Part shown: positions 1-64,000 of the stretch, piece after piece | Layout of the letters: each line of letters opens with the position of its first letter | Numbering within the stretch: the first letter of the stretch is position 1 | Assembly (NCBI GenBank): GCA_021463865.1 | Contig: JAJTXY010000013.1 | Span: 1 to 64,000 of the forward strand | Reading direction: 5' to 3' | DNA length: 64,000 nt | Origin: Anaerolineae bacterium | Lineage (GTDB): Bacteria; Chloroflexota; Anaerolineae; Aggregatilineales; J027 | Made by a program: the position numbers and the translations under genes | The notes under the pieces: generated by a model | Database searches by the model: none | Told to the model about the DNA's origin: nothing | The model's input: only the letters and a program-made list of their open reading frames with translations

Positions 1-252
1 AATACGACGGCGGCGAGCGGTGACTCGTTCCTGAGCAAAGATGGCCGAACCGGGGGTTTCGATTTCGATCAACATGGCAATAATGAGCATCGGGATACCC
101 GCAATGAGCAGCACAAGGCTGGCCGCCACAATATCAAGCGCACGTTTGGCGGTGAAGTAGGTAGCGGTACGCAGGTTACGAACGCTGGTCTTGAATTGTT
201 CTTTAATCTGCTGGTTATTGGCTACCTGATTGAGTGACTTTTCGATTTGCAT
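1..252 (-). CDS. Undecaprenyl-phosphate sugar phosphotransferase, 5' part (partial)
   Basis: Only the first 84 codons are inside the window; the gene runs off the left edge. After a ~34-residue hydrophilic leader, the motif KRALDIVAAS opens a hydrophobic segment (about residues 43-62), followed by IETPGSAIFAQERV. This matches the start of the bacterial sugar transferase family (WcaJ/PglC type), where one membrane helix precedes a 'spGp..f.QeRvG' loop. Such enzymes transfer a sugar phosphate from UDP-sugar to undecaprenyl phosphate at the inner membrane, the first step of exopolysaccharide or glycan assembly. The start is the ATG at 252. The neighbouring membrane protein at 501-1685 fits a polysaccharide context. 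The catalytic part cannot be seen. Confidence 0.85.
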   Translation of the reverse strand, partial: MQIEKSLNQVANNQQIKEQFKTSVRNLRTATYFTAKRALDIVAASLVLLIAGIPMLIIAMLIEIETPGSAIFAQERVTARRRRI

Positions 253-333
253 CGTAACTTTCCCCCGAAAGCTGATTTTTTTGTTCTACTACACTCTTTC
301 TGTCGGCAATGCTAGTCAGTGAGTGTTGGTCAA

Positions 334-396
334 TCGGGGTTTCTTTACGAAAAATTCAGAAAGTTTGTTTTTTCTTTCTGTGTTTTAATTCCCCGA
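334..396. other. Nested inverted repeats upstream of the sugar transferase
   Basis: TCGGGG (334-339) pairs with CCCCGA (391-396). Inside it, CAGAAAG (357-363) pairs with CTTTCTG (374-380). On the minus strand this would lie in the 5' leader of the sugar transferase starting at 252, and the inner hairpin is followed by AATTTTT, so it could act as an attenuator-like element. Both stems are perfect but the inner one is AT-rich. No known riboswitch was recognised. Confidence 0.35.
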
Positions 397-417
397 TACA
401 GTTTTTAATGGTACGGG

Positions 418-471
418 AGCGTCCTTGCAAGACGGCTAACGGGGAACTTTCAGTCTCCTATCAGGGAGGCT
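418..471. other. Two consecutive hairpins between two polysaccharide genes
   Basis: AGCGTC (418-423) pairs with GACGGCT (431-437, one bulged G). AGTCTCC (452-458) pairs with GGAGGCT (465-471, one G-U). Both hairpins end in GGCTAA. They lie between the stop of the minus-strand gene at 501 and the sugar transferase start at 252. They could be a terminator/leader structure or a structured RNA; the T-run after the second hairpin is on the plus strand, where no gene is being terminated. Confidence 0.3.
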
Positions 472-500
472 AAATCTTTTTTAAGATTCGAGGAGGAATT

Positions 501-1685
501 TTAGGGGAGGTAGAAAACCCACGACTTAACGCCCAAATCGGTGAAAATGTAGACCGTCCAAATCACGGTAATGTCGAAAAAGATGGCCCACAAAAACGGT
601 TCGGCTTTTCTAACTTTCACCTGCCAGCGCTCCGGCAGATAAATCACCGTCCATGCAACTGGGCCAATCAACATAAACCGGGCAATCGAAAACGGCGTGG
701 TGCTAAGGCAAACCCATAACGTCAGCCAACTAAGCAAAACCCATTCCGGTGCTAATTTCTTGTCAAGCGACATCTTCGTCAGCCAAATCATCGCCGCGAA
801 GATTAAAATCAATTGCAAGGTTAGGAGCGGGATACCAATGCTATGCTGAAATTTTTCGCCCAATACCCATTTATCTACAAATTTAATGAGCACGGGTACA
901 GGCCATGAGATCGGGCGTGCAAATTTCTCTTGCAGCTTAATCGGGGCAAAAGCAACACCTGTCAATCGCTCGGCTTCCAGCATCCAGAGCCACCAAGCAA
1001 TGGTCGGAGCTAGGCACACCTGCAAAATATGGATGAATTTCAAGCGCCACTGTTCATAAGATTGCCGCCTTAACCCACCTTGCCATAGCAAACCCAGCGC
1101 CAATACGGGCACAATTAACACACCTTGCGGTCTTGTAAGGGTCAGCAAACTTGCAAAAAATCCGGTCAGCCAATACTTCTTTCGTCCATAGGAATTGAAG
1201 GCCAGTACCGTAAAGGCTAACTGCCAGCCTTCAGGATAGGGCACAATCCATACATAACCCGTCAGCAGATACCCGAACGCCATCCAACCCACCACCCGTT
1301 GGGCGGTTTGTTCATCTTTTTCTGCTGCCATCCATCGCCACAATTCGGCCAACCCAACCAGCACCCCCAGTTTTGCCACCCAAAACACCGCCAACGTGGT
1401 GGCAAGGCCCGTCTGCTGTGAAATGATTCGGGCTACCCCCGCCAACAAGGGATATTTGACCACGAACTGATTTTGCACATGATACCATTCGCGCACGACC
1501 CGATTTTCCGAATAACAATCCACCCGGCACAGATGCACATGCCAGTTATCCGAAAACGCAAGATTAGGCGCTAATTCGTCTCGATGATCGGCAATATAGC
1601 GGCCTACCAGAAATGAGGTAATCAAAAATAGTCCCCATATCCAAAACACTTTGCGATAGGGGATAAGCCATTTCAAGTAAGGCAT
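501..1685 (-). CDS. Polytopic membrane protein, PIG-V/GT-C glycosyltransferase-like
   Basis: 394 aa with about nine hydrophobic segments. Features that recall the PIG-V-type mannosyltransferases and other GT-C enzymes are a charged loop after the first helix (residues about 33-70, rich in D/E/H), a YPEG motif after the third or fourth helix, and LTLTRPQG, which resembles the conserved 'TR.nG' loop. These enzymes add sugars from polyprenyl-phosphate donors on the outer membrane face. No donor or acceptor can be inferred. It precedes the sugar transferase on the same strand with a 250-bp gap. Family assignment is by resemblance only; a plain membrane protein of unknown function is the alternative. 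Confidence 0.55.
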   Translation of the reverse strand: MPYLKWLIPYRKVFWIWGLFLITSFLVGRYIADHRDELAPNLAFSDNWHVHLCRVDCYSENRVVREWYHVQNQFVVKYPLLAGVARIISQQTGLATTLAVFWVAKLGVLVGLAELWRWMAAEKDEQTAQRVVGWMAFGYLLTGYVWIVPYPEGWQLAFTVLAFNSYGRKKYWLTGFFASLLTLTRPQGVLIVPVLALGLLWQGGLRRQSYEQWRLKFIHILQVCLAPTIAWWLWMLEAERLTGVAFAPIKLQEKFARPISWPVPVLIKFVDKWVLGEKFQHSIGIPLLTLQLILIFAAMIWLTKMSLDKKLAPEWVLLSWLTLWVCLSTTPFSIARFMLIGPVAWTVIYLPERWQVKVRKAEPFLWAIFFDITVIWTVYIFTDLGVKSWVFYLP

Positions 1686-1697
1686 AAATTAATGGGA

Positions 1698-3740
1698 TTA
1701 ATTCTGGAGCGCCATCGCCTCGGTCAGCAATGACGTAGGATGACTCGTGCCTGTCACAAATAAATACCGTTTGGCGCGGGTAACTCCCACATAAAACAAG
1801 GCCCGTCCAATCACATTGGTTTCCATTTGATCGGTATCCACTACAAACACAATCGGCGCATCATAGCCTTTGGCGGCATGAATCGTTGCAAGCGTGAGAT
1901 GATCGGGGATGATGAGCAACTCATCCAAATGCTGTTGGAAAGGGCCACCAATCAGCCGTAGCCGGATTTTGTTTTTCGTCAACTGCCCAATCCGCCGACT
2001 GAGGTGATTAAATGAATTAGCTTTGGGGGCAAGAATCAACAAATGTTCCGGGCGCACCTGCTCGTCTTCCAACAGCGCCACCACCGCTTCTGCCACCCAA
2101 TCCAATTGCTCCACCCGTGTTTCAAACCCACGTACCATCGGCTCAATGCCAGAGGATTCGGCAAAATTGACCCGCCAGCCCTGTGCGGTTTCTTCCACCA
2201 GCTTTTTCTCTTGCAAGGTGTGAATATCGGCGAATCGGCGTGTTGCCACCCGAACCTGCTGCGGGGCATGAACCCCCAACAGCACATTCAGCCCTAATTC
2301 CACAATTTCGCGGCTGTTGCGATAGCACTGCTCCATAATCGCGGCTCGTCCCCCCGCCAAATTCAGACTGAAATTGCGCCATGTGGGGGGAGGATGTCCA
2401 TAGACATTTTGCGCGTCATCGTAAAAAATCATCAAGCTACGTTCACCCGTTTGCGGCGTGGTGCGTGTCAGAGACTGTAAAACAGCATATTCTTCGGGGT
2501 GAGCATCTTGACCTTCATCAATAAACAGCGCATCAAACGCGATCTGGTCATAGAGGTCAGGTCGGTTAATATGGAGGGCTTCAATTTGCTGTACATGTTT
2601 ATGGGCACGTTTTTCGGCATCGGGTGAGTTGCCTGCCCGCACATATCGAAAATGCGGTTCGCCCAACGTCGCCCCAATTTGATACAGCAGGGCATTGAGA
2701 TCAATCACCGTGACAAAATCCGGTAATTCCGCACCCGTCAGGGCATGATAGGCCCGGGCCACGCGCTCCCGCAGCAATGCCACCAAACTGCGATTAAAAC
2801 AAATCACCCCGATTTTAGGCAACGGATGTTGATGTTCTTCAAACAGAGCCAACTGCGAATGTAATTTCTCGTGGCGATAGATGGTACGGGCCACCTGATT
2901 TGCCAGCACAATGCTTTTGCCCGATCCGGCTACTCCGCGCACCAAAAAAGGATGTCCCCACGTGTCCAAACGTGATAGGTGCTGCTGTTCCGCTGATAGC
3001 TGTTTATGGGCCTGCTCAATCCGGTCAATCTCGGCCCCCAAGCTGTCCAACTGATGCACCAATTGTCGCGCATCGTTTAATACCGCCGAGTCGCCAAAAA
3101 CCCGCAGCAGGGTCGCTTCGGCATTGGGAGGATAGGGATCGGCCCGGCCTGTCCGTTGAAGGGCCTGTTGGATAAATGTGGAGATTTTCGCCTGCATCCG
3201 TTCGGTATCTTGAAAATGCTCGGCGAACAACACAAGACGACCATCTATGCAGCGGTCATACCCCAGCCAATTCCACTCACTTTCAAGAATATTCGGCAAT
3301 GCCACCATCGAATGAAACAGTGGACGCGGCGCACCGGGGGCAAATTTTTCATAGGCATCTTTGATGGCAAACATGCCGCGTTGGGCCTGCCGCAAGGGAT
3401 TGACCAGCGACACCTGCCCATGCCGCCGAATTTTGAGGCTGCCGGCTTCCATTCCCTCGATATAATCAAGGTCATACGCCTTGACCTCAAACACCATCAG
3501 CCCCAGCGTGGGATGAGCCAACACCAAATCGGGCGGGGGGACTTGGGCATCCAGCAAGGCAGGTTCGGCGTATACAAAGCCGCGTTCACTGCCGCCATAA
3601 ATTTCGAGGATAGACGCCATCAGGCCAATTTGTGCCAGATCAAAAATGTCCTGATGTCCCACGACGCGCAACTTGGCCGCATGGACAGCCGCCTGCAATC
3701 GCTTATGTTCAGTTTGACCAGACTGGGTACGGACACTCAT
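1698..3740 (-). CDS. NERD-domain nuclease / UvrD-like superfamily 1 helicase
   Basis: 680 aa. The N-terminal third looks like a NERD (nuclease-related) domain: PPPDLVL around residue 71 followed by FEVKAYD around 84-90 gives the D...ExK pattern of a PD-(D/E)XK fold. A superfamily 1 helicase core follows: Walker A GVAGSGKS near residue 270, Walker B FIDEGQD near 407, and a C-terminal block with TIHAAKGYDAP and YVGVTRAKR. These are the usual UvrD/Rep motifs. The likely role is DNA unwinding coupled to cleavage in repair or defence. It is transcribed alone; the start at 3740 follows a -10-like TATAAT at 3814-3809. No frameshift is visible. Confidence 0.8.
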   Translation of the reverse strand: MSVRTQSGQTEHKRLQAAVHAAKLRVVGHQDIFDLAQIGLMASILEIYGGSERGFVYAEPALLDAQVPPPDLVLAHPTLGLMVFEVKAYDLDYIEGMEAGSLKIRRHGQVSLVNPLRQAQRGMFAIKDAYEKFAPGAPRPLFHSMVALPNILESEWNWLGYDRCIDGRLVLFAEHFQDTERMQAKISTFIQQALQRTGRADPYPPNAEATLLRVFGDSAVLNDARQLVHQLDSLGAEIDRIEQAHKQLSAEQQHLSRLDTWGHPFLVRGVAGSGKSIVLANQVARTIYRHEKLHSQLALFEEHQHPLPKIGVICFNRSLVALLRERVARAYHALTGAELPDFVTVIDLNALLYQIGATLGEPHFRYVRAGNSPDAEKRAHKHVQQIEALHINRPDLYDQIAFDALFIDEGQDAHPEEYAVLQSLTRTTPQTGERSLMIFYDDAQNVYGHPPPTWRNFSLNLAGGRAAIMEQCYRNSREIVELGLNVLLGVHAPQQVRVATRRFADIHTLQEKKLVEETAQGWRVNFAESSGIEPMVRGFETRVEQLDWVAEAVVALLEDEQVRPEHLLILAPKANSFNHLSRRIGQLTKNKIRLRLIGGPFQQHLDELLIIPDHLTLATIHAAKGYDAPIVFVVDTDQMETNVIGRALFYVGVTRAKRYLFVTGTSHPTSLLTEAMALQN

Positions 3741-3808
3741 GATTTTAAGATAATTTCAATATTGGCCTAACGTTTTGATCCTGTTAGGATTTCGTACAAT
3801 TATTTCGC

Positions 3809-3814
3809 ATTATA
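3809..3814 (-). promoter_or_regulatory. -10-like element for the NERD-helicase gene
   Basis: On the minus strand TATAAT lies about 70 bases upstream of the ATG at 3740. No good -35 is seen at 16-18 bases, so the call rests on the -10 hexamer and its position in a short divergent intergenic region. Confidence 0.35.
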
Positions 3815-3884
3815 GCGCCAATTGGCAAAATTAGAACAGTTGGCTATAAATTTTTCACATTTTGAGGCTAAAGTGAGTATAAAA

Positions 3885-4700
3885 ATGTCCACAAACACTT
3901 GGCGTGTCATTTTCCACCGTGCTTTAGACGGTGCAACCAATATGGCGATTGACCAAGCCATCATGGAGACCGTTGGCAAACGTCTAATCGCACCCACCTT
4001 ACGTTTTTATGCGTGGCGGCCTGCTTGCCTCTCGCTTGGGTATGGGCAGTTCAGTCGAGAAGCGGACAAAGAACGGATTTATGCGCAGGGTTGGAGCTTG
4101 GTGCGGCGGGCCACTGGTGGCAAAGCCATTTTGCACACCGACGAATTGACTTACAGTATCGCCTTTCCCGATGACCACCCACTGGTCGAAGGCGACATTT
4201 TGACCAGTTATCGTCGCCTCAGTGCTGCCTTATTAAACGGCCTGCATCGGTTAGGGGTCGCCGCCGAAAGTATGCCCTTACACGAGGCCCCCAAAACTAC
4301 TGGGCCAGTATGTTTTGAAGTGCCGTCCAATTACGAAATTACATGGCAGGGGCGCAAATTAATCGGCAGTGCCCAAGTCCGTCGGGCCGATGCCGTCTTG
4401 CAGCATGGCTCCATTCCGTTGTGGGGCGATGTCACGCGGATTTGTGACGCCCTTGTGTTTGAAAACGAGGCCGAGCGTGAATCGGCCAAAGAACGGGTAC
4501 ACCAGCGGGCCTGCACGGTGGAAGATGCCCTCGGGATTGAACTCGATTGGGACAAAGCGGCCTATACAATGGCGGAGGCCTTTAGTACAACGTTTAATGC
4601 CCAATTAGAGGCTACCGATTTAAGCCAAGACGAGGAAAATCGAGCCACCGAATTGATACAAGAAACCTACGCCAACGATTCATGGAATTTGCGCCGCTAG
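3885..4700 (+). CDS. Octanoyl/lipoyl transferase, LipM/LplA family
   Basis: 271 aa from the ATG at 3885. An in-frame ATG at 3822 would add 21 non-conserved residues, so the later start is preferred. Family motifs are in order: RRATGGKAILH with ELTYS shortly after, TGPVCFE (the Cys used as nucleophile in LipM-type octanoyltransferases), and GRKLIGSAQVRR (the conserved Lys and GSAQ loop). Such enzymes move octanoate or lipoate to a lipoyl-carrying protein in the cytosol, serving the 2-oxoacid dehydrogenases and the glycine cleavage system. The Cys favours LipM-type octanoyl-ACP transferase over ATP-dependent LplA, but this is an inference from one residue. It stands alone on the plus strand. 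Confidence 0.82.
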   Translation: MSTNTWRVIFHRALDGATNMAIDQAIMETVGKRLIAPTLRFYAWRPACLSLGYGQFSREADKERIYAQGWSLVRRATGGKAILHTDELTYSIAFPDDHPLVEGDILTSYRRLSAALLNGLHRLGVAAESMPLHEAPKTTGPVCFEVPSNYEITWQGRKLIGSAQVRRADAVLQHGSIPLWGDVTRICDALVFENEAERESAKERVHQRACTVEDALGIELDWDKAAYTMAEAFSTTFNAQLEATDLSQDEENRATELIQETYANDSWNLRR

Positions 4701-4738
4701 AATATTTATTGGGGTGGCAGTTGGTGCATGGCTTTACT

Positions 4739-4780
4739 CCCCCTCTCTGAAAGCCTTCGGAGAGGAGGCCGGGGGGTGAG
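4739..4780. repeat. Dispersed palindromic intergenic repeat, copy 1
   Basis: CCCCCTCTCTGAAAGCC is followed by GGAGAGGAGGCCGGGGGGTGAG. CCTCTC and GGAGAGG form a hairpin, followed by the G-rich tail shared with the other copies. The region 4701-4898 holds no gene. Confidence 0.6.
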
Positions 4781-4898
4781 ATCATGTACTCTAATTCACA
4801 AATTTTTCATACAAATCATGCCCTCAATACTATTTAGGTTTTTTTAACAATTCCTTACAATTAAATAACAACGCTCGATCAACAGAGAGGGATTTACC

Positions 4899-5852
4899 AT
4901 GATTGAAACCGAGGGCCTAACCAAATTTTTTGGCGACTTTGAGGCCGTGCATAACGTCAACCTCTCCGTTCCCCCCGGCACGGTCTTGGCAATCTTGGGG
5001 CCAAATGGGGCGGGCAAAACCACCACCATCCGCATGTTGACCTCAATTCTCGCTCCCACTTCTGGCTGGGCCAAAGTCGCGGGCTACGATGTCGTGAAAG
5101 ATGCGGCGCGGGTGCGGGCCAGTGTCGGGGTGTTAACCGAGCAGCATGGCCTCTATGAACGAATGCGCGGTCTGGAATATCTGGACTTTTTTGGACGCAT
5201 CTACCATCTCCCCCCCAACGTCCGCCAAGCTCGTGCCGAACAGTTGATGACTCGCTTCGGCTTGGGTGAGGCTTTTGACAAACGGGTTGGTGAATATTCC
5301 AAAGGCATGAAACAGAAGCTGGCCCTTGTACGTTCGCTGCTACATGATCCGCCTGTGTTGCTGCTGGACGAACCCACCAGCGCGATGGATCCGCAGAGTG
5401 CCAAATTGGTACGCGACGCCATCATCGAACTACGCCAAGACAAACGCACCATCATTTTGACCACCCATAATCTGACCGAAGCCGAAGCCCTTGCCGACAA
5501 CATTGGCGTGATTCGGCGGGGGCGCATTGTAGCCTATGGTGATATGGCAAGCCTCGCCACTCGTTTTGTTGGCCCGCCCCTGATGGAACTCAAAACCTCA
5601 CAACCGCTGAATGGCCTTGCCAAAGATTTAGGCCCGCTGGTCAAGGTCGTCGAGAACGGCGAAAACTGGCTGCGGTATGAGGCCTCTAATCCGACTGAAA
5701 TTAATCCGCGGGTCTTGCGCCATGTTTTAGGCTTGGGCATTGATGTCATCACCCTCAGCCAATTAACCCAGACATTGGAAGATGTCTACCTACAAATCGT
5801 TGAAGAAGATGAGGGGCAGGAGAAGAAATCCCATGAACGCGCTGTCCAGTGA
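4899..5852 (+). CDS. ABC transporter ATP-binding protein (ABC-2/NatA type)
   Basis: 317 aa with the full set of ABC ATPase motifs: Walker A GPNGAGKTT (about 38-46), signature YSKGMKQK (about 130), Walker B LLLDEPTSAMDP (about 150-160) and the H-loop TTHNLTEAE. The C-terminal ~80 residues form the extension usual in NatA/DrrA-type exporters. An AGAGAGGGA ribosome-binding site precedes the ATG. It overlaps the permease gene by 20 bases, so the two are co-translated and form one exporter. The substrate is unknown. Confidence 0.92.
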   Translation: MIETEGLTKFFGDFEAVHNVNLSVPPGTVLAILGPNGAGKTTTIRMLTSILAPTSGWAKVAGYDVVKDAARVRASVGVLTEQHGLYERMRGLEYLDFFGRIYHLPPNVRQARAEQLMTRFGLGEAFDKRVGEYSKGMKQKLALVRSLLHDPPVLLLDEPTSAMDPQSAKLVRDAIIELRQDKRTIILTTHNLTEAEALADNIGVIRRGRIVAYGDMASLATRFVGPPLMELKTSQPLNGLAKDLGPLVKVVENGENWLRYEASNPTEINPRVLRHVLGLGIDVITLSQLTQTLEDVYLQIVEEDEGQEKKSHERAVQ

Positions 5853-7368
5853 TACCAGTGACCATGTCCAGACCTATTTCGGCAACGGGTTTAATTGGCT
5901 GCATACCCTGCGCAATGCGTGGATCATCACCCGCCGTGAAGTCCGTGACAGCTTTCGGGATTGGCGCATTGTCGTGCCGATATTCCTCCTAACGCTGTTT
6001 TTTCCGACACTTGCCAATTTCACCAGTCGTGTCTTTATCAACTACTTCGACAAACAGGGCGCGGACGGCAAGGAGTTTATTGAGGCGTTTTTGCCCCTGA
6101 TGCCTATGTTGGTTGGATTCTTCCCGGTCAGCATTTCATTGGTCATCGCCCTCGAAACTTTTGTAGGTGAAAAGGAACGCCGCAGCCTTGAGCCTTTGCT
6201 CGCCACCCCGCTCTCCAACACCGAGTTATATCTAGGCAAGGTATTCGCAGCCATGATTCCCCCATTGGTCGCGGCCTATCTGGGTGTAGGGATTTACATT
6301 GGGCAGATGATTTTAGGCTCACAGCAATGGCGGCCCGATTTCAGTCTTGTGGTCTTGATTGCCGTTCTCACCACCGTGCAAGCATTGGTGATGGTGACGG
6401 GGGCCGTCGTCGTTTCCAGTCAAACTACCTCGACCCGCGCCGCCAATCTGCTCGCCAGCGCCATCATTTTGCCGATGTCTATTTTGGTCATGGGTGAAAG
6501 CATCCTAATGATTCAGCCCCATCAGCGTTATGTCTTATGGTACGTCGCCGGGGGACTGTTGATCGTTACAACCCTATTGGTACGCACAGGGGCAGGCATT
6601 TTTAACCGTGAGGAGTTGCTAGGCCGCTCTATTGATGAAATTAACTTGCGTTGGGCGTGGCGCATCTTTTGGGAGCAATTAACAGGCATTACCCGTGAAG
6701 AACGTCGAGCCGCCAAAGCTGCGGGTCGTCCTATCCGTCCCAACCCCATTCGCTATTATCGCCGGGCGGTCTTCCCCTCCATTCGCAATTTGCGCGGCGC
6801 CAGTGTGTGTCTGCTCGTAGCCATGATTCTCTCCTTCGCAGGCGGTTGGGCACTCTCGGGAAAATGGCAGTTACCGCTTGAGAACAAAGACAACAATCAA
6901 ATCCTCGACGATATGCGCGATATTTGGGAGACTGCCCAAAAAGACCCTCAGTGGGTAATGCTCGCCGTCACCCAAAACATGCGCGTCTTGTTTGTAGCGA
7001 CTTTGCTCGGTGCATTCAGCTTTGGCGTCGCCTCGATTCTCTTGGTCATCTTGCCTTTTGGAATACTTGGGTATTTAATGGGGAATGTCACCGCAGCCGG
7101 GATTAGCCCAGTGCCGTTTATTGTGGCAATTATCCCACATGGCATCTTTGAAATCCCGGCCATCATTATCGCGGGGGCGGCAGCACTGCGTTTAGGCAGT
7201 GTGACAACCAAACCCCCTCAGAATATGACAGTTGGGGAGGCGTGGTTGCGTGCATTCGCCGATGTGGTGAAAATTGGGTTTGCTGTTGTCCTGCCCCTCC
7301 TTATTATCGCGGGGATTTTCGAGGTGCATGTTACCCCGAAGGCGGTGGAGTGGGCACTCACCCTGTAA
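5833..7368 (+). CDS. ABC-2 type permease with C-terminal SpoIIM-like domain
   Basis: 511 aa from the ATG at 5833, which has AGGAG at a good distance; an upstream in-frame start at 5782 lies deep inside the ATPase gene and is less likely. The N-terminal ~290 residues look like an ABC-2/NatB permease, with a short cytosolic lead and VGEKERRSLEPLLATP, typical of the family. After a basic linker the C-terminal part (about 330-511) has SpoIIM-like features: MRVLFVATLLGAFSFG and IIPHGIFEIPAIIIAGAA. This is a fusion of permease and SpoIIM-like membrane domain. It acts in the membrane with the preceding ATPase. Confidence 0.85.
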   Translation: MNALSSDTSDHVQTYFGNGFNWLHTLRNAWIITRREVRDSFRDWRIVVPIFLLTLFFPTLANFTSRVFINYFDKQGADGKEFIEAFLPLMPMLVGFFPVSISLVIALETFVGEKERRSLEPLLATPLSNTELYLGKVFAAMIPPLVAAYLGVGIYIGQMILGSQQWRPDFSLVVLIAVLTTVQALVMVTGAVVVSSQTTSTRAANLLASAIILPMSILVMGESILMIQPHQRYVLWYVAGGLLIVTTLLVRTGAGIFNREELLGRSIDEINLRWAWRIFWEQLTGITREERRAAKAAGRPIRPNPIRYYRRAVFPSIRNLRGASVCLLVAMILSFAGGWALSGKWQLPLENKDNNQILDDMRDIWETAQKDPQWVMLAVTQNMRVLFVATLLGAFSFGVASILLVILPFGILGYLMGNVTAAGISPVPFIVAIIPHGIFEIPAIIIAGAAALRLGSVTTKPPQNMTVGEAWLRAFADVVKIGFAVVLPLLIIAGIFEVHVTPKAVEWALTL

Positions 7369-7408
7369 AATCAATCCGATAGGGTTTTGCCCTATCAAAA
7401 GGACTCTT

Positions 7409-8170
7409 ATGGCTCGATTAATCGTGTTGGGGTCAGCCGCAGCCGTATCGGATGCTGAACACGACAATACCCATTTTGCATTGCAGGGCGAACATAGTGT
7501 GGTGCTGGTAGATTGCGGCTCCAATCCAGTCGTGAATCTACGACGTTTTGGCATCCACCATAACCAACTCACCGATATGATTCTGACCCACTTTCACCCC
7601 GATCACGTCTATGGCGTGCCGATTTTATTGATGCACATGTGGCTGCTAGGTCGTCGTAAACCCCTGCGTGTCTATGGATTTCATCACTGCCTTGAACGCA
7701 CCGAAGATATGATGGCCGCTTTTCAATGGGACGACTGGCCCCAATTTTTCCCGGTGGCCTTTCATCGTATTCCTGAGCGTGAAGAGCAGTTGGTGTTGGA
7801 TAACCCCGATTTCCGCATTAACTCATGGCCTGTCAAACATTATGGCATCCCCACTATGGGCCTGCGGATTGAAAGCCGTGCATCCGGTAAAATCGTAGGG
7901 TATTCTTGTGATACTGCTCCAACTCCGAATGTAGTGCGGCTTGGTTATGATGCCGATTTGCTCTTTCATGAATCCGCCGGGGCTGACCCTGCTGGACATT
8001 CCAGCGCGGCCCAAGCGGGTGAAATCGCGTCCGAAGCCAATTCCAAGCGGTTGGTGTTGATTCATTATGAGGTATGGGAAAAAGACCCCACCCGATTGTT
8101 GGATGAAGCCCGCCAAACCTACAACGGCCCGATTGAATTGGCGGCAGATTTCAGCGTTTATGATATTTAG
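7409..8170 (+). CDS. Metallo-beta-lactamase fold hydrolase, RNase Z-like
   Basis: 253 aa from the ATG at 7409, after an AAAAGGA site; upstream in-frame codons belong to the end of the permease gene. The metal-binding motif HFHPDH is at residues 61-66. Further metal ligands are likely in CDTAPT and HESAGAD, and a late HYEVW supplies the final His. This is the arrangement of RNase Z/BN-like and related MBL phosphodiesterases. It could be a tRNA 3'-processing enzyme or another MBL hydrolase; the long exosite arm of RNase Z is not evident, so no gene name is given. It lies 40 bases after the permease, possibly in the same operon. Confidence 0.8.
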   Translation: MARLIVLGSAAAVSDAEHDNTHFALQGEHSVVLVDCGSNPVVNLRRFGIHHNQLTDMILTHFHPDHVYGVPILLMHMWLLGRRKPLRVYGFHHCLERTEDMMAAFQWDDWPQFFPVAFHRIPEREEQLVLDNPDFRINSWPVKHYGIPTMGLRIESRASGKIVGYSCDTAPTPNVVRLGYDADLLFHESAGADPAGHSSAAQAGEIASEANSKRLVLIHYEVWEKDPTRLLDEARQTYNGPIELAADFSVYDI

Positions 8171-8185
8171 AAAGGTAATCGCACG

Positions 8186-8506
8186 ATGACAATGCCTGTT
8201 GCCCCGCCCCCAACCCTGCCCGAAGCGCAAACCACTGGCCCGCGTTCCGCTGTTGTGAATTGGGCCTGTCCACGCTGTGGTTCCAACGATCTAGGGGCAG
8301 CCTATGTGATTGACTACAGTGGCAAATTTGACCATATCTATCTTGCCCCGCGCCGCTTGACGCTCCGCAAATTACGCAATATGTTCCGTCCATTTCGTCA
8401 TCTCACCCGTGTGGATGCGGATGTCTGTCGTAACTGTGGCATGGTAATTTTGGAAGTCAATACAGGTGATTTTGACGAGGCCGAACGTCGGTATGGTCGC
8501 CGCTAA
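8186..8506 (+). CDS. Small zinc-ribbon protein
   Basis: 106 aa. CPRCG at residues 28-32 and CRNCG at 81-85 form a four-cysteine zinc ribbon around a basic central segment (RRLTLRKLRNMFRPFRH). The first 25 residues are Pro/Thr-rich and probably disordered. AGAAAGG lies upstream. It sits between the MBL hydrolase and the J-domain gene with short gaps, so it is probably co-transcribed. Function unknown; the basic zinc ribbon suggests nucleic acid or protein binding. Confidence 0.7.
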   Translation: MTMPVAPPPTLPEAQTTGPRSAVVNWACPRCGSNDLGAAYVIDYSGKFDHIYLAPRRLTLRKLRNMFRPFRHLTRVDADVCRNCGMVILEVNTGDFDEAERRYGRR

Positions 8507-8528
8507 ATGATTGTAGTCCTAGAGTCCA

Positions 8529-9515
8529 ATGCGCCTTAACCTTCGCTACGATCCCCAACATGATTTTTATCAGCTTATCGGTGTTGAAATGAGTGCCGAT
8601 ACTGAAACCATTCAGCGTGCCTATCGCCAAAAAGCCAAAGAAATCCATCCTGACCGCAATCCGGATCGTATGGAATGGGCCACCGAACAATTCCAGCGAC
8701 TGACCGAAGCCTACTCCATTTTGAGCGACACCGAGCTACGCAGCCAATATAATGACTTACGTTGGGCCTATTACAGCCGTACCGGACTTAGCAAGCCGCT
8801 CTCATCGGCTGGTGTTCGCCCCCGCTCAACTTACACCCCACCGCGACATTACACCACCCGTCCCGGTTACAAACCTATCAAAAGGCGCGGGGTATGGTTA
8901 GAAGAAAGGGGCATGGGTTGGCTGCGGCCCTTTTATGTCGCCGCGTTGGAATTGATGACCGGCCCCTATCGCTACGTCATGCCGATAGTGGGCCTGATCC
9001 TGCTTTGTAATGGAGCGCTCATTTTTGGCGGTTTTCTCTCGCCCTCCTCAGAATCACCACTCGACGAAAAGCTGGCTACCGAAAACGGCCCAACTTCAAC
9101 ACTCATGGCGGGCTTGGGGGGTTTTATCTCCACACCCACCCCTGCCCCCAGCGTCACCCCCATTGTGATGCCGGGGAATTGTACGCAATATGCCCTAATC
9201 GAGTTCCCATCCGATGGCGCAAAACTGACCGCTGATACGATGCAACTCATCGGTACGGTTGACCATCCCGACCTCTATACCTACCGGGTCGAAGTTGAGC
9301 TTTTGGGTGATAATCCGCTCAACGAGGCCAAACTCATTATTTCCATGAACCGCCAGCCACAAATCTTGCCCGAAAGCCCCATCTATCACAACCAACTCGC
9401 TTCCCTCTCGCCCTTGCTCCGTTATCCAGCGGGTTACTATCGCATTATTCTGACGATTGACCATCAAAATGGCAGTCCTCTTGCAGCCTGTGCTGTCACG
9501 CTTTATAAAGAATGA
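8529..9515 (+). CDS. J-domain (DnaJ-like) membrane protein
   Basis: 328 aa. A J-domain occupies residues about 12-78, with the essential HPD at 40-42 and the helix pattern of DnaJ proteins. A Pro/Arg-rich linker is followed by one membrane helix (about 148-172), a Ser/Thr/Pro-rich spacer and a C-terminal extracytoplasmic domain of ~115 residues beginning with CTQYALIEFPSDG. With the J-domain inside the cell, it may recruit DnaK to the membrane. The outer domain resembles a beta-sandwich but is not recognised. It ends in an ATGA overlap with the phosphoesterase gene. Confidence 0.82.
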   Translation: MRLNLRYDPQHDFYQLIGVEMSADTETIQRAYRQKAKEIHPDRNPDRMEWATEQFQRLTEAYSILSDTELRSQYNDLRWAYYSRTGLSKPLSSAGVRPRSTYTPPRHYTTRPGYKPIKRRGVWLEERGMGWLRPFYVAALELMTGPYRYVMPIVGLILLCNGALIFGGFLSPSSESPLDEKLATENGPTSTLMAGLGGFISTPTPAPSVTPIVMPGNCTQYALIEFPSDGAKLTADTMQLIGTVDHPDLYTYRVEVELLGDNPLNEAKLIISMNRQPQILPESPIYHNQLASLSPLLRYPAGYYRIILTIDHQNGSPLAACAVTLYKE

Positions 9516-10135
9516 AAATCGGCCTCCTATCCGACATCCACTCTGAATTAAATGGCCTTGAATTAGCACTGGCCCAGTTGCAGCTTCAGAATGTTGATCA
9601 AATCATTTGCATAGGCGATGTCGTTGAAATAGGGCGCGGGCGGGGTGATGAAGTGGTCGCCCGTCTAAAAGAGTTAGCCATTCCCGGTGTCATGGGCAAT
9701 CACGACCAATATTCTGTCGGGCATCATTTATGGCTACTAAAAAATGGCGATTCGGCAGACCCCACCTTACCAAGCCGTCTCTTAAAACCAAACACCTTTA
9801 CCTACCTTCAACACCTGCCTGAAATCCTTCGTTATGAATGGGCAGGTCAGCGCGTTGTTATATCACATGGCACGCTCTGGACACTTCACCCCCAGACCCG
9901 GCCCTATATTTTTAAGCGCATTGTCGAGCTTGCCGACGCCGACATTTTGATATTAGGCCATACCCACATCCCCATGCGTGCCCATATCGAAGGACGTTGG
10001 GTCTTGAATCCCGGCTCTGTTTCCGAACGTGGTAGCCGTACTTGTGCCATCCTCACCCTGCCAGAACTGTGCTTTTCCGTCTACGACATCGTAACCAGCG
10101 AGCCTATTCAAGAAGCCTTTATTGACTATCCCTAG
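9512..10135 (+). CDS. Calcineurin-like metallophosphoesterase (YfcE/MJ0936-type)
   Basis: 207 aa. The metal-binding motifs are in order: SDIHSELNG (7-15), GDVVEIG (36-42), GNHDQ (62-66), then ISHGT and GHTHIP with a final NPGSVS, which is the signature of the small YfcE-like single-domain phosphodiesterases. The start overlaps the previous stop (ATGA), so it is translated with the J-domain gene. It is a cytosolic phosphodiesterase or phosphatase of unknown substrate. Confidence 0.85.
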   Translation: MKIGLLSDIHSELNGLELALAQLQLQNVDQIICIGDVVEIGRGRGDEVVARLKELAIPGVMGNHDQYSVGHHLWLLKNGDSADPTLPSRLLKPNTFTYLQHLPEILRYEWAGQRVVISHGTLWTLHPQTRPYIFKRIVELADADILILGHTHIPMRAHIEGRWVLNPGSVSERGSRTCAILTLPELCFSVYDIVTSEPIQEAFIDYP

Positions 10136-10168
10136 AAATAAAAATGCCCCTTTGATTATGGGGCATTT
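10136..10168 (-). terminator. Rho-independent terminator of gyrB
   Basis: AAATGCCCC (10142-10150) and GGGGCATTT (10160-10168) form a perfect 9-bp stem. On the minus strand it is followed by TTTTATTTC, so it terminates gyrB (stop at 10219). It may also stop the convergent plus-strand operon. Confidence 0.8.
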
Positions 10169-10172
10169 GAAG

Positions 10173-10213
10173 TCCCTCTCCATGCAATGGAGGCGTGGGT
10201 TTAGGGTGGGGAT
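10173..10213. repeat. Dispersed palindromic intergenic repeat, copy 2
   Basis: TCCCTCTCCATGCAATGGAGG is followed by the tail GTGGGTTTAGGGTGGGGA. Core and tail match the copies at 19522 and 20438. It separates the gyrB stop from its terminator. Confidence 0.6.
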
Positions 10214-10218
10214 GATCT

Positions 10219-12207
10219 TTAAATATCCAAATTCCGCACGTTCTTGGCATGGGTCTGGATAAAACGTTTGCGCGGTGGCACACTGCTGCCCATCAACATA
10301 TCAAACGTTTGGTCGGCTATAGCAAGGTCATCAATATGCACCTGAAGCAGCGTGCGATTTTCAGGGTTCATGGTGGTGTCCCACAACTGGTCAGGATTCA
10401 TTTCACCCAACCCCTTAAACCGCTGAAGGGTCGCTTTTTCGGTGTTCAACTCCGCCAAAATCCGATCACGGTCATCTTCCCCATAGGCATATTGCACCTT
10501 GTTCTTAACTGCGATGCGATAGAGCGGCGGCTGCGCGATATACAAATGCCCATCTTGAATCAATGGGGTCATATAGCGGAAGAACAGCGTCAGCAGCAGC
10601 GTGGTAATGTGCGACCCGTCTTGGTCGGCATCGGTCATAATGATAATGCGGTGATAGCGCAGTTTCGAGAGGTCAAAGTCATCCCCGACCCCCACGCCAA
10701 GCGCCGAAATCAACGCTCGCACTTCATTGTTATCCAAAATCTTATCCAGCCGGGCGCGTTCGGTGTTGAGAATCTTCCCACGTAGCGGCAAAATCGCTTG
10801 GAAATGACGATCACGACCTTGTTTCGCCGAACCACCTGCCGAGTCCCCTTCGACGATAAATAATTCCGTCTCAGCGGGGTTGCTATTGGAGCAGTCAGCT
10901 AATTTACCGGGCAGGGTCGTGTTTTCCAGCAAATTGCCTCGGCTGTTGCGTACCAAATCACGCGCTTTGGCTGCCGCATCGCGTGCCCGCTTCGACAACA
11001 TACATTTTTCAATGACGCGCCGCGCTTCCCGTGAATTGGTCTCCAAAAATTCGCCAAATACATCCCCCAGCACCGACGACACTGCCCCCTGTACTTCGGG
11101 ATTCATCAATTTGACTTTGGTCTGGCTTTCAAATTGAGGATCAGGGTGTTTGACACTGACAATTGCGGTCAACCCTTCCAGCGTATCATTACTAGAGAAA
11201 TTGGCTTCTTTATCTTTGAGGAAACCCGCCTTACGCGCATAGTTATTGACCGTGCGGGTGATGGCCGAACGCAAGCCCGTCAGGTGACTGCCACCATCTG
11301 GGGTATTGATGGTATTGGCAAAAGCCAATTCCGTTGTCGTCGAACCATCCGTATATTGAATCGCCACTTCAATACCCACGCGATAGGCTTTCTCTGGGTC
11401 GTCTTCATTGAACCAGACTTCCCGTTCGGCATAAACAACTGGATGGAGCGCTTGACGGTTGCGATTGAGATATTGGGCAAACGAACGTAGCCCACCTTCA
11501 AAATAGAACATCATCTCATGCGAAAATGGCTTAACACGCTCATCCCGCACCGCAATGGTAAGGCCGCTGACCAAAAATGAGATTTCGCGGAAGCGATTAA
11601 CAAGCGTCTCATAACTAAAGGTGCGTTCGGGGAAAATTTCCTCGTCAGGCATGAAATGAATCGTTGTCCCTGTAATTTCGCCTTCTTTCATCTTGCGTAC
11701 AGATTTTACGTCCGTCACAGGATGACCACGTTCAAAGTCTTGCACCCAAACTTTACCTTCGCGTTTGACCTCGGCACGTAAATGGCTTGAAAGCGCATTG
11801 ACTGCCGACACACCCACACCGTGCAGACCGCCAGAAACAGCATAGGCTTTGTTATCAAACTTACCGCCTGCCCCCAAGCGTGTCAGCACCAATTCCAATG
11901 TCGAAATACCCGCTTTAGGGTGAATTCCAACCGGAATCCCAGCCCCATCATCAATAACACTGACCGAGCCATCATCATGCAGTGTGATTTCGACATAACT
12001 GGCACGCCCCGCAAGTGCCTCGTCCACCGAATTATCAACTACCTCATAGACTAGATGATGTAATGCACGAATGTCCGTCCCACCGACATACATACCGGGG
12101 CGTTTACGCACATGCTCAACACCTTCGAGGTGCTGAATGCTAGAGGCATCATAATTCGCGCCATTTTCAACTTTATGCTGGGGAGTCGTTCTGTCTATTC
12201 CGGCCAC
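10219..12207 (-). CDS. gyrB: DNA gyrase subunit B
   Basis: 662 aa, normal length for GyrB without an inserted domain. The GHKL ATPase motifs are EVVDNSVDEA, DDGAGIPVGIHPKAG and GGLHGVGVSAVNALS. The TOPRIM domain has FIVEGDSAGGSAKQGRDR, then PLRGKILN and MTDADQDGSHI, where acidic residues bind Mg. The C-terminus ends with the conserved KGLGEMNPDQLW. It supplies the ATPase and TOPRIM half of the gyrase heterotetramer that introduces negative supercoils; gyrA is not in the window. It ends the minus-strand rpmH-to-gyrB block but has its own promoter. Confidence 0.97.
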   Translation of the reverse strand: MAGIDRTTPQHKVENGANYDASSIQHLEGVEHVRKRPGMYVGGTDIRALHHLVYEVVDNSVDEALAGRASYVEITLHDDGSVSVIDDGAGIPVGIHPKAGISTLELVLTRLGAGGKFDNKAYAVSGGLHGVGVSAVNALSSHLRAEVKREGKVWVQDFERGHPVTDVKSVRKMKEGEITGTTIHFMPDEEIFPERTFSYETLVNRFREISFLVSGLTIAVRDERVKPFSHEMMFYFEGGLRSFAQYLNRNRQALHPVVYAEREVWFNEDDPEKAYRVGIEVAIQYTDGSTTTELAFANTINTPDGGSHLTGLRSAITRTVNNYARKAGFLKDKEANFSSNDTLEGLTAIVSVKHPDPQFESQTKVKLMNPEVQGAVSSVLGDVFGEFLETNSREARRVIEKCMLSKRARDAAAKARDLVRNSRGNLLENTTLPGKLADCSNSNPAETELFIVEGDSAGGSAKQGRDRHFQAILPLRGKILNTERARLDKILDNNEVRALISALGVGVGDDFDLSKLRYHRIIIMTDADQDGSHITTLLLTLFFRYMTPLIQDGHLYIAQPPLYRIAVKNKVQYAYGEDDRDRILAELNTEKATLQRFKGLGEMNPDQLWDTTMNPENRTLLQVHIDDLAIADQTFDMLMGSSVPPRKRFIQTHAKNVRNLDI

Positions 12208-12373
12208 ACGGCCCTCCTATCACTTCGATCCGAGTCTGCAATCCACAACCTGCCACAAACCATCCTGATTTTTGACTGGGGCAGATGGGAAAACAAAAGA
12301 TCTGGGTACTGAAATTTAACGATGAATGTGGACAAACCTATTGGGTGGTTTAATTGCTTTAACAGATGTTCTA

Positions 12374-12402
12374 ATTATAGCACAAAACGCGCCCCAAATC
12401 AA
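12374..12402 (-). promoter_or_regulatory. Promoter of gyrB
   Basis: On the minus strand the -35 TTGATT (12402-12397) and -10 TATAAT (12379-12374) are 17 bases apart, about 165 bases upstream of the gyrB ATG. The -35 lies in the loop of the jag terminator hairpin, so the two signals overlap. The leader in between contains no gene. Confidence 0.7.
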
Positions 12403-12413
12403 TGGAGGCGCGT
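12387..12413 (-). terminator. Terminator hairpin after jag
   Basis: ACGCGCC (12387-12393) pairs with GGCGCGT (12407-12413). On the minus strand it is followed by TTTTGTG, and on the plus strand by CTTTTAA. It ends the rpmH-jag operon 40 bases beyond the jag stop. Confidence 0.65.
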
Positions 12414-12454
12414 CTTTTAATAGGGCGAGTTTCCAGCTTGAATAAGCCAGTTTA

Positions 12455-13324
12455 TCACTTGGGTACAATCGTCACTTTGCGACGGTTGCCTTCGCCTACA
12501 CTTTCGGTATAAACATCGTCTCGATCTTTCAGGGCAAGGTGGATAATCCGGCGCTCGTGGGGCGGCATGGGTTCAAGCTCAACCATGCGGCGGCGGCGCA
12601 CCGCATCCTTTGCCATCCGATGGGCCAATTTCCGCAGCAGCATTTCACGGCGGCCCTTATAATTTTCGACATCAATAATAAAATCGGCTCGCTGCTGCAA
12701 ATCCCGACTGGCGATCAAGCGGCTAAGATATTGCAATGATGAGAGTGTTTCGCCGCGATGCCCGATCAACAACCCGAGGTCTTCGCCGTGAACATGCAAA
12801 ATCCAAGGGGCGGTCTCGGCTTCGGCGTCGGTTTCTTCCAATGACCGTTCCACCGTCACACTGGCATCAATGTGCATATGCCCCAAGATTTCGCGCAGCG
12901 TCGCAAGGCCCATCCGAACATCTTCGGGTAGTTCACTTTCGTCCTCAATCAGTTGCGTTACACGCTGATACGAATCATCCTGATCCGAACGTTCACGGCG
13001 TACTGGTTGCGGGGCTGAGGTACGCGGTGCAGAATAAGTGGGTCGTTCTGTTCTTTCAGGACGTGGCTCACTTCTAGGCGGTGGTGGAGGAGCAGCAGGA
13101 CGTGGCGCAGGCGGAGCATAAGTTGGTTGGGCGCTACGGGGAGCAACGGCGGTCGTTAATCTGACCCGTGCCTGCTTCGCACCGATCCCCAACAATCCCC
13201 GGCTCGGTTCCTCTAGCACTTCCACAATCACACTCTCACGCGAGACATCGAGTTGAACAAGGCCTGCTTCAATAGCCTGTTCAATGTCTGCCCCGGTTGC
13301 TTCAACCGTCCGTGTCTCACTCAT
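12455..13324 (-). CDS. jag: Jag / SpoIIIJ-associated RNA-binding protein (KhpB)
   Basis: 289 aa from the ATG at 13324, which has GGAG ten bases upstream; an in-frame ATG at 13348 would add eight residues. The Jag_N domain (about 1-55) includes EVLEEPSRGLLGIGAKQARV. A Pro/Arg-rich linker of ~70 residues follows, then a KH domain with GLLIGHRGETLSSLQYL and an R3H domain ending RRIIHLALKDR...TESVGEGNRRKV. KhpB-type proteins bind RNA and affect cell division and envelope synthesis. Its position after yidC is the standard one. Confidence 0.95.
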   Translation of the reverse strand: MSETRTVEATGADIEQAIEAGLVQLDVSRESVIVEVLEEPSRGLLGIGAKQARVRLTTAVAPRSAQPTYAPPAPRPAAPPPPPRSEPRPERTERPTYSAPRTSAPQPVRRERSDQDDSYQRVTQLIEDESELPEDVRMGLATLREILGHMHIDASVTVERSLEETDAEAETAPWILHVHGEDLGLLIGHRGETLSSLQYLSRLIASRDLQQRADFIIDVENYKGRREMLLRKLAHRMAKDAVRRRRMVELEPMPPHERRIIHLALKDRDDVYTESVGEGNRRKVTIVPK

Positions 13325-13391
13325 AATTTGCTTACTCCGGTGTATCAAAAAAACTTCTGATAAAAAAGGGCGACTTTTTCAGCCGCACACT

Positions 13392-14432
13392 TTATTTTTT
13401 AGGTCGGTTACGACTGGGTGGTGTCTTACTCGTTTTACCCGCGCTCTTAGTCGTAGTTCCCGATGATGCGGCTGCACTGCTGCCACTGAGTTTGCGTTCT
13501 GTAATCCCCGGTTTCAATTGGCGTCCTGTCGCGCTTACCACGCTGCCAGCCTCAACCGGTACTTTTTCCACACGCGACTGTCGAACGGGTGTAGCAGGTT
13601 TAGCAGGTTTTGGAGTAGGCGCTTCAATGACATCCCCCGCCTCAACTTCACCTGTCACTATCTCGCTGACGGCCTTTTCTTCTTTCTTAGGAGCTTCCCT
13701 GCCAATCAACCGACGGAAATCTGCCTTACCCATCATGGCATATTGGATAATACCCACAATGTTGGACGTAATAAAGTAGATGGACAAACCTGACGAATAG
13801 GTCAGTGCAAAAAAGCCAAATAGTAATGGCATAAACGTTGTCATCTGACGGCTCATGCGGGCAGCTTGGTCGGCGGCATCATTTCCACTGCTGCTGGTCG
13901 AAGGTGTAACAGGCATAATCAGTTTTTGTTGCAGATAGGTGGTAATGACTACCAAAATCGGCAGGACATAAAACTGATCGGGCAGTGCCAAATTCATCCA
14001 CAAGAACGTGTTTTTCAGCGGCACCAAATGATCTAGGCCGCCAATGAGAATACGGTCTTGCAGTTCCAAAAGTTGGTCAGGGGTCGAGGCCAATGTCGCC
14101 AGAATTGCCCGCCACAAGCTCAGAAAAATTGGTAATTGGATGAGTAGGGGCAAACATCCCGCGAATGGGTTAACGCCGTGTTCCCGATACAGCGCCATTT
14201 GTTCCTGTGTCAGGCGTTCACGGTCATTTTTATACTTCTCTTGCAACATGCGTTGCTTGGGCTGAAGTTCTTGCATCCGCTTGAATGATCGCTGCTGTTT
14301 GATGGTCAGTGGCAGCAACGCGAACCTAACGATAATGGTAAAGCCCACAATCGCCAAGAAAACATTCCGACCTAGCAGACCATACAATACCAGCAACAAG
14401 GTAATGAATGGGTTGATGATTATATCGAGCAT
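13392..14432 (-). CDS. yidC: YidC/Oxa1 membrane protein insertase
   Basis: 346 aa of the short Gram-positive-like form without a large periplasmic domain. It has five probable membrane segments, the cytosolic coiled loop MQELQPKQRMLQEKYKNDR, and NPFAGCLPLLIQLPIF, a hallmark of the family. The last ~95 residues are Pro/Lys/Thr-rich and basic, suited to ribosome contact. It inserts membrane proteins with or without SecYEG. Upstream is the PQQ-repeat lipoprotein and downstream jag, all in one minus-strand operon. Confidence 0.95.
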   Translation of the reverse strand: MLDIIINPFITLLLVLYGLLGRNVFLAIVGFTIIVRFALLPLTIKQQRSFKRMQELQPKQRMLQEKYKNDRERLTQEQMALYREHGVNPFAGCLPLLIQLPIFLSLWRAILATLASTPDQLLELQDRILIGGLDHLVPLKNTFLWMNLALPDQFYVLPILVVITTYLQQKLIMPVTPSTSSSGNDAADQAARMSRQMTTFMPLLFGFFALTYSSGLSIYFITSNIVGIIQYAMMGKADFRRLIGREAPKKEEKAVSEIVTGEVEAGDVIEAPTPKPAKPATPVRQSRVEKVPVEAGSVVSATGRQLKPGITERKLSGSSAAASSGTTTKSAGKTSKTPPSRNRPKK

Positions 14433-14477
14433 GAATTTCCCTTATCTACCTCTATCACTATGCTGCCTGCCTCGGCC

Positions 14478-15638
14478 TTAATCTTCATACTTCTTGCCCC
14501 ATTCCTTTTCGCCATTATCAAGGCGCAAGGTCACCAGCAAGTTCTCTTTATCTTTGGTGCCGACAACCAACAGCGGCCCGTCTTCACCTTCCAATACAAA
14601 TAAGCCCGCCACAGCAGGTGCCCCAATGCCTTTTTCCCATTTGCGTGACTTGTCATCAAGGTTAATGGCATAGACCTTTTCATCTTGGGAAGCGACCACA
14701 AGCACCCCATCTACCAAAACAGGGGCAGCACGTAATGCCGCATCTGACAGCTTGGTTTTCCAAACCTCGCCAAAGCCATCCGACGTAATCGGTAGAGCAT
14801 ACAGCCAACCGGAAAGATCACCAAAATAGAGGGTTTGATCTTCAAACAGGGGTGCGTCCCAAATCCAGCCTTCGGTCTTAAACTCTGCAACCTTAGCGCC
14901 GTCATTAAAATCAAACGCATATAGCTTGTAATTCAAAGTTCCGATATACAGCCGACCATTGACCGTATCCAACACCGGATGGCTGACGGCTGCCCCTTCC
15001 AAATCCACCGACCAGCGTTCTTCCCCATTTTCAGGGTTCAACGCATACAGGTGCTGGTCAAGCGCCGCCACAAAAAGGGTTGGTTCGCCCAGTTCGGGGT
15101 CATTGACATACAGCGGTTGTGCCCAGATGCTGTGTTCGGTTTCAAATTTCCATACTTCACGCGGTTGCTCACCTGAGATATCCAGTTTCACGACCCCATG
15201 CTCATTGCCAAAAAATAGGCTGTCGCCGCTTTGAGCAACTGGCCCGAGGATACGGTCATTCGCACCGAGGCTGAAACCGAGCACCTTCGAGACTTTTGGT
15301 TCGTAAATCCAGATGCGTTTGCCATCAGCACGGTTAATGGCATGGACACGGCCCGAATAATCCCCTACATAAACGCGATCAGCGGTAATCAGGGACGGTG
15401 CATAAAATTTGGCGTCACTATCGTCATCTCGATACGTCCAATTGCGCGAGCCATCCGCGCTGTAACTGACGACTTGTTTTTCAAATGAAACGACAACCGT
15501 TTCGCCGTTTGTGTCCGTACTGATCCCGGCCCAACTCTCATTACCGCCCTCACAGGCTGTAAGCAGTACCGCACCCAAGATTAGAATCGTCAACACCCAA
15601 AAGCGTGGTGTCAAACGTGATGTACGACTGGTATTCAA
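14478..15638 (-). CDS. PQQ-repeat beta-propeller lipoprotein (BamB-like)
   Basis: 386 aa. A signal peptide with hydrophobic core [12 protein letters not shown] ends in the lipobox LTAC (Cys at about 29). The rest carries repeats of the PQQ/YVTN propeller type, e.g. [51 protein letters not shown] and [14 protein letters not shown], at least six blades. It should sit on the outer face of the cytoplasmic membrane. It overlaps yidD by 4 bases and precedes yidC, so it is made together with the insertion machinery. BamB is a similar propeller in Gram-negatives, but no Bam system is expected here; a scaffold or chaperone role is an inference. Confidence 0.85.
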
Positions 15639-15904
15639 TGCTGTTCCTCTTGCATTTTCTTTGGATGTTGTGGATGTTGATGTGGCCGTTTCTTTTCTGG
15701 CACGGGGTCATAGCCTCCCGGGCTTAACCCATGACAACGGGCAATCCGCTGAAGGCCCATCCAGCCGCCCCGAATTAACCCAAAACGTTCAATCGCTTGA
15801 TAGGTATAGTGTGAACAGGTGGGGTCATACCGACAACCCGAGGGCAAGCCCACAGAAATGTATTTCTGATAGAAGCGGATGAGCAGTAGGATAGGATATT
15901 TCAT
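15635..15904 (-). CDS. yidD: Membrane protein insertion efficiency factor YidD
   Basis: 89 aa with the family signature: an N-terminal amphipathic/hydrophobic helix ([13 protein letters not shown]) followed by [20 protein letters not shown] and the later [14 protein letters not shown]. It associates with the inner face of the membrane and aids YidC-dependent insertion. The His/Lys-rich tail is short. Its stop overlaps the start of the lipoprotein gene by 4 bases, and rnpA lies 38 bases upstream. Confidence 0.95.
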
Positions 15905-15942
15905 AAGCCTCTTTTTGGCATTGTTGCAGTCACTAGCTGCGA

Positions 15943-16317
15943 CTACAACAACAAACGGGCACGTCGCAATAGATCACCGACGGCCTCATCTATCTCTTGA
16001 TAACTGGCATCCACAATCGGGGTACGCGCAATAATCACAATATCACACCCTTTATTACCGGATTGATCCGACGTTTGTTTGGGGTAAGCGATAGATGGAT
16101 CGCGGTGTTGCAAGATTTCGCGCAGTCTTCGCCGGATCAGGTTACGGGCAACAGCTTTACCAATGCGCCGACTCACTACCAATCCATAGCGATTATGCCC
16201 CTGCTCGTTGGGCAAGTAACTGAGCATCAGCAAGCGGTGTTGGAGCGTATGACCCTCTGCACGTAATCGCGCAAAATCGGCCCGACCTCGCAGCCGCAAC
16301 CGCTTTTCCAATGCCAA
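15943..16317 (-). CDS. rnpA: Ribonuclease P protein component
   Basis: 124 aa, normal size. The conserved RNR region is present: [23 protein letters not shown], with the RNxxRR core that binds RNase P RNA. The N-terminal [18 protein letters not shown] is also typical. It is the protein subunit that helps RNase P RNA cut tRNA 5' leaders. It sits ten bases after rpmH, the near-universal arrangement. Confidence 0.95.
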
Positions 16318-16326
16318 CCTTTCGTG

Positions 16327-16530
16327 TTACCGGGTCGCTTCTTTACCAGAACCCTTAGCGCCGTTCCAATTCACTTTCTTCACATGATTACCCTTCACCG
16401 CCAGTTGGTGACGGCCATGTGCCCGACGAGCCTTCAAGACTCTCCGCCCGTTTTTAGTCGCCATGCGCTGACGAAAGCCATGCACGCGGGCGCGGCGACG
16501 AATTTTCGGTTGCCAAGTACGTTTCGGCAT
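16327..16530 (-). CDS. rpmH: Ribosomal protein bL34
   Basis: 67 aa. The first 45 residues are classic bL34 ([19 protein letters not shown] and a basic body with [19 protein letters not shown]). A C-terminal extension of about 20 residues, Lys/Gly-rich, makes it longer than the usual 44-47. It is part of the large ribosomal subunit. It is the first gene of the minus-strand operon, with a strong promoter at 16639-16611. Confidence 0.95.
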
Positions 16531-16610
16531 GAGATTTCTCGTTCCTCAGATTTTAAGACGTTAAGAATCGTTTGATTTACGCCATTTTCAAGTGTTTCAA
16601 CGAAACGGGA

Positions 16611-16639
16611 AGTATAGCTTACTGAGAGGGCAGGGTCAA
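16611..16639 (-). promoter_or_regulatory. Promoter of the rpmH operon
   Basis: On the minus strand the -35 TTGACC (16639-16634) and -10 TATACT (16616-16611) are separated by exactly 17 bases, 80 bases upstream of the rpmH ATG. This is the best promoter in this interval. Confidence 0.8.
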
Positions 16640-16668
16640 GCGTTTTTCGTACACCACCCCCCTAGTGT

Positions 16669-16674
16669 TATAAT
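16669..16674 (+). promoter_or_regulatory. -10 element for the parA-like gene
   Basis: TATAAT lies 80 bases upstream of the ATG at 16754. The -35 is weak (TTCGTA at 18 bases). It is divergent from the rpmH promoter. No DnaA-box cluster is seen in this interval. Confidence 0.5.
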
Positions 16675-16753
16675 CCCCAATAGGTATTGAACAGTGTTGA
16701 GCAGTATCGAATTGGGTAGTGTCGGGTGGCTGAAAAAAGGGTTACTCAAACTT

Positions 16754-17518
16754 ATGACGCGCACGCTGGTGATCGCAAATCAAAAAGGCGGCATTGGTAA
16801 ATCTACAACCGCCGCGAATATTGGACGTGCCCTGACCGAACAAGGCTATCAAGTCCTGCTGATTGACCTCGATCCTCAAGGGGGCCTCAGCGCGGCATTG
16901 GGGGTAGATTCGTATGATGTGCAATTGGGCAGCCATATTTTTCTGCTGCACGATTCCGCGCCCATTTACCGTGTTAGCCAGCGCATCGGCGACAATCTTT
17001 TTTTGATGCCTGCCAGTCTACACTTGACAGTAGCCGAAATCCAGTTGGCCCGTCGCACCGATGCCGTTATCCGTCTGCGTGATGCCCTAGAACGTCAGCC
17101 ACCACCCGTAGATTTTATTATTATGGATACCCCACCAACGCTCGGAATCCTTACTGCCAATGGCTTGGTCGCTGCCGACGAATTGATAATCCCTGTCCAA
17201 TGTCAGTATCTTGCTATGCGCGGCGTCCGCACCATGATACAGGCCATGCAGCGCCTTCAAAAAAATGTCAACCCGTCCCTGCAATTATTGGGTGTATTGG
17301 CGACCCTCTACCAAGCTGAATCACTGCATTCCCAAGAGGCATTGGGTGAAATGCGAAGCGTGTTTAAACAGAGAATGTTTGAGACCGTCCTTGCCTATGA
17401 TGACATCATGGCAGAAGCCCCCGTCGCGGGTAAATCCATCATTGACTATGCCCCGACCCATCCTGCCGCCCACGCCTATCGCGCTCTAGCAACCGAAATT
17501 ATCAATCGAGGAAACTAA
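16754..17518 (+). CDS. ParA/Soj-family ATPase
   Basis: 254 aa from the ATG at 16754; an in-frame ATG at 16694 would add 20 residues before the conserved start MTRTLVIANQKGG. The deviant Walker A KGGIGKST is at 11-18, the switch region LIDLDPQGGLSAALG near 40, and IIMDTPPTLGILTANGL (Walker B-like) near 115. This is a complete ParA/Soj ATPase that should dimerise on DNA with ATP. No parB or parS follows. The stop overlaps the next start (TAATG), so the partner is probably the tail-anchored protein downstream. Confidence 0.88.
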   Translation: MTRTLVIANQKGGIGKSTTAANIGRALTEQGYQVLLIDLDPQGGLSAALGVDSYDVQLGSHIFLLHDSAPIYRVSQRIGDNLFLMPASLHLTVAEIQLARRTDAVIRLRDALERQPPPVDFIIMDTPPTLGILTANGLVAADELIIPVQCQYLAMRGVRTMIQAMQRLQKNVNPSLQLLGVLATLYQAESLHSQEALGEMRSVFKQRMFETVLAYDDIMAEAPVAGKSIIDYAPTHPAAHAYRALATEIINRGN

Positions 17519-18216
17519 TGGCGGAAAACGACTTTCAGCGAGCCTCCATGCGTGGCTTAGGCAAGAAAATCTTATTAGGTGATGAATCGGCTGAATCTGT
17601 CGAATCCGCAGCGCCTATCCCCGAATCCACTCCCGACGATCCTGCCGTCCTAAAATTGACAGCCGACGAAGAATTAGATTTGCTGGCAACCGTCTCAGCC
17701 TCCATGAGTACCGCACCACTTCACGCCACGCCCAAACAGCAAGCCCTTCCCCCATCCGAATTGGACATGCCCCCTCTCGCCAACCTAGCCGGGGAAACCC
17801 TACCGCTGACGGATGATTTGCAGTCCCTTGTTGCCGATGCTTACGAAACCGCCAAACAAGTGGCCTCTATAGATACTGAAGCTATCCCGCCCCTTGAAGA
17901 TGAATCAGCCTCGTTTGTAGTGTTGAACCCAACCGATGTCGAATTACCATCCGAAGTCGCGGCCCTTGTAGGCGAAAATTTTGAAACATGGGATGAATCT
18001 GTCCCTCCCACCCCCATCCACGAACCCACCCCGTCACCAGTAGAACCGCCCAAATCCGAACCGCAGTCACCACCTGCCGCCTCACCGCCTGTACCCGCCG
18101 AACGTAACGAACTCAGTCATATGTTGCCGCTGATTGCCGGGTGGGTGGTTGCGATTTTGGTGCTGATCTATCAACTGATCAAGGACACCCGAAGAGACGA
18201 AGAAAGCGAAGAATAA
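17518..18216 (+). CDS. Tail-anchored acidic protein with ParB-like N-terminal RGLG peptide
   Basis: 232 aa, family not recognised. The N-terminus has MRGLGKKILLG (residues 11-21), which resembles the basic RGLG..L peptide with which ParB/Spo0J proteins stimulate ParA. A long acidic, Pro/Ser/Thr-rich and probably disordered region follows (about 22-198), then one membrane helix (about 200-219, LPLIAGWVVAILVLIYQLI) and a short charged tail KDTRRDEESEE. No DNA-binding domain is visible. One-base overlap with the ParA gene suggests a two-gene unit in which the ATPase cycles against a membrane-anchored partner. This is inference. Confidence 0.7.
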   Translation: MAENDFQRASMRGLGKKILLGDESAESVESAAPIPESTPDDPAVLKLTADEELDLLATVSASMSTAPLHATPKQQALPPSELDMPPLANLAGETLPLTDDLQSLVADAYETAKQVASIDTEAIPPLEDESASFVVLNPTDVELPSEVAALVGENFETWDESVPPTPIHEPTPSPVEPPKSEPQSPPAASPPVPAERNELSHMLPLIAGWVVAILVLIYQLIKDTRRDEESEE

Positions 18217-18270
18217 CCGTCTAAAAATTTCAATAAAATTAAAATGACCCCCTTCACTACTTTGAATTTT

Positions 18271-18298
18271 TTGATGAAAGCAGATTTTGGCTTACAAT
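18271..18298 (+). promoter_or_regulatory. Promoter of the HPPD gene
   Basis: TTGATG (18271-18276) and TACAAT (18293-18298) are 16 bases apart, about 48 bases before the preferred ATG at 18346. Confidence 0.5.
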
Positions 18299-18345
18299 AG
18301 AAAAAAATATCTGCGAACAAGCTGGTGAAGGAGCAGTACGCATCA

Positions 18346-19497
18346 ATGGCGATCAAAGAAGCCCCGCCTCAAGTCCGTCCCATGACTGAAGAAGCCGATT
18401 TCCTGACCCTCAAAGGCATGGATCATGTCGAACTATGGGTGGGGAACGCAAAACAAGCCGCTTTTTATTATCAGCACGCTTTTGGCTTTACGCCCGTCGC
18501 CTATTCCGGGTTAGAGACAGGCAACCGCAAAACCACCTCCTATGTCATGCAGCAGGGCAAGATCCGCTTGGTACTGACCGGGGTCTATCACCCCAACACT
18601 GAACTAAGCGCCCATCACATGATGCACGGTGACGGTGTGAAGGTCATCGCGTTAGAAGTGCCCGATGCCGCCGCCGCCTATGAAGCGACCACTACACGCG
18701 GCGCAACAGGTCTGCATGATGTGATGGAGACTGAAGATGAAAACGGCGTCATCCGCACGAGCGCCATTCAAATTTACGGCGATACGATTCACCGTTTTGT
18801 GGAACGCTCTAGCTATAAGGGTGTGTTTATGCCCGGTTTTCGTGCCATTCCCAACGCCGATGAATCGAAAAATACCGTTGGACTGGCCGCGATTGACCAT
18901 ATGGTCGGCAACGTTGAACTTGGCAAAATGAATTACTGGGTCAATTTCTATCATCAAGTGATGGGCTTCCGTCAACTCATCCATTTTGACGATCAGGCCA
19001 TTAGCACCGAATACAGCGCCCTGATGTCGAAAGTGATGGAAAATGGCCGCGTCAAATTCCCGATTAATGAACCCGCGCAGGGCAAGAAAAAATCACAAAT
19101 CGAAGAATATCTTGATTTCTATCATGGGCCGGGTGTCCAGCATATTGCCCTGATTACCGATGATGTCATCCGCACCGTCAGCGAACTGCGCCGTCGTGGA
19201 GTCGAATTTTTGACCCCGCCCCCCAACGCCTACTATGATGAGGTCATCATTGAGCGCCTGCGGGAGAAAAACGTCAAGATCAAAGAAGACCTCGAAGAAA
19301 TCCGCAAGTTGGGCATATTGGTGGACGCCGATGACGAAGGCTATCTGCTGCAAATTTTCACCCGTCCGGTGGGTGATCGTCCCACGCTGTTTTTCGAGAT
19401 TATTCAGCGGCGCGGCAGTCGTGGTTTTGGTCTCGGCAATTTTAAGGCCCTGTTTGAAAGCATCGAACGCGAACAAGCCCTACGCGGCACACTCTAA
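18346..19497 (+). CDS. hppD: 4-hydroxyphenylpyruvate dioxygenase
   Basis: 383 aa from the ATG at 18346, preceded by AAGGAG; an in-frame GTG at 18325 would include that site. Two VOC-fold halves are visible: the first with MDHVELWVGNAKQAAFYY, the second with IDHMVGNVELGKMNYWVNFY. The Fe(II) ligands are His in IDHM, His in GVQHIALITDD and Glu in TLFFEIIQR. The C-terminal GFGLGNFKALFESIE is the HPPD gate helix. It converts 4-hydroxyphenylpyruvate to homogentisate, in tyrosine breakdown or quinone/tocopherol synthesis. Homogentisate dioxygenase is not in the window. Confidence 0.95.
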   Translation: MAIKEAPPQVRPMTEEADFLTLKGMDHVELWVGNAKQAAFYYQHAFGFTPVAYSGLETGNRKTTSYVMQQGKIRLVLTGVYHPNTELSAHHMMHGDGVKVIALEVPDAAAAYEATTTRGATGLHDVMETEDENGVIRTSAIQIYGDTIHRFVERSSYKGVFMPGFRAIPNADESKNTVGLAAIDHMVGNVELGKMNYWVNFYHQVMGFRQLIHFDDQAISTEYSALMSKVMENGRVKFPINEPAQGKKKSQIEEYLDFYHGPGVQHIALITDDVIRTVSELRRRGVEFLTPPPNAYYDEVIIERLREKNVKIKEDLEEIRKLGILVDADDEGYLLQIFTRPVGDRPTLFFEIIQRRGSRGFGLGNFKALFESIEREQALRGTL

Positions 19498-19521
19498 AAG
19501 AGAATAAAGCCCTGTATTGAA

Positions 19522-19560
19522 GCCCCTCTCCAAGCATTGGGGAGGGGTTTGAGGTGGGGA
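19522..19560. repeat. Dispersed palindromic intergenic repeat, copy 3
   Basis: CCCCTCTCCAAGCATTGGGG continues into AGGGGTTTGAGGTGGGGA. CCCCTCTCC/GGGGAGGGG makes the hairpin. It lies between HPPD and the reductase gene. Confidence 0.7.
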
Positions 19561-19596
19561 TAATTTTTCTTATAACTTTCATCGAGGAACATCAAC

Positions 19597-20406
19597 ATGA
19601 CCCGTATTCTCGTCACAGGTGGTACGGGGGCACTCGGCAGTGCCCTCGTTAAATTTCTGCTCACAACCGACCACCCAATCCGCCTCCTCAGTCGCAAACC
19701 TGCCCCTGCGAATCATGACCCCAACCTTGAATGGGTACAGGGCGATGTCTTAACCGGGGACGGCCTTGATACCGCCTTATCCGGGGTCAATATCGTCGCC
19801 AATTGTGTGGGGGATGCCCGCAACGCCTATGAAACCGATGTATTGGGCGTCAAACGCTTGGCGGAAGCATCTGTCAAAGCAGGCGTCCAGCATTTTTTCC
19901 ATATTTCCATCGCCGGGATTGACCAGATACCCTCCGAGTTTTATCAGCACAAGGTCAATGCGGAAAACGCCATTATCGAAAGCGGCGTACCCTATTCCAT
20001 CCTGCGTGTCACCCAATTCCATTCCCTGCTCGATTTTGTGATGTCTATGGTGCGATCCACTTCCGATGGTTATGTCCTGCCCATCCCCCATGATGCCCAA
20101 TTTCAGTTGATAGACACCCGCGATGTCGCCGCATATATGCTGCCCTTACTGACAGCAGCCCCCGCCGGACGTTTATTGGATGTGGGTGGGCCGGAAATTT
20201 TGCGTGTAGAGGACATCACCCGCACCTATCTCGCCGCACAGGGGGTCGAAAATCCCGAGTTGGTGGACGGCCCTATCGAAATTTTTGGCCCGGTTGGGGT
20301 CGCCGCCTTCCAACAAGGACTCAACCTTGTGCCGAAAAATCGTTATGGGCACATCACATGGGCCGATTTTGTCCGCGAGAAATATGGTAAAAAAAGTATC
20401 CTATAA
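19597..20406 (+). CDS. NmrA-like/atypical SDR NAD(P)-binding protein
   Basis: 269 aa. The Rossmann motif GGTGALGSALV (8-18) starts the protein, followed by NIVANCVGDAR and an HFFHISIAGIDQ strand in place of the classical YxxxK active site; KVNAENAIIESGVPYSILR is typical of the NmrA/complex I NDUFA9-like group. The C-terminal part probably binds a substrate or partner. AGGAA precedes the ATG. It sits between HPPD and the FAH-family gene, so a role in aromatic or quinone metabolism is possible, but members of this group vary widely. Confidence 0.8.
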   Translation: MTRILVTGGTGALGSALVKFLLTTDHPIRLLSRKPAPANHDPNLEWVQGDVLTGDGLDTALSGVNIVANCVGDARNAYETDVLGVKRLAEASVKAGVQHFFHISIAGIDQIPSEFYQHKVNAENAIIESGVPYSILRVTQFHSLLDFVMSMVRSTSDGYVLPIPHDAQFQLIDTRDVAAYMLPLLTAAPAGRLLDVGGPEILRVEDITRTYLAAQGVENPELVDGPIEIFGPVGVAAFQQGLNLVPKNRYGHITWADFVREKYGKKSIL

Positions 20407-20437
20407 ACCCATCAACAGCCTTTTCTCTCCTCCCGGT

Positions 20438-20478
20438 TCTCCCCTCTCCACTCAGTGGGGAGGGGCCGGGGGTGGGGA
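20438..20478. repeat. Dispersed palindromic intergenic repeat, copy 4
   Basis: CTCCCCTCTCCACTCAGTGGGG runs into AGGGGCCGGGGGTGGGGA. It ends 15 bases before the ATG at 20493, and its G-rich tail may serve as the ribosome-binding site of the next gene. Confidence 0.75.
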
Positions 20479-20492
20479 TGGAATCGAATCCT

Positions 20493-21224
20493 ATGAAACT
20501 TCCCGATAAAATCAACTCCCTGCGCGACTTCTACGCCTTCGAGCAGCATGTCAAAACCGCCCGTGCCAATCGTGGCCTCGATATGATTCCCGAATGGTAC
20601 GAGATACCCGTCTTTTATTTTTCCAATCACAATGCCATTTTTCACGATAGCGACACCATCCCCATGCCAAGTTACACCCAGCGCCTCGATTATGAACTGG
20701 AAATCGCCTTCATCATCGGCGAGGGGGGTATCAATATTCGGGCTGAAAAAGCGCTACGCCATATTGCAGGCTACACCATCATGAACGATTGGAGCGCCCG
20801 TGATATTCAGATGAAAGAAATGCGCGTTGGGCTTGGCCCCGCCAAAGGCAAAGATTTCGCCACCTCGCTTGGCCCATCCCTCATCACCCCCGACGAACTG
20901 GCAGATCGTACCATCGGCACAGGCGCGGACTTGCGGTATGATTTGACCATGACGGCGCGGGTGAATGGACAGGAATTGTCCAGAGGTAACGCGAAAGATA
21001 TTTACTTCCCATTCGCTCAATTAATCGAACGGGCCTCGACGGATGTGATGCTCTATCCCGGTGATGTCATCGGCAGTGGCACCGTCGGCACAGGCTGTTT
21101 GTTGGAACTCGGCGGCGAAAAAAGTGCTTTAGGGCGCTGGTTGCAACCGGGGGATGTGGTCGAATTGGAAATTGAACGTCTCGGCATCCTGCGGAATATC
21201 GTTGGCCCGCCGCGTACTATATAA
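20493..21224 (+). CDS. Fumarylacetoacetate hydrolase family protein
   Basis: 243 aa from the ATG at 20493; GTG 20472 and ATG 20478 lie in the palindromic repeat and would add 5-7 residues. The FAH fold is shown by YELEIAFIIGEGG, the loop GYTIMNDWSARDIQ with the metal-binding acidic residues, KGKDFATSLGPSLITPDEL and GDVIGSGTVGTGC. Family members hydrolyse C-C bonds or decarboxylate (fumarylacetoacetase, 2-hydroxyhepta-dienedioate isomerase, oxaloacetate decarboxylase). With HPPD upstream, fumarylacetoacetate cleavage is the attractive guess, but the size resembles the shorter FahA-like group. Confidence 0.88.
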   Translation: MKLPDKINSLRDFYAFEQHVKTARANRGLDMIPEWYEIPVFYFSNHNAIFHDSDTIPMPSYTQRLDYELEIAFIIGEGGINIRAEKALRHIAGYTIMNDWSARDIQMKEMRVGLGPAKGKDFATSLGPSLITPDELADRTIGTGADLRYDLTMTARVNGQELSRGNAKDIYFPFAQLIERASTDVMLYPGDVIGSGTVGTGCLLELGGEKSALGRWLQPGDVVELEIERLGILRNIVGPPRTI

Positions 21225-21252
21225 CAATACTCAACAACTGGTAAAAATTCTG

Positions 21253-22056
21253 ATGAAACGCTCTATCATCTGCTTGTTATTCGTGTCGCTCATTCTGGTT
21301 GCCTGTGGTGGCGACGATGAGGCCGATCACACTACCCGCGATTTTACAATTGATTCTAACGCCGTCCTGACTCTCAATTTTGATGACCCCGCCGAATTTG
21401 AAACGGGCATATTTGATGGCGATTCCAGCCTTGCGATTGAGGATGGGCAGTATGTCATCCGCACCAACAACCCCGACGGTGCAAGTTATCTGTGGGGCAA
21501 AAACGACACCACCCCTCTTAAAAATGTGGTGATTGAGGTGCAGGCGACCAGCAACGGCGGCGAAAAAGATAATTGGTTTGGCGTAATGTGCCGCGTAGAT
21601 GATAGCGATTCCGGCTATGCTTTCCTGATTAGCGCCGATGGATTTTGGGCCATTGCGAAGGCCGACAGCCGACGTGGATTAGATTTTTTGGAGACGTGGA
21701 AAGAATCGAAGGCGATTGAGACGGGCAATAAATCCAACACCATCCAAGTCTACTGCGTGGAGGATTATCTGGCCCTCTATGTGAACGGCGAATTTGTGGC
21801 GGATCGCACCGATAAATCCTTTGATCGCGTGGGCGGTGTGGGATTATTGGCAGGTGGGGCGGAAGATCAACAGGTTGAAGTGCGTTTTGATACCCTGACG
21901 GTTAAATCGGCCTCCTTTGAAAATAAGCCAAATACCGCCACGCCGTCGCCAGAACCAAGCAATACCCCGACGGCGACCTCAACCACCACCGCGACACCGG
22001 AGGCCTCACCGACTGAGGGTTTAGTACCTGTCACTGTGCAACCAATAGGTAATTAA
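21253..22056 (+). CDS. Lipoprotein with LamG/DUF1080-like beta-sandwich
   Basis: 267 aa from the ATG at 21253. An upstream in-frame start lies inside the FAH gene. The signal peptide IICLLFVSLILVACGG has the lipobox LVAC. The domain that follows (about 40-225) has the pattern of concanavalin-like sugar-binding or glycosidase-associated domains: YLWGKNDT, NWFGVMCRVDDSDSGYAFLIS, VYCVEDYLALYVNGEFV and VGLLAGG. The last ~40 residues are Thr/Pro/Ser-rich. It is anchored outside the cell membrane. Function unknown; carbohydrate binding is possible. Confidence 0.75.
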   Translation: MKRSIICLLFVSLILVACGGDDEADHTTRDFTIDSNAVLTLNFDDPAEFETGIFDGDSSLAIEDGQYVIRTNNPDGASYLWGKNDTTPLKNVVIEVQATSNGGEKDNWFGVMCRVDDSDSGYAFLISADGFWAIAKADSRRGLDFLETWKESKAIETGNKSNTIQVYCVEDYLALYVNGEFVADRTDKSFDRVGGVGLLAGGAEDQQVEVRFDTLTVKSASFENKPNTATPSPEPSNTPTATSTTTATPEASPTEGLVPVTVQPIGN

Positions 22057-22064
22057 AAATTTTT

Positions 22065-22928
22065 ATGCTAACAAGAGACATCGCACTCAAAGCATATCAA
22101 GGTGTGGCGATTATGAATGAACCACTCTTGAGGCTTTCAGGATCAACTTTCACTCAAGAACACGCGGATGCTATTAAGTTAGTCCTAGATAATCCCTCTG
22201 ATTTTCGGGATTTGGTTCTTCAAGAATTAAGCCGTTTTCCTAAAATGGAATTATATTTTCGTCCCCTAATTGAAGCCCGTTTAAACCGGAATAAGATACT
22301 TGATAGTGATATACTCTCAAGCATTCTTCTCAATAAAAACGAGGTTGAAGAAAGATTGTCGAGAAATCATCTAAAAGTAAAGTATTTCGAATCCATTTTT
22401 AGTGAAGTTGGTTTGCCAATAGATGGGATTGAATCTGACGAGGTGTTCTTGGATATTTGGAACGAGTTATTGACTATTGATTTGCTTATCAATGACCCGC
22501 AATTAGGTTTTAGTGAGATCGAAAAAGTTGTTCGCCGCCGCGACTTAACTAAGATTGATTTATTGGCAACTTATGAAGGCCAAAAGTACGCGATTGAAAT
22601 AACTCGTCTTAGGAAGCGGGATTTTTTAGGCACTACTTTACCTAATATGGTAGATGCGATGTTTCTCAAAGAAAATCTTGATGATTTGCAGAATGCCCTC
22701 AAGAGCAAACTAAAGGATAAAGACAAGCAATTCCTCAGGTTTTGCAAACAGGAAACAGAATCATTCGATAAAAGACTTCTGGTAATAAAAACCTCTCAAT
22801 GGGAATATCAAGACGCCAGCAATATCCTTTTGGAACAAACGAAGCGACTGCTGGAAAATGAAGTTTATGAAGGTATTGATGAAGTTCTGATTGTTTATGA
22901 TGTCATAAATTTCGATTGGATTCGCTAA
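22065..22928 (+). CDS. Hypothetical protein, possible PD-(D/E)XK nuclease fold
   Basis: 287 aa from the ATG at 22065; MNEPLLRL at 22113 is an alternative start with AAGGTG before it. The gene is clearly more AT-rich than its neighbours. The C-terminal half contains KIDLLATYEGQKYAIEITRL (about 165-184), an Asp followed by a hairpin and E-I-T, like the core of restriction-endonuclease-like folds but with Thr in place of the usual Lys. The N-terminal half is helical and unrecognised. It is followed by small membrane-protein genes on the other strand. Function unknown; an endonuclease or defence role is only an inference. Confidence 0.55.
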   Translation: MLTRDIALKAYQGVAIMNEPLLRLSGSTFTQEHADAIKLVLDNPSDFRDLVLQELSRFPKMELYFRPLIEARLNRNKILDSDILSSILLNKNEVEERLSRNHLKVKYFESIFSEVGLPIDGIESDEVFLDIWNELLTIDLLINDPQLGFSEIEKVVRRRDLTKIDLLATYEGQKYAIEITRLRKRDFLGTTLPNMVDAMFLKENLDDLQNALKSKLKDKDKQFLRFCKQETESFDKRLLVIKTSQWEYQDASNILLEQTKRLLENEVYEGIDEVLIVYDVINFDWIR

Positions 22929-22957
22929 CAAAGAGCCATGCCGCCACCTTATAAAAT

Positions 22958-22996
22958 TCACCGTCCCTTCATCACCATTGCCATCAACTAAGGCCA
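22958..22996 (-). pseudogene. Remnant of the 3' end of a paralogue of the gene at 23675-24544
   Basis: On the minus strand this stretch reads P-stop-LMAMVMKGR-stop, close to the true C-terminus PQLMATLMKGR-stop of the gene at 23675. About 32 of 39 bases agree by eye. The internal stop shows it is no longer coding. It abuts the stop of the next gene (22998). Confidence 0.6.
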
Positions 22997-22997
22997 T

Positions 22998-23306
22998 CTA
23001 ATTCCCATCTGAAGTAACCTCCGGTGTTTGAGTTCTGGCTATCAAGGCATTGCTTTGATCTATATGACTCTCTATCGTCTGGATTTTAGCAGTCAAAGTA
23101 AGTCTTTGATCAATGCGGGCAATTTCTGGGCTGGTCAACTGAATGTAAGTTGCGACCTGCCAGTTGGTTGACCCATAGGTAGGGCCAAAGGGTTGATTAG
23201 CTTCGTAGTTGTTTGTAATGAAAATGGCCCCTACAAGGCACATCACTATAATCCCGAAAAGTGCCATGAAAATCCCAATCTGTAAGTTAGAGGGTCTTTT
23301 AAACAT
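22998..23306 (-). CDS. Small single-pass membrane protein of unknown function
   Basis: 102 aa. One N-terminal membrane helix (about 10-31, IGIFMALFGIIVMCLVGAIFI) is followed by a hydrophilic domain with a helical stretch (IDQRLTLTAKIQTIESHIDQ), perhaps a short coiled coil. No family recognised. It precedes, on the same strand, the remnant at 22958-22996 and follows another small membrane gene with a 46-base gap. Confidence 0.5.
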   Translation of the reverse strand: MFKRPSNLQIGIFMALFGIIVMCLVGAIFITNNYEANQPFGPTYGSTNWQVATYIQLTSPEIARIDQRLTLTAKIQTIESHIDQSNALIARTQTPEVTSDGN

Positions 23307-23352
23307 ACATCACCTCCGAAAAGCTACCGCCCCCTATGCTAAATTACACGAA

Positions 23353-23673
23353 TCAAAATCGAATTGCTTTTCGAGGGTGGGATTTCCTTTTGGGCGGAGG
23401 TAGCACAATCTTATAGAGCGCAAAGGCATGAACCAGTATGCTAATCGGCGTGAAGATGGTATACGCGCTATTTTCGGTCAGGCGCAGCAACAGCCAACTG
23501 ACAAACAAAATGATGCTTCCGCCGATGCTGTAGTAGCCGCCTTGCACGGCCTGTTTCCCAACCGCCGCGCCGATAGGGGACTGACGTTTACGAATACAAT
23601 AAATTCCTACTGCCGCCATCCCGATGCCGACAAAAATCAGCCATACATTCAAGCAGGTGGATTCAAGCGTCAT
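23353..23673 (-). CDS. Small membrane protein, three helices
   Basis: 106 aa with three hydrophobic segments (about 8-26, 47-65 and 72-90) and a basic C-terminus (PPPKRKSHPRKAIRF). Its start is immediately next to the stop of the gene at 23675, so the two are co-transcribed. No family is recognised. Confidence 0.5.
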   Translation of the reverse strand: MTLESTCLNVWLIFVGIGMAAVGIYCIRKRQSPIGAAVGKQAVQGGYYSIGGSIILFVSWLLLRLTENSAYTIFTPISILVHAFALYKIVLPPPKRKSHPRKAIRF

Positions 23674-23674
23674 T

Positions 23675-24544
23675 TCACCGCCCCTTCATCAACGTCGCCA
23701 TTAACTGCGGCCAGTACCAATAGGTTTCCGGCACTTCAAACGGCAAAGCTTTGAGTTCCGCCGAATCGCGCTGCAAGGAGGGCATCGGGCTGGCTGTACC
23801 GACCATCAACAGCAAAATAACCGCTATCCCCCGCGCATTAATCAAATCCAGCACCGAATTAAAGCCCACCGCTGGCTTTTCGAGCAGCGTCCCGCCCAAT
23901 TGACACCCCGCAAACGCCCCATAGAACCGCGCAATATTGACTCCGCCATCCTCCCGAAACATATGGATGTCCTGCCACGGCTTATTGGGGTACATTTCGC
24001 CGCGATCCCCCAACAGGGCACTGGCTTTTTCAACCGTGACCGCTTCGGGTGAGAAGAAAAACACATAACTTTCTTCGGTCACCCGCCGCATCGCCGTGCA
24101 ATCCACAATCATCTGGTCGTAATCGGCTTCGCTGGTCAAGCCCATGTGTACCCGTCCATCGTCATCCACGCTGTAGACCTTACCCATTTTGCTTTGACCC
24201 AAAAAGCCTTTGGCCCAGCGCAGCCCCGGCAGGTCATAGCGGATAAAACAGGCCATATCCGCCCCGGTTTCGCGCTCAAAGGTTTCCTCCGCCGTGCCAC
24301 GATCCGTAAAGGCGATGGCCGAAACCCGCAGCGGTTCATCGGCATCTACGATTTTGCGATCAAGGCCCATTTCCATATAGGCCAAAAAGCGTTCGGTGAC
24401 AGTGGCCTCATTGCGGATAGCATCCACGCGCAAATTGCCCATTGTGCGGGCGGCGGCTTCAACAGCGACATCATGCACATAGGCCGCCAGTTGTTGCAGC
24501 GAATTGGACGAGCGGGCAAGGCTGGAACGATTATCGTCAGTCAT
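23675..24544 (-). CDS. Hypothetical protein with a possible restriction-endonuclease-like core
   Basis: 289 aa. The N-terminus is helical and lists many Ala/Arg residues. In the middle, VTERFLAYMEMGL is followed by ERETGADMACFIRYD and WAKGFLGQSKMG. An acidic GAD strand followed by a strand ending QSK is the pattern in several restriction-nuclease-fold families (usually GAD...QaK). The C-terminal half is unrecognised. A promoter TTGATG-18-TATAGT lies 45 bases upstream. A degraded copy of its 3' end occurs at 22958-22996. Function unknown. Confidence 0.6.
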   Translation of the reverse strand: MTDDNRSSLARSSNSLQQLAAYVHDVAVEAAARTMGNLRVDAIRNEATVTERFLAYMEMGLDRKIVDADEPLRVSAIAFTDRGTAEETFERETGADMACFIRYDLPGLRWAKGFLGQSKMGKVYSVDDDGRVHMGLTSEADYDQMIVDCTAMRRVTEESYVFFFSPEAVTVEKASALLGDRGEMYPNKPWQDIHMFREDGGVNIARFYGAFAGCQLGGTLLEKPAVGFNSVLDLINARGIAVILLLMVGTASPMPSLQRDSAELKALPFEVPETYWYWPQLMATLMKGR

Positions 24545-24588
24545 AAACAGAGTTGCTTCCTGTTGCGATACGGCAAAATACGCAAGGC

Positions 24589-24618
24589 ACTATAGCATTG
24601 ATAGGGCAGTTTCATCAA
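24589..24618 (-). promoter_or_regulatory. Promoter for the 23675-24544 gene
   Basis: On the minus strand TTGATG (24618-24613) and TATAGT (24594-24589) are 18 bases apart and lie between the stop of the upstream lipoprotein gene and the ATG at 24544. Confidence 0.55.
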
Positions 24619-24619
24619 C

Positions 24620-25099
24620 TTACTGGCTCAAGGCAACCGAGGCAGCATCGAGGGCCGTTCCAGCGGCAAGCGCGGCACGGATACCCCGATCAATCACATC
24701 AGGTGGGGGTTGAGAACGCGGATTTTGACATTCAGCCTGCCATAGATTTACGGCGGTCTGGATTTCAATGGCGGCCTGCTGCAAGATCAGCGAGATAGGG
24801 TCATCACTGGAAAGGGCATCCGGGGAAACCTGCTGTTTCAACGCTGAGGCACAATCCACTGTGCGGTCTGCCTGCAAATCTGTCCACACCGTTTCGATTT
24901 GGGCCTGTGCCTCCGATAAGATACTGTAGGTAGATTCCAACTGCTCCCGTAATTCGTCGGTCAAGGTTGGGGTAGCTGCAATTTGCATCGTCGGCGTGGT
25001 TGCCGGGGTGGACTCAGATTTATCGTCGTTGGGCTTGTCATCACCACAGGCGCTCAATAGCAGCAAAATCAGCAGAGCAGGTATCCAATTTAAGCGCAT
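24620..25099 (-). CDS. Small lipoprotein, unknown function
   Basis: 159 aa. The signal peptide WIPALLILLLLSACGD carries the lipobox LSAC. A Thr/Pro-rich spacer (about 25-48) leads to a helical domain of ~110 residues that begins LREQLESTYSILSEAQAQIETVW and has two Cys (about 83 and 125) that could form a disulfide. It lies just before the hemW stop on the same strand, so it may share the hemW transcript. No family recognised. Confidence 0.65.
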   Translation of the reverse strand: MRLNWIPALLILLLLSACGDDKPNDDKSESTPATTPTMQIAATPTLTDELREQLESTYSILSEAQAQIETVWTDLQADRTVDCASALKQQVSPDALSSDDPISLILQQAAIEIQTAVNLWQAECQNPRSQPPPDVIDRGIRAALAAGTALDAASVALSQ

Positions 25100-25102
25100 A
25101 AT

Positions 25103-26299
25103 TTATGCTTCTTCCTCAATGGCAAATTCTTGAAAAACCCGGTTGCTAATCAAACGGGCCGATTTGGTTAATTTTAGTGCATCTCCATCCTGCCATAACA
25201 GTCCCAGACGGGTCAGGCGTTTGATTTCATCCGCGAATTTTATGTCGAGTTTTTCACCATACCGCTGCTCGAACGCCGTAAGCGATAGGCCCTCGTTGAG
25301 TAGGCGTAATCCCGTAAAAATCGTCTCGAACATATCGGTCTGGCGGTCAATTGGTTCCGAGGTCATCGTGGCAGGGGTCTGCGGAAAGGGCAAGGGGTTT
25401 GGCGGAGGATTCTTGAGGCGCTCGATATAAATTTCGGGCTTCATTACATTCACCGTGCGCGTCTGATTGACATAGCCATGTGCGCCTGCCCCCATTCCCA
25501 AATAAGGTAGATTTTTCCAGTATTGGATATTGTGTAGGCACTCTTTACCGGGTTTGGCCCAGTTGCTGATTTCATACTGAATAAACCCGGCCTTTTCCAT
25601 CATCTCACTGGCAAGCTCATACATATCAGCAGCAAGATCGGGGTCGGGCAGGGGGAGTTCCTTATAAGTCACCCGGCGTTTTAATTCCGTGCCGTTTTCC
25701 AGACTTAGTGCATATGCTGAGAGATGATCTGGATCGAGATCGAGGGCGGCCTGTAAAGAATCACGCCACATATCAAGTGCCTGAGATGGGGTTCCGTAAA
25801 TCAAATCGAGATTGATGTTGTCAAAGCCCGCCTGCCGTGCATATTTCATCGCCTGTATAACGTGGGAATGTTCGTGGTCACGACTAAACATCTGAAGTTC
25901 GGATGAATTCACTGACTGCATCCCCAAACTAATCCGTGAGACATATTTTCGTATGGCGTGTAAATATTCTTCGGTGGCATCACGCGGATTTAACTCTTGC
26001 GTGATTTCCAAAATTGGGCTATAAGTAAAATTTATTAGAACATGGGATATAATTTGTTCTAATTGAAAAGGTCGTAATAAACTAGGTGTCCCACCACCCA
26101 AATAAATGGTGTGGATACTTCGATTCAAGGCACCAAAGGATGCAATCTCAGCACAAAGTGCTCTAACATACTCGTCCAAAAGTGCGTGACGATCCGTATA
26201 GGTATTAAAAGCACAGTAGGTACAACGGGTTGCACAAAATGGGATATGCAAATAGAGTGACCATCCAAACTGCCCGTCCATTATTTTTCCTTTACTCAT
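25103..26299 (-). CDS. hemW: Radical SAM protein HemW (CPO-III-like heme chaperone)
   Basis: 398 aa. The radical SAM motif CATRCTYC (Cys 22, 26, 29) is preceded by LYLHIPF and followed by YLGGGTPSLL; ELNPRDATEEYL and GMQSVNSSELQMFSRDH are also family motifs. HemW proteins carry the CxxxCxxC cluster but lack the extra Cys of true coproporphyrinogen dehydrogenase HemN, and act as heme chaperones. The C-terminal HemN_C winged-helix region is present. It is the first gene of a minus-strand pair with the small lipoprotein. Confidence 0.9.
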   Translation of the reverse strand: MSKGKIMDGQFGWSLYLHIPFCATRCTYCAFNTYTDRHALLDEYVRALCAEIASFGALNRSIHTIYLGGGTPSLLRPFQLEQIISHVLINFTYSPILEITQELNPRDATEEYLHAIRKYVSRISLGMQSVNSSELQMFSRDHEHSHVIQAMKYARQAGFDNINLDLIYGTPSQALDMWRDSLQAALDLDPDHLSAYALSLENGTELKRRVTYKELPLPDPDLAADMYELASEMMEKAGFIQYEISNWAKPGKECLHNIQYWKNLPYLGMGAGAHGYVNQTRTVNVMKPEIYIERLKNPPPNPLPFPQTPATMTSEPIDRQTDMFETIFTGLRLLNEGLSLTAFEQRYGEKLDIKFADEIKRLTRLGLLWQDGDALKLTKSARLISNRVFQEFAIEEEA

Positions 26300-26335
26300 G
26301 GAAATAGTTAATAATCCTAGCTCTCGTTAAAGTTT

Positions 26336-26365
26336 ATTTTACAAATCTTCACAATTCTTACACAA
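26336..26365 (-). promoter_or_regulatory. Candidate hemW promoter
   Basis: On the minus strand TTGTGT (26365-26360) and TAAAAT (26341-26336) are 18 bases apart, 37 bases before the hemW ATG at 26299. The surrounding DNA is AT-rich, so a chance match is possible. Apart from this and the inverted repeat at 26581, nothing is seen in 26300-26661. Confidence 0.4.
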
Positions 26366-26580
26366 GATTATCCTGTTATGGATTGCGGATGTAACTTAAA
26401 TAAGGTATCATTTTAATAAGCACCTAAGAATTTGCACTTTCAACGTAAAGACCTAATAAGCCTTATGGAAGAGGGTAATTACAAATTTAAAAATATATAG
26501 ATAGCCTATATTAGTTTATGACTTTATTCTAAAATTTTGACCGCACATGCCATCTTAAAATCCGAAGATCACCAAGTGGA

Positions 26581-26600
26581 CCCAAGAGGTATAACTTGGG
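26581..26600 (+). promoter_or_regulatory. Inverted repeat upstream of the BTAD regulator
   Basis: CCCAAG (26581-26586) and CTTGGG (26595-26600) are separated by AGGTATAA, which includes a -10-like TATAA. It lies about 60 bases before the ATG at 26662. It could be an operator (autoregulation) or a weak hairpin. Confidence 0.4.
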
Positions 26601-26661
26601 TTTGATGAGTTCCTTTAATTAGTCAATAGCACTCCTGAGAGACTGGAAAGTTGAGTTATAC

Positions 26662-27948
26662 ATGGCAGAGTTGACCATAACTGAAAATGTAGCGGACTTA
26701 ATGTACAAGGAGATCCAATCTGGCGTTCATGATGCGCCCATTTTGGTCATGTATCCTCGCCATTACGCGCGAAATGCCCTTATTGCATTAATTCTGCGAA
26801 AAACAAAGAATCAAATTTACTACTATCCCCTCCGTGAAGAAGATACCACTTTACGCAAGATGTTGGGGAATTTGGTGAATGATGCCCAATTCCCGTCTGA
26901 TTTTGGAGCGCAAACCACCTCAGCCCTCAAGAAAAATGAATCGCCCCAAAGCCTAGCTGAAGCGTTCGCTGCTGATCTCAAGTCACTTCGCAAAGATCAA
27001 TATTTCCTAGCGCTAGATGAATTGGATCGCATCCCGCGTGACTCGGCTGAACTCGATAGTTTCTTCCGCGTACTCGCCGAAAAGCTGCCCAAAAACGTTA
27101 GAATTCTGATTAACGGTAGAGAAATGTTTCGCCAGCCATGGAATGATCTAATCCTCAATGGACTAGCAGCCACTATAGGGGAAAATAATGCGGTGGAAAA
27201 CGGCATTTTTAGAGAACCAGCTCAACGTGGACAGATTGAATTCTATTCACTCTCCGGCAGTTCACGCTTGATGAGTGATGGTCGCGCTGTACATAGCTGG
27301 GATGGATCGTTGCCCCGGAATCTGGCATATTATTTCATTGACCACCATATGGTGACACGTGACGAAATCTTCCGCATCTTCTGGCCCCATTTGGGTGTCA
27401 AAGAAGCGACTAATGTCTTCCATGTCACCAAGCGCAAGATTTCTGAAAAATTGGGCTATGAAATTACGGCCTATAGCGGCGGATTCTATGTCCCCTCGCC
27501 CCGCGTCAATATCATGTATGATGCACGTGAATTTGAGAAACAAATCGAAGAAGCCCTTGCTGGCCCGGATGATGTAGCGCCCGCCAAATGGTATCGCGCT
27601 GTCCAACTCTATCGTCATCCCTATCTTGAGGGTCTCGATATGCCTTGGATGCTTGAGAAACGCGAAAAACTACGCAACGACTTCGCCCAAGCCTTGATCG
27701 GTCTAGGCCGTATGCACCGCGCTTTGGGTGAGCTTGACCGCGCTTTGGGGTATTTCCTACGCGCCGTTGCTGAGAAGCCAGATCGTGAAGATGTGCATCG
27801 TAATATCATGACGATCTATCACGAACAAGGTCGCATCAAAGATGTGCAGGCTCAATATAAGCTACTGGAATCTACTTTGAAGCGCACATTGGGTATTGCC
27901 CCATCCACTGAAACCCGCGCGATGTTGGAACTCTATACCAGCAACTAA
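26662..27948 (+). CDS. BTAD/winged-helix transcriptional regulator with degenerate ATPase-like N-terminus
   Basis: 428 aa. The C-terminal ~130 residues have the BTAD (SARP-type) TPR pattern: WYRAVQLYRHPYLEGLDMPWMLEKRE, then a TPR ending YKLLESTLKRTLGIAPSTETR. Before it a winged-helix DNA-binding domain is suggested by RDEIFRIFWPHLGVKEATNVFHVTKRKI. The N-terminal ~200 residues look like a STAND/AAA-type ATPase: APILVMYPRHYARNALIA replaces a P-loop and YFLALDELDRI resembles Walker B, so ATP binding is doubtful. A likely regulator of unknown targets, alone on the plus strand with a good terminator. Confidence 0.75.
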   Translation: MAELTITENVADLMYKEIQSGVHDAPILVMYPRHYARNALIALILRKTKNQIYYYPLREEDTTLRKMLGNLVNDAQFPSDFGAQTTSALKKNESPQSLAEAFAADLKSLRKDQYFLALDELDRIPRDSAELDSFFRVLAEKLPKNVRILINGREMFRQPWNDLILNGLAATIGENNAVENGIFREPAQRGQIEFYSLSGSSRLMSDGRAVHSWDGSLPRNLAYYFIDHHMVTRDEIFRIFWPHLGVKEATNVFHVTKRKISEKLGYEITAYSGGFYVPSPRVNIMYDAREFEKQIEEALAGPDDVAPAKWYRAVQLYRHPYLEGLDMPWMLEKREKLRNDFAQALIGLGRMHRALGELDRALGYFLRAVAEKPDREDVHRNIMTIYHEQGRIKDVQAQYKLLESTLKRTLGIAPSTETRAMLELYTSN

Positions 27949-27970
27949 TCCCGCAATTTACTAAGAAAAC

Positions 27971-28002
27971 AAAGGGCGATCTTATCATAGACCGCCCTTT
28001 TT
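27971..28002 (+). terminator. Rho-independent terminator of the BTAD regulator
   Basis: AAAGGGCG (27971-27978) pairs with CGCCCTTT (27993-28000), followed by TT. One more pair group (TC/GA) extends the stem with a mismatch. It lies 20 bases after the stop and may also serve the convergent glpD transcript. Confidence 0.8.
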
Positions 28003-28019
28003 GATAACCGAGTATTGTA

Positions 28020-29726
28020 TTACTTCAACACCACCCCATGTTTATCTTGCAAAATCTGGGCGGCGCGTTCGACTTCCGAGGTTTTCATTTCAGCCGACCA
28101 CCCCAGACAATCGCCCAAAATATCGGCCAATTCTTCGATCAACAGGTGGCTGGTTTGACCCAGCATAGCAATGAGCGAACGACGCAGCAGCAAGTCATCC
28201 AGATGGACAATTTTCTCATGGGTCGCCAGAAATTGGATTTCGCGCTGGGTGTAATTGGGATGATGGGTTAAGGATTGGTCAGACTCGGCTGCGGCATAGT
28301 GGGCAATTGCTTCAGCGCGAGTGCCATAACGATCCAACCATTGGTCAAGGCGTTCTTTCGGCAGGTTCACTTTTTGCAGCAGCGCATTAAGCCATGCCTC
28401 GCGGTCAGCATCCGTCTTAGGATAATGCCTGCCGCCGCCAATGGGCAGTTGATCGGTGCGTACCTGACGGGATTTTTTCAAGCGGGCCAAGATCAAATCG
28501 GCAGTCTGTTCACTAAAAGCCCGGAAAGTTGTCCATTTGCCGCCGACCAATGAATAGACCGGGAATTTCATTTTACCATCCGGCTCGGTGATATGAGTGA
28601 CATGATCGCGGCTAATTTGCCCGGTTCGGTTGGCGTCGCTGGCTGGTAGGGGGCGTACCCCCGTAAACCAAAACACCACATTGGAGCGGGTGACCTGTAT
28701 ATCGGGGAACACCTTATGCACCATAGTCAAGAAGTAGTCAATCTCTTCATCGGTACAGCGGGCTTGGTCGGGGTCATCAACCCGAATATCTGTCGAGCCA
28801 ACCATGACTTTATCCATAAAGGGGAAAAACAGCACAATCCGTCCATCGCTGTTCTCAAAAAACATCTCATGCCCCATTGTGGCCGCATGTAATTCGGGGT
28901 GATCTAGGATTATATGTGAGCCTTTTGTCCCGCCAATGTATTTGGAGGGATGCTGCATGGCTTGGTTGGCAAAATCAATCCAAGGGCCAGCGGCATTGAT
29001 GACAATTTTAGGTTTAATCTCAAGCGTTTCGCCGGAGAGTTCATCCTTTAACGTCACGACTTCCCCATTACCCTCCACCAAACGTAGGTAATTGATGGCG
29101 AAGGCTTCTGGGTTCGCGGCTTCGGCATCCAAAATCATTTCAAGGCAGATGCGTTCAGGATAGGGCATCCACGCATCATAATAACGAGCCGTCAGCACAA
29201 TATCGGGATTGAGTTTAGGCCGCATCTCTAACGATTTGGCTTTGGAATAGAATGCGTGGCGAGGCAGGCTTTGCTGCCTGCGGGTGAACAAATCGTAAAA
29301 TGTTAGGCCGATTTTGATAATTAATGCGCCGCGCTCACTCGGCTTATCCCGCAGTCGCAGAAATTTCAACGGGGCGTTGAATGTGCCCGAAAACCAGTTA
29401 AAAATAGGGATAGTCGTAGGCAAGGGTTTAACATAATGGGGGGCGTTTTGCAGCAGCAAGTTACGCTCTGTTAAGGCTTCTTTGACGAGCCGAAACTCAG
29501 CATTTTCCAAGTAACGCAGGCCTCCGTGCACCATATGCGATGACCCGGCGCTTGCCCCGGATGAAAAGTCGCCCTTATCTACTAGCAGTACCTCGACCCC
29601 TTGCAGGGCTAAATCTCTAAATACCCCTATGCCATTGACCCCACCGCCGACAATCAGCACTGGGACTTCAGGCTGTTGGCGGAATTTTTCGATAATTTCT
29701 AATCGAGTTCTCATCTGTCCTTGCAC
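28020..29726 (-). CDS. glpD: Aerobic glycerol-3-phosphate dehydrogenase
   Basis: 568 aa from the GTG at 29726, which has AAGGAG at a spacing of eight; GTG 29735 and ATG 29714 are alternatives. The FAD-binding motif VLIVGGGVNGIGVFRDLALQG is near the N-terminus, followed by SSHMVHGGLRYLE, which is characteristic of GlpD. The C-terminal domain (about 390-560) is the GlpA/GlpD accessory domain. It oxidises glycerol 3-phosphate to dihydroxyacetone phosphate at the membrane and reduces quinone. It is monocistronic, convergent to the BTAD regulator. Confidence 0.95.
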   Translation of the reverse strand: MQGQMRTRLEIIEKFRQQPEVPVLIVGGGVNGIGVFRDLALQGVEVLLVDKGDFSSGASAGSSHMVHGGLRYLENAEFRLVKEALTERNLLLQNAPHYVKPLPTTIPIFNWFSGTFNAPLKFLRLRDKPSERGALIIKIGLTFYDLFTRRQQSLPRHAFYSKAKSLEMRPKLNPDIVLTARYYDAWMPYPERICLEMILDAEAANPEAFAINYLRLVEGNGEVVTLKDELSGETLEIKPKIVINAAGPWIDFANQAMQHPSKYIGGTKGSHIILDHPELHAATMGHEMFFENSDGRIVLFFPFMDKVMVGSTDIRVDDPDQARCTDEEIDYFLTMVHKVFPDIQVTRSNVVFWFTGVRPLPASDANRTGQISRDHVTHITEPDGKMKFPVYSLVGGKWTTFRAFSEQTADLILARLKKSRQVRTDQLPIGGGRHYPKTDADREAWLNALLQKVNLPKERLDQWLDRYGTRAEAIAHYAAAESDQSLTHHPNYTQREIQFLATHEKIVHLDDLLLRRSLIAMLGQTSHLLIEELADILGDCLGWSAEMKTSEVERAAQILQDKHGVVLK

Positions 29727-29754
29727 ACGACACACTCCTTATTGAATCCAGCCT

Positions 29755-29760
29755 ATTATA
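29755..29760 (-). promoter_or_regulatory. -10 element of glpD
   Basis: TATAAT on the minus strand, 28 bases before the GTG at 29726. The -35 is weak. A second TATAAT on the plus strand at 29839-29844 serves the divergent cytochrome gene. Confidence 0.5.
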
Positions 29761-29838
29761 ACGCTCTCTTGAAAACTGCTTGGTGTATATCATCCTTTTT
29801 TTTCAAGCGGACTGCTTTCACTTTAAAACCACTCTCCC

Positions 29839-29844
29839 TATAAT
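29839..29844 (+). promoter_or_regulatory. -10 element of the cytochrome c gene
   Basis: TATAAT 55 bases upstream of the ATG at 29900, with a weak TTTCAC at -35 (17-base spacer). An AAGGGAGAG ribosome-binding site follows. Confidence 0.5.
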
Positions 29845-29899
29845 TTCTGATAATGTACCCAATTTGGTAGTATCTGAATGAAAATAAGGGAGAGAATAG

Positions 29900-30868
29900 A
29901 TGACTAACCCAAATAGGTTTTTACGTCTTGGATTAGCAGTTTTGTTTCTAGGGGTAGTTTTGGTATTAGTAGCGGTTTTGATGAGCCATCAATCTACGCC
30001 ATCGCTCGCCCAAGAGGGAACTGAGGAAGCCACGCTTGAACCGGAAGATGGCGGCGACGGCGGTGACACTGCCGTACCAGACCCCAACAGCGAAGATATT
30101 GTGGAGCGCGGTGCCTATCTAGTACGGGTCGCGGGTGCCTGCCAAGATTGCCATTACGGGGGCGGCGATTTTAATGCGGTCTACGAGGATCCCCTCAATA
30201 TTGATCTGTCCGGTGGGTTCGCTTTTGCCTATCAGCCTTGGGGGACGGTCTATGCACCCAATCTGACCACGCTTGGCGAATGGACAGATGAGCAGATTGA
30301 AAACGCAATTCGGTATGGGGTTCGGCCTGATGGCGCGGCACTGCTACCACCCATGCCCTATGAATTGTATGCAGGCATGTCAGATGACGACATGGCAGCG
30401 GTAATCGCCTATTTGCGATCACTTGAACCCGTTGAGAATGCCATCCCCGAAGCTGAATTGGACGGCAAGACCCGCGAGGACATCCGCACTGTGCCCGAAT
30501 TTGACCCCGAAGCCGAATTCTCCGCGCCAGATTTCAGTGACCCCCTTACGCGCGGCACCTATCTGGCGACACATGTATCGGCCTGCCTGCGCTGTCATGG
30601 CTCTTTAGCCGAAGATGGCGTCTCCGTTGACCCCGAAGCGCCAGCATTGGGTGAAGTCCCGCAATATACCGATTTTGGCGAATTCACCTTCCCATCATTG
30701 GCACAGTCGGAACTCAGCGATTGGTCAGATGAAGAAATTAAAACGCTGATTCATGACGGCATCAAGCCCAATGGCGAACCGGTGTTCTTTATGCCGTTCT
30801 ATGCCTTTGCCAATCTGACAGACAGTGACGTTGATGCGCTGATTGCGTGGATTCGTTCACAACCGTAG
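29900..30868 (+). CDS. Membrane-anchored diheme cytochrome c
   Basis: 322 aa. An uncleaved or cleaved signal helix (about 8-28) is followed by an acidic, Thr-rich spacer. Two CxxCH heme sites occur: CQDCH at 81-85 and CLRCH near 230. Candidate axial Met residues are in LPPMPYEL and FFMPFYAF. The layout of two cytochrome c modules resembles cytochrome subunits of alcohol/aldehyde or gluconate dehydrogenases. It should carry electrons outside the cell membrane. No partner dehydrogenase lies beside it. Confidence 0.88.
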   Translation: MTNPNRFLRLGLAVLFLGVVLVLVAVLMSHQSTPSLAQEGTEEATLEPEDGGDGGDTAVPDPNSEDIVERGAYLVRVAGACQDCHYGGGDFNAVYEDPLNIDLSGGFAFAYQPWGTVYAPNLTTLGEWTDEQIENAIRYGVRPDGAALLPPMPYELYAGMSDDDMAAVIAYLRSLEPVENAIPEAELDGKTREDIRTVPEFDPEAEFSAPDFSDPLTRGTYLATHVSACLRCHGSLAEDGVSVDPEAPALGEVPQYTDFGEFTFPSLAQSELSDWSDEEIKTLIHDGIKPNGEPVFFMPFYAFANLTDSDVDALIAWIRSQP

Positions 30869-30890
30869 TTTTGACTTTAGCGTCAATTCA

Positions 30891-30936
30891 AAAATCCCAT
30901 TGCAGGGTGTGGCAAATGGGATTTTATTTTTTTCTT
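30891..30936 (+). terminator. Rho-independent terminator of the cytochrome c gene
   Basis: AAAATCCCATT (30891-30901) pairs with AATGGGATTTT (30915-30925), followed by ATTTTTTTC. It lies about 23 bases after the stop. Confidence 0.85.
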
Positions 30937-31064
30937 TAGAAAAATGGTTATCATCAACCATCTTAGTTTAGCGCAGGTTCTTTCAATAGCCCAATTTTGC
31001 GGCTGAAAATGGCTCTCAGCCTGTTGCATACTTCGCTATAACGTTGATGCAAAAGGAGCGTGTT

Positions 31065-31619
31065 ATGTCTCAGTTGACTATCTATCCTTCTCTAAATGAT
31101 TTACCCGCCTCGCTTGCTTATCAGGCTCACGCCTTTATCCGCATTACATGGTTCGATATTTTTCAATATGATCTTCATGGCGCGATGACACCACCCGAAT
31201 GGCACTCGGCCCATATCACCATTTCTGAAGAAAATGTATTATTCGCACACGGAGCAGTCGTTTGGAAATCGCTTCACCATGGGGGTCAAGACTACAAATG
31301 TTATGGGTTGAGTAGCGTTTTTACCTATCCAGCTTTTCGCAAAAAAGGCTATGGCTCACAAATTGCCCAAGCAGCGACTCACTATATTCAGCAAGACCCC
31401 CATGCCGACCTCGCCATTTTATGGACATCCCCTCAGTTGGATCCCTTCTATGGGCAGTTTGGCTGGAAACATATGCCAAATACCATCATCCATCTTGGCG
31501 ACCCGGAACACCCACGCACAGATGACGGCTATATCATGATGTTGTTTCTCTCCAAAAAAGCGCGGGCAGCATATGATACTTTCACCCAGACGCCTATCTA
31601 TTTTGGTGAAGGGTGGTAG
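31065..31619 (+). CDS. GNAT-family N-acetyltransferase
   Basis: 184 aa from the ATG at 31065, with AAAGGAG just before it; an in-frame ATG at 31044 lies upstream of that site. The acetyl-CoA loop is [12 protein letters not shown], preceded by the strand [13 protein letters not shown]. The rest of the fold is consistent, with [17 protein letters not shown] as the late strand/helix. Substrate unknown. The 3' end overlaps the convergent fni gene by 26 bases. Confidence 0.8.
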
Positions 31620-32673
31620 TTAATTCCTGACGATAAAGCGGTGTCTGGGCTAATTCGGTTAGATTGGCTGCCCCGGTGTTAAACATCGCAATCCGAATTT
31701 GGGCGGTGATTTCGCGCTCCAATTCCAACACGGCCTCGGTTGAAACAGCAGCGGCTTTGAGGAACGGCCCCGCCATGCCGCCCATCTTCGCCCCTAGAGC
31801 GATACACTTGGCAATATCAATACCATCGCGTAGCCCACCACTGGCAAGAATCGGTATGTTGGGTGCGCCATGCCTAGCATATTGGATGCTTTCGGCGGTG
31901 GGGATACCCCAATCGGCAAAACTGCGGGCCACCCGTGCATAAAAGGCATTCGGCGCACGGTGATATTCCACCTCGCTCCATGAGGTGCCGCCCGACCCTG
32001 CTACATCAATGGCCGCGATCCCGGCTGACGCAAGTTTTCGGGCGGTTTTTTCGGAGATACCCCAACCAACTTCCTTAGCGATGACTGGCACACCCACTTG
32101 AGCACATACCATCTCAATGCGCTTGAGTAGACCCGCAAAATTATGGTCGCCTTCCGGTTGAACGGCCTCTTGCAAAGGGTTCAAGTGCAAAATCAGCGCA
32201 TCGGCCTCGACCATATCTACTGCTCGGCGGCACTGCTCAACCCCATATTTGTAGTTCAACTGCACCGCCCCGATGTTGGCAAATAACAATATATCCGGCG
32301 CGATTCTGCGTACTTGATAGGTAATTGCCAATGTCGGGTCTTCAATGGCGGCTCGTTGTGACCCCAAACCCATCGCCATGCCCCGGAGCTGGGCGGCTTC
32401 GGCTAGGCCACGATTGATGTTTTGGGCCATTTCCGTTCCACCCGTCATAGAAGAAATAAAGACAGGGGTTTTCAGGGTTTTGCCAAAAAGCGCGAGGCTA
32501 GTATCTACATCGGTCAGATTAATTTCCGGGAGGGCGTCGTGCATAAAAGCATAATGCTCAAGGCCAGTGGTCAGGCGCGGGAACTGGACATCTTGCTCCA
32601 AATTGATGCGGATATGCTCTTCTTTACGGCGTTCCGTGATGTTTTCCATACCCCCGCCCGTAACTTTTGTCAT
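31594..32673 (-). CDS. fni: Type 2 isopentenyl-diphosphate delta-isomerase
   Basis: 359 aa. The start MTKVTGG at 32673 has AAAGGA eight bases upstream; MENITERR at 32649 is possible. The FMN-dependent TIM barrel is shown by [59 protein letters not shown] and [19 protein letters not shown], all typical of Idi-2. It interconverts isopentenyl and dimethylallyl diphosphates in the cytosol, feeding isoprenoid lipids and quinones. It diverges from acpP with overlapping promoters. Confidence 0.95.
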
Positions 32674-32717
32674 AGCTGGTGTTCCTTTAGGTTGGAGACT
32701 ACAATTACAGTTCTCTA

Positions 32718-32746
32718 TTGTGAAGCATAATCATGGTTGGTACAAT
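32718..32746 (+). promoter_or_regulatory. Promoter of acpP, overlapping a face-to-face promoter of fni
   Basis: On the plus strand TTGTGA (32718-32723) and TACAAT (32741-32746) are 17 bases apart. The same bases on the minus strand give TTGTAC...CACAAT with the same 17-base spacing, pointing at fni (start 32673). The two promoters occupy the same DNA in opposite directions, so they should compete. Confidence 0.5.
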
Positions 32747-32812
32747 GGCGCGAACCCAAGATGCCATTAACCCCGTAAAGGGAATCTCAGCCTTAATTGG
32801 AGGAAATCAACA

Positions 32813-33052
32813 ATGTCCGATACTCAGGAACGTGTGGTGAAAATTATTTCTGAACTGCTTGGTGTGGATGAAGAGAAGGTTGTCCCCCCTGCCAGCTTCC
32901 GGGATGATCTCGAAGCCGACTCGCTCGATTTGGTCGAATTGATTATGGCCTTTGAAGAAGAATTTGGGGGCGAAATTTCTGACGAAGAAGCCCAAAAAAT
33001 TACCACAGTTCAAGAAGCCATCACCTATATTGATACCAAGATGCGTGCGTAG
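32813..33052 (+). CDS. acpP: Acyl carrier protein
   Basis: 79 aa, acidic and helical. The phosphopantetheine attachment motif [10 protein letters not shown] has its Ser at residue 37. It starts with [13 protein letters not shown], as in AcpP. A strong TTGGAGGA site precedes the ATG. It carries acyl chains in fatty acid synthesis. It stands alone, with a terminator at 33076. Confidence 0.97.
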
Positions 33053-33075
33053 GCTCTGGCTAAATTTTTGCAATC

Positions 33076-33117
33076 AAGAGAGTGTATTCGGCAAAGGATA
33101 TGCTCTCTTTTTATTTT
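33076..33117 (+). terminator. Rho-independent terminator of acpP
   Basis: AAGAGAG (33076-33082) pairs with CTCTCTT (33103-33109), with the inner GTAT/ATAT extending the stem; TTTATTTTT follows. Confidence 0.75.
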
Positions 33118-33136
33118 TGAACCAACTTTAACGGTT

Positions 33137-34103
33137 TTATTCGTTGCCGTTCTGATAGCTCCCCCAAACACTACAAACCCCATCGCTCCCAATCCCGCTA
33201 ATCACACAACGTTCTTTGGCATTACTCAACAATTTTTGTGTCCAATCTACCACCCCCCCATCTGCCAATTCTACAAAATGACCCGATGAGGTGGTTGCAT
33301 AGATATGAAAACAATGGTCAACATAATACCCACGCCCACTTGTCCGATCCGCATCTTCAAAGCAATCTATATCCGCAAATTCTTGTTGCACTAGCTCAAA
33401 AAACCGGGTAATGAATGGGGAGGATACTGTAGTGAAATCCGTGACGGCGACACGCAGGCGAATATCCGGCCCGATGTAGGAGCGGAGCGCTCTTAAATAA
33501 ACCCCTATATGCAGGGCCAAAGTGGTCAGTTCAAATCGCCAATTTCCGAGATCACGCCCTGCGCTGCATAGAGCAAACGCACTGAAGTGAGGGAGGGCTT
33601 TGGGATTTTCATAACGCTGAGTTCGTAGTAAGCGGTGAGCAGTAGCCAGATGCACTGGATTCGTTGCTTTAGGATTTTCCCGCAGCATTTTCCGTCGTTG
33701 CAATGCACCTTCCAATGCCAACACGTTTGTAGAATCGGAGACCACCTTGGTGTTGTAAATCGTAGACATCACACGGTTTTGGTCAGACAAACCCAGTACC
33801 GAACTTGTGCCTAAGGCACACTGGCGATAACAAAATGGTCTGAAATTCTGGTGGTAGCTCGGCCAAGGCCGCTCGTTCCCATTCAAGCAAACGTAAGGGG
33901 GAAAGTTCAGTGGGGCGAGTGAACCTATCTCTTTCATGGGCCGCCAACACTTGTGACGGCTTTTGCTGCTGGGCTTGCTGACGATAGACCTCAAGTAAAA
34001 GCGATTGCAAGTCAGTGAGGGAAAGCTGCTCTGCCAGTAAATTCAGCAACCCCGGCACACCAAGTTCGCGTTCGATTCGTTCGATAATCTTGCTATTGGT
34101 CAT
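33137..34103 (-). pseudogene. Hypothetical gene split by a frameshift
   Basis: Two reading frames join into one apparent protein. The first (ATG 34103) runs to about 33816 and reads ELPPEFQTILLSPVC; the second, from about 33816, reads ALGTSSVLGLSDQNRVMSTIYNTKV and on to 33137. At TGCCTTAGGC the frame shifts, as expected from loss of two C in a run (SPVC-P-LGTSSV). Both halves look like one conserved protein of unknown function, with an internal VSDSTNVLALE segment. An ATG at 33769 could start the second half alone. A sequencing error or programmed frameshift is possible. The start overlaps the membrane-protein stop (ATGA). Confidence 0.55.
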
Positions 34104-34765
34104 GTGGCTGTTCTAACAGATGTTTTTAGCAGAAAGGGTCTAGTCGAACTTATCAGGATCACCGCAAGGGGACTAAGCAAGAACACAATATACAGCACCA
34201 AACCGCCCCCGATGCCCGTTTCGATTTGGATGCTATCCAAAACCTTTTGCGCTCGATTATATCCCTCCAGTGCGGTGATAAGGCCAGCAATCAGCAGTAT
34301 CAGCGTGGTAGGTTTCCAAAAGTATTGCAACCAGCGTCCTCCGATAATCAGCATCAATATCACTCCCAAACCCAACACGGTTAATCGGCCTAACTGCTGG
34401 TCATTGGGGGAACCGCCGCCCCAAGGATAGAAATCCGTCGGGGGGTTGAGCCGCAGCACCACCAACAGCGCCACTCCGTGCCATACCCACTTGGCTTTTT
34501 CCGCTTGCAGGGTACTTGAGGCCACCGCCATGATCCCTGCCAACAAAATCAAGGGCAGGCGTAGCAGCATTGGCGTAAACAAAGCCGGGTTTTCGGCCCG
34601 TACCGTTGGATGAAGGCTGACCCATTCGGCTAAATCAAAGGCGTTGCTGTTAAACGCGGCAACTTTGTGGGTCTGCCACACCATATGATAGGCTGTCACT
34701 CCTAGCAGGGCGCACCATAAAACAAGCCATGCCAAGTCATTTTTTGGCCGTTGGGTAGAGGTCAT
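34100..34765 (-). CDS. Polytopic membrane protein of unknown function
   Basis: 221 aa with about five or six hydrophobic segments and a soluble loop TDFYPWGGGSPNDQQLG. It overlaps the BchI-like ATPase gene by 4 bases on one side and the frameshifted gene by 4 bases on the other, so the three are translated as one unit. No family recognised. It may be a membrane partner of the ATPase, which is an inference from gene order. Confidence 0.6.
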   Translation of the reverse strand: MTSTQRPKNDLAWLVLWCALLGVTAYHMVWQTHKVAAFNSNAFDLAEWVSLHPTVRAENPALFTPMLLRLPLILLAGIMAVASSTLQAEKAKWVWHGVALLVVLRLNPPTDFYPWGGGSPNDQQLGRLTVLGLGVILMLIIGGRWLQYFWKPTTLILLIAGLITALEGYNRAQKVLDSIQIETGIGGGLVLYIVFLLSPLAVILISSTRPFLLKTSVRTAT

Positions 34766-35907
34766 GGATTTCCATTCGAGAGTTGGTCAAATGTCGTGTT
34801 AATCTGACTATCTTCTTGGAGTTGATGGTCAAAAAATTCGTTCATATAGACGCTGCGCCGCTGACGGAGAGCAAGCGGTGCGACAAACCGCAAATCGCGC
34901 ACATCTGCCACATCACGTCCATCGGCAGCGGCATGGGCACGGGCCGCCTCAAACATGGTAAATTCAGCACGGGTCGAGTCAATACCCAACGTGTGTACCA
35001 ACTTAATCCCCAATTCAAGGGCTTCCTCGCTGACGGTTGTTTCCTTTAACAAATCCCGCGCTAGGCCCACTTCCTCACGAATTTGTGCGGTCAGGGTGGC
35101 CCATTCCTGCAAGAAGGTACGGGGGTTTTCTCGATAGGCCCGCACTCGCTTATATATCTCAAGGCGGTCTTCCTTGCGCTCCAACCCACGCACAATCACC
35201 CGTAGACCAAAACGATCCATAATCTGAGGTCGCAAATCGCCTTCTTCAGGATTCATTGAGCCAATCAGCACAAAACGCGAACGATAGGTACCCGCCATCG
35301 CGCCACGCCGGACGGTGTAATGTCCCTGTGCGGAGGCATCCAAGATCGCGTCCACAATCTGGTCATCCAATAAATTGACCTCATCTACATACAGCAAATT
35401 TTGGTCGGCCCGTGCCAAAATTCCACGTTCCAAGCGAACCTTTTGCTGCTGAATGGCGATACGTTCATTGATGCCGCCAACCACATCTTCCAACCGGGCA
35501 TTCAAGGGGAGTTCGATGAGTTTGACCCGTTCATAGCGCACATCGGCCTCTTCTTCGTCGGATTCAGAGACAGGCACGCCGTCCTTATCCACTGGAATCA
35601 GCACTTCCGGCAAAATCCCGGTCAAGCTGCGCACACAGGTTGTTTTGCCGACCCCACGCGGCCCGATGAGCAGCACCCCACCAATGGATGGGTTAATCAG
35701 CGACAACATCAACGCAAAACGCATCTCCAACTGACCGACCATTGCAATAAACGGATAGGGGATGTCATCAGCAATGCCCAAATCTTCGGCAGGCATCCTC
35801 AGCAGCCGCCGCGCCCCCGCATCATTCAAAATTTGGAGGAGCAGCGAGCCTTCGAGATTTTGAAATTCGGGCAGCGGGCCATTGGGGTCGAGTTCGTTAT
35901 CCGACAT
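34762..35907 (-). CDS. Magnesium-chelatase subunit I-like AAA+ ATPase
   Basis: 381 aa. Walker A GPRGVGKTT (about 83-91), then KLIELPLNARLEDVVGGIN, Walker B LLYVDEVNLLDDQIVDAIL and the sensor region GSMNPEEGDLRPQIMDRFGLRV: this order is the hallmark of BchI/ChlI. The C-terminal helical lid is also present. BchI forms hexameric rings that drive metal insertion into porphyrins with BchD and BchH. Neither partner is in the window, so this may serve a different MoxR-like or chelatase role. It starts the cluster 34103-35907 and overlaps the next gene. Confidence 0.85.
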   Translation of the reverse strand: MSDNELDPNGPLPEFQNLEGSLLLQILNDAGARRLLRMPAEDLGIADDIPYPFIAMVGQLEMRFALMLSLINPSIGGVLLIGPRGVGKTTCVRSLTGILPEVLIPVDKDGVPVSESDEEEADVRYERVKLIELPLNARLEDVVGGINERIAIQQQKVRLERGILARADQNLLYVDEVNLLDDQIVDAILDASAQGHYTVRRGAMAGTYRSRFVLIGSMNPEEGDLRPQIMDRFGLRVIVRGLERKEDRLEIYKRVRAYRENPRTFLQEWATLTAQIREEVGLARDLLKETTVSEEALELGIKLVHTLGIDSTRAEFTMFEAARAHAAADGRDVADVRDLRFVAPLALRQRRSVYMNEFFDHQLQEDSQINTTFDQLSNGNP

Positions 35908-35910
35908 GGT

Positions 35911-36492
35911 TTATGCGCCGTTCCTATCTGATTTTTCAGTCTCGCTCAATCGCCCAACTTCCAATTCATGTTCCAACTGTTCTTTGCGGAACTTCTGGCG
36001 AATTTTGGCTTGTTCCATGCGAAGGGCCTGTGCCTCATTTTCGGGCTGTAAGCGAGGCACATCACGGGGACGGCCTTCTTCATCCAACGCCACATAAACC
36101 AGATAGGCGGTGTTGGTTTCAGTGACCTCCCCGGTGTAGGGATGTTCGGCTTTGACCTCGACCCGCACTTCCATTGAAGTCCGCCCAACATAAGTCAGTT
36201 CGGCGTAAATCATGACCAAATACCCGATCAAGATCGGTTTGCGAAAGGTCATGGAGTCAATTTGTACAGTGACGACGGGCGACCCGGCATGGCGCATGGC
36301 GGCTAAAGCTCCGGCTTCATCTACCCGCTTCATGATGACCCCGCCGTGTACATTGCCGAGGCCATTGGCATCTTGTGGCCCCATGAGGTCACTGAGCGTG
36401 ACGGCGGATTCCGCAGGGGTCTTGGGTTTCATCAAGCTCTGTTCCTGCGTTTTGCGTTGGACGTCATGCAGAGCATTGGCAAATTTAGGCAT
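35911..36492 (-). CDS. Acyl-CoA thioesterase, hotdog fold
   Basis: 193 aa. The hotdog signature NGLGNVHGGVIMKRVDEAGALAA is followed by VTVQIDSMTFRKPILIGYLVMI and a later ETNTAYLVYVALDEEGRPRDVP, as in YciA/BACH-type thioesterases. A helical, charged C-terminal tail of ~50 residues is extra. It would hydrolyse acyl-CoA in the cytosol. The first codon lies inside the end of the glycosyltransferase gene (8-base overlap). Confidence 0.85.
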   Translation of the reverse strand: MPKFANALHDVQRKTQEQSLMKPKTPAESAVTLSDLMGPQDANGLGNVHGGVIMKRVDEAGALAAMRHAGSPVVTVQIDSMTFRKPILIGYLVMIYAELTYVGRTSMEVRVEVKAEHPYTGEVTETNTAYLVYVALDEEGRPRDVPRLQPENEAQALRMEQAKIRQKFRKEQLEHELEVGRLSETEKSDRNGA

Positions 36493-37639
36493 GGTTAAGC
36501 ACTTTCTGATAAATCGCCTGCAATGTTTGGGCAGATTTTTCCCATGTAAACTGCTGCGCTTGTTCCAATCCGGCCAGTTTTAGGCGTTTATGGAGGTCAA
36601 CATCATCCAATAAACGACGCAGCGCATCAGCTATTGCTTCACTATTATACGGGTCAACCAATAACGCGGCATCTCCGGCAACCTCCGGCATCGAGGACAC
36701 GATTGAGGTGACGACTGGCGTTCCACATGCCATAGACTCGGCTACTGGAAAGCCGAACCCCTCATACAGTGAGGGATAGGCGGTCACCGTCGCGCCGCTG
36801 TATAAGGCAGGTACATCGGCATCATCCACAAATCCAGTAAAAAACACCCGATCTTCGAGGCCCAAACGTTTGACCGTTTCAAATATGGGGTTATCCAGCC
36901 AGCCCTTGCCCCCCGCGATCACCAGCATCACATCTTCAAAAGCCGGGCCAAGCATCGCTAGTGCTTCCATCAAGCGACCATAATTTTTGCGCGGCTGAAC
37001 CGTGCCAATCGAAAAAATGTAGCGGCGATCTTCGGGGATGTGATAACGCTGACGCACGGCATTCAATTGGGCCGGATCAACAATCGGCACATAGCGCGGA
37101 CTGACCCCACTGAGTACCACCGAAATCTTGTCTGGCGGCGTCCCATACAGTTCGATTAAATCATCTTTGGTCGCTTGGGAATCGGCAATCACATGATCTG
37201 CCCGGCGCACCGAACGCGGCACGACCTTGTCCAAATAAACTTTGAGGACAGGGGGCGCGGTTTCCGGGGTACGCACAAATGACAGGTCATGCACCGTCAA
37301 AATCGTTTTGGTGCTGGGCAGTGTTGGCGGCAGCGTAAAATCTGTCGCGTGAAACAGTGCCATCGGGCCAACAAAAGACTCTACGACTAATGGCACTTGA
37401 GCGCGATGCCAAAGTCGGGCAAACCACAGCGGGGTGATACGGGTGGGTTTCCAGGTGAAATTTGGGCCGGGGATGGGTGGGAGTTTGGATTTTTCTGCCC
37501 CGGCGACAAACAATTTATAAGGAGTTTGACGATCTAGCGCCGCCAAACCCCCAATAAGGTCACGTACAAGTCGACCAATACCCGCCCCTTGTTCATAGGC
37601 AGCAGTATAGTCAATGGCAATGGGTCGGTCACTGAGCAT
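36485..37639 (-). CDS. Glycosyltransferase family 4 (GT-B fold)
   Basis: 384 aa. The N-terminal half has HATDFTLP, ILTVHDLSFVRTPE and RRADHVIADSQATKDDL. The C-terminal donor domain has FSIGTVQPRKNYGRLMEAL and SLYEGFGFPVAESMACGTPVV, the E-x7-E motif of GT4 enzymes. It would transfer a sugar from a nucleotide sugar in glycan synthesis. It starts right after the GtrA stop and overlaps the thioesterase gene. Confidence 0.93.
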   Translation of the reverse strand: MLSDRPIAIDYTAAYEQGAGIGRLVRDLIGGLAALDRQTPYKLFVAGAEKSKLPPIPGPNFTWKPTRITPLWFARLWHRAQVPLVVESFVGPMALFHATDFTLPPTLPSTKTILTVHDLSFVRTPETAPPVLKVYLDKVVPRSVRRADHVIADSQATKDDLIELYGTPPDKISVVLSGVSPRYVPIVDPAQLNAVRQRYHIPEDRRYIFSIGTVQPRKNYGRLMEALAMLGPAFEDVMLVIAGGKGWLDNPIFETVKRLGLEDRVFFTGFVDDADVPALYSGATVTAYPSLYEGFGFPVAESMACGTPVVTSIVSSMPEVAGDAALLVDPYNSEAIADALRRLLDDVDLHKRLKLAGLEQAQQFTWEKSAQTLQAIYQKVLNHA

Positions 37640-38263
37640 TTACTCAGCCGCAAGAGAATCAGATGCGGGTTTATGATGATGCTTGTCTACGTCGTTGTAT
37701 GTCCAATAGCGGTTCATGAAGAAATTCCAGAACATCGCCACCGCGACAGCAATCGCCTGTGCGATGTTGGTGCCCAACCGATTTGCGACTGCCCTTTCGA
37801 CATCAGGATGCCCTAAGAGGCTTTCGGCAAACTGCCCCAATGGAGAATAGACCAAGCTGACAAAAATCAAGCGGGCGATGACAGCAACGGTGTTGATAAA
37901 AAAGAACTGAACCAATTGCAATCCTACATGCCGCGAACGGGAATCGGGATAAGTCCAATAGCGATTCCAAAAGAAATTGCTGGCAACCGCCGCCGTAAAT
38001 GCAATCCCGGATGCCATTGCGACATGTAACTGTTCATTTGGGCCTTCGGGATGAAGCAGGGTGTGTTGCAAAAGATTGAGCGTGCCAAAATCCACCACCG
38101 CCCCAATCGTACCGACAATGGCAAATTTCAGAAAACGTTCCACTTCTTTGGCTTTGGGGCCAAAACGCCGCGAAATGAATACGATGAACGGGTCAATAGG
38201 GGAATGAATTCGGCGAGAAATTTTGACTTCCTCCGCTGGATGAGTATTAACTGCGGTAGACAA
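37640..38263 (-). CDS. GtrA-like membrane protein
   Basis: 207 aa. Four membrane helices with the GtrA/DPMS family motifs: FLKFAIVGTIGAVVDFGTLNLL, AFTAAVASNFFWNRYWTYPDSR and the second half NFFMNRYWTYND. GtrA proteins are thought to flip polyprenyl-linked sugars or modify surface glycans. It lies between the ligase and the GT4 gene on the same strand. Confidence 0.88.
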   Translation of the reverse strand: MSTAVNTHPAEEVKISRRIHSPIDPFIVFISRRFGPKAKEVERFLKFAIVGTIGAVVDFGTLNLLQHTLLHPEGPNEQLHVAMASGIAFTAAVASNFFWNRYWTYPDSRSRHVGLQLVQFFFINTVAVIARLIFVSLVYSPLGQFAESLLGHPDVERAVANRLGTNIAQAIAVAVAMFWNFFMNRYWTYNDVDKHHHKPASDSLAAE

Positions 38264-38273
38264 TGACCAACCC

Positions 38274-39758
38274 TCAATTACTGATATGGACGATTGATTG
38301 ATTAGAACGACTCAGCAGGACTGCCAATAATCCTAGCAGTACCCCGATCACCAAAAACAGATTGTTGACATATAACTTGTCAAACAAGCTGTGAATACTC
38401 AAATGTGTCCAGATACCCATCAACCCGACGGCCATACCGCGCTCAATCGGCGTGTTGGCGTTCTGAATAGCCCTAAAGGTCAGGTGGATAACGACTGCGC
38501 CCATGACCAGATAGGCGATTAAACCGATAATGCCTGTTTCTGCCAGAAGGTTTAAATAATAATTGTGTGCGTGGCCTAAAGCAAGAGGCCAATTGACCAA
38601 CGCAAATTTTTCATAAGCCGCCTCATAATTTCCAAAACCGACTCCTAACAATGGCCGTTCCTCCGCCATGCGTATCGCGGCCTGCCAATGCGCTAAACGC
38701 TCGACTACTGCAAAATTGTCATCGTTAATCACCGCGCCGCGCATATCCCGGAAACCCGAAAAATCCTCGGTAAAGCTGGTGATACGGTCACTAATGCTGA
38801 TTGGCAGCAGTCCCGCCGACCACAATCCCACAAAAAGGCCACCTACAATAACCATTGCCAATGTGCCCTGCCAGAATTTGGGCGGGGTCAGCCAGATCAT
38901 CACAACCGCCGCCGCCGCAAAGCCGATCCACGCACCCCGACTCCATGACACTAGCAGTCCAGCCAAGATGATGCCTGCCATTACCCCATAAAGGATCACC
39001 AGCGAAACATCGGTTTTCCAGCGGGCCGATTCTTGCCGATGCTGCCATGCGCTAATCAAATACCCCCATGTCGTGCCGAGGGCCAATGGTAAAGTTAAGC
39101 CCATCAATGCCCCAAATGGATTGGGTTGCCCAAATGTGCCGAAGGCTCTGAAATAGCGATAATCTAAAATCCACAAATGAGCCGCACCGGACCCGCCGCG
39201 AAATTGATAAATGCCGATGATGGCCTGTATCACTGCTGCCAACAGCACCCCAAATACAATCCACTGCCAGCGTTTTTCGGCAAAATCCGCGACCAGATAG
39301 GCCAGCAGCGCGATTTCGGCCCATTTCACCCATTCGCTGACGCCATGCCCCAACGAATAGGCATTGGGTAGGGTCAATAACGTCGCCCCCAGAAAAACCG
39401 CCAAGCCGATATACAGGGCAATGGCACGCTGATGGGCCGATTGAACAAACGCCTCCCGATCGGTGATTTTGCGCAGTCCCCAAACCCCCACCACCATCAC
39501 CAGTGCCAATTGTCCGGGGTCGGCGGGCAGATTGAAGGTCGCCTCCGTTTCAATCAGCGTCTTGAGGGGCGCGACACACATCAACATGACCAGCGCGAGA
39601 GATGGCTCAATGAACATCAAGATGATGAGCAAGGCTACCGCGATCAAGGCGGTTGAAACAGTGAGGGGCAAGGCAGCAATCAATACCCCGCTGATAACTG
39701 CCAGCCCCAACCAGCCCCACATTGGAAAGGAGGCGCGAGTCCAATTAGCTGTTCGCAT
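38274..39758 (-). CDS. O-antigen ligase-like (WaaL/Wzy_C) membrane protein
   Basis: 494 aa from the ATG at 39758, overlapping the epimerase stop by 14 bases; the upstream ATG at 39806 would add 16 residues. About eleven hydrophobic segments. A large central extracytoplasmic loop runs from about 305 to 385. The conserved [22 protein letters not shown] followed by [16 protein letters not shown] is the Wzy_C signature. Ligases of this family attach lipid-linked glycans to an acceptor or polymerise them on the outer membrane face. Confidence 0.9.
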
Positions 39759-40695
39759 GAACTTTCTTTTGGAAAAAGGCGAAGGTTTCTTGGAGGCCCT
39801 CTTCAAATTTGATCTTTGGTTCCCAACCTAGCACCTCACGCGCACGGGTGATGTCGGGCTGCCGTACTTGTGGGTCGCCTGCAATGCGCATCTCTTTCTT
39901 GATGACGATACCACCCTTGCTACCGCTAATGCGATTGACCAATTCAGCCAGTTCTAGCATGGTCATTTCAGTGTAGGGGTTGCCGATGTTGACGGGCATG
40001 TGATAGTCGCTGTTCAATAGGCGATAGAGGCCTTCAATCAGATCGGAATAGAAACAGAAACTACGGGTCTGTGTGCCTTCGCCGTAGACAGTCAAGGGTT
40101 CGCCGTGTAGGGCCTGTGCTATGAAGTTAGGCACAACCCGACCATCATCCAATGACATACGCGGGCCATAGGTATTAAAGATACGCACGATGCGGGTTTT
40201 GACGCCATGTTCATTGTGATAGGCCATCGTCAGGGCTTCAGCAAAACGCTTGGCTTCATCATACACCCCGCGTGGGCCAATCGGGTCAACATTGCCGTTG
40301 TAGTCTTCGGTTTGAGGGTGAACCAGCGGATCGCCATAGATTTCGGAGGTCGAGGCCAACAAAAAGCGTGCGCCTTTGGCCTTTGCCACACCGAGGGCAT
40401 TATGTGTTCCCAATGCGCCGACCTTCAGGGTCTGAATGGGATATTTTAAATAACCGGGTGGGCTGGCGGGTGAGGCGAAATGCAGCACCGCGTCAATCGG
40501 GCCATCCACAAAGATATAATTCGAGACATCATGCCGGATAAATTTAAATTTCGGGTTGCCTGCAAGGTGGGCGATGTTATCTATACTACCCGTGATAAAG
40601 TTATCCAGCGCGACAACTTCGTAACCCTCTTTCAAAAAACGGTCACAGAGATGTGAGCCGAGGAAGCCAGCCCCGCCTGTAATGAGTACGCGCAA
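39745..40695 (-). CDS. UDP-glucuronate decarboxylase-like NAD-dependent epimerase
   Basis: 316 aa from the TTG at 40695, preceded by AAAAGGGG at seven bases; the longer frame up to 40755 has no better start. Rossmann motif [14 protein letters not shown] (7-20). [41 protein letters not shown] and [14 protein letters not shown] (catalytic Y-x3-K) are hallmarks of UXS. It makes UDP-xylose from UDP-glucuronate for cell-surface glycans. It is first in the polysaccharide cluster. An arnA-like or other dTDP-sugar epimerase is less likely. Confidence 0.88.
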
Positions 40696-40783
40696 TTTGA
40701 CGCCCCTTTTTAGATTGAAAACATCAGAAAAATCCGGCGTGGAAGTGTACCACAAAACCGAATGCCCTGCTTAATTGGAAATT

Positions 40784-41368
40784 TTAATCGTCATCGTCTC
40801 GAAACAGCACCATGCTGTCATTTGCGCCACCTTCGACGTTCTCCAGCGCGGTTATGAATTTTTTCTCAAAAATTTGATGGGTACGGTTGTCATATAGACA
40901 TACCACCACCTGCTGAAGATATTCGCGTTTTTCAAACGAATAATCAATGATCTGTTTTGCCAAAATTTCGGCGCAGTCTGCCACCGGGAAGCCAAAAACC
41001 CCGGTAGAAATCGCCGGCAGGGCGACGGAATTTAATCTATTGGCCTCGGCGAGTTCCAAAACTGACCGAAACGCGCTGGCAAGTTTGGCGTGTTCATCGC
41101 CTTCCCCCATCATAGGGCCGACAGCGTGAATCACATATTGGGCTTTAAGGTTGCCGCCGCCTGTGATGGCTGCCTTGCCCACCTCGCAGTGCCCGATGGC
41201 ATAACATTCTTCTTGGATGGATGGGCCACCTTTGCGTGCAATCGCCCCTGCCACCCCTGCGCCCAAAATGAGATAACTGTTGGCGGCATTGGTGATGGCA
41301 TCGGTATCGAGTTCGGTGATGTCGCCCTGCATTAATTTGACCTGTAATTTATTGAGGACAAATTCCAT
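40784..41368 (-). CDS. Macro-domain protein (ADP-ribose/O-acetyl-ADP-ribose binding)
   Basis: 194 aa from the ATG at 41368, with GAGGATT before it. The macro-fold motifs are VKLMQGDITELDTDAITNAANS, GAGVAGAIARKGG, CEVGKAAITGGGNLKAQYVIHAVGP and VALPAISTGVFGFPVADCAEI. These proteins bind or hydrolyse ADP-ribose linkages. The acidic C-terminus ends FRDDDD. It diverges from the TIR-domain gene; the shared intergenic region holds the promoter at 41445-41473. A link to the TIR protein (which may make ADP-ribose products) is an inference. Confidence 0.9.
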   Translation of the reverse strand: MEFVLNKLQVKLMQGDITELDTDAITNAANSYLILGAGVAGAIARKGGPSIQEECYAIGHCEVGKAAITGGGNLKAQYVIHAVGPMMGEGDEHAKLASAFRSVLELAEANRLNSVALPAISTGVFGFPVADCAEILAKQIIDYSFEKREYLQQVVVCLYDNRTHQIFEKKFITALENVEGGANDSMVLFRDDDD

Positions 41369-41444
41369 CGTATAATCCTCATGCTGGTCTATCGCTATTG
41401 TACACTCGCATTGTACCGTATCCGCATTAACATAGGAAAATCGT

Positions 41445-41473
41445 TTGCAATAAAGCCATATCGTAGGCATAAT
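41445..41473 (+). promoter_or_regulatory. Promoter of the TIR-FGE gene
   Basis: TTGCAA (41445-41450) and CATAAT (41468-41473) are 17 bases apart, 45 bases before the ATG at 41518. It lies in the divergent region with the macro-domain gene. Confidence 0.55.
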
Positions 41474-41517
41474 GTATCATATCCTACATAGAAATGTTTG
41501 TCCCCCAAAGGCTGGTT

Positions 41518-43158
41518 ATGTCGGAAAAGCAGCTCAAACTTTTTGTCAATTATCGCCAGGCGGATAACGCCGATTTTGTTCAGCATATGCGGACATGGTT
41601 CATGATTCGTTATGGGCGCGAAAACGTGTTCATGGATTTCGACACCATTCCCGAATTTGCCCGTTTTGAAGATTTCATCCGCGAAAAAGTGCGGGAGGCA
41701 GACGCGGTGGTTGCCGTCATCGGGCCACAGTGGTTAAAGCTGATGCAAGATAAAACAGCGGCGGGTAAACCGGATTATGTGCGGATTGAATTGGAAGAAG
41801 CTCTCAAACACGGCAAGGTCATTGCCCCAATTTGTATCAAAGATGCCAGTGTGCCAGATGAAACCCTAATCCCGCCAACTCTGCGTCCCATTTTTGAGCG
41901 CAACATTGCCCAATTACGCGATGGTAGCGATATTTTGGAACGCATTGACCGCATCACCCATAGTTTGGAAACCCAAATTGCTGCACAGGGTCTTGCACGA
42001 GTCGTAATTGAGCCAACAACTGAAGCCGACCCGAAAGCGGATACTTTTATCGGTGTCTATGACGCCTTTGATTATTTTTTGGAAGCCGAACAGAGCCACG
42101 ATTGGCCCAAAGCCCTCGGTTGGATCGCCAAAATCCGGGAGATGGGGGTCAATGTTCCGGTTGATTTAGGCCAGCGCGAAGCCCGTATCTTAGAAACCCT
42201 CCGTGTGGAAGAGGAAAAGCGGCGGCGGCGTGAAATGGCGGATTATCTTTATGGTTTTGCGCGGCGTATGAAAAAACGCGGCCTGCCTGCCGAAGAAATT
42301 TGGGATGTCTTGGTTCAAGTTTGGCAAGTGGAACCCGATTATGACCCCGATGGTTTAGGTGGTAAGATGGTTGCCCAAGTTGCGCCACCACCAAAAATAG
42401 ATTTTTCCAAAGCCGTGCGCGATGTCATCGGCGGCCCGTTTGAATGGATGGACATTCCCGGTGGGGTGGTCGTTTTGGAATATGGCGAATGGAAGGATAA
42501 TAAATGGGTGGTCAAAAATACCCAGAATTTCACCATCCCCGATTTTGCCATTGCCAAATATCCTGTCACCAACAAGCAGTATCAGGCGTTTATAGCTGCC
42601 AAAGATGGCTATAACAACGCCAAATGGTGGGACTATTCAGAATTTGCCCAAGCATGGCGGGATGAACATAAAACCCCTGCCGATACGACTTTTGCCGGTG
42701 ACGACTTGCCGCGCACCGACGTTTGCTGGTATGATGCAATGGCGTTTTGTCACTGGCTGGCACAGCGCACCCAACAGAAAATTACCCTGCCTACCGACCA
42801 GCAGTGGCAGCGGGCCGCGATTGGTGATACGGGCTGGCAGTATCCTTGGGGTAATGAACCACCCGACAAAGATCGGTGTAATTTTGCACAGAACGTTGGG
42901 CAGACCACCCCCGTCACCCAATATCCCAAAGGTACAAGTCCCTATGGGGTCATGGATATGAGTGGGAATGTATGGGAATGGTGTCTAACGGAATGGGGTA
43001 CGGATAGTATAAATACTAATACAAATCTCCCTCGCGTGGTGCGGGGTGGCTCGTGGTGGTATGACTATTCAGTTGTCCTTCGCGCTGCCTACCGCTCCTG
43101 GTACTATCCTGGTAGGTTCAGCTTCAGTCAGGGTTTTCGTTTGGCCCGCTCTCTTTAG
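41518..43158 (+). CDS. TIR domain / formylglycine-generating-enzyme-like (FGE-sulfatase) protein
   Basis: 546 aa from the ATG at 41518; an in-frame ATG at 41494 adds eight residues. The TIR domain (1-145) has KLFVNYRQADN, FMDFDTIPE and VRIELEEAL, with Glu 91 in the place of the NADase catalytic Glu. A charged helical linker (about 160-290) follows, then an FGE/SUMF1 C-type-lectin-like fold (about 305-546): FAIAKYPVTNKQYQAFI, WYDAMAFCHWLAQ, GNVWEWCLTEWG and the C-terminal VVRGGSW...GFRLARSL. Enzymatic FGE Cys residues are not evident. The end of the gene resembles a DGR variable region. Likely signalling or defence; exact role unknown. Confidence 0.85.
   Translation: MSEKQLKLFVNYRQADNADFVQHMRTWFMIRYGRENVFMDFDTIPEFARFEDFIREKVREADAVVAVIGPQWLKLMQDKTAAGKPDYVRIELEEALKHGKVIAPICIKDASVPDETLIPPTLRPIFERNIAQLRDGSDILERIDRITHSLETQIAAQGLARVVIEPTTEADPKADTFIGVYDAFDYFLEAEQSHDWPKALGWIAKIREMGVNVPVDLGQREARILETLRVEEEKRRRREMADYLYGFARRMKKRGLPAEEIWDVLVQVWQVEPDYDPDGLGGKMVAQVAPPPKIDFSKAVRDVIGGPFEWMDIPGGVVVLEYGEWKDNKWVVKNTQNFTIPDFAIAKYPVTNKQYQAFIAAKDGYNNAKWWDYSEFAQAWRDEHKTPADTTFAGDDLPRTDVCWYDAMAFCHWLAQRTQQKITLPTDQQWQRAAIGDTGWQYPWGNEPPDKDRCNFAQNVGQTTPVTQYPKGTSPYGVMDMSGNVWEWCLTEWGTDSINTNTNLPRVVRGGSWWYDYSVVLRAAYRSWYYPGRFSFSQGFRLARSL
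43034..43158 (+). repeat. Candidate DGR variable region (VR) at the end of the TIR-FGE gene
   Basis: The last ~40 codons run RVVRGGSW, then variable-looking codons around conserved RAA, R, P, R and GFR landmarks. Many of the codons between landmarks are NNC or NNT (TAT, GAC, TAC, TCC, TTC, AGC, AGT, GGT), as expected when AAC/AAT template codons are mutagenised at adenines. The hairpin at 43167-43189 follows. The template repeat is not in the window, so limits are approximate. Confidence 0.55.
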
Positions 43159-43166
43159 ATTGCGAC

Positions 43167-43189
43167 GCCAGATGGTTTGACCATCTGGC
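43167..43189. other. Perfect hairpin/cruciform just downstream of the candidate VR
   Basis: GCCAGATGG (43167-43175) and CCATCTGGC (43181-43189) form a 9-bp perfect stem with loop TTTGA, eight bases after the TIR-FGE stop. No T-run follows, so it is not a typical terminator. Known DGR targets carry a 7-10 bp stem with a short loop at this place. Confidence 0.65.
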
Positions 43190-43244
43190 TATATAGAAAG
43201 CCCCGTAAACGAGGCTACTGATTGAGTTATATGAATGAAGGTGT

Positions 43245-43460
43245 ATGATGCGCCAAATCATTATTCACAAAGCCGATGAGGACGAAACCGGATATTGGGC
43301 CGAATGTCCCAGTTTACCCGGCTGTTATAGTCAGGGCGAAACGATAGACGAAATCATTGCCAATATGAAAGATGCCATTCAGTTGTGGATAGACGACGCC
43401 ATTGAGCATGGCGAACCTGTCCCAGAGGATACTTTTGATATTGTGGTAATGACGGTATGA
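43245..43460 (+). CDS. hicB: HicB-family antitoxin
   Basis: 71 aa. The partial RNase-H-like HicB fold reads MRQIIIHKADEDETGYWAECPSLPGCYSQG, then TIDEIIANMKDAIQLWID, as in HicB/UPF0150 antitoxins. It lacks a separate C-terminal DNA-binding domain. It overlaps hicA by 4 bases (ATGA). It should bind and block HicA and repress the operon. Order is antitoxin first. Confidence 0.9.
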   Translation: MMRQIIIHKADEDETGYWAECPSLPGCYSQGETIDEIIANMKDAIQLWIDDAIEHGEPVPEDTFDIVVMTV

Positions 43461-43684
43461 GCAAGCTACCTGTCGTATCCGCACGTGAATGCGTAAAAGC
43501 CCTCGAACAAATTGGATTTGAGGTGTCGCGCCAAACAGGTAGTCATATCAATATGCGCCGTGATGATCCTTATTGCAAAGTAGTTGTCCCCAATCATAGT
43601 GAAATCAAAAAGGGGACACTCCGCAGCATTATCCGCGATGCAGGGCTGACGGTTGATAAGTTTATTGAACTCGTGCGAGGTTAG
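43457..43684 (+). CDS. hicA: HicA-family mRNA interferase toxin
   Basis: 75 aa. The dsRBD-like fold has SARECVKALEQIGFEVSRQTGSHINMRR with the catalytic His at residue 30 in GSH, then a Gly-Thr-Leu motif GTLRSIIRDAGLTVDKFIEL. It cleaves mRNA when free of HicB. Its 3' end overlaps the convergent gene at 43662 by 23 bases. Confidence 0.92.
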   Translation: MSKLPVVSARECVKALEQIGFEVSRQTGSHINMRRDDPYCKVVVPNHSEIKKGTLRSIIRDAGLTVDKFIELVRG

Positions 43685-46600
43685 TGCCTAATTCTCGGCT
43701 CCGCTGCACCAACGCCAGCAACAGCACAAAAATGAAACTCAGATTGATGGCAAAATAGGCCGAATCAATCATGCCGTGTGCAAGGAAATCCGCCATACTG
43801 CCCATCGCGCCTAACACAATCGCCAGCAACACCGGATTGGAATGCCGCACTTGACGATACGCCGCCAGTGCCGTCCGCCAAAATGCGACTTGCAGCCACA
43901 CGCCAATCAAAACCCCGAAAATGCCCAGACGCACCCAATAATCCAACACCACATTATGCGGATGGGAAAGGTCGGGGTCAGCCCATGCTTCGGACAAAAT
44001 ATAGCGCCCCCGATAAGCATACAAAAATTGATCGAGGCCTACCCCCGTAATCGGATGGTCTTTAATCAATTCAAGTGTACTGCGCCATAAGTTGACCCGA
44101 AATAAGGTGGTGCTGTTGCTAAAATCGAAAACGTTGCGGAGTCGAGGAATCAACCGAGATAAGGGAATCAACGCGACCAAACCAGCCACCGCCAATCCAC
44201 CTAATGGCAGCCATGCCCGTCGCCCCTGCCAGCCCAACAGGATGATGGCGAACGCTGCGGGTAGACCAATCGCAATCGCGCCGATACTCTGGGTTAGCAG
44301 CACCGCCAGCAGCATAATCACACCGCCGACACCCGCATAGATCCGTCGCCATGCCCCAACTGGCAAAATGACATAGGCGAAGGCAAACGGCAGACAGCGT
44401 CCCAATTGCAGAGCGACACTGTTCGGTGAGCCATAAATTCCCACTAACCGCTTTGACCCCTCCGGCGTCAACACCACATAGGTTTCGGTGACGTAATTGT
44501 AAAGCCCAACTAAGGCCACCACTGTACCTATCAGAATCATCGCTTCTGCCAAAAGCGACAGGTCTTTTTCTTGAAGACGAGCCACCCGCAACAGCAGGTA
44601 GAATACTAATGGGTCAAAAATCATCGTCCGCAGTTCACGCAGGGCTTCAGGTCGCAAATCGGCCCAAGAGAGGGAAGTAAACGCCAGCCCCAAGAATATT
44701 ATTAACGCGATGTCGAGCGAACTTAGCCGATTCCACACGTTGAGGAGGGCAATATGTGGGGAGATCTTTGACGGGGTGGATACACGGCGCACCTTAGCCC
44801 ATTCATATAACCCACGTCCGATAATGGCGGCGGCACTAATCGCCAACATGACCTCAACCACCGCAATCAACTGCACATAGGCATCTAGGGTAGCGGTGAA
44901 ATAGGCCGACCAAAACAGCACTGCCAACAGGCCCATCAGCGGGCGGTTGAATACGATCACTGCAAAGACCGCCAATGCCGCCAAAGTGCCCCACACAATT
45001 GGCGAATAATAGGCCACACTCATGGAGGTAAGGCTGACGATCAAGGCTGGAGTATCGCGCCGCAAAAAGGTTGTGACCATATCGCCCCACGAGAGGACAA
45101 CGCCAACCACAAAAATGAGTGACACGATGAGGGTGAGTGCAACATCGGCGATATTTTGCAGGGCCTCCCGTGAAGGCATCTTGACTTGGCGGAACGGCAA
45201 ACGATAGCCCACCCCCACCATGCCAACAACGGATAATAGGCCAAAGATCGCGGCGATAATCTGCACACGCTTATATGGCAGGGTATCCGGTGCGCTGGCA
45301 ACCGCGAAGCCCGCAATGGCCCAACGATCATCACCCTGCCACGGACGATGCACTATTTCGGCGACATGCAGCCCGTCATCAAGCCCACTGGCAATCGAGA
45401 TTAAATCAGTGGTCGGCTTTCGGCTAGGGGAGGTCAAAATGAGGAAGGATTCACCCTGTTTATTGGTGGGTAATTTATTGGCTTTCTGCCCGTCAATTGT
45501 AATCGCCAGATACGCCACATAATCATCGCGCCGCACCAGCATAGCGAAGTCCGTGCCACGAAAGGTTACTCGAATCGAATTTTGGATGTCATACACATTC
45601 GGGTCATTCGGATCAACGGTTCCCGCATCCGCCCCCAAATCGCTAAACTGCCAATCGCCCTCATAGGTAGTGAAGGGGTTGATGGCGGGATATAGGCCGG
45701 ACAGCAAGGCATCGTTTTTAAATGACAATCCGGCGGCCTGCCATTCCGCCAATCGAGGTGCAATCGCAAAACCTTGAATCGGGTCATCCGCAGGGACATC
45801 CGGTTGCCAATGTTGGACAATCAGCCCGCCAACCCATGCCCATTCGCGTTCGGCGCGACGAAAAGCCGCTTGGGTATAGGCGATTTGATCTGCTGCCGAC
45901 ACCTGCCCCCAAATCGAAGGGGGGCCATTCCAATCGGCAGGCAGTGAATTCCAACCAAAATTACTGCCCCACAGCGCTTTTGACCCGTCGTCATGAGCAA
46001 CCATTTCTTCACGTAGCAAAATCAACCGCGAAAAATTCAGCGTGGCCTCATCGGTGGTGCGGTCATCTGGGGAGGCGTTGTAACCATAGGGTTTGCCCGC
46101 CGCCGCATCAAAAAAATCTTTGCCACCGAGGTCATACATCGCCCGTAGATATAACACGTCGCTCAAATTTTCCGGGCCATCTTCGACATTGGGCGCAAGG
46201 GCAGCAGCGATAACCGTCGCCTGACCATCCGCCTCATGAATGGCAAGATAGGCAGCTTTTAACATCGCTACATAGAGCGCCGGACGGGGATCGAGGCTGC
46301 CCCAATGCTCACGAATATTTGGCTCGTCCCAGACTTGATAGTAATCCACCTTGTCGCTGTACCGTTCGGCAGCGGCCCGCGCAAAATTGGCAAAGGCGTC
46401 TACACTGACGGGTGGAGCAAAGGCATGATCGGGGGCTTCGCGGTGACGTGCCCAACGCGGTGTGCCATCCAGCACCAACACTAATTTTAGGTCGGGATAT
46501 TGGGCAACAGCCTCCACTATCGCGTCATAGGCTAACCAATCGAATGTGCCTTGTTCCAGTTCGACCTGTTCCCAATAGACGGTCTGGCGCAGCCATGTAA

Positions 46601-46847
46601 ATCCAAGCCCGTCAATCGTCTGCAATTGGGTGTTTAATTCGTCGGGGGCATACTGCGTCAATTCGACATTGACCCCACCAATGGATTGACGATAGGGCAT
46701 CGCTTGAATTTCGGTAGCAAGCTCCCAACCACGTATCGCTTTGGCCTCAGCGGAACGGCGATCCAAAATCGCGCCGATACTGACCAGTAGCACTAAACAG
46801 CAAGTCAGAAAAATAACCCAGCGGCGCAGCACAGGTGAGTTCATCAT
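43662..46847 (-). CDS. Fusion: glycoside-hydrolase-like domain and O-antigen ligase (Wzy_C) membrane domain
   Basis: 1061 aa. After an N-terminal membrane helix (about 12-29), a TIM-barrel-like glycosidase domain (about 50-390) has LGFTWLRQTVYWEQVE, KLVLVLDGTPRWAR and VDYYQVWDEPNIREHWG, where the Glu in DEP takes the place of the clan-A acid/base. A beta-sandwich region (about 390-520) follows, then about thirteen membrane helices. The end has HPITGVGLDQFLYAYRGRYI and SHPHNVVLDYWVRLGIFG, the Wzy_C ligase motif. It may process and attach or polymerise surface glycans. Fusion of the two activities is unusual. Confidence 0.8.
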   Translation of the reverse strand: MMNSPVLRRWVIFLTCCLVLLVSIGAILDRRSAEAKAIRGWELATEIQAMPYRQSIGGVNVELTQYAPDELNTQLQTIDGLGFTWLRQTVYWEQVELEQGTFDWLAYDAIVEAVAQYPDLKLVLVLDGTPRWARHREAPDHAFAPPVSVDAFANFARAAAERYSDKVDYYQVWDEPNIREHWGSLDPRPALYVAMLKAAYLAIHEADGQATVIAAALAPNVEDGPENLSDVLYLRAMYDLGGKDFFDAAAGKPYGYNASPDDRTTDEATLNFSRLILLREEMVAHDDGSKALWGSNFGWNSLPADWNGPPSIWGQVSAADQIAYTQAAFRRAEREWAWVGGLIVQHWQPDVPADDPIQGFAIAPRLAEWQAAGLSFKNDALLSGLYPAINPFTTYEGDWQFSDLGADAGTVDPNDPNVYDIQNSIRVTFRGTDFAMLVRRDDYVAYLAITIDGQKANKLPTNKQGESFLILTSPSRKPTTDLISIASGLDDGLHVAEIVHRPWQGDDRWAIAGFAVASAPDTLPYKRVQIIAAIFGLLSVVGMVGVGYRLPFRQVKMPSREALQNIADVALTLIVSLIFVVGVVLSWGDMVTTFLRRDTPALIVSLTSMSVAYYSPIVWGTLAALAVFAVIVFNRPLMGLLAVLFWSAYFTATLDAYVQLIAVVEVMLAISAAAIIGRGLYEWAKVRRVSTPSKISPHIALLNVWNRLSSLDIALIIFLGLAFTSLSWADLRPEALRELRTMIFDPLVFYLLLRVARLQEKDLSLLAEAMILIGTVVALVGLYNYVTETYVVLTPEGSKRLVGIYGSPNSVALQLGRCLPFAFAYVILPVGAWRRIYAGVGGVIMLLAVLLTQSIGAIAIGLPAAFAIILLGWQGRRAWLPLGGLAVAGLVALIPLSRLIPRLRNVFDFSNSTTLFRVNLWRSTLELIKDHPITGVGLDQFLYAYRGRYILSEAWADPDLSHPHNVVLDYWVRLGIFGVLIGVWLQVAFWRTALAAYRQVRHSNPVLLAIVLGAMGSMADFLAHGMIDSAYFAINLSFIFVLLLALVQRSRELGTNLARVQ

Positions 46848-48491
46848 TTAGTTTGTCCAGCGGGGTGTGGAGGTCTGACCATCATTGGTAATTTGGCGGG
46901 GGAGGCCAGAATCCGCCTCAACAACCCAAAGATTATTTTGATACAACACGGCAATTTGCCGACCTGATGGACTCCATGTAAACGGAGTGGCATTTTGTTG
47001 GGTTACTGGGCGAATCCCCTGCAAGCCTTGAGGCGGAAAAACTCGGTTTGGATTGCTGCCGTCCCGATCGGCAATCATCAAATCGTATTCGGTGCCATAG
47101 CTGTTGAGGGGTTCACGGGCTTGCAAAAAAGCAATGCTGAATTGGGCCTGACCATCCGGCCCAACCGAGACAGGGGAATAAACCGGACTAGCCCAAATGC
47201 CCGTCTTGGAAATGAGGCTGTTAAGCGCCAATGATCCGTCGGCTTTAAAAACACCTACATCAAAAATAATACTGTCAGTAGGGGCTTCGTTGCTATGCGA
47301 CGGGCCATGCACCGTCGTTACCACCCATTGCCCATCTTGCGACCATGAGAGGGTAGGTTGCCAAACCCATTCATTCACAATTGCAGTGTTGTAATAAGCG
47401 AAGTTGAGCGCAAACGGCCCAAAATCGCCATTCCCATCACCTGTACCCAGATTTACCAACCCAACTCCATTCGATTTGGCATAGGCAACTTTTGTGCCGT
47501 CCGGTGACCATGCAAAGCGCGTCCCCCAAAACGCAAATTCCCCCGTGACATTATCGGTTATGACCTCATCTATATCTAAGGTATCCCCATCACGCGGATT
47601 GAGCCGGACGACCCATAGATCGTTATAGGCAACCCAGCCTTGAAAACCACCTCCAGCATTGGCGCTCGAATAATAGAGGTTATACGGCTGACCGGGTATC
47701 CATCCCCCCGACAAAATGTTGTTATAGCCCAATGGAATCGGGACAGGACTGTTGGTATCCAAAATCACCCACAATTCGTTAGAAAAGGCCGCATCGTTTG
47801 GGTCATCGGTTTTGCGCGTATACAACAGTTGGCGTCCATCCGCCGATAAATCAAAGACCCTTCCATCAAGGTTGTTATCAGTGGTCAAGGGCATTGGGTT
47901 GCCACTGTTGCCACGTATCATCCATGCCTGCCCGCTCGAAATATAAGCCAGTGTCCCATCAATCACCACAGGTTCAAGGGTATCGGTCTGACCGACAGCG
48001 ACAATTTGATTTTTGGGTTCTTTAATCACGATGCGAGATTTTTCACGGCGGGTACGTTCGGCCCCATCAGCGATGATAATGGTATAGCAGATTTGAACTT
48101 CCCCGTTTTCGCCGCGTTCCAAAATCCGCGTTTCGCCGGGTTCAAGGTTGGTACTGGGTTGCTCAACTTCCTCGAAGTCCAGTGGCTCGGTTTTACTACA
48201 ATCTTCGGTTTCTGTCACGCGCACCACTGTCACCGTCATGCCATCGGTGACTTGGGTGAATTTGGAGGGTGTAACTTCATCCAGTGGGTTGAGAGTGATA
48301 TTGGCCTGTCGCAAAAACTGCTCAACCGACAGAGGTCGATCAAACACAAAGGCCCGCTGTGTGCCATCGGCGATCAGGGCCACCCGAATTTCGCGCTCCC
48401 CCGAATTTTCCGGCTGACAGGCCGCAAGCAGTACCAGCACCACCAATAACATCAGTCCAACTTGCCGCTTCAATGTCATTTCCAAATCCAT
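46848..48491 (-). CDS. Lipoprotein with DUF348/G5 domains and a WD40-like beta-propeller
   Basis: 547 aa. The signal peptide VGLMLLVVLVLLAACQ contains the lipobox LAAC. A DUF348-like domain (VFDRPLSVEQFLRQANITL) precedes a G5 domain (ETRILERGENGEVQICY...REKSRIVIKEP), then PD40/WD40-like repeats with AWSPDGTKVAYAK, SWSQDGQWVVTT and TWSPSGRQIAVLY, about five blades. It is exported and anchored outside. It immediately follows the glycosidase-ligase fusion start (46847/46848), so the two may be one transcript. Role unknown; cell-wall or glycan binding fits the G5 domain. Confidence 0.8.
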   Translation of the reverse strand: MDLEMTLKRQVGLMLLVVLVLLAACQPENSGEREIRVALIADGTQRAFVFDRPLSVEQFLRQANITLNPLDEVTPSKFTQVTDGMTVTVVRVTETEDCSKTEPLDFEEVEQPSTNLEPGETRILERGENGEVQICYTIIIADGAERTRREKSRIVIKEPKNQIVAVGQTDTLEPVVIDGTLAYISSGQAWMIRGNSGNPMPLTTDNNLDGRVFDLSADGRQLLYTRKTDDPNDAAFSNELWVILDTNSPVPIPLGYNNILSGGWIPGQPYNLYYSSANAGGGFQGWVAYNDLWVVRLNPRDGDTLDIDEVITDNVTGEFAFWGTRFAWSPDGTKVAYAKSNGVGLVNLGTGDGNGDFGPFALNFAYYNTAIVNEWVWQPTLSWSQDGQWVVTTVHGPSHSNEAPTDSIIFDVGVFKADGSLALNSLISKTGIWASPVYSPVSVGPDGQAQFSIAFLQAREPLNSYGTEYDLMIADRDGSNPNRVFPPQGLQGIRPVTQQNATPFTWSPSGRQIAVLYQNNLWVVEADSGLPRQITNDGQTSTPRWTN

Positions 48492-48566
48492 TCCACGTTA
48501 TAATCAGCCAACGTTCAAAATCCTAGCACGCCCCTCCACTTGTAGCAAGGAAACATAGGGAAGCAG

Positions 48567-49631
48567 ATGACAAATAATCGTTGGATGCTCTACGGTGCGT
48601 ATGGCTATACGGGTGAATTGGTCGCGGAGGAGGCGCTAAAACGCGGACACAAACCGATCTTGGCAGGGCGCTCGGCGGAAAAACTCATCCCACTGGCCGA
48701 ACGGCTTGGCCTCGAATATCGTGTGTTCAGCTTACACGATAGCACCGCTTTGAAAAATGCCCTCGCTGACGTTGATCTTCTGTTCCATGCCGCTGGCCCA
48801 TTCATCTATACCGCTTCTCCGATGTTGGATGCCTGTGTCGAGACGGGGACAAATTATGTAGATATTACTGGCGAAATCTTGGTATTCCGCAAAACATTCA
48901 AGCGCGACGAAGCGGCCCGTCAAAAAAACATTGCCCTGATTTCGGGGGTCGGGTTCGACATCATTCCAACCGACTGTCTTTCGAGTTATGTCGCCAGCCA
49001 AGTCCTCGAAGCCGTCGAACTAGAAATCGCCTTCCAAGCCATTTCCCAAACCAGTGCCGGAACAGCTAAATCCGCTTTAGCAGGTCTTGGCAAGGGGGGG
49101 ACGGTGCGCCGCGATGGTCAACTCATCCCCTATCCACTCGGCAAGGGGGCTAAACAAATCCGCTTTTCGCATGGCAAAGAGCTTTGGGCCATGCCGATTC
49201 CTTGGGGCGATTTAGAAACGGCCTACCGTGCCACTGGGATTCCCAATATCACCACCTATATGAGCTACCGCCCGCGCATGATTCGCACGGTCAAAACATT
49301 TAGCCCCTTGTTCCCCTATCTGCTGGCAGTCAAACCTGTGCGCCGCCTGATTCAATGGTGGGTGGAAAAACGCATCACCGGGCCAGATGAGCACCTGCGT
49401 CAAAGTGGAAAATCATATATCTGGGCGAAGGCTACCGATAAAAATGGCAATTCCAAAGAGGCGTGGTTGGAAACGATGGAAGCCTATCAATTGACGGCAG
49501 TGGGTGGGGTACGCTGTGTGGAGAAAATTTTTGAGCAGCATCCGGTGGGAGCGCTCACGCCTTCACAAGCGTTTGGAGCAGATTTTGTTTTAGAAATCGA
49601 AGGCACACGTCGCTTGGATAAATTAGACTGA
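48567..49631 (+). CDS. Saccharopine dehydrogenase-like / trans-acting enoyl reductase family protein
   Basis: 354 aa. The Rossmann start is WMLYGAYGYTGELVAEEALKRG, followed by ILAGRSAEKL, the order of the SCCPDH/trans-acting enoyl reductase group. AGPFIYTASPMLDACVETGTNYVDITGE and GVGFDIIPTDCLSSYVA are family motifs. It probably reduces a double bond on a lipid or polyketide, or acts as an NAD(P) oxidoreductase. Its precise substrate is unknown. An AAGGAA site precedes the ATG. Confidence 0.8.
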   Translation: MTNNRWMLYGAYGYTGELVAEEALKRGHKPILAGRSAEKLIPLAERLGLEYRVFSLHDSTALKNALADVDLLFHAAGPFIYTASPMLDACVETGTNYVDITGEILVFRKTFKRDEAARQKNIALISGVGFDIIPTDCLSSYVASQVLEAVELEIAFQAISQTSAGTAKSALAGLGKGGTVRRDGQLIPYPLGKGAKQIRFSHGKELWAMPIPWGDLETAYRATGIPNITTYMSYRPRMIRTVKTFSPLFPYLLAVKPVRRLIQWWVEKRITGPDEHLRQSGKSYIWAKATDKNGNSKEAWLETMEAYQLTAVGGVRCVEKIFEQHPVGALTPSQAFGADFVLEIEGTRRLDKLD

Positions 49632-49749
49632 CAATTGGAAGCCGCCCTATCACGGTGGTATACTCTTCAAGGTTTGGTGCGTGTCATCCCCTACATCAAA
49701 TCGAAACGAATTTTGAATACCCTACTATTTGGATGGAGGACGAAGATCA

Positions 49750-50919
49750 GTGAATCTTCACGAATATCAGGCAAAACTACGCTTTGCCGAATTTGGGATT
49801 CCCGTCCCACGTGGTAAAGTGGCCTTTAACGCAAATGAAGCCTATGAAATCGCCAAAGAATTAGGCGGTGTCACCGTCGTGAAAGCCCAAGTGCATAGCG
49901 GTGGACGCGGCAAGGCAGGCGGGGTCAAAGTTGCTAAGAACCCCGATGAAGCCCGCGAACATGCCAGCAAAATCCTCGGCATGGACATCAAAGGCCACAC
50001 CGTCAACAAAGTGTTAATTGATCCCGGTGCGAACATCAAAGGTGAAATTTATCTCGCCGTAACCAATGACCGTGCCGCCCGCAAGCCGCTCATTATGGCA
50101 AGCTCCGAAGGCGGGATGGATATTGAAGAAGTCAACCGCACCGCACCCGAAAAAATTAAACGCATCCACATTAACCCCCTCATCGGCCTCCGCAGCTATC
50201 AAATTACCGAACTGGCCTCCGGGATCAATCTGCCACACGATTTGTGGAAGCAGTTCGAGAAAATTGCGCTGGGTCTATATGAATGTTATGCCGCCAGCGA
50301 TGCGACCCTATGCGAAATCAACCCCCTCGCCGTTGTAGAAGAATATGGGCAGACCATTTTGAAGGCACTCGACGGCAAAATGACGATTGATGGCAATGGG
50401 TTGGGTCGTCATCCTGAATTAGAGGCCCTGCGCGACACCTCCGAAGAACCCCAAGAGGAAATCACCGCCCGCGAATCTGACCTGAGCTACGTAAAATTAG
50501 ACGGGCAAATCGGCTGTATGGTCAATGGGGCAGGGCTGGCAATGGCAACGATGGACATGACCGCCCACTTTGGCGAACAATATGGCATCGGCCCAGCCAA
50601 TTTCTTGGATGTCGGCGGCGGCGCTGACCCTGAACAGGTGGCGGCAGCTTTACGCATTATCCTGTCCGACAAAAACGTTAAAACGATTCTGATTAACATT
50701 TTCGGTGGCATCACACGCTGCGACGATGTGGCACGCGGCATCATCACGGCCATGAACGAAGTTCCCACCCAACTGCCGATTATCGTCCGGCTCATCGGCA
50801 CGAATCAAGAAGAAGGCTTGGCGATTATCAACAGCGCCAATTTGACCAATATGACCGGGGCCAAGACCCTGTATGAAGCCGCGCAAAAGGCTGTCGAAGC
50901 CGTCCGAGGAGCGAAGTAA
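49750..50919 (+). CDS. sucC: Succinyl-CoA synthetase beta subunit
   Basis: 389 aa from the GTG at 49750 with GGAGG ten bases before; the conserved start is [20 protein letters not shown]. The ATP-grasp domain has [20 protein letters not shown], and the CoA-ligase part has [13 protein letters not shown] and [16 protein letters not shown]. It forms the heterodimer that makes ATP or GTP from succinyl-CoA in the citric acid cycle. SucD starts two bases after its stop. Confidence 0.97.
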
Positions 50920-50921
50920 AG

Positions 50922-51782
50922 ATGGCGATTCTGGTTGATAAAAACACAAAACTGGTTGTGCAGGGCATCACAGGCAAACAAGGCCGATTCCATGCCCAAC
51001 AGATGATTGAATATGGCACGAACGTGGTCGGCGGTGTACGCGCAGGCAAGGGTGGTGAATGGGTACTAGGTAAACCCGTCTTCGACACCGTGAAGGCCGC
51101 CCGTGAAGCAACAGGCGCAAATTGCAGTATTATCTATGTACCCGCCGAGGGTGCTGCCGATGCGATTTTGGAAGCCCTTGACGCGGAAATTGAATTAATT
51201 GTCTGCATCACTGAGGGCATTCCGATTCAAGATATGATGAAAGTCCGCGCCATCTTGGACACCAGCAATTCTCGCTTAATCGGCGCGAACTGCCCCGGTT
51301 TGCTCACCCCCGGCCAAGCCAAAGTCGGCATTATGCCCGGTTATATCGCCACCCCCGGCCCGATTGGGGTCGTTTCCAAGAGTGGTACGCTCACCTATGA
51401 AGCGGTCTATGCCCTGACCCAGCGCGGCATTGGTCAAACCACCTGCGTTGGCATTGGTGGCGACCCCATCAACGGCACCAGCTTCTTGGATGTCTTGCAG
51501 ATGTTTGAAGAAGACCCCAATACCGAAAAGGTCGTGTTGATTGGCGAAATCGGCGGGACGGATGAACAAAAGGCCGCTGATTTTATTGACAAACACATGA
51601 CTAAACCCGTTGTGGCATTCATCGCGGGTCAGCGTGCCCCCGCTGGTAAGACGATGGGCCATGCCGGGGCATTGGTCGAAGGTAATGTGGGGACAGCCGC
51701 CGAGAAGATTGAAAAATTGAAATCGGTGGGTGTTAAGGTCGCATCCTATCCCGAACAAATTCCCGATCTGATTATGCAATAG
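50922..51782 (+). CDS. sucD: Succinyl-CoA synthetase alpha subunit
   Basis: 286 aa. [20 protein letters not shown] begins the CoA-binding domain, [10 protein letters not shown] and [13 protein letters not shown] follow, and [13 protein letters not shown] carries the phosphohistidine used in catalysis. It completes succinyl-CoA synthetase with SucC. The ribosome-binding site AGGAG lies in the last codons of sucC. Confidence 0.97.
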
Positions 51783-51783
51783 T

Positions 51784-51820
51784 AGCAGTGGGGTGGGGAT
51801 GCCAATTCCCTGCCCCTGCT
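51784..51820 (+). terminator. Hairpin between sucD and the membrane-protein gene
   Basis: AGCAGTGGGGTGGGGA pairs in part with TCCCTGCCCCTGCT, giving a GC-rich stem with small bulges, then TAACCTTTTATG. Two bases after the sucD stop, it could terminate or attenuate read-through. Confidence 0.45.
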
Positions 51821-51829
51821 TAACCTTTT

Positions 51830-54220
51830 ATGTTTAATCCCGCCGACTATGGCCTGACCCTTGAAGAACTTCCTGCATGGATGCGTCCACGTCCACGCGG
51901 GATAGATTGGCCTCTATTGGCGGTCTTAGCGTGTTGTCTGATTGTTGTATGGCCCTTGATTATCAATAGTGGCCTGCCCAATTCCCCTGAAGCCTTGCTT
52001 GAAATGCACCGCATCTATTCAGTCTCCCAAAGTATCCAAGCGGGTGACTTTTATCCCCGTTGGGCACCCGATTTCACTTATGGCTATGGCTCACCCATTT
52101 TCAATTACCTCGCCCCGATGCCCTACTATGTCGGGGGCCTCCACGTCACTATCGCGCAAGCCGAGCCTGAAACCAGTTTTAAGGTTCTGCTGATTTTGAG
52201 CATTTTTACGGGTGGGGTTGGATTATTTGGTTTTATCCGTCAGCGGTGGGGGGCAGTCGCAGGGGTCGTCGGCACGGTGATTTTTCTGTTTTCCCCCTAT
52301 ACCTTGCAAACCGAACCCTACTTACATAGCAATCTTGGCACGGCATGGGCAGGGGCATGGTTTACTGTGGTGTTATGGGCCATTGACCGAGCTTTTCAAT
52401 CCGGACGGGGGCGCGACTTACTTATTTTGGCCTTCACTGCTATGGCCCTGTTGCTCTCGGATGGAACCCTATCCCCTATTCTATTTGCAATTGCCGGGGG
52501 GTGGCTGCTGTGGATGATGCTGTTTAGTGCCAAGCCACTGCATTGGGAAATCACGATGGGCGGTTTTTTGTTGGGGCTGACCCTCGCCGCGTTTTATTGG
52601 ATGCCCGCCTTCTTAGAAAAAGATGCTATTCAATGGCAGACGGTGGCATCCTATCCCGCCGATTACGTCGCACCGAATACGATCAGCGACCTTTTAGTGC
52701 CCCTCCCACCCCTCGATCAATCGGCTCTCAATACGCCGATACGCTTTAATCTCGGCCTTGCTACATGGGTGCTGGCGGTTTTTGGGGGGATATGGATGGT
52801 GATTGGTTTCGTGCGCCGACTGCGTAAACGGACAACGTTCTTAAAATCGCCAGAAGTTGTGTCTTTCTTCATCCCGATTGTCATGATTCTCAGTGGTCTG
52901 ATTTTGGACGATTCGCTGTGGGGGAATGGATTTGAAGCGCTTCAGCCGATGGACTTGCTTGGTGTATTAACGCTTGCATGTGCAATTCTGGCTACGCAGG
53001 TAATGGTCATGATCGAGCAGCTATTGCATCGGCCTATCATGCGTTATGCGGGAGGTGCCATTTTAGTATTGGTGTTGGTCATTTCGTCAGCGCCAGCCTT
53101 TTACGCACCTAGCTTTCGCCCCATCGAAGCGCCCTTTACCGTCAACAGCCTGTTTGAGTTGGAACTGCGCGGTCATGCGTTGGGCACATTTCGACATGGC
53201 TATATGCTACCCAAACAGGCCGCCATTTTGCCTGAACCCTCTACCGCCTTACTCAATTCCTATAACAAAGAGCGCATTTTTAAAGTGCAAACCGAAAGCC
53301 TGCCGCCGTATAGTTTAGTCTCGGTCAATGCCCATGATCCCACTCTCGACGATTTTGGCATTGAAACCCGCCAAGCGACGGACGTGGTAATTTTGACACT
53401 CAACTATCCCGGTTGGCAGGCCGAACTCAATGACCGACCTGTATCTATTGAGAGTGTTCCCACAACAGGCCTTATCCGTATCCCGCTTGAAGCCGGGTCA
53501 AATGATGTAGTGATTCGTTTTGGCAATACCGCCGTTCGCCAATGGGCCACTATCATGAGTCTATTTAGCCTTATTTTGATTGGTGGCTTGACCTATTGGC
53601 TCGATCGCCGTCGCCCCCCCCAAGAACCCGACTACACCACCTCTTGGCTATGGGGTTTTGGCGCGGAACAAAAATGGCTGTTGGCCTTGATCGCTCTCCC
53701 GCTTATTGGCATGAGCATCTGTTTTCGGGCGAATCCATCGCTGATTACCGAAACATCGCCAAGCAGCAGCCCGCCCGCCGGAGCAACGCCACTGCGTTTA
53801 ATCGTGGATGGCGGCATTGGTTTTTTGGGCTATGAGTTCGACAATAGCGTAAATGCTGGCGATACCCTGAATCTGTATGCCTATTGGCGGGCAAATCGGC
53901 CTAATCTGCCGAACTATCAGGTGGCAATACAGGTTTTAGAATCCCGTACCGATACCATTGTGAGCGAAACCCGCTATCGCCACCCTGCCAATTGGCCCAC
54001 CAACCTTTGGCCCACCGAGGGATATATCACCAGCATCTACCAACTGCAATTGCCCGATGATCTGCCTTCAGGCACTTATGAAATTGCTTTGCAGGTCGAA
54101 TCATGTGACCGAATTGATTTGCAGCCGTGCGAAAATGCAGTGGCGCGAAATATTTTTAACCTAAAAGGGGCAGTGGGTTCGAAAATTGTCCTGCCAAGTC
54201 CGCTTACAGTTCAAAATTGA
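51830..54220 (+). CDS. Large GT-C-like membrane protein (YfhO/PTPS-related family)
   Basis: 796 aa. About eleven membrane helices in the first ~590 residues, then an exported C-terminal domain (about 640-796). The N-terminal loop holds FYPRWAPDFTYGYGSPIFNYLAPMPYY, a conserved feature of the bacterial '6-pyruvoyl-tetrahydropterin synthase-related' membrane proteins and of GT-C folds, with Asp-Phe-Thr at the usual catalytic-loop position. It probably transfers a sugar from a polyprenyl-phosphate donor on the outer face. The C-terminal domain looks like a carbohydrate-binding sandwich. No substrate can be named. Confidence 0.65.
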   Translation: MFNPADYGLTLEELPAWMRPRPRGIDWPLLAVLACCLIVVWPLIINSGLPNSPEALLEMHRIYSVSQSIQAGDFYPRWAPDFTYGYGSPIFNYLAPMPYYVGGLHVTIAQAEPETSFKVLLILSIFTGGVGLFGFIRQRWGAVAGVVGTVIFLFSPYTLQTEPYLHSNLGTAWAGAWFTVVLWAIDRAFQSGRGRDLLILAFTAMALLLSDGTLSPILFAIAGGWLLWMMLFSAKPLHWEITMGGFLLGLTLAAFYWMPAFLEKDAIQWQTVASYPADYVAPNTISDLLVPLPPLDQSALNTPIRFNLGLATWVLAVFGGIWMVIGFVRRLRKRTTFLKSPEVVSFFIPIVMILSGLILDDSLWGNGFEALQPMDLLGVLTLACAILATQVMVMIEQLLHRPIMRYAGGAILVLVLVISSAPAFYAPSFRPIEAPFTVNSLFELELRGHALGTFRHGYMLPKQAAILPEPSTALLNSYNKERIFKVQTESLPPYSLVSVNAHDPTLDDFGIETRQATDVVILTLNYPGWQAELNDRPVSIESVPTTGLIRIPLEAGSNDVVIRFGNTAVRQWATIMSLFSLILIGGLTYWLDRRRPPQEPDYTTSWLWGFGAEQKWLLALIALPLIGMSICFRANPSLITETSPSSSPPAGATPLRLIVDGGIGFLGYEFDNSVNAGDTLNLYAYWRANRPNLPNYQVAIQVLESRTDTIVSETRYRHPANWPTNLWPTEGYITSIYQLQLPDDLPSGTYEIALQVESCDRIDLQPCENAVARNIFNLKGAVGSKIVLPSPLTVQN

Positions 54221-54252
54221 ATGCCTCATATGATTTCTACAGGGATAAAATT

Positions 54253-54280
54253 TTGCGACATAACGTGGGGGGACTATAAT
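54253..54280 (+). promoter_or_regulatory. Promoter of the TPR gene
   Basis: TTGCGA (54253-54258) and TATAAT (54275-54280) with a 16-base spacer, 60 bases upstream of the ATG at 54340, which has AAAGGAG. Confidence 0.5.
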
Positions 54281-54339
54281 TTCGTCAATGCTTCAGTTTA
54301 AATATCTTTTTGAACGTTGAAAAAAGGAGCGACCTTTTT

Positions 54340-54669
54340 ATGACCGACCAAGTAAAAACCTCGGGGGCAGTTACCGAAAGCATCCAAAAGCTGATTGGAG
54401 ATGCTTGGCGAGCGCACCGTCAGGGTCAACATGAGACCGCCCTTAATATTTTTCGGCAGGTATTGTCGCTTGAAAATAACAATGTGGATGCACTGTATGG
54501 CTTAGGGTTGGTGCTCAAGAATTCAGGTGACACTGCCCATGCTCGTGAAACCTTTTCGAAATTACAAGAAATGCTGAAAGAATTACAAAGCCAAGAAGAT
54601 GCCGGTGCGCCGGGTCGTTATTACATGCTCAACAACATGGTGCGCCAACAACTGCGCCAACTCGGGTGA
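54340..54669 (+). CDS. TPR-repeat protein
   Basis: 109 aa from the ATG at 54340; an in-frame ATG at 54310 lies before the AAAAAGGAG site. Two TPR-like helical pairs are visible: AWRAHRQGQHETALNIFRQVL and VDALYGLGLVLKNSGDTAHARETF. It is cytosolic and probably a protein-binding adaptor. The stop overlaps the start of the URO-D gene (TGATG), so they are co-translated. Confidence 0.75.
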   Translation: MTDQVKTSGAVTESIQKLIGDAWRAHRQGQHETALNIFRQVLSLENNNVDALYGLGLVLKNSGDTAHARETFSKLQEMLKELQSQEDAGAPGRYYMLNNMVRQQLRQLG

Positions 54670-55673
54670 TGATGACACTTACCAAACGTGAGCGCCTAGA
54701 AAAAACCATTGCGGGCGAAGCGACGGATCGAGTGCCAGTGGCCTTATGGCGTCACTGGCCCGGTGATGACCAGCGCCCTGCCGACTTAGTACAAGCCTGC
54801 CTAGATTTCCAAAAACAGTGGGATTTTGACTTTATTAAAATCACCCCCGCTTCCAATTACAGTGTGACCGACTACGGCGTCCAAGATCGCTGGGTTGGTC
54901 ATATCGAAGGCACGCGAGAAACTACCAAGCGCGTGGTGGAGCGATCAGTGGATTGGACAACGCTGCGGGCGCTCGACCCCAAAAAAGGCAGCCTCGGTCA
55001 GCAGATTGAAACCGTGCGGCTCATGCAAGAAGGGCTAAAGGGTAACGTCCCGTATATCCAGACCATTTTTAGCCCGCTGGCCCAAGCCAAACACGTCGCA
55101 GGGAATGATCTTCTGATTGAGCATCTCCGCACCGCACCCGAACGCCTTAAAACAGGCCTCAATATGATTACAGAAAACACGCTGCGCTTTATCGAAGCGA
55201 TGCAGCATTCCGGGGTCGCGGGTATTTTTTATGCCATCCAACATGCCAGCCTTGCCCAAATGACGGTCAAAGAATATGAGGAATTTGGCCGCCCCTACGA
55301 CCTGCAAATTCTGAATGCCCTGCCAAAAAGCTGGTGGCTAAATGTCGTACATCTACATGGCCCGCTACCAATGTTTGAGACGATTGCCACCTATCCGGTA
55401 CAGGTTATCAATTGGCATGACCGCGAAACCGAACCAAACCTAGCATTGGGCAAACTGAAATTTCAGGGGGCGGTCTGTGGTGGATTGGGGCGTATGGATA
55501 TGCACAATGGCAATCCGGGAGGGGTCAAGGAACAGGCCCGTGAAGCCTTTGACCTGACGAACCGCCGCCGCCTAATTTTGTCTACGGGTTGTGTCATTAT
55601 GACCACCACCCCCCAATCGAATATCCGTGCCGCGCGTGAATCGGTTGAAGCCACACGGGGAGTGATGTCATGA
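54669..55673 (+). CDS. Uroporphyrinogen decarboxylase (URO-D) family protein
   Basis: 334 aa. It starts LTKRERLEKTIAGEATDRVPVALWRHWPGDDQ, which matches the N-terminus of URO-D-type barrels. HLHGPLPMFETIATYPVQVINWHDR and LSTGCVIMTTTPQSNI resemble the late strands used by cobamide methyltransferases of the family. True HemE keeps different substrate-binding residues, so a methyltransferase-like or unknown role is as likely as heme synthesis. Translated together with the TPR gene and followed by rsmD (ATGA overlap). Confidence 0.75.
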   Translation: MMTLTKRERLEKTIAGEATDRVPVALWRHWPGDDQRPADLVQACLDFQKQWDFDFIKITPASNYSVTDYGVQDRWVGHIEGTRETTKRVVERSVDWTTLRALDPKKGSLGQQIETVRLMQEGLKGNVPYIQTIFSPLAQAKHVAGNDLLIEHLRTAPERLKTGLNMITENTLRFIEAMQHSGVAGIFYAIQHASLAQMTVKEYEEFGRPYDLQILNALPKSWWLNVVHLHGPLPMFETIATYPVQVINWHDRETEPNLALGKLKFQGAVCGGLGRMDMHNGNPGGVKEQAREAFDLTNRRRLILSTGCVIMTTTPQSNIRAARESVEATRGVMS

Positions 55674-56272
55674 GCCATCGGGTCATAGCAGGCATCGCCA
55701 AAGGCCGCAAACTTAAAATGGTGCCCGGTGAAGGCACACGCCCAATTATGGATCGTGTTAAGGAAGCCCTATTTAGCATTTTGGGTGGGAATGTGCCGGA
55801 AGCCAGTATTTTGGATTTATTTGCCGGGACGGGCGCAGTCGGCATTGAAGCCCTTAGCCGGGGAGCCTCATTCGCCCGGTTCATTGACCGCGACAAGGCT
55901 GCCATCCGCACCGTTCAGGAAAATCTGGTAACCTGCCGCTTTACCGATAAAGCCGATGTGCTGCATACCGACGCACTGCTTTATCTGGAACGCGAAAACC
56001 CGACCCCCTTTGAGATTGTCTATATTGCGCCGCCGCAATATAAAGCGATTTGGAAAGAGGCCCTCCTAAAATTGGATGCCCACCCCCAACATCTTGCCCC
56101 GGATGCGCTGGTGATCGTCCAGATTGATCCCAAAGAGCGTGAAGACCTGCCGCTGCAAAACTTAACCCTCTATGATGAACGACGCTATGCCAGTACCCTT
56201 CTCATGTTCTTTGAATATATAACTCCTGAAGATCGTGAAGCCGACGCGGCCATAAGCGAGTCTGAGCATTAG
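55670..56272 (+). CDS. rsmD: 16S rRNA (guanine966-N2)-methyltransferase
   Basis: 200 aa. The RsmD start HRVIAGIAKGRKLKMVPGEGTRPIMDRVKEALFSIL is preserved, followed by the SAM-binding motif ILDLFAGTGAVGIEALSRGA. The catalytic motif IV, usually DPPY, reads IAPPQYKAIW, lacking the Asp. The protein is otherwise intact. It would methylate G966 of 16S rRNA. It overlaps the URO-D gene by 4 bases. Confidence 0.85.
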   Translation: MSHRVIAGIAKGRKLKMVPGEGTRPIMDRVKEALFSILGGNVPEASILDLFAGTGAVGIEALSRGASFARFIDRDKAAIRTVQENLVTCRFTDKADVLHTDALLYLERENPTPFEIVYIAPPQYKAIWKEALLKLDAHPQHLAPDALVIVQIDPKEREDLPLQNLTLYDERRYASTLLMFFEYITPEDREADAAISESEH

Positions 56273-56309
56273 AAGGAATTTAGCGCTTGCTTAGAGTCTG
56301 CTATTTTAA

Positions 56310-56339
56310 TTGACCCGTCAAAATAGCGAATTGTATAAT
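56310..56339 (+). promoter_or_regulatory. Promoter of tadA
   Basis: TTGACC (56310-56315) and TATAAT (56334-56339) are 18 bases apart. The expected start of transcription (about 56346) lies next to the ATG at 56350, so the tadA mRNA would have almost no leader. Confidence 0.7.
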
Positions 56340-56349
56340 GAATGGGATT

Positions 56350-56811
56350 ATGGACGACGAGTTTTGGATGCGCCTTGCACTAGATGAGGCCCGCCTCGCC
56401 CAAGCACATGGGGACGTGCCGGTTGGTGCGATAGCGGTACATCATGGTGAGGTCATTGGCAAGGGACATAACTGCCGTGAAGTGGATCATGATCCTACTT
56501 CCCATGCGGAAATGTTCGCTCTCCGTGAAGCGTCCCAAGTGATTGGTCACTGGCGCTTAGAAGATGTGACACTCTATTGTACTTTGGAACCATGCGTGAT
56601 GTGTGCCGGGGCGATAGTGTTGGCAAGACTGCCCAAGCTGGTCTTTGCTACCACTGACCCAAAGGCCGGAGCGGGTGGAAGTGTCTTTGACCTCCTGAAT
56701 CATCCGCGCCTAAACCATCGCGTTGAAGTCCAAAGCGGCATCCTACGGGACGAAGCGGCTGCACTTTTGGTCAACTTTTTTGCAGAACTCCGTTCACAAG
56801 GGCAAAAATGA
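56350..56811 (+). CDS. tadA: tRNA-specific adenosine deaminase TadA
   Basis: 153 aa from the ATG at 56350. An in-frame ATG at 56338 overlaps the -10 box and would lie before the expected transcription start. The deaminase zinc site is HAEMFAL (His 52, Glu 54) and PCVMC (Cys 82, Cys 85). The N-terminal RLALDEARLAQAHGDVPVGAI is typical of TadA. It deaminates A34 of tRNA-Arg to inosine. The tRNA-Ser gene follows 52 bases downstream. Confidence 0.93.
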   Translation: MDDEFWMRLALDEARLAQAHGDVPVGAIAVHHGEVIGKGHNCREVDHDPTSHAEMFALREASQVIGHWRLEDVTLYCTLEPCVMCAGAIVLARLPKLVFATTDPKAGAGGSVFDLLNHPRLNHRVEVQSGILRDEAAALLVNFFAELRSQGQK

Positions 56812-56820
56812 GTGTATAAT
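56793..56820 (+). promoter_or_regulatory. Promoter of the tRNA-Ser gene
   Basis: TTCACA (56793-56798) and TATAAT (56815-56820) are 16 bases apart. They lie in the tail of tadA and just after its stop, about 43 bases before the tRNA. Confidence 0.6.
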
Positions 56821-56863
56821 AGCTAGAGTTTGGAACAAGTCTTCCACACTCGACCTATATCAC

Positions 56864-56954
<91 letters not shown>

Positions 56955-57025
56955 AGAAGATCGCCATAGTCGGCGATTTTTTGTTTCTATAGGTAACGTC
57001 GTATTGGAAGCGGTTTCTGGTTACA

Positions 57026-57799
57026 ATGCGCCTTTCAACATCGTTCAAGTTATCCAAGCCAACCCTCCCCTATACCCTATTAGGGATATTTTTGTGCTTG
57101 GTCCTGTTGACCAGTATAACCTGTATCGTGACTGATTTTATGTTTTTAGGCGATGTCACGTCGTCGGATTCGGCTGAACAGCAACTCCCCAATTCCATAC
57201 CCAGCCTTGCCGACACACGCAATATTTTTGATGAATACCCCCCCCTGCCAGACAATCAGATGGGACTACTACCCTCAGTCACACGGCAGATGGCCCAAGT
57301 GACGGTGCGCGGCGCCCAAAACGCGAAAGTGACAGTGGTCGAAATTGGCTCCTATGGGTGTTCAGTCTGTCGGCGGCTGCATCGGCGCGGGCTATTGGAT
57401 GAACTGCAAGCCCAGTATCCCGATGATGTGCGAGTGGCGTTTGTCAGTTGGCCGACCACCCAATGGAACGATAAAGTAGCAACCGAAGCTGCCTTCTGCG
57501 CCCTCGAGCAAGGGCATGATGCGTTTATGGCCTATCATGATGCTGTGTTTAGCCTAAGTGATGAGGAATATTATGCCTATTCCGATATTGCCCCATTTCT
57601 GGAATTGGCTCAAACGCTAGACCTGAATACTGAGGATTTTTCAGGTTGTCTATTCAGTGGCAAGTATCGCAACATCGTATTTTCATTGATTGAGGCAGGC
57701 ACGGAGTTGGGGCTGCGCGGCACACCCACCTTCTTTGTCAATGGTGTTGCCGTCTCCTATCAAGACCTTGAAGCTGCTGTCCAAGCCGCCCTCCAATGA
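57026..57799 (+). CDS. Membrane-anchored DsbA-like thiol oxidoreductase
   Basis: 257 aa. One N-terminal membrane helix (about 14-34) anchors an extracytoplasmic thioredoxin fold (about 95-257). The active site is CSVC at residues 112-115 (YGCSVCRRLH), and the cis-Pro loop is RGTPTFFVNG near 235. The helical insertion between is typical of DsbA/BdbD. It probably forms or isomerises disulfides outside the membrane. No DsbB is seen nearby. Confidence 0.85.
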   Translation: MRLSTSFKLSKPTLPYTLLGIFLCLVLLTSITCIVTDFMFLGDVTSSDSAEQQLPNSIPSLADTRNIFDEYPPLPDNQMGLLPSVTRQMAQVTVRGAQNAKVTVVEIGSYGCSVCRRLHRRGLLDELQAQYPDDVRVAFVSWPTTQWNDKVATEAAFCALEQGHDAFMAYHDAVFSLSDEEYYAYSDIAPFLELAQTLDLNTEDFSGCLFSGKYRNIVFSLIEAGTELGLRGTPTFFVNGVAVSYQDLEAAVQAALQ

Positions 57800-57868
57800 A
57801 ACTGTGTAACGTCTGTCTGTTTTGAGGCGTCTAATCAGTGGAAGCCATTGATTAAACGAAGGACACAC

Positions 57869-58441
57869 ATGGATATACAGACCCTTTTGCAAGAACGCCA
57901 AGAAAAGGATGCCTTCTTCAAAAGCCATCCCTATTCACCCCTGACCCCCGAACAGCAGGCGCTTTTTACCCATTTGGACTACTTTGAGCCCAATCCGGCC
58001 CTCGACCTCATCCTTGAGGCCGAAGAGTTTGCCGAAAAAACCAACGTCAAAATGCAGACCTCGACAGGGGAAATCCGCTGGTATCAAAAATGGGGTAAAT
58101 TGCGTTTTGAGATCGAGGAGCAGTTGGTTGAATTAACCCTCTTTTACAGTCCAGAGCAGGGTTATTTTTTCCTACCTTTCATGGATGCCACCAGCGGCGT
58201 CGAGACCTATTCCGCCGGACGCTATCTTGACCCGGAATGGCTCGGTGGACACCGATTCCATGTCAATTTTAACATCGCCTATTCGCCCTACTGCGCCTTT
58301 AATGAACCCGCATCTTTGGCAATGCGGGCAGGACGGGAGCCGCGCACTTGGACATGCCCCATCCCGCCCCAAGAAAATAGGCTAAAAGTGGCGATTCGCG
58401 CCGGTGAAAAACAACCCAATGGTGAGTGGGCTGAACATTAG
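57869..58441 (+). CDS. DUF1684-family protein
   Basis: 190 aa from the ATG at 57869, preceded by GAAGGA. The family pattern is clear: KDAFFKSHPYSPLTPEQ, DYFEPNPALDLIL, MDATSGVETYSAGRYLDPE, NFNIAYSPYCAFNEP and CPIPPQENRLKVAIRAGEK. The function is not known. The 3' end meets the convergent GNAT gene with a 4-base overlap. Confidence 0.85.
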   Translation: MDIQTLLQERQEKDAFFKSHPYSPLTPEQQALFTHLDYFEPNPALDLILEAEEFAEKTNVKMQTSTGEIRWYQKWGKLRFEIEEQLVELTLFYSPEQGYFFLPFMDATSGVETYSAGRYLDPEWLGGHRFHVNFNIAYSPYCAFNEPASLAMRAGREPRTWTCPIPPQENRLKVAIRAGEKQPNGEWAEH

Positions 58442-58971
58442 GTCAACTGCTTGTAATAAATCACCGTGTCGCAAAAGTCACCGTTTTCGATTTCGGCATA
58501 ACGCGGAATGACCCCCACTTCAATATAGCCCATCTTGCGATACAGCGGTTCACCGGAATCGCCCCGACAGGTATCCAACACCAGCAGGGTACGCTTGGCA
58601 AGGTGGGCTTGATTTTCGAGTTCAGCCATCAACTGCTTTCCAATCCCCCGCCGCCGATAGGTCGAATGCACCAGTACCTTTTGCACCTCGGCGCGATGGC
58701 GAGAATTTTGGCGCATGGCTAACTCCAATTGGGCCGACCCGACCATTTTGCCATCCAGCAGGGCGACAATCAAAATTCGCTTACCTGCTGCGACATCGGC
58801 ATGGACACCTGACCAATACTCGTGCGCTACAGCATCCCTAAGGGGTGGCAAAAATCCAACGGAAGCACCGCCGCCCACGCTGTCCTGCAATAATTCGATA
58901 AATTCTGGCAATGCCGCCGCGATTTGTTCTGCCGCCCAACGTGCAATCGTAACCATATCTGTTTCCCCCAT
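58438..58971 (-). CDS. GNAT-family N-acetyltransferase
   Basis: 177 aa. The fold shows LDGKMVGSAQLELAMRQN, KVLVHSTYRRRGIGKQLMAELE (acetyl-CoA loop RRRGIGKQL) and TLLVLDTCRGDSGEPLYRKMGYIEVG. Substrate unknown. It is on the same strand as rpoB but separated by the rpoB terminator at 58983-59016. Confidence 0.85.
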   Translation of the reverse strand: MGETDMVTIARWAAEQIAAALPEFIELLQDSVGGGASVGFLPPLRDAVAHEYWSGVHADVAAGKRILIVALLDGKMVGSAQLELAMRQNSRHRAEVQKVLVHSTYRRRGIGKQLMAELENQAHLAKRTLLVLDTCRGDSGEPLYRKMGYIEVGVIPRYAEIENGDFCDTVIYYKQLT

Positions 58972-58982
58972 AAACTAAAATG

Positions 58983-59016
58983 AAAAGGACAGGTCGCGTT
59001 GACCTGCCCTTTTTTT
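58983..59016 (-). terminator. Rho-independent terminator of rpoB
   Basis: GGACAGGTC (58987-58995) pairs with GACCTGCCC (59001-59009, one mismatch). The minus strand continues TTTTCATTTTAG, and the plus strand has a run of seven T. It lies 28 bases after the rpoB stop. Confidence 0.8.
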
Positions 59017-59043
59017 GCCCCTGTTGTTGTCTACAGGGATGTT

Positions 59044-62000
59044 TTAACGATTGGTAGTACCTAGACCGAGCAGGCCCGTGCTAAGGCTGGGGGTCTTGCT
59101 CTTGTCGTCATCGCGCCCAAAGGTGATAACTTCGCCGCTTTCGGTGATGGCTTCAACTGCGAGGCCGAGGCTTTGCAGTTCCTTGACCAACACGCGGAAG
59201 CTGGCGGGAATGCCGGGTTCGTCAATCGGCTCATCTTTAACAATGGCCTCATAGGTCTTGACGCGCCCCTGCACATCGTCGGATTTGACGGTAAGCATTT
59301 CTTGGAGGGTGTAGGCCGCGCCATAGGCTTCCAGTGCCCACACTTCCATTTCGCCGAAACGCTGACCACCAAACTGCGCCTTACCACCCAACGGTTGCTG
59401 CGTGACGAGGCTGTAGGGGCCAGTCGAACGGGCGTGAACTTTGTCTTCGACCAAGTGGGCCAGTTTCAGCATATGGATAATGCCGACGGTCACAGGCTGG
59501 TCAAAGGCTTCACCCGTCTTGCCATCAAACAGCTTGTGTTTGCCATAGACCGGTACAGGCTTACCCACGCGCAGGGCAGTGCGATCCGCAATATCCCGCA
59601 GCGTATCAATGTCCATCACATCCATTGGGAGGGCTTCACCCGTTTGGGCTTCAATCCATTGGCGCAGGCTGATGGCTAGTGCATAGCGATCTCGTTGTTG
59701 GCGCTGCTCAGCTGTGAAGTCTTGCAGGTTATATGACAGCATGGCTTCTGGATCATAGCCCAGTTCGCGCAGCCATTCAGCCAAGACGATACGGCGTGCA
59801 TAAGTTGAATCAAGAGCCAGCCGTTCCCGATTATATTCGGGCAGGGCTCCCAACCATTCATTCACATATTCGCGGCGCACATCGTCGTCATCTTCATAGA
59901 ATTCTGGGTCAATGCTCTGTTCGCGCATCCATTCAAAGGCACGTTCGGTAATGACCTTCCAAGCGCGGTCAATGAGCCACGCCCGCCCCAATTCGGCCTC
60001 GATTTCCCATTCCTTTGCCCCATCAAACACGGGGGTGATGGCGCGGAAACCAAGACGATCAGCGGCCCAACCGAGATGCGTCTCCAAGACCTGACCAACA
60101 TTCATACGACCGGGCACGCCCAATGGATTCAAGATGATTTCCACTGGACGCCCATCTTCAAGGAAGGGCATGTCTTCAATCGGCACGATGGTCGAGATAA
60201 CACCCTTATTCCCGTGACGGCCTGCCATCTTGTCACCCTGCGTCAGCTTACGCTTTTGGGCAACCGTGACACGCACCATTTGTTCAACACCCGCTGGCAA
60301 ATCGCGGTGTTCGTCGCGGGTAAAGACCTTCACATCAATAACCTTGCCGCGTTCCCCATGTGGCAGACGCAGCGAGGTATCTTTTACTTCCCGTGCCTTC
60401 TCACCAAAGATAGCCCGCAGCAGTTTTTCTTCGGGGCTGAGTTCGCGTTCGCCCTTGGGGGTAATCTTACCGACGAGAATATCGTTCGGTTTAACTTCCG
60501 CCCCAATGCGGATGATGCCATATTCATCGAGGTCTTTCACCGCATCCCCGACGTTGGGAATGTCATAGGTGATTTCTTCCGGCCCCAACTTGGTATCGCG
60601 GGCTTCAACTTCATGCTTCTCGATATGAATCGAGGTGAATTTGTCGTTGCGTACCAGTTCTTCACTGATGAGCAAGGCGTCTTCATAGTTGCCACCTTCC
60701 CATGAAATGAAGGCACACAGCACATTATGACCGAGCGCCAGATGTCCGCTAACGGTACTGCTGCTGTCGGCAATCACATCCCCAGCATAGACATATTGGC
60801 CCTTGTTGACGACGGGGCGTTGGTCAATGCAGGTGCTTTGATTGGAGCGATTGTATTTACGCAGTTTGTAGACACGCTCCAAACCATTAGCGGCACGTGT
60901 CACCACCAAGTCGCCCGTTGCCGCTACAACTTCACCATCTTGGTCAGCGACCACGATTTGGCCGGAGTCATAGGCGGCATATTGTTCCATGCCCGTGCTG
61001 ACGATTGGAATATCAGGCAGCAGAAGAGGCACGGCTTGGCGCTGCATGTTTGAACCCATCAAGGCGCGGTTAGCGTCGTCATGCTCCAAGAATGGAATCA
61101 GCGAGGCCGAAATCCCCACGATTTGGCGGGGAGCTACGTCCATGTAGTCAATGCGATTGGCGCTTTCCATCAAGAATTTTTGTTGGAAGCGGGCCGACAC
61201 ACGCTCTTGCAGGAATTGGCCGCGTTTATCCACAACCGTATTCGCCTGACTAATGCGATAGCGGTCTTCCGAATCCGCCGAGAGATACACAATTTCCGGT
61301 GTCACAAACGGGCGGACAGGCACAGTCTTATGCCCCACCTTTTTGACCGTCTTGAGAACATCATCGGTAATTTCGATGCCTGCCTCCAAGACCACATCGC
61401 CATTTTTGTCTTCGACATCTTCACCCAAAAAGCGCCCCAATGCTTCAGGGTCATCCAGTGGGAGTTCGCGCAAGACACGACGGTAAGGGGTCTCGATAAA
61501 TCCATATTCATTTACCCGTCCGTAGCTCGCCAAACGGCCAATCAAGCCGATGTTCGGGCCTTCGGGGGTTTCAATCGGGCAGATACGACCATAGTGGCTG
61601 TGGTGAACGTCACGCACATCGAAGCCAGCGCGTTCACGCCGCAGACCGCCGGGGCCGAGCGCCGAGAGGGTGCGCTTGTGGGTCAATTCCGCCAATGGGT
61701 TGGTTTGTTCCATAAACTGGGACAACTGGCTGCTGCCGAAAAATTCACGTACAGCGGCGACAATTGGGCGGATGTTAACCAACGTCGTCGGGGAAAGGCT
61801 GTCTCCTTCACGGATGGACATACGTTCCTTGACTACACGCTCGGTGCGACGCAGGCCAATCCGCAGTTTGTTTTGCAGCAGTTCACCAACGGTCTTGACG
61901 CGACGATTGCCGAGATGGTCAATGTCGTCGGGTTGTTCCATACCATTGTTGATCTGGATCATGCGCTCGACCAGCTTGACAATATCCAGCTTGGTGATGG

Positions 62001-62970
62001 TGCGCGTCTTGCGGTCAATTTGATCGTCAATACGCAGACGCTGATTCAGCTTATAACGCCCCACGCGCTCTAGGTCATAGCGACGTTGATCGAATAACTG
62101 GCTTTCCAGATATTCGCGGGCATTTTCAAGGGTGGGCGGGTCGCCGGGGCGCATACGCTTGTAGAATTCCAACAGCGCCATTTCCGCAACCGTGCGCTGG
62201 TCGTCTTTGGATTCCCAAGTCGGTTCGGCTTCAATCGAACGGGCGATATAGGGGTGATCGGCTTCTGTATCCACATGGGCATACAGTTCCATCAATTCCT
62301 CGGTTGACCCCTCTTTGATAGGCGACAGATGGTCATAACCATCGCTGACCGCCGCCATCGCCCGCAGCAAAATCGTGACGGGCACGGTACGCTTGCGGTT
62401 AAATTTCAAGGTGATGTAGTCGCTCTTGCGGGTTTCAAATTCCATCCAAGCACCACGATCAGGAATCATCTTGGCGGTGGACAGCTTACGACCCGTCGTG
62501 CGGTCTTCACTGGCGGCAAAGTACACACCGGGGGAGCGAATCAACTGGCTGACGACGACACGCTCCGTTCCATTGATGATGAACGTGCCGTTTTCGGTCA
62601 TCAGCGGGAAGTTGCCGAGGAAAATCTCGGAGATGACGACTTGATCGCCAGCTTCGTGATTGACCAGTGCGACTTTGACCTTCAATGGGGCGGCATAGTC
62701 AATATCGCGCTCAAGGCATTCTTCTTTGGAATACTTCGGTTCTTCCAGCCAATATTCGAGGCCGAATTCACGCGCCTCTGGGCTATTGCCCGGAAAGTAG
62801 AGCTTCAAGTTACCATTAAAACTCTCAATGGGGCTGATCTCATCAAAGAGTTCAGCGAGGCCTTCTCTCAAGAACCATTGGAATGCTTCGGTCTGGACTT
62901 CGATGAGTTTGGGTAAATCCAGAACGTCACGAGTGCGGGCATAGCTTTTATCTTCGATCAGGTGCTGCAT
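59044..62970 (-). CDS. rpoB: RNA polymerase beta subunit
   Basis: 1308 aa from the ATG at 62970, which has GAAGGA six bases upstream; the GTG at 62988 lies before that site. Conserved regions are intact: the rifampicin pocket ([20 protein letters not shown], with Glu at the usual Asp516 position), [30 protein letters not shown] and [13 protein letters not shown]. It forms the catalytic core with beta-prime. The gene has its own promoter and terminator, and rpoC does not follow. Confidence 0.98.
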
Positions 62971-63125
62971 CTCTATTCCTTCTGACACAAACAGAACAAC
63001 ACTACAGACACTGCGATCTTTCTCAAATAACGGTTAACTCAGTGTTAGGTGGATTAGTCACGATTGGATTTTTGGGATTTCAGTTAGGTTGAAGATTTGA
63101 ATCCGCCGTCTAATGTAAACTTAGC

Positions 63126-63154
63126 ATTATACATGGCTTTCAAAATCAAGTCAA
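63126..63154 (-). promoter_or_regulatory. Promoter of rpoB
   Basis: On the minus strand TTGACT (63154-63149) and TATAAT (63131-63126) are 17 bases apart, near consensus. The leader to the ATG at 62970 is about 150 bases and AT-rich. Confidence 0.8.
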
Positions 63155-63277
63155 TAAAAATTTTACTTTTCATTATTTGAAGCTACAAATGTACCCTCAT
63201 CATTGGGAGATTCCTGCATATACATGAGTGTTACAATAAACCAAAATATGCCCTTCATCAGCTGAGGAAGATTTGCT

Positions 63278-63916
63278 ATGAATAATATGAGTATCCTAAA
63301 AGAGAAATTGGCCTATTTGCGAGATAATGAGGATTTTAGTAACGCAGGCAATCCATACACTTACTTTAGCTCGAGGTATCGTTATCAGCTTGGCCCATGT
63401 CTTGAAAATTCCAACATTCGGTCTATTGAAAAACAATATCACCTGACAATCCCTGACGATTATCGGCGTTTTCTGATCGAGGTGGGAAATGGTGGTGCAG
63501 GGCCAGCATGGGGGCTATATAGCATTGAAGAAGGCTTCAAAAAACTTGAGTTTGAACTCAAAAATATCCCTAACTTTTTTGAACGACCATTTCCGCATAC
63601 TACGACTTGGGAAGAACCTGATGAAGCCTGTGGGGAAGATAATCTTGATCAAGCAACTGGCTCACTACCTATCTGCAATTTCGGTTGCGCTATTGATTTA
63701 ATTCTTGTTCTGATCGGCCCTGAGCAAGGAAATATTTGGATGGATGATCGAGCAACCTGCAATGGAATTGCCCCTTTAACAAAGGTAAACGGCAAAATCT
63801 ACTGGCCCTACTATGAAACTGCACCAAGTAGTGGTACTCATGTGGATTTCTATACATGGTATAACACTTGGCTTGACAAGGAAATTTCCGGCTTGAATAG
63901 CAGGTTGGGACGCTAG
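63278..63916 (+). CDS. SMI1/KNR4 (SUKH) family protein, probable orphan immunity protein
   Basis: 212 aa. The SUKH fold is indicated by IRSIEKQYHLTIPDDYRRFLIEVGNGGAGPAWGLYSIEEGF, followed by late strands ending in a THVDFYTWYNTWL block. GAGGAAG precedes the ATG. SUKH proteins often protect against polymorphic toxins. No toxin lies beside it in the window. The DNA is more AT-rich than rpoB, hinting at transfer. The last 84 bases of the window after it hold nothing recognisable. Confidence 0.75.
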   Translation: MNNMSILKEKLAYLRDNEDFSNAGNPYTYFSSRYRYQLGPCLENSNIRSIEKQYHLTIPDDYRRFLIEVGNGGAGPAWGLYSIEEGFKKLEFELKNIPNFFERPFPHTTTWEEPDEACGEDNLDQATGSLPICNFGCAIDLILVLIGPEQGNIWMDDRATCNGIAPLTKVNGKIYWPYYETAPSSGTHVDFYTWYNTWLDKEISGLNSRLGR

Positions 63917-64000
63917 GTTTTATTGAGTCCCCATGCCCAATAAATTCGGGTTTTCTATTCAAAAAATTATACTAATAGCCGCGCTAAATCCTAAAAAATC

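Follow-up and report, generated by a model that had tools for sequence, protein, structure and literature searches.

Results

Gene content of the locus and genomes compared

The locus described here lies in the window, by which we mean the whole 64,000-nucleotide stretch of DNA that was analyzed; the window is situated on contig C5 of a 4.9-Mb genome in 59 contigs (G000) and has a GC content of 50.8%. The features of the locus are listed in Table 1. The inventory given in a preliminary description of this DNA is confirmed, with all pieces at the coordinates given: gene 1 is AT rich (37.2% GC) and contains the D...ExT motif, gene 2 contains the GAD...QSK motif, the two small genes between them (A and B) encode proteins with membrane-like segments, and a 39-bp degraded copy of the 3' end of gene 2, with an in-frame stop, is present. 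Elsewhere in the window, the GC content falls to 39.5% in the last kilobase (63001-64000) and to 38.5% at 26001-27000, ahead of and overlapping the start of a gene for a BTAD-type transcriptional activator (26662-27948) with 93 to 99% amino acid identity in the congeners. A 39-nt G/C-rich palindromic element (CCCCTCTCCA...GGGGAGGGG) occurs at 19523-19561 and 20441-20479, flanking the gene at 19597-20406; the two copies are 82% identical, and the element looks like a dispersed intergenic palindrome.

Three sets of genomes were used for comparison: (i) 61 relatives, made up of 10 genomes of the same family, including G000 itself, and 51 others of the same order; (ii) 400 genomes drawn from the phylum; and (iii) for the interval between the conserved flanks, five congeneric genomes, namely G000 and the congeners G001, G002, G003, and G004.

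Table 1 Features of the locus, in window coordinates
Feature	Position (strand)	Size	Description
Lipoprotein-like gene	21253..22056 (+)		Conserved left edge of the variable interval, from synteny and the C-termini in G001, G003, and G004
Gene 1	22065..22928 (+)	287-aa ORF	AT-rich orphan; candidate PD-(D/E)XK-like protein; D165...E178-I-T
Degraded copy of gene 2 3' terminus	22957..22996 (-)	39-40 nt	Starts 1 nt past the stop codon of gene A
Gene A	22998..23306 (-)	102 aa	Accessory; one membrane-like segment (simple hydropathy scan)
Gene B	23353..23673 (-)	106 aa	Two membrane-like segments (simple hydropathy scan); ortholog in G003, 92.5% amino acid identity
3' terminus of gene 2	23674..23713 (-)		LMATLMKGR-stop; proposed attachment-like site
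Gene 2	23675..24544 (-)	289-aa ORF, 870 nt	Family-restricted conserved protein; G94-A-D96, Q117-S-K119
Right flank	24620..26299 (-)		Conserved; lipoprotein-like gene (24620-25099) and HemW-like radical SAM gene (25103-26299)

Gene 2 is a conserved anchor and gene 1 an orphan

Gene 2 was found in 10 of the 61 relatives, that is, in the window's own genome, the four congeners, and five other members of the family, which are all of the family genomes examined; none of the 51 other genomes of the order has it. A profile built from nine family members matched 1 of the 400 phylum genomes, the window's own, and no relative outside the family turned up in the viral scan; a scan of genome contigs returned nine loci, which we take to be the nine family genomes already found. 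Within the genus, the protein is 98 to 99% identical to that of the window, as opposed to 61 to 74% identity at fourfold-degenerate sites, so gene 2 appears to be under strong purifying selection. Its assignment to an accessory patch, as had been proposed, is at odds with this distribution and conservation. The one broken copy among the 10 family genomes is that of G008, from a more distant genus, in which the gene (L021, about 4716-5556, minus strand) is split into two frames by an in-frame stop; since the coverage of that contig is 2.5, the break may be a sequencing error.

Gene 1 matched itself alone both among the 61 relatives and among the 400 phylum genomes, and no relatives were detected in plasmids, phages, or the viral contig scan; its description as accessory is thus upheld. 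The expected break in synteny is also present. DNA similarity to G003 ends at 22039 and restarts at 23014, and similarity to G001 and G004 ends at 22034/22039 and restarts at 23675, the stop codon of gene 2, with the exception of one short similar piece in G001 (23215-23333, around the start of gene A). The last codons of the lipoprotein-like gene at the left edge, where gene 1 begins, are unlike those in G001, G003, and G004. On account of its low GC content, the gap in similarity to G003 (22039-23014), and this altered C terminus of the upstream gene, gene 1 looks like a recent insertion downstream of the lipoprotein-like gene. The product of the latter has a weak lectin/glucanase-like match (Pfam 3-keto-disac_hyd; E value, 6.6e-05), which is below the cut-off. 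To the left of this border, the stretch at 20490-22056 shares 86% DNA identity with G001, a more distant congener, compared with 77 to 78% for the longer flanking alignments; this similarity may reflect constraint instead of recombination, because single genes outside the stretch also reach 86 to 90%.

Resemblance of genes 1 and 2 to nucleases

Both genes had been proposed to encode proteins with restriction endonuclease-like folds. The motifs are there, as stated above, but such cores are short and of little weight alone. In an alignment of nine gene 2 sequences (A1), GAD96...K119 is invariant, with D96 and K119 retained in all nine; position 117 is Q in seven sequences and L or H in two, so a conserved D...(D/E/Q)xK signature is not found among these nine. 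In gene 1, D165 is combined with E178-I-T, the third position of which is not a lysine, and the gene has no homologs with which conservation could be compared. Profile searches gave no significant match for gene 2, nor for gene 1 in Pfam, NCBIfam, PADLOC, PHROGs, and PDB sequences. The AlphaFold2 models of gene 2 (nine sequences; mean pLDDT, 42) and gene 1 (single sequence; mean pLDDT, 38) are unusable, and Foldseek searches with these poor models, which returned nothing at an E value of ≤0.001, are uninformative; for these reasons we claim no fold for either protein. Residues 149 to 280 of the low-confidence gene 1 model run helix-strand-strand-helix-helix-strand-helix-strand, which is at most suggestive when set against the alpha-beta-beta-beta-alpha-beta core. 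We regard the resemblance of the two sequences to PD-(D/E)XK proteins as a lead only.

A variable set of small genes lies behind gene 2

The set of genes behind gene 2 differs in all five congeneric genomes. Reading away from gene 2, the order in G000 is B, A, a repeat copy of the gene 2 terminus, and gene 1 in reverse orientation. G003 begins with a decayed piece of about 210 nt, followed by a repeat copy, gene B, a DUF4177-like piece that is broken, and gene A. In G001, a relative of A (50% amino acid identity) comes first, and a repeat copy separates the 221-aa gene next to it from a 188-aa gene in reverse orientation. In G004, the order is a 104-aa gene, a gene for a 216-aa protein related to the 221-aa one, and a 154-aa gene in reverse orientation. 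In G002, a repeat copy lies between a gene of 117 aa, nearest to gene 2, and one of 244 aa, and a further short copy precedes the contig end. The end of the decayed piece in G003 resembles the 117-aa gene of G002. The orientation of gene 2 is kept by 11 of the 14 listed accessory genes or gene pieces. A genome-wide distribution search, which covered accessory proteins A and 221, found gene A in three of the five congeneric genomes, equal to three of the 61, always at the same locus, and the 221-aa protein in two of the 61, again only there. No accessory protein reached a family cut-off in two Pfam scans, and PHROGs and PADLOC, each scanned with a subset of the proteins, yielded nothing convincing.

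The divergence of the genes common to several species (A, B, and 221) is within the range of core neighbors, with the 221-aa gene at the upper edge of the core identity range and A in G001 below it. Because these genes diverge as core genes do, the array looks old and largely inherited, and no recent movement is visible; the gene order among the five genomes is compatible with one old array plus losses.

An 86-bp stretch with 86% identity is common to the intervals of G001 (L015:9267-9352) and G002 (L014:14916-15001), which are otherwise unrelated. Read by eye, it contains an inverted repeat whose 8-nt arms are separated by 2 nt, CCGTTACC-GT-GGTAACGG in G001 and CCGTAACC-GT-GGTTACGG in G002, the arms of which differ by a matched change; it is possibly a small repeat element.

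Copies of the gene 2 terminus recur at gene junctions

The direct repeat formed by 22957-22996 and 23674-23713 (40 nt, 83% identical) tops the eight direct-repeat families of the window (≥28 nt, within 4 kb), and its 19-base core, allowing ≤3 mismatches, is found twice in the window against an expectation of 0.01. Read by eye in the frame of gene 2, the copy at 22957-22996 gives W P stop L M A M V M K G R stop. When the 14 junctions of the five intervals were scored against the observed alleles of the last 39 nt of gene 2, six junctions in four of the five genomes scored 13 to 31, scores reached by none of 1,500 random same-length flank windows, the best of which scored 12; on the reverse strand, the same 14 junctions scored 5 to 9. 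The six copies lie between A and the tail of the interval in G000, between the 117 remnant and B in G003, between A and 221 and between 221 and 188 in G001, and between 117 and 244 and between 244 and the contig end in G002; since the junctions of 117 and of A were each seen in two genomes, they represent at least four junction positions. Eight junctions have no clear copy, including all three of G004, and the B-A junction of G000 is borderline (85 of 1,500 random windows). A scan of all five loci with one allele on both strands returned the four strongest copies, all on the strand of gene 2; the A-221 copy of G001 and the 244 copy were detected only when all alleles were allowed.

The last 39 of the 870 nt are the sole part of gene 2 that detectably recurs in the five intervals. 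With full-length gene 2 as the query, blastn (E < 0.1) returned pieces within nt 832 to 870 only, in G000, G003, G001, and G002, and no piece in the interval of G004; tblastn recovered the C terminus in G000 only (E value, 0.01). Three copies begin no more than about 3 nt from a stop codon, namely that of A in G000, of the 117-gene remnant in G003, and of the 221-aa gene in G001. For the other three, the distance is about 5 nt after A in G001, about 15 nt after 117 in G002, and about 60 nt after 244. Successive copies are spaced about 0.2 to 0.9 kb apart, with one or two small genes each. GAAAC.TATTGGTA, upstream of the repeat, is present in all five intact gene 2 copies and in none of the six printed junction copies.

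A 23-base consensus of the repeat (≤3 mismatches) matched the 10 family genomes 31 times, 9 times at the gene 2 locus and 22 times elsewhere. Matches with 0 or 1 mismatch occur at the gene 2 locus only; the 22 others all have 2 or 3 mismatches, compared with 2 matches for a reversed-pattern control, and may include weak related sites. Of the 21 readable ones, 19 are enclosed by open frames of 243 codons or more, each at least 114 nt from the frame end, and the other two are in frames of 109 and 93 codons; several recur at apparently the same gene in two to four genomes, with the same or nearly the same letters. We take these matches to be coding coincidences and orthologs recounted in each genome and not a second array.

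Search for recombinases and integron features

The Pfam scans of insert proteins detected no recombinase, and the 10 genomes yielded no intact, integrase-bearing relative next to gene 2. Tyrosine recombinases (PF00589) are present in all five congeneric genomes; the six matches in G000 all fall outside the window's contig, and the one match on the locus contig of G001 (C7) is over 300 kb from the locus. The integron integrase model TIGR02249 was not exceeded at its cut-off in any of the five. A simple fold test of five sites on both strands gave no consistent or conserved hairpin, with z-scores of -0.4 to 1.6 for four sites and of about -2 for the copy in G003. Membership of the locus among integrons or CALIN was rejected: despite the layout of ORF, stop codon, and site, it is not filed as an integron, because no integrase over the cut-off and no consistent hairpin were found.

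Discussion

The comparison presents a conserved gene followed by variable content, with copies of its 3'-terminal 39 nt at 6 of the 14 junctions behind it; no other part of the gene recurs detectably there. The reading that we favor, with about even confidence, is that the 3' end of gene 2 has been a recurrent entry point for small accessory genes by site-specific integration, built up in tandem in the manner of integrative mobilizable elements (IMEs) and their cis-mobilizable derivatives (CIMEs). With each accepted insert, one or two short genes would come to lie immediately after the stop codon of gene 2, and a copy of its last ~20 to 39 nt would be displaced to the distal end of the insert and decay there, so that the target gene would stay whole and direct repeats resembling attL and attR, as left by 3'-end integration, would remain. 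Repetition of this step would produce the tandem arrangement. The scanned inserts yielded no recombinase, so this reading would make them remnants or units mobilized in trans. Gene 1 would be a separate recent insertion at the opposite end of the interval, downstream of the lipoprotein-like gene. The start codon of gene B lies 1 nt past the stop codon of gene 2 (TGA-A-ATG), on which basis we propose that read-through and translational coupling from gene 2 probably account for expression of the small genes; the AAGGGG of the repeat could serve as the ribosome-binding site of gene B. Several results tell against the favored reading: eight junctions lack a clear copy, the scanned inserts contain no recombinase that was detected, two copies start at some distance from the stop codon before them (117 in G002 and 244), weaker consensus matches occur elsewhere in the genomes, no recent movement is visible, and one old array with losses would also fit the gene order.

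A serious rival, which we consider rather unlikely on balance, is tandem duplication combined with general recombination, in which slipped duplications would copy the tail of gene 2 along with the adjoining gene, and RecA-type exchange at these tails among members of the population would then shuffle and delete the small genes with no dedicated recombinase. Several observations fit this explanation: the divergence of A, B, and 221 is within the core-gene range (greater for A in G001), the gene orders of the genomes can be reconciled, and no recombinase was detected in the insert proteins scanned. Random duplications should, on the other hand, copy longer or other parts of gene 2, yet all detectable copies fall within nt 832 to 870, and three of them abut the stop codons of unrelated genes.

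Two further explanations treat the small genes as cassettes. According to the first, which we judge improbable, the locus would be an integron-like system of a new kind, in which the 3' end of gene 2 corresponds to attI, each cassette consists of an ORF followed by its site, and the enzyme acting on them is a tyrosine recombinase encoded at another locus. The units of ORF, stop codon, and site in A, 117, and 221, the small ORFs with no family match over the cut-off, the prevailing orientation of the accessory genes with gene 2, and the tyrosine recombinases in all five genomes are in keeping with such a system; against it stand the lack of an integron integrase over the cut-off in the five genomes, of a consistent hairpin at the sites, and of a second array in the 10 genomes, as well as the small number of sites per locus. 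The second, also quite unlikely, involves cassettes unrelated to integrons that would dock at the 3' coding end of gene 2, rebuild its last codons and stop, bring a trailing site, and be expressed through coupling to translation of the anchor gene; the anchor, a possible nuclease-like protein, might take part.

Least probable, and in our view very doubtful, is the explanation of the preliminary description, local duplication of gene 2, whole or in large part, and decay of the copy to 39 bp: the 40-nt copy with its stop codon does exist, but no other segment of gene 2 is detectable in the five intervals, similar copies occur at junctions of unrelated genes in three other genomes, and it is improbable that independent decays would each leave the same 39 nt.

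SCC elements enter the 3' end of orfX/rlmH, generate direct repeats, and form composite tandem insertions; they are far larger than the inserts described here and carry ccr recombinases. What they would have in common with the gene 2 locus is a conserved gene whose 3' end serves for entry, the direct repeats, and the composite tandem insertions. In integrons, attC is placed just behind the stop codon. Several ORFs at the present locus likewise have a site just behind the stop codon, and an array that grows in a polar manner from one fixed end would be consistent with this. With integron cassettes and CALIN (PMC9024848), the locus shares an array of small ORFs, most of them in one orientation; here, in contrast, no IntI is found over the cut-off, no site fold is conserved, and the repeat derives from the 3' end of a coding gene. 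For IMEs with tyrosine recombinases, a review (PMC5704250) describes repeats of 8 to 60 bp at the 3' ends of protein genes and accretion with decayed CIMEs. The corresponding features here are the copies of about 20 to 39 nt of the gene 2 3' end at 6 of 14 junctions, and the likeness would extend to tandem build-up by repeated integration at one end and to decayed members that lack integration genes, as outlined in the same review; in contrast, the units at the gene 2 locus measure about 0.2 to 0.9 kb and hold one or two small genes, with no integration or mobilization gene found. A site at the 3' end of a protein-coding gene is also used by PAISt, which, according to PMC4057263, inserts into the 3' end of bacA and shows modular excision; it differs in being a large island with an 8-bp palindromic site in another gene. 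Searches of open-access papers brought up no report of the gene 2 locus.

To conclude, the 3' ends of protein-coding genes are known sites of gene capture by elements that encode an integrase of their own. At the gene 2 locus, very small units with no visible recombinase appear to have accumulated repeatedly behind one conserved gene in an uncultured lineage of Chloroflexota, and the locus offers a compact test of whether such small units move on their own. It also illustrates that a short "gene remnant" can be the footprint of a junction, not a dead gene copy.

Follow-up and report, generated by a model that had tools for sequence, protein, structure and literature searches.

The 64,000 nucleotides of Anaerolineae DNA analysed here (the window) contain a gene for a protein in which a TIR domain is joined to an FGE/C-type-lectin domain, and its C-terminal tail raises the question of whether a diversity-generating retroelement (DGR) located elsewhere in the genome writes the sensory end of this protein. 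In the explanation that we prefer, and to which we assign a probability of roughly 0.6, the gene encodes a TIR effector with a non-enzymatic FGE/C-type-lectin sensor, whose last 41 codons form a DGR-type variable region (VR); the gene would be a remote target, served in trans, and a ligand would switch the predicted TIR NADase. If this is right, a retroelement elsewhere in the genome tunes a chromosomal TIR effector that carries its own sensor domain.

Domain architecture of the TIR-FGE protein

The gene (41494-43158, forward strand) starts with an ATG at 41494, with a further in-frame ATG at 41518, and encodes 554 amino acids, arranged as a TIR domain, a helical linker and an FGE/C-type-lectin domain according to the open reading frame, Pfam domains and orthologs. 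The TIR_2 domain (residues 17-122; 41542-41859, forward strand) is matched with an E-value of 7e-8 and includes Glu99 in the motif YVRIE, which is invariant in 10 relatives and, judging by its position in the motif, is a candidate for the catalytic residue of the predicted NADase. The FGE-sulfatase / C-type lectin domain (residues 318-552; 42445-43149, forward strand) is recognised by Pfam and was modelled with AlphaFold2; alone it reaches a pLDDT of 96, and this FGE-only model was used instead of the poor full-length model from ten sequences (pLDDT 56). It superimposes on TvpA (2y3c) with a Z of 26.1 and an rmsd of 2.3 over 207 residues, and on Mtd (1yu0) with a Z of about 15. No PADLOC defence-system profile matches the protein at an E-value of 0.01; we regard it as probably a bacterial immune protein.

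The VR occupies the 3' terminus of the gene and falls within a C-type-lectin/FGE fold, as is expected of a DGR target. Its sequence, RVVRGGSWWYDYSVVLRAAYRSWYYPGRFSFSQGFRLARSL, comprises a 5' constant part (RVVRGGSW; 43033-43056), a variable core of 25 codons (43057-43131) and a 3' constant part (GFRLARSL and the stop; 43132-43158), all on the forward strand. The preliminary description of this DNA had proposed a TIR-FGE protein with these C-terminal landmarks, and the open reading frame, the Pfam matches (TIR_2 and FGE-sulfatase) and the tail sequence all agree with it. Upstream lies a divergent macro-domain gene (40784-41470, reverse strand), identified by domain search, syntenic in the congeners examined and a possible partner. 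Just 3' of the TIR-FGE gene is a HicB-like antitoxin gene (43248-43457), for which tblastn at the related loci searched gave no match.

Features shared with non-variable FGE domains

Several features that were initially taken as signs of a DGR proved to be of wider occurrence. The layout RVVRGGSW...R...P...GFR is present as described but is not diagnostic, being common to most of the 52 FGE domains of the order, in which R-V-x-R-G-G-S-W, R, P and GFR are conserved whether the domain is variable or not. The excess of NNC and NNT codons is likewise real, with 20 of 25 codons in the core (80%) against 284 of 505 in the remainder of the gene (56%; p = 0.02). We dropped it as a DGR marker, because syntenic orthologs with a conserved tail score equally (NNY fraction 0.76-0.80). 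A likeness of the 5' flank codons to DGR templates (19/21) is also a weak sign, the same 19/21 being reached by a non-variable FGE.

Divergence of the tail from a sister species

The variability of the tail was assessed in one pair, the window gene and its ortholog in the sister metagenome-assembled genome CFX10, the only close relative available (91% amino acid identity). Between the two, pN and pS are 0.015 and 0.25 in the N-terminus and 0.077 and 0.405 in the FGE domain before the VR, and pN rises to 0.283 in the VR core; both VR flanks show zero differences, synonymous sites included. For the 41-codon tail pN/pS is 1.84, compared with a maximum of 0.37 among segments of the gene that do not overlap this tail. 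A different residue is encoded by 13 of the 25 core codons, against 29 of 194 comparison codons (p = 8e-5), and among codons that keep their residue, 1 of 26 is changed in the VR and 41 of 152 in the FGE domain (p = 0.011). The nucleotide differences in the core fall mainly at codon positions 1 and 2 (17 of 21), with four at third positions, and the transition/transversion ratio is only suggestive (p = 0.06).

When the template-A sites are taken from related, non-cognate templates (TR7, TR35 and that of G048), the differences in this one pair occur at 15 of 33 A sites and at 5 of 81 non-A sites (p = 3e-6). The control ortholog pair from the congeners G002 and G004, whose tail is under purifying selection, leans the other way (1 of 32 A sites against 13 of 73). 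As far as sequence can tell, the divergence of the tail is the pattern that a DGR leaves, but A-randomisation of one template does not explain the four third-position differences, for which drift of the template is one conceivable source. A comparison of the locus among close strains had been suggested earlier; carried out at the level of species, it returned a tail whose differences concentrate at A sites, a pattern from which the four third-position changes depart. An even spread of variation through the gene, named at the outset as the outcome that would speak against a DGR, was not observed, and the tail varies between the sister species in the DGR pattern. A search of the CFX10 assembly for a reverse transcriptase (RT) found none, though the CFX10 VR differs.

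DGRs elsewhere in the genome and the order

As anticipated, the RT lies outside the window: the genome's only RVT_1 protein is on another contig (C7:10535-11182) and carries IGNLTSQ, which fits the DGR RT motif (I/V/L)GxxxSQ (PMC3521204). Avd genes are found on C7 and on C35, both above the NF033474 cut-off. C7 contains a complete DGR, with RT, Avd, template (TR) and the VR of an FGE target, which differs from the template by 20 mismatches at A and 0 elsewhere. On C35, an Avd, a TR and a VR occur without an RT, so that this locus probably already works in trans; its target is a TIR-NACHT-FGE protein, followed by the second Avd and the second template, and VR and TR differ by 24 A and 0 non-A mismatches over 75 bases. 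This locus spans 7272-10620 of C35 (L017; G000:C35), and its VR is one codon longer than the template. Because the genome carries a DGR-type RT together with two Avd genes and a pair of A-rich templates, homing in trans, as first proposed for the window gene, is physically possible.

Related arrangements occur in other genomes. In G048, of the same order, one template serves four FGE targets on both strands over about 33 kb (C15; L155, L156), with 1-2 non-A mismatches of about 96; the targets include TIR-NACHT-FGE and kinase-NACHT-FGE-like proteins, their domains read from sequence. G003:C69 (L112; 7599-15173) holds a DGR with a template, an RT of 398 amino acids and a short Avd-like open reading frame, and its VR is situated inside a 1542-amino-acid open frame rather than at the frame end.

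Runs of TTCTG such as TTCTGATTTTCTGAATTCTG, with at least two copies in the 60 nucleotides after the stop, follow 9 of 50 FGE genes (for example L001:2360-2420, reverse strand; L017:10002-10060, forward strand; L122:6880-6937, reverse strand; and L142), including both verified DGR targets of the window genome. At other ORF ends they were seen in 2 of 244 cases, both of which turned out to belong to FGE genes that the filter had overlooked. The run is absent after the window gene, its CFX10 ortholog and the G048 targets, and may possibly be a DGR 3' element. There is also a second family of TIR-FGE proteins, which lacks the helical linker and is represented by G000:C34:201943-203190 (L122) and its relatives L127 and L128; the tail of this family is likewise divergent and NNY-rich, with no template found nearby.

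Search for the cognate template

The known templates do not account for the window VR. Under the rule that only A positions may differ, it shows 21/75 non-A mismatches to TR7 and 17/81 to TR35, compared with 0/82 and 1/86 for the C7 and C35 VRs used as positive controls; by their non-A mismatches TR7, TR35 and the templates of G048 and G003 were ruled out as its writers. As the preliminary description had stated, there is no template repeat near the gene: no template/VR pair occurs in the scanned window region 36001-50000. A DGR self-scan that did recover C7, C35, G003:C69 and G048 was empty around the window gene and its orthologs. Searches for a third template in the window and CFX10 assemblies with A-rich patterns, a flank pattern allowing three mismatches and BLAST found none, and neither did BLAST for a cognate template in 154 genomes of the order or a search of viral contigs by exact flanks.

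The genome-wide search proposed at the beginning thus has a divided outcome, in that the RT, the two Avd genes and the two A-rich templates are there, while a near-copy of 43034-43158 that differs only at A is absent. An assembly that is 97% complete and split into 59 contigs contains no template matching the VR at all non-A sites, the relation expected of a DGR target, and at this level of completeness a 130-bp template could be missing. The most fitting place for the window gene is among genes that work like remote DGR targets, a placement that stops short of membership of an active DGR, since the template match was tested and is lacking in the assembly.

The palindrome after the stop codon

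Eight bases past the stop lies the palindrome GCCAGATGG-TTTGA-CCATCTGGC (43167-43189), with a 9-bp stem. The hairpin exists as originally noted, but the role ascribed to it, that of a cruciform for DGR homing, does not hold: copies are dispersed at many sites in the genus, the stem is broken in the CFX10 ortholog (z of -0.28, against -4.83 in the window), and the verified VRs of C7, C35 and G048 are followed by no such hairpin. Hairpins of the BPP-1 type have GC-rich stems of 7-10 bp and 4-nt GRNA loops (PMC3240598), and the loop here is TTTGA. Most likely, the palindrome is not part of a DGR target at this locus. The dispersed palindrome, which resembles CCAGATGGTYTGACCATCTGG, occurs in at least ten places in G003.

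Turnover of the gene at a conserved site

In G002, G003 and G004 the same site holds a TIR-FGE gene between macro-domain, epimerase and O-antigen-ligase-like genes. These TIR-FGE genes are only 47-56% identical (tblastn), compared with 84-99% for the neighbours, so the gene turns over as a whole allele. G003 is as near to the window species as CFX10 is in these neighbours (epimerase pS 0.12), and its TIR-FGE pS is 0.74, near saturation. Across 40784-46847 of the window, the TIR-FGE gene is an allele-replacement hotspot between neighbours conserved in the genus. In the G002 and G004 orthologs the tail is fixed. One speculative view, which we consider rather unlikely, is that the TIR-FGE immune gene at this fixed site alternates between two states, the tail being fixed in G002 and G004 but written in trans by a wandering DGR template in the window species and CFX10. 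Gain or loss of a template would then toggle adaptive sensing gene by gene, with the whole allele also turning over between species.

Origin of the variable tail

We read the window gene best as a remote, orphan DGR target that was written in the recent past. Against this reading stand the missing cognate template, the CFX10 assembly without an RT, the four third-position differences in the core and the absence of the TTCTG run that follows the verified VRs of this genome. In the proposed mechanism, the FGE/C-type-lectin domain would be a ligand-binding sensor and not an enzyme. A constant nucleotide frame would be kept around codons whose first two positions are rewritten from the adenines of the template RNA by the error-prone RT, with RT and Avd acting from other contigs (C7, with the second Avd on C35). 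As for the cognate template, it would either lie in sequence that the assembly lacks or have been lost after the VR was written. Ligand binding at the variable face would turn the TIR NADase on, and the adjacent, syntenically conserved macro protein may handle ADP-ribose products. Action in trans, ligand sensing and NADase output are parts of this mechanism that we infer for the TIR-FGE protein.

A tail of this kind could also arise by ordinary positive selection, if the FGE loop meets a fast-evolving ligand and point mutation and selection act without a retroelement. This would suit the observations that these columns also vary most across the 52 FGE domains, DGR-free ones included, that four of the core differences fall on third positions and that the assemblies yielded no cognate template. 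It is nonetheless an improbable account, as the constant codons of the VR are frozen at synonymous sites beside an FGE stretch with a pS of about 0.41, the differences land on template-A positions, and purifying selection acts on the same loop in the syntenic G002 and G004 orthologs. Much less probable still is segmental gene conversion, in which FGE paralogs would have swapped tails. The genome has ten FGE genes, and among congeners the TIR-FGE gene at this site is replaced in its entirety, both of which speak for such an exchange; yet no paralog with the window tail or flanks exists in either assembly, and the constant frame is identical, with only A-type codons differing. We infer that the tail owes its sequence to a DGR rather than to selection alone.

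The time at which it did so is a further point. A DGR may have acted in, or close to, the ancestor that the window species and CFX10 share, the template then being lost and the tails now being ordinary alleles. This is a sub-case of the preferred explanation, with the DGR origin common to both and their probabilities overlapping, and we hold it tentatively as a possible course of events. The CFX10 assembly without an RT, the lack of a template in both assemblies, the fixed tail at the same site in G002 and G004, and the DGR7 VRs of Thiohalocapsa, which likewise have no matching TR in their genome (PMC10907252), are in line with it. On the other hand, RT and Avd are still present in the window genome, and many changes at A sites with almost none in the constant frame are easier to reconcile with rewriting that took place close to the split or later than with long drift.

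Comparison with known systems

The FGE domain of the window protein shares superfamily and fold with the enzymes FGE/SUMF1 and EgtB. In FGE enzymes the catalytic cysteines are found in the segment after GGS; in the window protein, unlike in these enzymes, this segment is the variable core, which has no Cys. TvpA of Treponema denticola (2y3c), a DGR variable protein whose template is known, has the same fold but no TIR domain. Mtd of BPP-1 (1yu0) likewise has a C-type lectin fold and a VR that is 3'-terminal in its gene. BPP-1 differs in that its VR must be followed by a hairpin with a GRNA loop (PMC3240598), which the window palindrome does not fit and which the verified VRs here do without.

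Parallels are also found among remote targets and in conflict systems, where FGS domains occur (PMC7159879). The remote variable proteins of cyanobacteria are C-type-lectin paralogs encoded at a distance from the RT, and the signalling domains at their N-termini include TIR-like ones (PMC7517822). They were assigned by a nucleotide identity of at least 50% to a DGR VR or TR (PMC7517822), a threshold that the window VR passes but that does not discriminate here, because non-variable FGE controls also pass it.

In Thiohalocapsa, the C-type-lectin/FGE sensors that DGRs diversify carry conflict domains, TIR and NACHT among them, and there are targets in trans and VRs that lack a matching template in the genome (PMC10907252). 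The conflict sensors of Thiohalocapsa PB-PSB1 (Dore et al. 2024, PMC10907252) resemble the window gene in having an FGE/C-type-lectin VR domain that is connected, by fusion or by association, with TIR or STAND parts, and in the presence of several DGR loci per genome, remote targets and one locus with template-less VRs. They differ in that their VRs vary in populations, whereas the window gene was compared with one sister species, and in that the helical linker between TIR and FGE in the window protein contains no recognised NTPase. DGR-diversified remote conflict sensors are thus already a known kind, under which the window gene, in our analysis, is best filed as another probable case. If this is right, it is a further instance in Chloroflexota of remote immune sensors tuned by a DGR, and it offers a natural comparison within one syntenic gene, whose tail is frozen in two species but rewritten in two more.
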